Part shown: positions 1 through 11,958 of the stretch, one piece after another
How the letters are laid out: each line of letters starts with the position of its first letter
Position numbering within the stretch: the stretch's first letter is position 1
Source of the DNA: Candidatus Woesearchaeota archaeon
GTDB lineage: Archaea; Nanobdellota; Nanobdellia; Woesearchaeales; GW2011-AR9
Reading direction: 5' to 3'
Assembly: GCA_016179995.1 (NCBI GenBank)
Contig: JACPCC010000110.1
Location: 1 to 11,958 of the forward strand
Length of the DNA: 11,958 bases
Made by a program: the position numbers and the translations under genes
Notes under the pieces: model-generated
Databases searched by the model: none
Seen by the model: the letters and a program-made list of their open reading frames with translations, nothing else
What the model was told of the DNA's origin: nothing

Positions 1-206
1 TAAGAACTCCTAAATCTGGTTATCTTTACAGACGTTTATCTAACGCTATGCAAGATTTGAAAGTAGAATATGACTTAACTGTCCGTGATGCCAGCGGCAA
101 GGTTGTACAGTTCATGTATGGTGAAGATGGTTTAGACGTTTCCAAAACTAAGAAAGGCGAACTGGACGTGCAAAAAATAATTCACGATGCTAGTGAGGCT
201 CAATAA
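1..206 (+). CDS. rpoA1: DNA-directed RNA polymerase subunit A' (C-terminal end only)
   Basis: This is the last 67 codons of the archaeal RNA polymerase A' subunit, cut by the window start and read in the frame beginning at base 3. The visible residues include YRRLSNAMQDLKVEYDLTVRD followed shortly by QFMYGEDGLD, a segment typical of the A' C-terminus in archaea and of the matching part of eukaryotic Rpb1. A' carries most of the catalytic core, including the metal-binding loop, but that part lies outside the window. The stop is at 204-206 and the A'' gene starts two bases later, the usual archaeal split of the largest subunit. Tight spacing without a clear ribosome binding site suggests translational coupling or reinitiation. 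Identification is firm despite the short length. Confidence 0.93.
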   Translation, partial: RTPKSGYLYRRLSNAMQDLKVEYDLTVRDASGKVVQFMYGEDGLDVSKTKKGELDVQKIIHDASEAQ

Positions 207-208
207 AA

Positions 209-1348
209 ATGAAAAAAGAATGTGAATCATTAATGGAAGATTATAAAAATTTTCTTCCTTCGACTATCCTTGCTCAGATTCAAGAATCTTTGCCAGAAAG
301 TGTAAGCAAGGAGAAACTGACTAAAATATTGGAAGAAACAAAAAAATCTTATGAATCAGCTAAAATTAATCCCGGCGAGTGTGTTGGCCTAGTTAGCGCA
401 GAAAGTATTGGTGAGCCAGGAACGCAGATGACTCTTAACACTTTTCACTTTGCCGGTGTTTCCGAGATGAGTGTAACTACAGGACTGCCTCGGGTTATTG
501 AAATATTTGACGCCCGTAAAGATATTAAAACTCCTATGATGGAAATTTATTTTAAAGGCTCTCCTAGTATAGAAAAAATTAAAGAATTTGCCGCTAAAAT
601 CAAAGAAACAATCTTCAGTGAATTAGTCGAAGAATATGCATTAAATATTTACGAGCAGACTTTAAAAGTTAAACTTAACGCTTCTCTTTTAGAGAGCTAT
701 GATATTTCTGGTAAAGAGTTAGCTAAATTAACCAAGAGCAAAATAAAAAATTTTGAAGTAGATTTTGTTGAAGGAAATCTAATCTTCAAACAAACCTCTA
801 AAACCGACGAATTCAAACTGCTTTACGAATTGAAAGAAAAAATACACTCTCTTAGAATTAAAGGAATGAAGAACATAAGACAAGTTCTTCCTGTACGTCG
901 TGGTGAAGAATATATTATTTTAACTGCCGGAATTAATCTTAAAGAGATTTTGCCCCTGCCAGAAGTAGATGCTAATAGAACTACTTGCAATAACTTTTAT
1001 GAAATCAGAGATGTACTTGGAATAGAAGCAGCTAGGGAAGCCATTATTTTGGAATCTTATAAAGTTATTCAAGAACAAGGCTTGCATATTGACATCCGTC
1101 ATATCATGCTTGTAGCCGATATCATGACTGCCGGCGGAGTAATTAAAGGCATTACTAGATATGGTGTCGTTAGTGAAAAAGCCAGCGTTTTAGCTCGTGC
1201 TTCTTTTGAAACACCAATAAAGCATTTGGTTAATGCCGCTTTGGAAGGCGAAGTAGACTACTTAACTTCTGTAGTCGAAAATGTCATGATAAACCAGCCA
1301 GTTCCTTTAGGTACGGGCTTGCCTGGTTTGATTACTAAAATGAAATGA
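209..1348 (+). CDS. rpoA2: DNA-directed RNA polymerase subunit A''
   Basis: 379 residues, the normal size for archaeal A'', which with A' forms the equivalent of bacterial beta' and eukaryotic Rpb1. Residues 56-97 hold the bridge-helix end and trigger loop: GECVGLVSAESIGEPGTQMT, then LNTFHFAGV and GLPRVIEIFDA. The trigger loop moves during nucleotide addition. The C-terminal third has the conserved cleft segment around HIMLVADIMTAGG and SFETPIKHLVNAA, ending in a glycine-rich PLGTGLPGL. The middle (about 110-230) is the variable jaw region. The start is the first ATG, two bases after the A' stop, so the two are almost certainly cotranscribed and made in equal amounts. Asn at trigger-loop position 77 (MTLNTFH) is as in eukaryotic polymerase II. 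No frame disruption is seen. Confidence 0.97.
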   Translation: MKKECESLMEDYKNFLPSTILAQIQESLPESVSKEKLTKILEETKKSYESAKINPGECVGLVSAESIGEPGTQMTLNTFHFAGVSEMSVTTGLPRVIEIFDARKDIKTPMMEIYFKGSPSIEKIKEFAAKIKETIFSELVEEYALNIYEQTLKVKLNASLLESYDISGKELAKLTKSKIKNFEVDFVEGNLIFKQTSKTDEFKLLYELKEKIHSLRIKGMKNIRQVLPVRRGEEYIILTAGINLKEILPLPEVDANRTTCNNFYEIRDVLGIEAAREAIILESYKVIQEQGLHIDIRHIMLVADIMTAGGVIKGITRYGVVSEKASVLARASFETPIKHLVNAALEGEVDYLTSVVENVMINQPVPLGTGLPGLITKMK

Positions 1349-1400
1349 TGGCGTGTTGTAAAAATAAATAGAAATTATTAAAAACACACCTCTTAAAACA

Positions 1401-1452
1401 ATCAAAATAAACCATCAAGATAAATCATCAAAAGAAATCGTCAAAAAATAAA
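1401..1452 (+). repeat. Degenerate 13-bp tandem repeat, four units
   Basis: Four consecutive 13-mers are visible: atcaaaataaacc, atcaagataaatc, atcaaaagaaatc and gtcaaaaaataaa, at 1401, 1414, 1427 and 1440. Units share a tcaa start and an A-rich body; the first three differ from each other at two to four positions. The function is unknown. It could be slippage-born sequence or an unstructured spacer. Confidence 0.65.
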
Positions 1453-1554
1453 GAAATAAAGAAATAAACCAAAAGTGAATAAACAAAATCAATAAAAACT
1501 AAATTAAATAATAATCAGTTAAATAATCATTTTAAAACAAATTAAAAACAAATA

Positions 1555-1560
1555 GAGGAT
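1555..1560 (+). promoter_or_regulatory. Ribosome binding site of rpl30e
   Basis: The motif gaggat lies 4 nt upstream of the ATG at 1565 and stands out in an otherwise G-poor spacer. It supports both the chosen start and a leadered, cluster-internal mRNA. Confidence 0.65.
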
Positions 1561-1564
1561 TAAT

Positions 1565-1852
1565 ATGGCTCAAAAGAAAGCAGTAGACGAAGATTTAAAG
1601 TTACTAAAAGAAAAGTCACAAACAGGAAAAGCTTTGCTGGGCAAAGAAGAAGTTTTGCGTGGTCTAAGAAAAGGTTTGATTAAGAAAGTTTTTCTTTCCA
1701 GCAACTGCCAGCGTGAGATTAAAAGCGATGTTCTTCATTTTTCTAAATTAGCAGGCGCTGTAGTTGTCGAATTAAGTCTTAATAACGAGGAATTGGGTGT
1801 TCTTTGCAAAAAAAGTTACTTCATTTCTGTCGCAGGTATACTGGACGCGTAG
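1565..1852 (+). CDS. rpl30e: 50S ribosomal protein L30e
   Basis: 95 residues, the usual size for archaeal L30e (eL30), a large-subunit protein of the L7Ae/L30e/S12e kink-turn RNA-binding fold. The LLGKEEVLRGLRKGLIKKVF segment (about residues 24-43) corresponds to the family start 'G..ev.kair.gkaklv.ia', and ELGVLCKKSYFISVAGILD near the C-terminus matches the family's 'ELG.lcgkpf.vs.laI.d'. Its place between rpoA2 and nusA is the standard archaeal order, which strengthens the call over other L7Ae-fold proteins. The start is supported by a gaggat ribosome binding site. The stop is followed after 8 nt by nusA, so the two are probably translated from one message. Confidence 0.92.
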   Translation: MAQKKAVDEDLKLLKEKSQTGKALLGKEEVLRGLRKGLIKKVFLSSNCQREIKSDVLHFSKLAGAVVVELSLNNEELGVLCKKSYFISVAGILDA

Positions 1853-1857
1853 AGGAA
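1852..1857 (+). promoter_or_regulatory. Ribosome binding site of nusA, overlapping the rpl30e stop
   Basis: gaggaa begins at the last base of the rpl30e TAG and ends 3 nt before the nusA ATG at 1861, fixing the nusA start and suggesting coupled translation. Confidence 0.6.
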
Positions 1858-1860
1858 TAG

Positions 1861-2292
1861 ATGAGTCGGCTTAAGCTAGATCCGGAAGCAGTAGGAATTT
1901 CTGTCTTAGTAGAAAGATTTAGCGGCGTTCCCGTAAAAGATTGTTTTCAAGCTGATGACGAGATGATTTATATAATCATCGAACCAGGTTATATTGGCCG
2001 TGCTATCGGCAAAGGTGGAATGAATATTCATAATTTGCAGCAGGAACTGCACAAGAAAATAAAATTTATTGAGTTTCATGAAAACCCAAGCACTTTTGTC
2101 AAAAATATAATCTCTCCAATCATCGTTGAAAATATTTCTGAAGAAGAACATTTTATCATCATTAAAGATAAAAATCGTATGACAAAAAGTTTGTTAATCG
2201 GCAGAGAAGGAAAAAATTTGCTTCTCGTTAATCGCGCCGTAAAGCGCTTCTTTCCAAATAAAGAAGTTAAAGTAGAAAACCTTTATAAATAA
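1861..2292 (+). CDS. nusA: Archaeal NusA-like transcription factor (two KH domains)
   Basis: 143 residues, matching archaeal NusA, which keeps only the two KH RNA-binding domains and lacks the N-terminal polymerase-binding and S1 domains of bacterial NusA. The first KH domain spans about residues 10-75 with the GxxG loop in GRAIGKGGMNIHNLQ (46-60). The second spans about 80-140 with its loop at IGREGKNLLLVNRA (113-126). The product is expected to bind nascent RNA and act in transcription elongation or termination; in archaea the mechanism is poorly defined. It lies 8 nt after rpl30e in the conserved archaeal order and shares its transcript. The start is fixed by gaggaa just upstream. The identification is firm; the function is inferred from the family. 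Confidence 0.93.
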   Translation: MSRLKLDPEAVGISVLVERFSGVPVKDCFQADDEMIYIIIEPGYIGRAIGKGGMNIHNLQQELHKKIKFIEFHENPSTFVKNIISPIIVENISEEEHFIIIKDKNRMTKSLLIGREGKNLLLVNRAVKRFFPNKEVKVENLYK

Positions 2293-2293
2293 G

Positions 2294-2307
2294 TCTCATT
2301 TTTGAGA
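2294..2307 (+). terminator. Small hairpin right after nusA
   Basis: tctca, four T as loop, then tgaga form a 5-bp stem one base beyond the nusA stop. No long T-run follows, so this is at best a weak pause or processing site inside the operon. Confidence 0.25.
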
Positions 2308-2341
2308 GTAAATCAAAGAGTAAATTTAATTAAAATTAATC

Positions 2342-2380
2342 AAACAGAAAAATTAAATAGAAAAACTAAATAGAAAAACT
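2342..2380 (+). repeat. 13-bp tandem repeat, three units, upstream of rps12
   Basis: aaatagaaaaact occurs twice without a gap (2355-2367, 2368-2380). It is preceded directly by aaacagaaaaatt (2342-2354), which differs at two positions. The array lies in the 116-base A-rich nusA-rps12 spacer, 28 nt before the rps12 ATG. It has the same unit length as the array upstream of rpl30e but a different sequence. Confidence 0.75.
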
Positions 2381-2408
2381 AACACAACATCAAATTCAAC
2401 AAATAAAA

Positions 2409-2828
2409 ATGGCTAACAAACCACGCGGATTAGGTTCAGCAAAAAAGCTGATTAAACGAAGAAGAGATTTCAAAGAATTAAATCGTAAAACCTTAAAGAA
2501 GAAATTCGATCCTTTAGCTGGTTCCTCACAGGCCAAGGCTATTGTTCTAGAAAAAATTCAAGTTGAAGCTAAACAGCCAAACTCAGCCATGAGAAAGTGC
2601 GCTAGAGTTCAGTTAGTTAAAAATGGAAAACAAATTACTGCTTTCATGCCTGGAGACGGCGCTCAAAAATTGATTAACGAGCACGACGAAGTTATCGTCG
2701 AATGTATCGGCGGAAAAATGGGCCGCGCCATGGGAGATATTCCAGGAGTCAGATGGAGAGTCATTGTTGTTAACGATCAAAGTCTAAATGCTCTATTAAG
2801 AGGCAAATTAGAGAAAGCTAGAAGATAA
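2409..2828 (+). CDS. rps12: 30S ribosomal protein S12 (uS12)
   Basis: 139 residues, close to the archaeal S12 length. S12 lies in the decoding centre of the small subunit and contributes to codon-anticodon proofreading. The signature loop [15 protein letters not shown] is at residues 55-69, the second conserved loop PGDGA at 81-85, and the archaeal C-terminal segment [12 protein letters not shown] at 105-116, with a basic tail ending KARR. The start is an ATG with no purine-rich ribosome binding site close upstream and no TATA box at leaderless distance, so how initiation is directed is unclear. It precedes rps7 by 85 nt in the conserved order shared by bacteria and archaea. The last codons (tagaagataa) are duplicated just past the stop at 2832-2841, again with a 13-bp period. 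Confidence 0.96.
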
Positions 2829-2901
2829 AGTTAGAAGATAACGATAAACCTCTTAAATTAAACTAATTAAAATAATTTAACAAATTAAAAAATCAATCAA
2901 A

Positions 2902-2906
2902 AAGGT
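2902..2906 (+). promoter_or_regulatory. Ribosome binding site of rps7
   Basis: aaggt lies 7 nt before the ATG at 2914, at the end of an A-rich spacer. It is the only Shine-Dalgarno-like motif near that start. Confidence 0.5.
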
Positions 2907-2913
2907 AAAACTC

Positions 2914-3513
2914 ATGGATAACTTAAAATGTTTCAATCGCTGGAGTACAGAAGGTTTGAAAGTAGATGATTTTGGTTTGCAGAATTATATTACTATTAAT
3001 CCTAAAATCATGCCTAAGACTGGCGCTCGTTATGCCGGCAATCGTTTCCACAAATCTCAAACTTTTATTCTTGAAAGGTTAGCCACTAAATTGATGAATT
3101 CAGGACACAAAAGTAAGAAACACTTTATGAGTTCCGGTCACAACACAGGTAAGAAAAACTTAGCTTTAAAGATTGTAGAATATGCTTTATCCAAAGCCGA
3201 ATTAAAATTAAAGAAAAACCCCTTAGCTATTTTAATTAAAGCAGTAGAAAATTCAGCTCCACGAGAAGAGATAATTGCCATAGAGTATGGTGGTGCAAGA
3301 TATCCTAAAGCTGTAGATATTTCTCCTCAAAGAAGAGTAGATTTAGCCTTACGCGCCATAACTCAAGGTGCTTATTTAAAGTCATTTAACAAGAAAACTA
3401 AGATCGAAGACGCTTTATCTGAAGAGATTATCAGCGCAGCACAATGCAGCGGTAAAAGTAACGCTATCTCTAAAAAAAGAGACTTAGAAAGACAGTCTGC
3501 TAGTAGTAAGTAA
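2914..3513 (+). CDS. rps7: 30S ribosomal protein S7 (uS7)
   Basis: 199 residues, within the archaeal S7 size range. S7 binds 16S rRNA first in assembly of the small-subunit head and touches the E-site tRNA. Diagnostic features are NSAPREEIIAIEYGGARYPK (about 112-131), followed by ISPQRRVDLALRAITQGAY (136-154), the classical S7 RNA-binding helix, and a basic C-terminus with ISKKRDLERQSASSK. It follows rps12 as expected. In many archaea EF-2, EF-1A and S10 genes come next, but here the cluster ends: a T-rich stretch follows the stop and two unrecognised genes lie beyond. The ATG at 2914 is preceded by aaggt. Confidence 0.96.
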   Translation: MDNLKCFNRWSTEGLKVDDFGLQNYITINPKIMPKTGARYAGNRFHKSQTFILERLATKLMNSGHKSKKHFMSSGHNTGKKNLALKIVEYALSKAELKLKKNPLAILIKAVENSAPREEIIAIEYGGARYPKAVDISPQRRVDLALRAITQGAYLKSFNKKTKIEDALSEEIISAAQCSGKSNAISKKRDLERQSASSK

Positions 3514-3520
3514 AGTTTAA

Positions 3521-3568
3521 TTTTAATTTTTTACTTAATCTTTTTAGTATGTTTTAGACGTTATTTTT
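3521..3568 (+). terminator. T-rich terminator after rps7
   Basis: Runs of four, six, five, four and five T are spread over about 48 bases starting 8 nt after the rps7 stop. Archaeal RNA polymerase terminates at such T-tracts without needing a hairpin. This is the first T-rich stretch in the cluster and marks its likely end. Confidence 0.55.
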
Positions 3569-3582
3569 GTGGTGTTGAATTG

Positions 3583-3590
3583 AATTAAAA
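3583..3590 (+). promoter_or_regulatory. Possible TATA box of the first repeat-protein gene
   Basis: aattaaaa lies 25 nt before the ATG at 3616, close to the spacing of the clearer leaderless promoters in this window. The box is weak, so this is a tentative call. Confidence 0.35.
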
Positions 3591-3615
3591 TGAATCTTGC
3601 AATAAACTCCGTAAA

Positions 3616-4329
3616 ATGACTAATTATTCAAACAAAAAAAGCACTGCATCTTTACGAGACTTAGTAGAGGAAGTGGTTTTACAGGAAACATTCTTAAGTC
3701 TTCTACAAGAAAAATCGAGTGTTCCAAGAGAATACCTCTCTGATATAATTCGTAATAGTGACATCCAGAAAAAATATGTTAAAAATGTTATTCTTCACAA
3801 AAAATCAACTTATACTCTAAATGAAGGTTTCAGCAAAGAAGATTTACTTGAAGAAATTAACAATGTTTATACTTTTATGCTTCAATTGAAGATAGATCCA
3901 ACCAAGCATATCCCATTTAGAAAACGCAAGAGTAAAAAAAGCACTCATTGGGTATCATTATCTTATTTAAAAAGAGAAACAATCATTCCTGAAAAACATA
4001 TCAATTTAATTATTCGTAGTCCGGATATTCAAGAAAAGTATATTGGAGAGATCGCCTACCAAGGAAAACATACTTATCTTTTATTACAAGAAGAATTTGA
4101 TAAAGATTTTTTTGTAAGGGCGATTAATGATGTTTATACATCGATGCTTGAATCAAGAGAAGAAACTGGTGCTGCTCGTATTATAGATGAAACTCTCGAA
4201 TTTAAGATAAATGGTTCAAAAACATCAGTATCATCCTCGCAAGACCCATCTAATAATTCTGGAGGTTCTAGCTTAGAAGATGTTGATCTTTATGATATAA
4301 ATTTAAGCTACATCAGTGATGATGATTAA
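3616..4329 (+). CDS. Uncharacterised protein with two HTH-like repeats
   Basis: 237 residues; not a family I recognise. It contains an internal duplication: residues 26-92 align with 112-181 at an offset of 88-89. Conserved positions are a proline start of a helix (VPREY / IPEKH), paired isoleucines with Arg (IIR), DIQ-K-Y (SDIQKKY / PDIQEKY), a Thr-Tyr pair, and a final helix ending in INNVYTFML / INDVYTSML. The predicted order (helix, turn, helix with II, short loop, beta-hairpin, helix) resembles a winged helix-turn-helix, which would suggest nucleic-acid binding; this is inference. The linker (93-111) is basic. The C-terminal ~40 residues are Ser/Asn-rich and end acidic (ISDDD), probably disordered. 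The downstream neighbour carries the same unit. No signal peptide or membrane segment is seen. Confidence 0.7.
   Translation: MTNYSNKKSTASLRDLVEEVVLQETFLSLLQEKSSVPREYLSDIIRNSDIQKKYVKNVILHKKSTYTLNEGFSKEDLLEEINNVYTFMLQLKIDPTKHIPFRKRKSKKSTHWVSLSYLKRETIIPEKHINLIIRSPDIQEKYIGEIAYQGKHTYLLLQEEFDKDFFVRAINDVYTSMLESREETGAARIIDETLEFKINGSKTSVSSSQDPSNNSGGSSLEDVDLYDINLSYISDDD
3691..4158 (+). repeat. Intragenic protein-level duplication of a ~65-residue unit
   Basis: Codons for residues 26-92 (3691-3891) and 112-181 (3949-4158) encode two copies of the same unit. Over the best ungapped stretch of 33 residues I count 12 identities, and about 9 more over the last 19. The DNA itself has diverged well beyond this, so the duplication is old. 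Confidence 0.7.
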
Positions 4330-4370
4330 GGTGGCAAAGAGGAAGATTTTAAACCGCAATAATCTCTAAA

Positions 4371-5276
4371 ATGGATACTTCACAAATCGACCCGCAGAAA
4401 TGGTACAAATGGCAAGATTTTAGTAAAATTATTCCTGATAAAAATAGTTTTGGCTGTGTTGTTGATTTTTATCGTTTTACTGGTGACAAATATCTACAGA
4501 GAAATGAAGATGGAGAGGTTTCTGGTTCTTCTTTACAAGAGATAGTAGAAAAGTATACTCCTCGTCGGATTGTATTCAAAGATCTTATGAAAGAAACTGG
4601 TATTCCTAAAACCTATTTTGATCGAATTATTAAATTTAAAATAATTAAACAACAGTTTAAAAACGTTTCTTCCGGTCAAAGATATCTTTATATTCTAAAA
4701 GAAGGCATTAGTAAAGGTAGTTTATTAAAAGATCTAAACGAGTTTTATCAATTGGAACTATTTAGACAAAAATCCAAGACTAAGAACAAAATAGTTCATC
4801 AATCAAAATGTGATACTGACGCTTCTTTAAAACTAAAACCTAATCTTTTGGAATCTTCTTTAGAAAGGGCTAAGGTAGTTGAACAAAACGAGTTAGTTAA
4901 AAAAACTAGTCTTAATATTTTTGATGAAAACCGTTATGTCAATGTCGAATACAAAGCTTTGATTCATCTTTACTCGCAATTGCATCGGCTAGTTTATAAA
5001 AAGCTAGGAAAAAAAAGCACCCGCGATCTAGAAAAAGAAATTTTAAGAACGGTCATCATCACTTTAGCTCGTGATGAGATAGACCATAACACTTTTGCAT
5101 CTTTGGAACAAAAAATTAATCAACAATTTAATACAGAAATAAGTATTTCTGACTTTATAACAGAAGATGAAGATAATCTTGATCTAGATGAAATCCGTGA
5201 TGAAGAAGACGATCTTCCCGGAAGACGAAGCGGAAGCAAAACGAAAAGCTCTCAGAAAATTTACAAAGTAAAATAA
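4371..5276 (+). CDS. Uncharacterised protein sharing the HTH-like repeat
   Basis: 301 residues; family not recognised. Residues 66-130 match the repeat of the preceding gene: GIPKTYFDRII, then KNV, RYLYIL, and LKEGISKGSLLKDLNEFY, which shares 9 of 18 positions with LNEGFSKEDLLEEINNVY next door. Residues 11-62 look like a shortened, decayed copy (IPDKNSFGCVVDF and GDKYL...GEVSGSSLQEIVEKY). A variable linker (131-180) leads to a helical region, about 185-260, with no motif I know. An acidic stretch (263-281, mainly Asp/Glu) and a basic, Ser-rich tail follow. It starts 41 nt after its neighbour, on the same strand, probably in one transcript. A nucleic-acid-binding role is inferred from the HTH-like pattern only. 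It ends 32 nt from the convergent tgt gene. Confidence 0.68.
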   Translation: MDTSQIDPQKWYKWQDFSKIIPDKNSFGCVVDFYRFTGDKYLQRNEDGEVSGSSLQEIVEKYTPRRIVFKDLMKETGIPKTYFDRIIKFKIIKQQFKNVSSGQRYLYILKEGISKGSLLKDLNEFYQLELFRQKSKTKNKIVHQSKCDTDASLKLKPNLLESSLERAKVVEQNELVKKTSLNIFDENRYVNVEYKALIHLYSQLHRLVYKKLGKKSTRDLEKEILRTVIITLARDEIDHNTFASLEQKINQQFNTEISISDFITEDEDNLDLDEIRDEEDDLPGRRSGSKTKSSQKIYKVK

Positions 5277-5283
5277 TATGCAA

Positions 5284-5307
5284 TATCTACTATTTCTAAT
5301 ATAGATA
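5284..5307. terminator. Weak hairpin between convergent genes
   Basis: tatcta at 5284-5289 can pair with tagata at 5302-5307 around a 12-base loop, in the 32-base gap between two convergent genes. The stem is AT-only, so this is a low-confidence bidirectional terminator. Confidence 0.2.
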
Positions 5308-5308
5308 A

Positions 5309-6421
5309 TCACCCATAAACATTTCTAATATCTTTTCTAAACTGTTCAAATCTGCTTTCTTCAATCGCTTTCCGACATTCTTTCATCAAAGTATTTATGA
5401 AAAATAAATTATGTATACTTACCAGACGATAAAATACTGGTTCGTCTATTCTAATCAAATGATACAAATAAGCTTTAGTGTAATCTTTGCAAGTTGAACA
5501 ATTACATTTCTCATCCAGTGGTGTAAAGTCTTCTATATGCCGGCTCTGCCGTATGTTTAATTCTCCTTTCGAAGTAAATATATGTCCATGCCGGGCCATT
5601 TTTGTGGGATATACTGAATCAAAACAATCAATCCCTCGCGCTACTAACTCTATTATTTCTAATGGGCTTCCTACACCCATAACATAACGAGCTTTGTTTT
5701 CTGTAATAAATGGCAGTGCTGATTCCACGGCTTCATACATTTTATCTTTTGGCTCGCCAATAGCAACTCCACCTATAGCGATGCCGTCAAAATCTAAACT
5801 ATTAATGTATTTCGCGCTCTCTTCTCTTAAAGTTGGATAAAAATTTCCCTGTACAATGCCAAATAAAAGTTGTTTAGACTTTAATTTTTCTTTTAGCTCT
5901 TGATGGATTTCTAAACTTTCGCTTCCCCAGCGATGGGTATTTTCCATAGCTAATTTTGCTTCTTCAAAACTAGCACCATAAGGCGACATGTCATCCAACA
6001 TCATAGCTACGTCGCTGTTCAACGCCAATTCTATTTCCATAATTATTCTTGGTGTAATTATGAACTTATGCTGGTCAAATGGACATCTAAAATGCAGACC
6101 ATTCTTAGTTTTGTTTAAGAAAATCCCTCGAGACATTTGAAAGCCGCCGCAGTCTGTAAACATAATGCCCGAATAATTAATGAATTTATGCAATCCGCCA
6201 GCTTTCATAACTAAATCCGCGCCAGGACGTAAACTAAGTAGCAAAGCATTAGCGATTAAAGCTGGTAATCCAATTTCTTTGTAATCATCTGTAGTAATAT
6301 ACTTTCCAGTGCCTTTAGTGGCGGCGGGCATAAAGAACGGTGTTTCTATAATACCATGGGCTGTTTTTAATTGTCCACGACGAGCCTGGCCGTCTTGTTT
6401 AAGTAGTTTGTAGGAAGTCAT
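5309..6421 (-). CDS. tgt: tRNA-guanine transglycosylase, bacterial/queuosine type
   Basis: 370 residues, the length of bacterial TGT (about 370-380). Archaeal archaeosine TGT is much longer, with a C-terminal PUA region absent here. TGT swaps a guanine in tRNA for a 7-deazaguanine base. Asp90 in TDCGGFQMS and Asp268 in FDSVYPTKMARHG match the catalytic aspartates (Asp102 and Asp280 in Zymomonas numbering). FGIVQGNFY and GGVAIGEPKDKMY match the bacterial pocket loops. The zinc site is complete: Cys306, Cys308, Cys311 and His337, with the same 26-residue Cys-His spacing as bacterial TGT, followed by LMKECRKAI. Oddities are Cys91 for the usual Ser in DSGGFQ and Met145 where bacterial enzymes have Cys in DECTPY. 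The likely site is G34 of NDN-anticodon tRNAs; whether preQ1 or queuine is used cannot be decided. A TATA-like box lies at leaderless distance. Confidence 0.92.
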   Translation of the reverse strand: MTSYKLLKQDGQARRGQLKTAHGIIETPFFMPAATKGTGKYITTDDYKEIGLPALIANALLLSLRPGADLVMKAGGLHKFINYSGIMFTDCGGFQMSRGIFLNKTKNGLHFRCPFDQHKFIITPRIIMEIELALNSDVAMMLDDMSPYGASFEEAKLAMENTHRWGSESLEIHQELKEKLKSKQLLFGIVQGNFYPTLREESAKYINSLDFDGIAIGGVAIGEPKDKMYEAVESALPFITENKARYVMGVGSPLEIIELVARGIDCFDSVYPTKMARHGHIFTSKGELNIRQSRHIEDFTPLDEKCNCSTCKDYTKAYLYHLIRIDEPVFYRLVSIHNLFFINTLMKECRKAIEESRFEQFRKDIRNVYG

Positions 6422-6443
6422 TTAGTAATTTAATATAGTTTTA

Positions 6444-6451
6444 ATTTTAAT
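6444..6451 (-). promoter_or_regulatory. Possible TATA box of tgt
   Basis: On the minus strand attaaaat lies 22 nt upstream of the tgt ATG, the same spacing as the ZPR1 and microprotein promoters. The region is AT-rich throughout, so specificity is limited. Confidence 0.4.
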
Positions 6452-6549
6452 ATCTGCTAAAACTGGTGCTGTTTTAAAAAATATACTCTTAAAATATTAA
6501 AAGAAGAAAAATTCCGTAAAAATACTATCTCATAAAGCTTACTTCAGTT

Positions 6550-6631
6550 TTCCAGGAATTCTGTTTTATTTATAAACAAAGCTACAATTACCGGGAATCC
6601 TGGTAAAATTACGGTTGTGCCGAATTCCAGG
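6550..6631. repeat. CCAGG/GAATTC motif cluster with a hairpin in the tgt upstream spacer
   Basis: The 295-base gap 6422-6716 holds no gene I can support. It contains ttccaggaattc (6550-6561) and gaattccagg (6622-6631), giving a direct repeat of ttccagg 75 bases apart. Between them is a hairpin at 6588-6606 (ttaccggg, loop aat, cctggtaa; 8 bp with one G-T pair). These are the only G+C-rich islands in the spacer. They could be an operator or the terminator of the zinc-ribbon gene at 6717-7088; no function is recognised. Confidence 0.4.
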
Positions 6632-6716
6632 TTAATTTTGGCTAAATTTCAATCTTAAATAATTTTACTTAGTGATAATTAATTCAACAATTCCAAAGAA
6701 AACTAAACTTCAATCT

Positions 6717-7088
6717 TCATCTTCTTCCTTTTGGCACTTCCATATCACAATATGGGCAAGTATGCGGGGTCTGTCTTACCGGATCGTAACGAAATACATA
6801 CTTACAGCCCGTACAAGTGCATTCTAATAAACTACTTCCCATTAGATTTCTAAAATTGCCTTTTTCCTGTTGTTTCTGATGTGAAACCTTAGATAAATAA
6901 ACATCTACTTCATCCCAGCCGGCTGGTTTCTTATTCTCTTCAACTTTTTTCTTTTCTTTATCGGAGGCAGTTTTGCCGCTATAACAAGAAGGGCAGACCA
7001 TCATGCGGTATTGATAATGCAGTTTAAACTGATCTGAAGAAGCAAAACTTCCACACACTCGGCATTTAGCTTTAATTCCACCTATCAT
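6717..7088 (-). CDS. Small double zinc-ribbon protein
   Basis: 123 residues with two four-cysteine sites. The N-terminal one is Cys9-x2-Cys12 with Cys32-x2-Cys35 (AKCRVCGSF ... MVCPSCYSG). The C-terminal one is Cys92-x2-Cys95 with Cys111-x2-Cys114 (CTGCKYVFRYDP ... HTCPYCDMEVP), with Cys90 an extra nearby thiol. The ribbons are joined by a charged, Lys/Glu-rich linker (39-80). It is expected to be cytosolic and to bind zinc. The function is unknown; such proteins in archaea often touch RNA or protein partners, but nothing here shows which. A strong ribosome binding site (aggtga) 3 nt upstream fixes the start. It is divergent from ZPR1, so regulation may be shared, but its own promoter seems distant, giving a leadered mRNA. 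Confidence 0.8.
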   Translation of the reverse strand: MIGGIKAKCRVCGSFASSDQFKLHYQYRMMVCPSCYSGKTASDKEKKKVEENKKPAGWDEVDVYLSKVSHQKQQEKGNFRNLMGSSLLECTCTGCKYVFRYDPVRQTPHTCPYCDMEVPKGRR

Positions 7089-7091
7089 CTT

Positions 7092-7097
7092 TCACCT
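7092..7097 (-). promoter_or_regulatory. Ribosome binding site of the zinc-ribbon gene
   Basis: aggtga on the minus strand, 3 nt upstream of the ATG at 7088. It is one of the best Shine-Dalgarno motifs in the window and contrasts with the leaderless neighbours. Confidence 0.6.
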
Positions 7098-7218
7098 ATT
7101 GTTCTATGCTGATTATCATTCATCTATTATTAACACCGCACATCATTAACTCTACTAACAATATAACTACTCACCATCTATTTAATCAATCTTTATCTGC
7201 CAGAAGTAAACTAGTAGT

Positions 7219-7226
7219 ATTTATAC
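7219..7226 (-). promoter_or_regulatory. Possible TATA box far upstream of the zinc-ribbon gene
   Basis: The minus strand reads tataaata here, a near-consensus archaeal TATA box. Transcription would begin near 7195, giving a leader of roughly 105-110 nt before the ATG at 7088. That fits the presence of a ribosome binding site. No known riboswitch fold is evident in the leader. Confidence 0.3.
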
Positions 7227-7321
7227 TTTATGGGGAAGCAAAATATAGATGCTTTGCACTAGAAAGTTCCATTCATCCCAAAATTACCGCCTATAATTCC
7301 ACTGCTAAAAATTTCGATATC

Positions 7322-7331
7322 TTTTTAAATA
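7322..7331 (+). promoter_or_regulatory. TATA box of a leaderless ZPR1 transcript
   Basis: tttttaaata, with the tttttaaa core ending 22 nt before the ATG at 7352. Archaeal transcription starts about 25 nt after the box centre, which would place the 5' end at or next to the ATG. This decides against the longer reading frame that opens at 7106. Confidence 0.6.
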
Positions 7332-7351
7332 AGACTTTCTTTTTGACCTTT

Positions 7352-7876
7352 ATGGTAGAACTAAAAGGACAACACTGCTCGTTTTGTAATGAGAACAAGC
7401 TTGTTTTACGTGAAGAACAGATGGATATTCCTCACTTTGGCAAAGTATTCATACTTACTATGGAGTGTGAGGGCTGCGGCTATAAGAAAGCTGACGTAGA
7501 ACCTGCCGAGAAAAAAGAACCTTGTAAATTTACTCTAGACATCACAGCAGAAGCAGATATGAGTATCAAAATCGTAAAATCTGGTGATGCTACCGTTAAA
7601 ATTCCCCATATCATAACTATGGAACCTGGACCTGCTTCTGAGGGTTACATCACTAATATTGAAGGTCTATTGGAGCGGGTAAAAGGTATCATTCAGATGT
7701 CTATCGACACCGGTGATGAAGACGAAGATAATAGTGCCGAAAAGAAAAAAGCTAAAAATCTTATTAAAAAATTGGATAACGTCATTTTAGGTAGAGACAC
7801 ATTAAAATTAATTATTGAAGACCCTAACGGACATAGCGCGATTATTTCTGAGAAAGCAGTTAGAAGTAGGATTTAA
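7352..7876 (+). CDS. ZPR1-type zinc finger protein
   Basis: 174 residues from the ATG at 7352. The frame stays open back to 7106, but those 82 residues are low-complexity and cover the promoter, and archaeal ZPR1 proteins start just before the zinc finger as here. The zinc finger is Cys9-x2-Cys12 and Cys39-x2-Cys42 (QHCSFC ... MECEGCGYK). The ZPR1 beta-domain follows, with the family signature EPGPASEGYITNIEGLLERV at 91-110 and the DPNGHSAII motif at 157-165. Archaea carry one such domain where eukaryotic ZPR1 has two. Eukaryotic ZPR1 binds and helps fold elongation factor eEF1A; the archaeal role is not settled. An acidic loop (119-129) interrupts the domain. A T-rich terminator follows the stop. 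Confidence 0.9.
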   Translation: MVELKGQHCSFCNENKLVLREEQMDIPHFGKVFILTMECEGCGYKKADVEPAEKKEPCKFTLDITAEADMSIKIVKSGDATVKIPHIITMEPGPASEGYITNIEGLLERVKGIIQMSIDTGDEDEDNSAEKKKAKNLIKKLDNVILGRDTLKLIIEDPNGHSAIISEKAVRSRI

Positions 7877-7884
7877 TGTAATGT

Positions 7885-7904
7885 TTAGTTTTTTAGTTTT
7901 TGTT
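7885..7904 (+). terminator. T-rich terminator after ZPR1
   Basis: Runs of six and five T within 20 bases, starting 8 nt after the ZPR1 stop, are typical of archaeal termination. The convergent gene ends 27 nt further on. Confidence 0.5.
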
Positions 7905-7930
7905 ATCTTAAATTTTAATCTTAATTTCTA

Positions 7931-8779
7931 CTAAATTCTTCCTTTTAATTGTATTAAACATAGGTCTAATTCATTTAGATACATTCGACCATAATCTTCG
8001 CTTTCTAAATCATTAAACAAGTTATCTGGCAGGTCTTGTTCGTATTGATCGGAACAGGAAGCTGCACCTAAAGCAATTGTAGCAACAGTATCTACATCTC
8101 CTGAGAAATTGATGCAGTCTTTCAATAAATCACTCATCTTTCTGTTTCTAGTCACAGCTGTTATGGCAGCTTTAACACTCATCCAGCCTTGAGCTCCAAC
8201 TTTACCATTCCATTTATCTGACCATCTTCCTGGCACGTATTTCTCGATGAAACTACCTATCTCAGCAACAGAACCTAAATCATAAAGACAATAGTGACTC
8301 ATTAAAGATGCAGCAATAGCCGCATTTATTCCATCTGTAGTGTTGTGCGTTATTTTTGCCTGAATAGTACTCTTTTCAATTATATCATCGATATTACTAT
8401 AAATTCCAATCGGTGAAGCTCGCATGGCTGCCCCGCTTTTATCGCTATCTGGTTTAATTTTTCTGAGAAATTCATCTCCATCTTTAACTTCCTTAAGAAA
8501 TTCCTGAAATCTATGGGCATAACCCTCTCGAGGATCTCTTTTGAAACAGTCTACAAATTTTTGAGTTATGTTTTGCGCTGTCCATTCTTCTTTAGAAAGA
8601 ATCATTTCAGCGATAGCTAAGCTCATTTGCGTATCATCGGTATACATTCCAGGTTTAGTGCCTATATGTTTCGGATGTTGAATATATTGGCTTAAATTAT
8701 TGTATTGAGCAATAACTTCGGAAGTGTTATATTCAAACCCTGCACCATAAGCATCGCCAATGGCTAATTCGAGAAGCAT
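7931..8779 (-). CDS. ADP-ribosylglycohydrolase family protein (DraG/ARH fold)
   Basis: 282 residues. The family removes ADP-ribose from proteins, nucleic acids or small molecules using two magnesium ions. The metal ligands are present: YTDDTQM at 46-52 and SGDVDTVA at 226-233, corresponding to the TDDT and D-x-DT sites. SGAAMRASPIG (115-125) and the TH pair at 144-145 line the ADP-ribose pocket. The N-terminus (LAIGDAYGAGFEY) matches the family start, so the ATG at 8779 is reasonable. The substrate cannot be read from sequence. It lies 65 nt downstream of arvC on the same strand but has its own TATA box (tttttaaa) at leaderless distance, so it may be independently expressed. It ends convergently with ZPR1. 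It should be catalytically competent. Confidence 0.88.
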   Translation of the reverse strand: MLLELAIGDAYGAGFEYNTSEVIAQYNNLSQYIQHPKHIGTKPGMYTDDTQMSLAIAEMILSKEEWTAQNITQKFVDCFKRDPREGYAHRFQEFLKEVKDGDEFLRKIKPDSDKSGAAMRASPIGIYSNIDDIIEKSTIQAKITHNTTDGINAAIAASLMSHYCLYDLGSVAEIGSFIEKYVPGRWSDKWNGKVGAQGWMSVKAAITAVTRNRKMSDLLKDCINFSGDVDTVATIALGAASCSDQYEQDLPDNLFNDLESEDYGRMYLNELDLCLIQLKGRI

Positions 8780-8800
8780 ACTAATTTTGAAAATATTTCA

Positions 8801-8808
8801 TTTAAAAA
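8801..8808 (-). promoter_or_regulatory. TATA box of the ADP-ribosylglycohydrolase gene
   Basis: The minus strand reads tttttaaa, ending 21 nt before the ATG at 8779. The box core is identical to that of ZPR1 and at nearly the same distance, indicating a leaderless transcript. Confidence 0.55.
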
Positions 8809-8844
8809 TATTAAGCAACAAACATCTTAAAAATAATTAAATCT

Positions 8845-9225
8845 CTATTTCTTCGTTTCTTTCTTAAATGCCATGGGCAAATCAATAATATACTTTCCTT
8901 CTTCTAATTTAATAATTAAAGGATCTTTCTTAAACAAATGCACTAAATCTAATTCATATTTGCCTGGATGCATTACTCTTATCGACTCGAAATCAAGCAC
9001 TACTGGTTTGTCAGGATCTTCCATCTTCAAATTTAGAATTTCCGAAACATCTTCTTGAATATTATTTTTTTCTTCTTCAGTGAGATTACTAATCATATTT
9101 TGTCCATCTTCTAAATCTTTCTTCTTGATGAAGAAAAATAATCTAGCGCCACAGTTGCAGCCTTTTAGAATTTCTTGTGATCCATCTGGATAAAGAGTAT
9201 TGCAACGAACGCATTGGTGTGGCAT
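8845..9225 (-). CDS. arvC: ArvC/OapC-like zinc-ribbon protein of the vesicle-GTPase cluster
   Basis: 126 residues. An N-terminal zinc ribbon (Cys5-x2-Cys8 and Cys23-x-Cys25, in MPHQCVRCNTLYPDGSQ and KGCNCGARLFFFIKKKD) is followed by a charged linker. A C-terminal beta-rich region (about 70-120, VVLDFESIRVMHPGKYELDL...EEGKYIIDL) completes it. This is the layout of the archaeal family once called OapC and found beside an Era-like GTPase. The second cysteine pair has one residue between cysteines rather than two, so zinc geometry may be unusual. Its role in vesiculation is undefined. It lies 117 nt after arvB on the same strand. A weak ribosome binding site (aggtca, 9231-9236) and a TATA-like box near 9250-9257 suggest an internal promoter. 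Confidence 0.82.
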   Translation of the reverse strand: MPHQCVRCNTLYPDGSQEILKGCNCGARLFFFIKKKDLEDGQNMISNLTEEEKNNIQEDVSEILNLKMEDPDKPVVLDFESIRVMHPGKYELDLVHLFKKDPLIIKLEEGKYIIDLPMAFKKETKK

Positions 9226-9236
9226 TTTATTGACCT

Positions 9237-9278
9237 AATTTTTATATTCTATTTAATATACTAAATTTAATATATTCA
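9237..9278. repeat. AT-only ~14-bp tandem units in the arvB-arvC spacer
   Basis: atttaatatactaa (9251-9264) and atttaatattca-like sequence (9265-9278, beginning atttaatata) are adjacent 14-mers, preceded by a looser copy at 9237-9250. Part of it may serve as the arvC TATA element. This is low complexity, so chance similarity is possible. Confidence 0.35.
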
Positions 9279-9342
9279 ATATCAGACTTAACAACAACTA
9301 ACTTTTTTAAAACCTTACCTAAAACTCTAAATAAACTAAGAT

Positions 9343-9738
9343 CTACCTTCTCTTTTTCTTTTTGCCATTAACACTTTCTTTCATGAACATTTCAATTTTA
9401 TCAGGGTTACGTTCTATTTTTTTAACTACTGATGCTGGTCCGATGATAGTAAAGCCGATTCTATCCCCTAATAAAACATTAGCAAAAACACCTTTTATTT
9501 TTTGTACAGCATTTTGACTGTAAGTTTCTGGACTAATTACGCTAAGTTCAATCCCGTGAAACTTGGCATTAATCTCTTCCATAGTAATCTCGATTAAATC
9601 CGCTTCTTCTTCTTTTCTTAGGCGTCCTTCCATGATTACTATTTTATCTTCTTTGACAATATTTAGAAGTTTATTAACTCGTTTAGCTGAACCTAAATTT
9701 TCTATGTCCTGATACGGAACAAAATGAAATGTAACCAT
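9343..9738 (-). CDS. arvB: ArvB/OapB-like protein (DUF2073)
   Basis: 131 residues of the archaeal DUF2073 family, encoded next to the Era-like GTPase in many euryarchaea and DPANN. The family core is KIVIMEGRLRKEEEADLIEITMEEI (32-56, split here by my numbering), followed by FHGIELSVIS and a region ending IGFTIIGPASVVKKIERNP. The C-terminus is a basic tail (GKKKKRR) that could contact membrane lipids or nucleic acid; that is inference. The fold looks alpha/beta with no transmembrane helix. Minus-strand gagg lies directly against the ATG, and a better-placed agaggt lies about 10 nt upstream. With no TATA box at leaderless distance, it is probably on the arvA message. Confidence 0.85.
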   Translation of the reverse strand: MVTFHFVPYQDIENLGSAKRVNKLLNIVKEDKIVIMEGRLRKEEEADLIEITMEEINAKFHGIELSVISPETYSQNAVQKIKGVFANVLLGDRIGFTIIGPASVVKKIERNPDKIEMFMKESVNGKKKKRR

Positions 9739-9866
9739 CCTCTTTTTTACCTCTTAACTTCTGCTTCACGTCTTTATGATAGTGGAGTATAATTTTGAGC
9801 TTTTTAAAGCTTTTTACTTCTTAATTAGGTTATACCTTGTGTTTCTCTGTAATCACTACTTATTTC

Positions 9867-10505
9867 TTACTTTGCCAGTTTGAACAGCTGCTCATAAAAG
9901 TCCTCAATATTCTTTCCATACTTAGCGGAAATACCTACTATTTCATATTGTGGGAAAGCAGCTTTCATAGCCTCTACACTTGATTTTTTTAAATCAACTT
10001 TGTTAGCGGCAATTAAGACGGGAATATTTCGTGCTTGTAAGTTGCCGATAATAGTAATATTAACCTGTGAATAAGGGTCTTTAGTGGCATCTAAAACAAC
10101 TACAACTGAATCCATGTTATCTAACCACTTAATTGCGTCGATAACGCCTTTTGTGGCTTCTTTAGCACGTTTCTTAGCTTCGGTCTTTTTCATACCTTTT
10201 TTTAAGAATTCTTCATAATCAATCCGAGTAGCAATTCCAGGAGTATCGACTAAAGAGAAAGTCAATTCTCTTCCTTTTTTATTTTTGATGCTCACTTGCT
10301 CTTTGATATTGATTTCTCTGGTTTCGTGAGCAATATGTGATACAGTAGACATTTCTTCACCAAGCCAGTCTAAGCAAATACGATTAGCTAGGGTTGACTT
10401 TCCTCCGTTGGGCGGTCCATATAGTCCTAGTTTAATATGGCTCTTTTTAGAGAAAGGATTAGACGAAATCTTCTTCAGTATGTTTTTCCAGAATTGTGTG
10501 ACCAT
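9867..10505 (-). CDS. arvA: ArvA/OapA-like small GTPase (Era-like), extracellular vesicle formation
   Basis: 212 residues with all GTPase motifs: P-loop GPPNGGKST (30-38), switch I Thr in AHETRE (59-64), switch II DTPG (87-90), NKVD (168-171) and SAK (193-195). Family-specific stretches HETREINIKEQ, VDTPGIATRIDYEEFLKKGM and DPYSQVN closely resemble the haloarchaeal protein first called OapA (origin-associated) and later ArvA, a small GTPase reported to drive extracellular vesicle production in Euryarchaeota. Residues 1-13 (MVTQFWKNILKKI) form a potential amphipathic helix, with hydrophobic residues at 2, 5, 6, 9, 10 and 13, as expected for reversible membrane binding. arvB and arvC follow on the same strand. 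It is divergent from the membrane microprotein gene, sharing a 107-base promoter region. The function is inferred from family and gene order; the GTPase call itself is firm. Confidence 0.9.
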   Translation of the reverse strand: MVTQFWKNILKKISSNPFSKKSHIKLGLYGPPNGGKSTLANRICLDWLGEEMSTVSHIAHETREINIKEQVSIKNKKGRELTFSLVDTPGIATRIDYEEFLKKGMKKTEAKKRAKEATKGVIDAIKWLDNMDSVVVVLDATKDPYSQVNITIIGNLQARNIPVLIAANKVDLKKSSVEAMKAAFPQYEIVGISAKYGKNIEDFYEQLFKLAK

Positions 10506-10540
10506 CTTTTTTCTAATAGCTTGAAATCCAAGAGGTATTC

Positions 10541-10548
10541 TTAAAGTT
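10541..10548 (-). promoter_or_regulatory. Possible TATA box of arvA
   Basis: The minus strand reads aactttaa about 35 nt upstream of the arvA ATG, which would give a short leader of roughly 13 nt. No purine-rich ribosome binding site precedes the ATG. Confidence 0.3.
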
Positions 10549-10582
10549 TTTGGTAGTGTAATGGGTAGGATGAACAGAATGA

Positions 10583-10590
10583 TTTATAAG
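10583..10590 (+). promoter_or_regulatory. TATA box of the membrane microprotein operon
   Basis: tttataag ends 22 nt before the ATG at 10613, the same spacing as the ZPR1 promoter. This predicts a leaderless mRNA starting at the microprotein and supports that very short gene being real. Confidence 0.6.
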
Positions 10591-10612
10591 TTCATTCTTC
10601 TTTATTACCCCC

Positions 10613-10720
10613 ATGAATCCATTACTGCTGTTGTTTTTAATAGGTACTGCCAATCTTACTATCTATTGGATATTTTTCGGCAAAAAGAGGTTTGAAGAAC
10701 AATGTCAGAAAAATTCTTGA
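10613..10720 (+). CDS. 35-residue single-span membrane microprotein
   Basis: A short frame from ATG 10613 to TGA 10718-10720. Residues 2-22 are almost all hydrophobic (NPLLLLFLIG then TANLTIYWIFF), followed by a positively charged, polar tail (GKKRFEEQCQKNS). That gives one membrane helix with the tail expected in the cytoplasm. Support for it being a gene is the TATA box at leaderless distance and the 19-base overlap with the next gene, whose ATG at 10702 lies inside it, a typical sign of coupled translation. The function is unknown. Its partner is probably the downstream 168-residue protein; it also sits divergently next to the ArvA membrane GTPase. Its length makes chance occurrence possible, so confidence is moderate. 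Confidence 0.6.
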   Translation: MNPLLLLFLIGTANLTIYWIFFGKKRFEEQCQKNS

Positions 10721-11208
10721 TCATAGACCATTTAAAATTGGGATATAAAGGCTTGTTCAATGCTGCGGAGTTATATAATGTCATTGCATCCTGGTTCTTC
10801 GGAAAAGGTTGGGATTGGAAAGAAGCCGTAAACATGGAACGGGTTACACCAGAAGGGATACAGATCCACCAAGTTCATGAACCATGGAAAAGCGTTTCTG
10901 ATTATTATAAGATTTATATGAGAATTACCTTAAATATGATTGATGTAAAGGAGGTTGAAGTTGAATTTGAAGGAAAAACACTAAGGTTAAATCAAGGAGA
11001 AGTAAGGATGACCATTGACGGTTATGTTGTAGCTGATAGAAATAATTTCTGGACAGAACAGCCCTTCTTATGGTTTTTCACTATTATTTCTCAGAAATAT
11101 TTCTTCAAAAATCACTTTCAGAAATTTGAAGCATGGATAAAAGGAGATGTAGAAGACTTACACGATCGCGTTAAAAATTACTTAAATACCTTAACACTAA
11201 TGTTTTGA
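10702..11208 (+). CDS. Uncharacterised conserved-looking protein, 3' end probably replaced
   Basis: 168 residues, family not named by me. The sequence looks like a soluble alpha/beta protein: a helical N-terminus (YKGLFNAAELYNVIASWFF), alternating strands (residues 70-112, with KEVEVEFEGKTLRLNQGEVR and MTIDGYVVAD), an aromatic segment (WTEQPFLWFFTIISQKYFF, 117-135) and a helical end (DVEDLHDRVKNYLN). It overlaps the upstream membrane microprotein by 19 bases, and agaggt (10686-10691) may serve as ribosome binding site. The last residues (TLTLMF) are probably not native: from about 11175 the same bases read, in another frame, as the interior of a PfkB kinase. The true C-terminus may thus be missing by a few or many residues. 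It is probably co-expressed with the microprotein. Confidence 0.65.
   Translation: MSEKFLIIDHLKLGYKGLFNAAELYNVIASWFFGKGWDWKEAVNMERVTPEGIQIHQVHEPWKSVSDYYKIYMRITLNMIDVKEVEVEFEGKTLRLNQGEVRMTIDGYVVADRNNFWTEQPFLWFFTIISQKYFFKNHFQKFEAWIKGDVEDLHDRVKNYLNTLTLMF
11172..11200. other. Probable join between two unrelated sequences
   Basis: Up to about 11187 the bases make sense as the end of the 168-residue protein (VKNYLN). From 11175 on they make sense in another frame as PfkB interior (KLLKYLNTNVLITRGEKGMS). The kinase frame has a stop at 11172-11174 and no start with a plausible upstream domain. The overlap of about 13 bases legible in both frames is what a short-homology recombination or an assembler misjoin would leave. 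Confidence 0.6.
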
Positions 11209-11468
11209 TAACCAGGGGGGAAAAAGGCATGTCTTTGTTTGAAAAAGATGGAAATACAACAACTATACCTGCAAAAGCAAGAGAAGTATACAGCTTGATA
11301 GGAGCAGGAGACACAGTTGTTGCGACAATAGCTTTGGCAGCTGCATCAGGAGCTGAGTTAAAAGAAGCGGCATTGCTTGCTAACATTGCGGCCGGCATCA
11401 AAGTTGGAAAAATTGGCACTGCTTCCGTAAGCATAGACGAAATAAAAAAAGAAATTGAAAATTTATGA
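11205..11468 (+). CDS. 5'-truncated PfkB-family sugar kinase (heptose-7-phosphate kinase type)
   Basis: The C-terminal part of a ribokinase/PfkB-fold kinase. The first usable start is TTG at 11205 (87 residues), but recognisable sequence begins at 11175. The intact family is about 310-330 residues, so roughly the first 200 or more are missing. VLITRGEKGMSLFEKDG and the catalytic IGAGDTVVATIALA (the GAGD anion hole with the catalytic Asp) match the kinase half of HldE/RfaE, which phosphorylates D-glycero-D-manno-heptose 7-phosphate. GIKVGKIGTASVS is the typical ending. The 4-nt overlap (ATGA) with a GmhB-type phosphatase gene supports heptose activation for surface glycans. As it stands it cannot be active: the substrate domain is absent. 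Codon use differs from the rest of the window. Confidence 0.8.
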   Translation: MITRGEKGMSLFEKDGNTTTIPAKAREVYSLIGAGDTVVATIALAAASGAELKEAALLANIAAGIKVGKIGTASVSIDEIKKEIENL

Positions 11469-11958
11469 CATCAGCAATTTTCCTTGACAGAGATGGTGTA
11501 TTAGTTGAAGATATAGGTTTTCATTACAAAATTGAAGATTTTAAATTAACTCCAAATGCAGTTGAAGGACTAAAATTGTTAAAAAATTATAAATTGATAA
11601 TAATTACAAATCAATCCGGCATCGGAAGAGGATATTACACAATGAAAGATTTTAAAATTTTTAATGATTATTTAATTGATGAACTAAAAAAACACAGTAT
11701 AAAAATAGAAAAAACTTATGTGTGCCCACACAAGCCGGAAGATAATTGCGAATGCAGAAAGCCAAAAACAAAACTGATTAAAGACGCAGAAAAAGATTTT
11801 AATATTGATTTGAAAAATTCATACATGATAGGCGATAAAAATATTGATGTTGAAATGGGACATAATGCGGGCTGCAAGTCAATTTTAGTCTTGACCGGCA
11901 ACGGAATGAAAGAAAAAGGGCATTCAAAAGCAGATTACGTTGCGAAGGATTTATTCGA
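11465..11958 (+). CDS. gmhB: HAD phosphatase of the GmhB/histidinol-phosphatase type (cut by window end)
   Basis: 164 codons are visible and the gene runs off the window; the family is about 170-190 residues, so little is missing. HAD motifs are FLDRDGVL (6-13, nucleophile Asp8 and acid/base Asp10), ITNQSG (47-52, motif II) and MIGDKNIDVEMG (121-132, metal-binding Asp124 and Asp128). The zinc-stabilised loop is Cys87-x-His89 and Cys95-x-Cys97 (CPHKPEDNCECRKPK), which marks the HisB-N/GmhB group. GmhB removes the 1-phosphate of heptose 1,7-bisphosphate. Context with a heptose-kinase fragment favours GmhB over histidinol phosphatase. The start is an ATG overlapping the kinase stop as ATGA. Its codon use (many ATA and GCA/GCG) resembles the kinase fragment, not the upstream genes. 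Confidence 0.88.
   Translation, partial: MTSAIFLDRDGVLVEDIGFHYKIEDFKLTPNAVEGLKLLKNYKLIIITNQSGIGRGYYTMKDFKIFNDYLIDELKKHSIKIEKTYVCPHKPEDNCECRKPKTKLIKDAEKDFNIDLKNSYMIGDKNIDVEMGHNAGCKSILVLTGNGMKEKGHSKADYVAKDLF

Follow-up and report, generated by a model that had tools for sequence, protein, structure and literature searches.

The window analysed here, a stretch of 11,958 nucleotides from a Candidatus Woesearchaeota archaeon, belongs to a draft genome (G000) of 870,932 bases in 131 contigs that is 77% complete, and holds two adjacent genes, A and B, between rps7 and tgt. The upstream neighbour of A, rps7 (2914–3513, + strand), matches TIGR01028 with 208.3 bits against a cut-off of 200, and the nearest rps7 locus from another genome, 83% identical, is likewise of a Candidatus Woesearchaeota. 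Gene A (3616–4329, +) encodes 237 amino acids comprising two predicted winged-helix units, a basic linker, and a serine-rich acidic tail, and gene B (4371–5276, +) encodes 301 amino acids, in which an N-terminal domain is followed by one unit, a linker, a helical domain, and an acidic segment. An earlier reading, made from the sequence only, had placed both open reading frames (ORFs) downstream of rps7, which the ORF list and the TIGR01028 match confirm. Downstream of B lies tgt (5309–6421, −), the site being marked by the adjacency of rps7 and tgt. The codon-position GC of A and B drops from the first to the third position as it does in four neighbouring genes, with third-position values (0.21 and 0.22) somewhat lower than those of the neighbours (0.27–0.32).

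The tgt product scores 400 with TIGR00430, the position-34 model (cut-off 307), and 145 with TIGR00432, the archaeal position-15 model, far below its cut-off of 350; we take such a match to the position-34 model to be unusual in an archaeon. Within the taxonomic family, tgt is matched at E 1e-60 in 35 of 49 genomes (own genome included), and the identities of these matches fall into two groups, 61–71% and 37–43%. Further along the window are a protein of the ADP-ribosylglycohydrolase family (7934–8779, −; 121.7 bits), the named origin-associated proteins OapC (8848–9225, −; 91.6 bits) and OapB (9346–9738, −; 63.8 bits), and, upstream of these two, an Era-like GTPase (9870–10505). As neither OapB nor OapC is found at 53 other rps7 loci or at 41 loci around tgt or the PHP-type gene introduced below, their proximity is taken as coincidence, and a link of A and B to a replication origin was set aside. 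A PfkB-type sugar kinase at 11205–11468 (+) is represented by its last part only (profile positions 225–297 of 302), is preceded by an unrecognised ORF of 168 amino acids, and is apparently truncated.

The repeated unit in A and B

The repetition of a unit within A and B is genuine and lies far above chance. In Smith-Waterman comparisons evaluated with 1000 shuffles and a Gumbel fit, A 1–100 aligns with A 101–237 at a score of 122 (best shuffle 60, p about 2e-9) and with B at 112 (best shuffle 72, p about 2e-7), the comparison of A 101–237 with B being weak alone (score 59, with 2 of 1000 shuffles equally high). A three-unit profile, which was trained on the window's own units and thus yields boundaries and no proof of relatedness, places the units at A 23–93, A 111–182, and B 66–130. 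The units recognised by the sequence-only reading (A 26–92, A 112–181, and B 66–130) lie near these limits, and the Smith-Waterman scores uphold its pairing of A1 with A2 and of A1 with B. The units are delimited here as A1 (3682–3891, +; residues 23–92, from profiles and an AlphaFold2 model), A2 (3946–4158, +; residues 111–181, from profiles), and B2 (4557–4763, +; residues 63–131, from profiles and a model of B). Two further segments of B were tried and rejected as units, since their profile scores fall within those of shuffles: B 1–66 as a divergent copy (346 of 950 as high) and B 165–275 as an extra unit (291 of 990).

A profile of seven units from three distant proteins outside the window (C, D5, and D6, described below) recovers A1 with 25.9 bits, A2 with 20.4 bits, and B2 with 19.7 bits, none of 1961, 1943, and 1979 scored shuffles, respectively, being as high; the recovery is partly circular, because four of the seven units, those of D5 and D6, had first been found via the window's units. 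The window units are only 11–29% identical to the units of the distant proteins, which might suggest a chance or low-complexity effect. Such an origin of the similarity is nonetheless very improbable, being contradicted by the cross-prediction between window units and distant units, by the common domain order, and by the shared gene site of C.

Relatives and their chromosomal sites

Neither A nor B could be assigned to a Pfam family (permissive search, E up to 10) or an NCBIfam family (E up to 1), in searches whose filters discard most matches above E about 0.1; matches to PHROG stayed at chance level, and PADLOC gave no match. A likeness of the B unit to HAD-hydrolases (E 0.005–0.03, below curated cut-offs) was set aside as chance. 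Sequence comparison with the PDB returned nothing for A, and a profile of ten units (those of the window and of C, D5, and D6) returned 19 rows, all at E of 0.02 or above and mostly unrelated, with one PadR regulator at E 0.5. Among 5.8 billion proteins, a search that depends on shared five-letter words returned only A itself for A and nothing for B, and A and B as queries against 39 related genomes and their own gave no credible match elsewhere. In the own draft genome, a six-unit profile matched A and B alone at E 0.1 or better. The open-licence literature, as far as it was accessible by title, yielded no description of the family; this is weak evidence, as only open-licence papers were covered and the family had no name to search by.

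Relatives were found by position instead. The ORFs following rps7 were listed in 53 rps7 loci, two of which (L034 and L042) end at that point, and the gene after rps7 varies widely among them. The locus closest to the window, L009 from genome G005 of a sister genus, carries between rps7 and tgt, in the same position as A and B, a protein of 430 amino acids (C; L009:2701–3993), which is also the best match of the three-unit profile among the ORFs of the 53 loci (E 2.6e-4; next 0.008). C consists of three units, a serine-rich linker (29% Ser), and a tail that is 56% Asp and Glu. The window profile scores C3 above all of 1953 shuffles and C2 above all except 8 of 1915; C1 is not significant with this profile alone (237 of 1893 shuffles as high) and becomes so with a profile of all other units (1 of 1820). 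A second C-type protein, P0003, is 75% identical over 67%. When P0002 and P0003 are compared, 139 of 160 positions are identical in residues 102–262, but only 14 of 48 in residues 47–101, most of unit 1, as if this stretch had been exchanged or diversified. The site itself is variable: tgt is found within the DNA spanned at four of the 53 rps7 loci (L009, L011, L025, and L027), other genes lying between rps7 and tgt in the last three, and in L117 and L122, both of one genus, tgt directly follows rps7 with no gene between.

Two further relatives, D5 (600 amino acids, genome G305) and D6 (401 amino acids, G306), were found by profile and come from one genus in another family of the order. A six-unit profile matched six of 352 genomes of the order at E 0.003; the first per-genome E-values of D5 and D6 (1.2e-3 and 2.5e-4) are, over 352 genomes, not decisive alone. 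The window's three units score the third unit of D5 and the unit of D6 above all shuffles, with 4 of 1705 shuffles as high for the first unit of D5 and 26 of 1902 for the second (13 of 1780 and 15 of 1903 when each is left out of the all-unit profile). Pairwise, B aligns with D6 at p 6e-5 and with D5 at p 0.002, and D5 internally repeats a block of unit plus helical domain (p about 1e-6). D5 residues 1–505 as a query recovered only D5 itself in the 352 genomes. With the ten-unit profile nine of the 352 genomes matched at E 0.01, of which four were counted (G000, G005, G305, and G306), and a search of 378 genomes drawn from the class gave four matches at E 0.005, two of them (G000 and G306) being counted; these profiles may overlook more diverged members.

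The matches dropped from these and related searches comprise one of two genomes (G039, with six internal stops) and three of four (G017, G029, and G032; E 0.013–0.028) matched by A or B as protein queries, seven of nine in one search with the six-unit profile and two of the six in the 352-genome search (G021, and G299 with two internal stops), five of nine with the ten-unit profile in the order, and two of four (G204 and G356) in the class sample. Most of their frames, those of L067 and L068 aside, were read: G021 (L065) and G011 (L069/L090) seem by reading to contain ordinary winged-helix proteins and L088 a recombinase-like one, L139 gave no clear frame on either strand, and four protein-search matches on minus-strand loci (L003, L005, L006, and L007) were read on the wrong strand only.

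D5 and D6 share a site that adjoins a PHP-type protein (TIGR00375 match below cut-off) and a gene of 181 or 186 amino acids, which by reading look alike in both loci. Forms as different as 600 and 401 amino acids occupy one site within one genus. Among seven loci around the PHP-type gene (L100–L106; L107 and L108 left out), four (L101, L104, L105, and L106) have another unrecognised ORF beside it, L103 has none, the neighbour in L102 is of another kind, and L100 stops at this point. The flank of the PHP-type gene is thus a possible hypervariable site. Genes next to it in G307, G310, G311, and G304 were rejected as members, 11 of 12 profile tests being at chance or unscored and the twelfth, of L105 against the N-terminal profile, giving a weak score (14 of 262).

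A, B, and their relatives are a fast-changing, previously unnamed family with few detectable members in Woesearchaeota. The earlier suggestion of an unrecognised family that grows by unit duplication agrees with the one-, two-, and three-unit proteins, the repeated block of D5, and the lack of a match to any curated family above its cut-off, whereas its proposed restriction to one lineage does not hold, since a second family of the order has members as well. The distribution also bears on function. An RNA-binding or translation-associated winged-helix protein placed near ribosome genes would fit a pair adjoining rps7 and the tRNA-modifying tgt, but D5 and D6 lie at another site, next to the PHP-type protein, L117 and L122 have no gene at the rps7 site, and a convincing relative occurs at only one of the 53 rps7 loci (L009), making this role distinctly improbable. 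An appreciable though minor likelihood attaches to a fast-changing accessory gene of conflict or mobile origin (virus, plasmid, or host interaction), the array being a rapidly diversified binding module, as credible members occur in only 4 of 352 genomes, sites are empty or hold forms of very different length, unit 1 of P0002 and P0003 has diverged beyond the remainder, and third-position GC lies slightly under that of the neighbours. Such an origin is less easily reconciled with the absence of A/B-family members from three scans of viral contigs, whose reach was close relatives only, with the lack of a PADLOC match, and with the window's ORFs, among which no transposase or integrase was recognised by reading. 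A more specific form, a hypervariable DPANN family of winged-helix arrays kept at particular sites, with units duplicated and swapped so as to outpace the flanking genes and DNA recognition diversified by conflict, for instance to silence DNA entering the cell or to target the DNA of another cell, seems to us improbable.

Fold, domain plan, and charge

The best of five AlphaFold2 models of A1, built on an alignment of five rows, has a mean pLDDT of 84.2 (the others 54–79) and runs E3–5, H6–16, H21–28, H31–36, E38–43, E46–51, and H57–75. This prediction supports a winged helix, in which a three-helix helix-turn-helix (HTH) core is followed by a β-hairpin wing, and the nearest solved folds of the model are mostly DNA-binding regulators, albeit at low scores; the fold put forward by the sequence-only reading is thereby supported at the level of topology. 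A library of viral folds gave nothing below E 0.2. As a whole protein, D5 approaches the Pfam family HTH_26 (E 6e-4, 20.4 bits, below the cut-off of 22), with no single stretch passing alone and the best one (151–179) overlapping its second unit, and of the ten units alone one reaches E 0.044 as the best; as a sequence match this is a hint only of an HTH fold.

B can be described as an N-terminal domain, a unit, a helical domain, and an acidic segment on the basis of N-terminal and helical matches to D5 and D6, which are independent of how these relatives were discovered, the segment limits having been chosen after the alignments were viewed. The N-terminal domain (4371–4556, +; residues 1–62), common to D5 and D6 and modelled with low confidence, is recovered by a D5/D6 profile on B 1–66 with 7.8 bits (a score reached by none of 841 scored shuffles), the reverse tests giving 7 of 853 and 3 of 815. 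The helical domain (4929–5156, +; residues 187–262), helical in its low-confidence model, is recovered on B 186–270 with 18.1 bits by a profile of three helical copies from the relatives (0 of 974 scored shuffles). D5 carries this domain twice, and its copies score above all of 944 and 947 shuffles, whereas that of D6 fails the same test (92 of 880 as high) and single pairwise tests of the B region are weak (p 0.013, 0.2, and 0.14). An acidic segment with a basic end, delimited by charge count, follows at 5157–5273 (+). A local alignment matches A residues 3–19 (3622–3672, +) with B 45–61, the end of the B N-terminal domain; for A 1–23, 12 of 5000 shuffles score as high against B 44–64 and 17 of 5000 against B 1–64. 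This stretch is possibly a remnant of a B-like N-terminal domain, as if a B-like gene had been duplicated and one copy had then lost parts to become A.

Charge differs between the two proteins. The net charge of the units is +7 for B2, 0 for A1, and −2 for A2, the linker between the units of A (3892–3945, +) is basic with +6 in 18 residues, and the serine-rich tail of A (4159–4326, +) carries −10, compared with −14 in the tail of C, −25 in that of D5, and −24 and −4 in the acidic segments of D6 and B, respectively. These charges favour nucleic-acid binding for B and less so for A, whose units, lacking net positive charge, may be turned to protein contact instead of DNA.

Possible function and comparison with known systems

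In a winged helix, it is a recognition helix and a wing that face the DNA. Our preferred reading, held tentatively and at somewhat less than an even chance, is that A and B are modular architectural or regulatory DNA-binding proteins of this fold with acidic tails; the same guarded estimate covers, jointly with the mechanism that follows, the view that they are paralogues within an unnamed family of modular proteins in Woesearchaeota. Double-stranded DNA would be bound multivalently by the winged helices, above all by the basic unit of B, with help from the basic linkers, while the helical domain might join chains by mediating self-association, and the acidic, probably disordered tail could tune binding by competing with DNA or docking partners.

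The main rivals to this reading are contacts with proteins only, above all for A, and the accessory factor discussed above, which is compatible with DNA binding. The units could be protein-interaction winged helices like those of KITE proteins (ScpB, MukE, and Nse1/Nse3), fixed two-domain proteins with tandem winged helices that are subunits of SMC complexes, A pairing with B or another partner without touching DNA. Like these, A is a small protein with two winged helices, here near-neutral and followed by a tail, and it is adjacent to B; the family is set apart by description, its members varying in unit number from one to three and carrying additional domains, and no smc or scpA was recognised among the window's ORFs by reading. 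We consider an exclusively protein-binding role unlikely, if worth keeping in mind.

Other known systems resemble the preferred reading, modular DNA-binding proteins, in part. The MerR-like winged helix of the RacA DNA-binding domain is a low-scoring fold neighbour of the unit with 5% identity and no sequence-profile match, MerR models being matched neither by A and B (Pfam and NCBIfam) nor by the ten units (Pfam, E up to 10), and RacA is not known to carry tandem arrays or acidic tails. MarR/SarA, BlaI/MecI, and ArsR chains each contain a single winged helix, and their families received no Pfam match from A, B, or any of the ten units; the likeness to HTH_26, a Cro/C1-type HTH, is weak, comes through D5, and lies below the curated cut-off. 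On present evidence, an already known fold occurs here in new arrangements within a small, unnamed and diverged family, which is no new kind of system.

DPANN genomes contain numerous genes without recognisable counterparts in databases, and here a pair for which the search of 5.8 billion proteins returned no relative has been assigned to a family from gene order, profiles of the unit, and a modelled fold. The resulting profile and domain plan can guide the search for further members. If the arrays bind DNA, they would be an unusual design of tandem winged helices, found in cells whose genomes are very small, and their rapid change at fixed sites would allow unit shuffling to be tested directly. 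As a minor observation on the tails, that of D5 ends (L079:2871–2900, −) in an Asp-rich stretch with Pro-Phe near the terminus, which in our view is reminiscent of the acidic tip that single-strand-binding proteins of bacteria carry.
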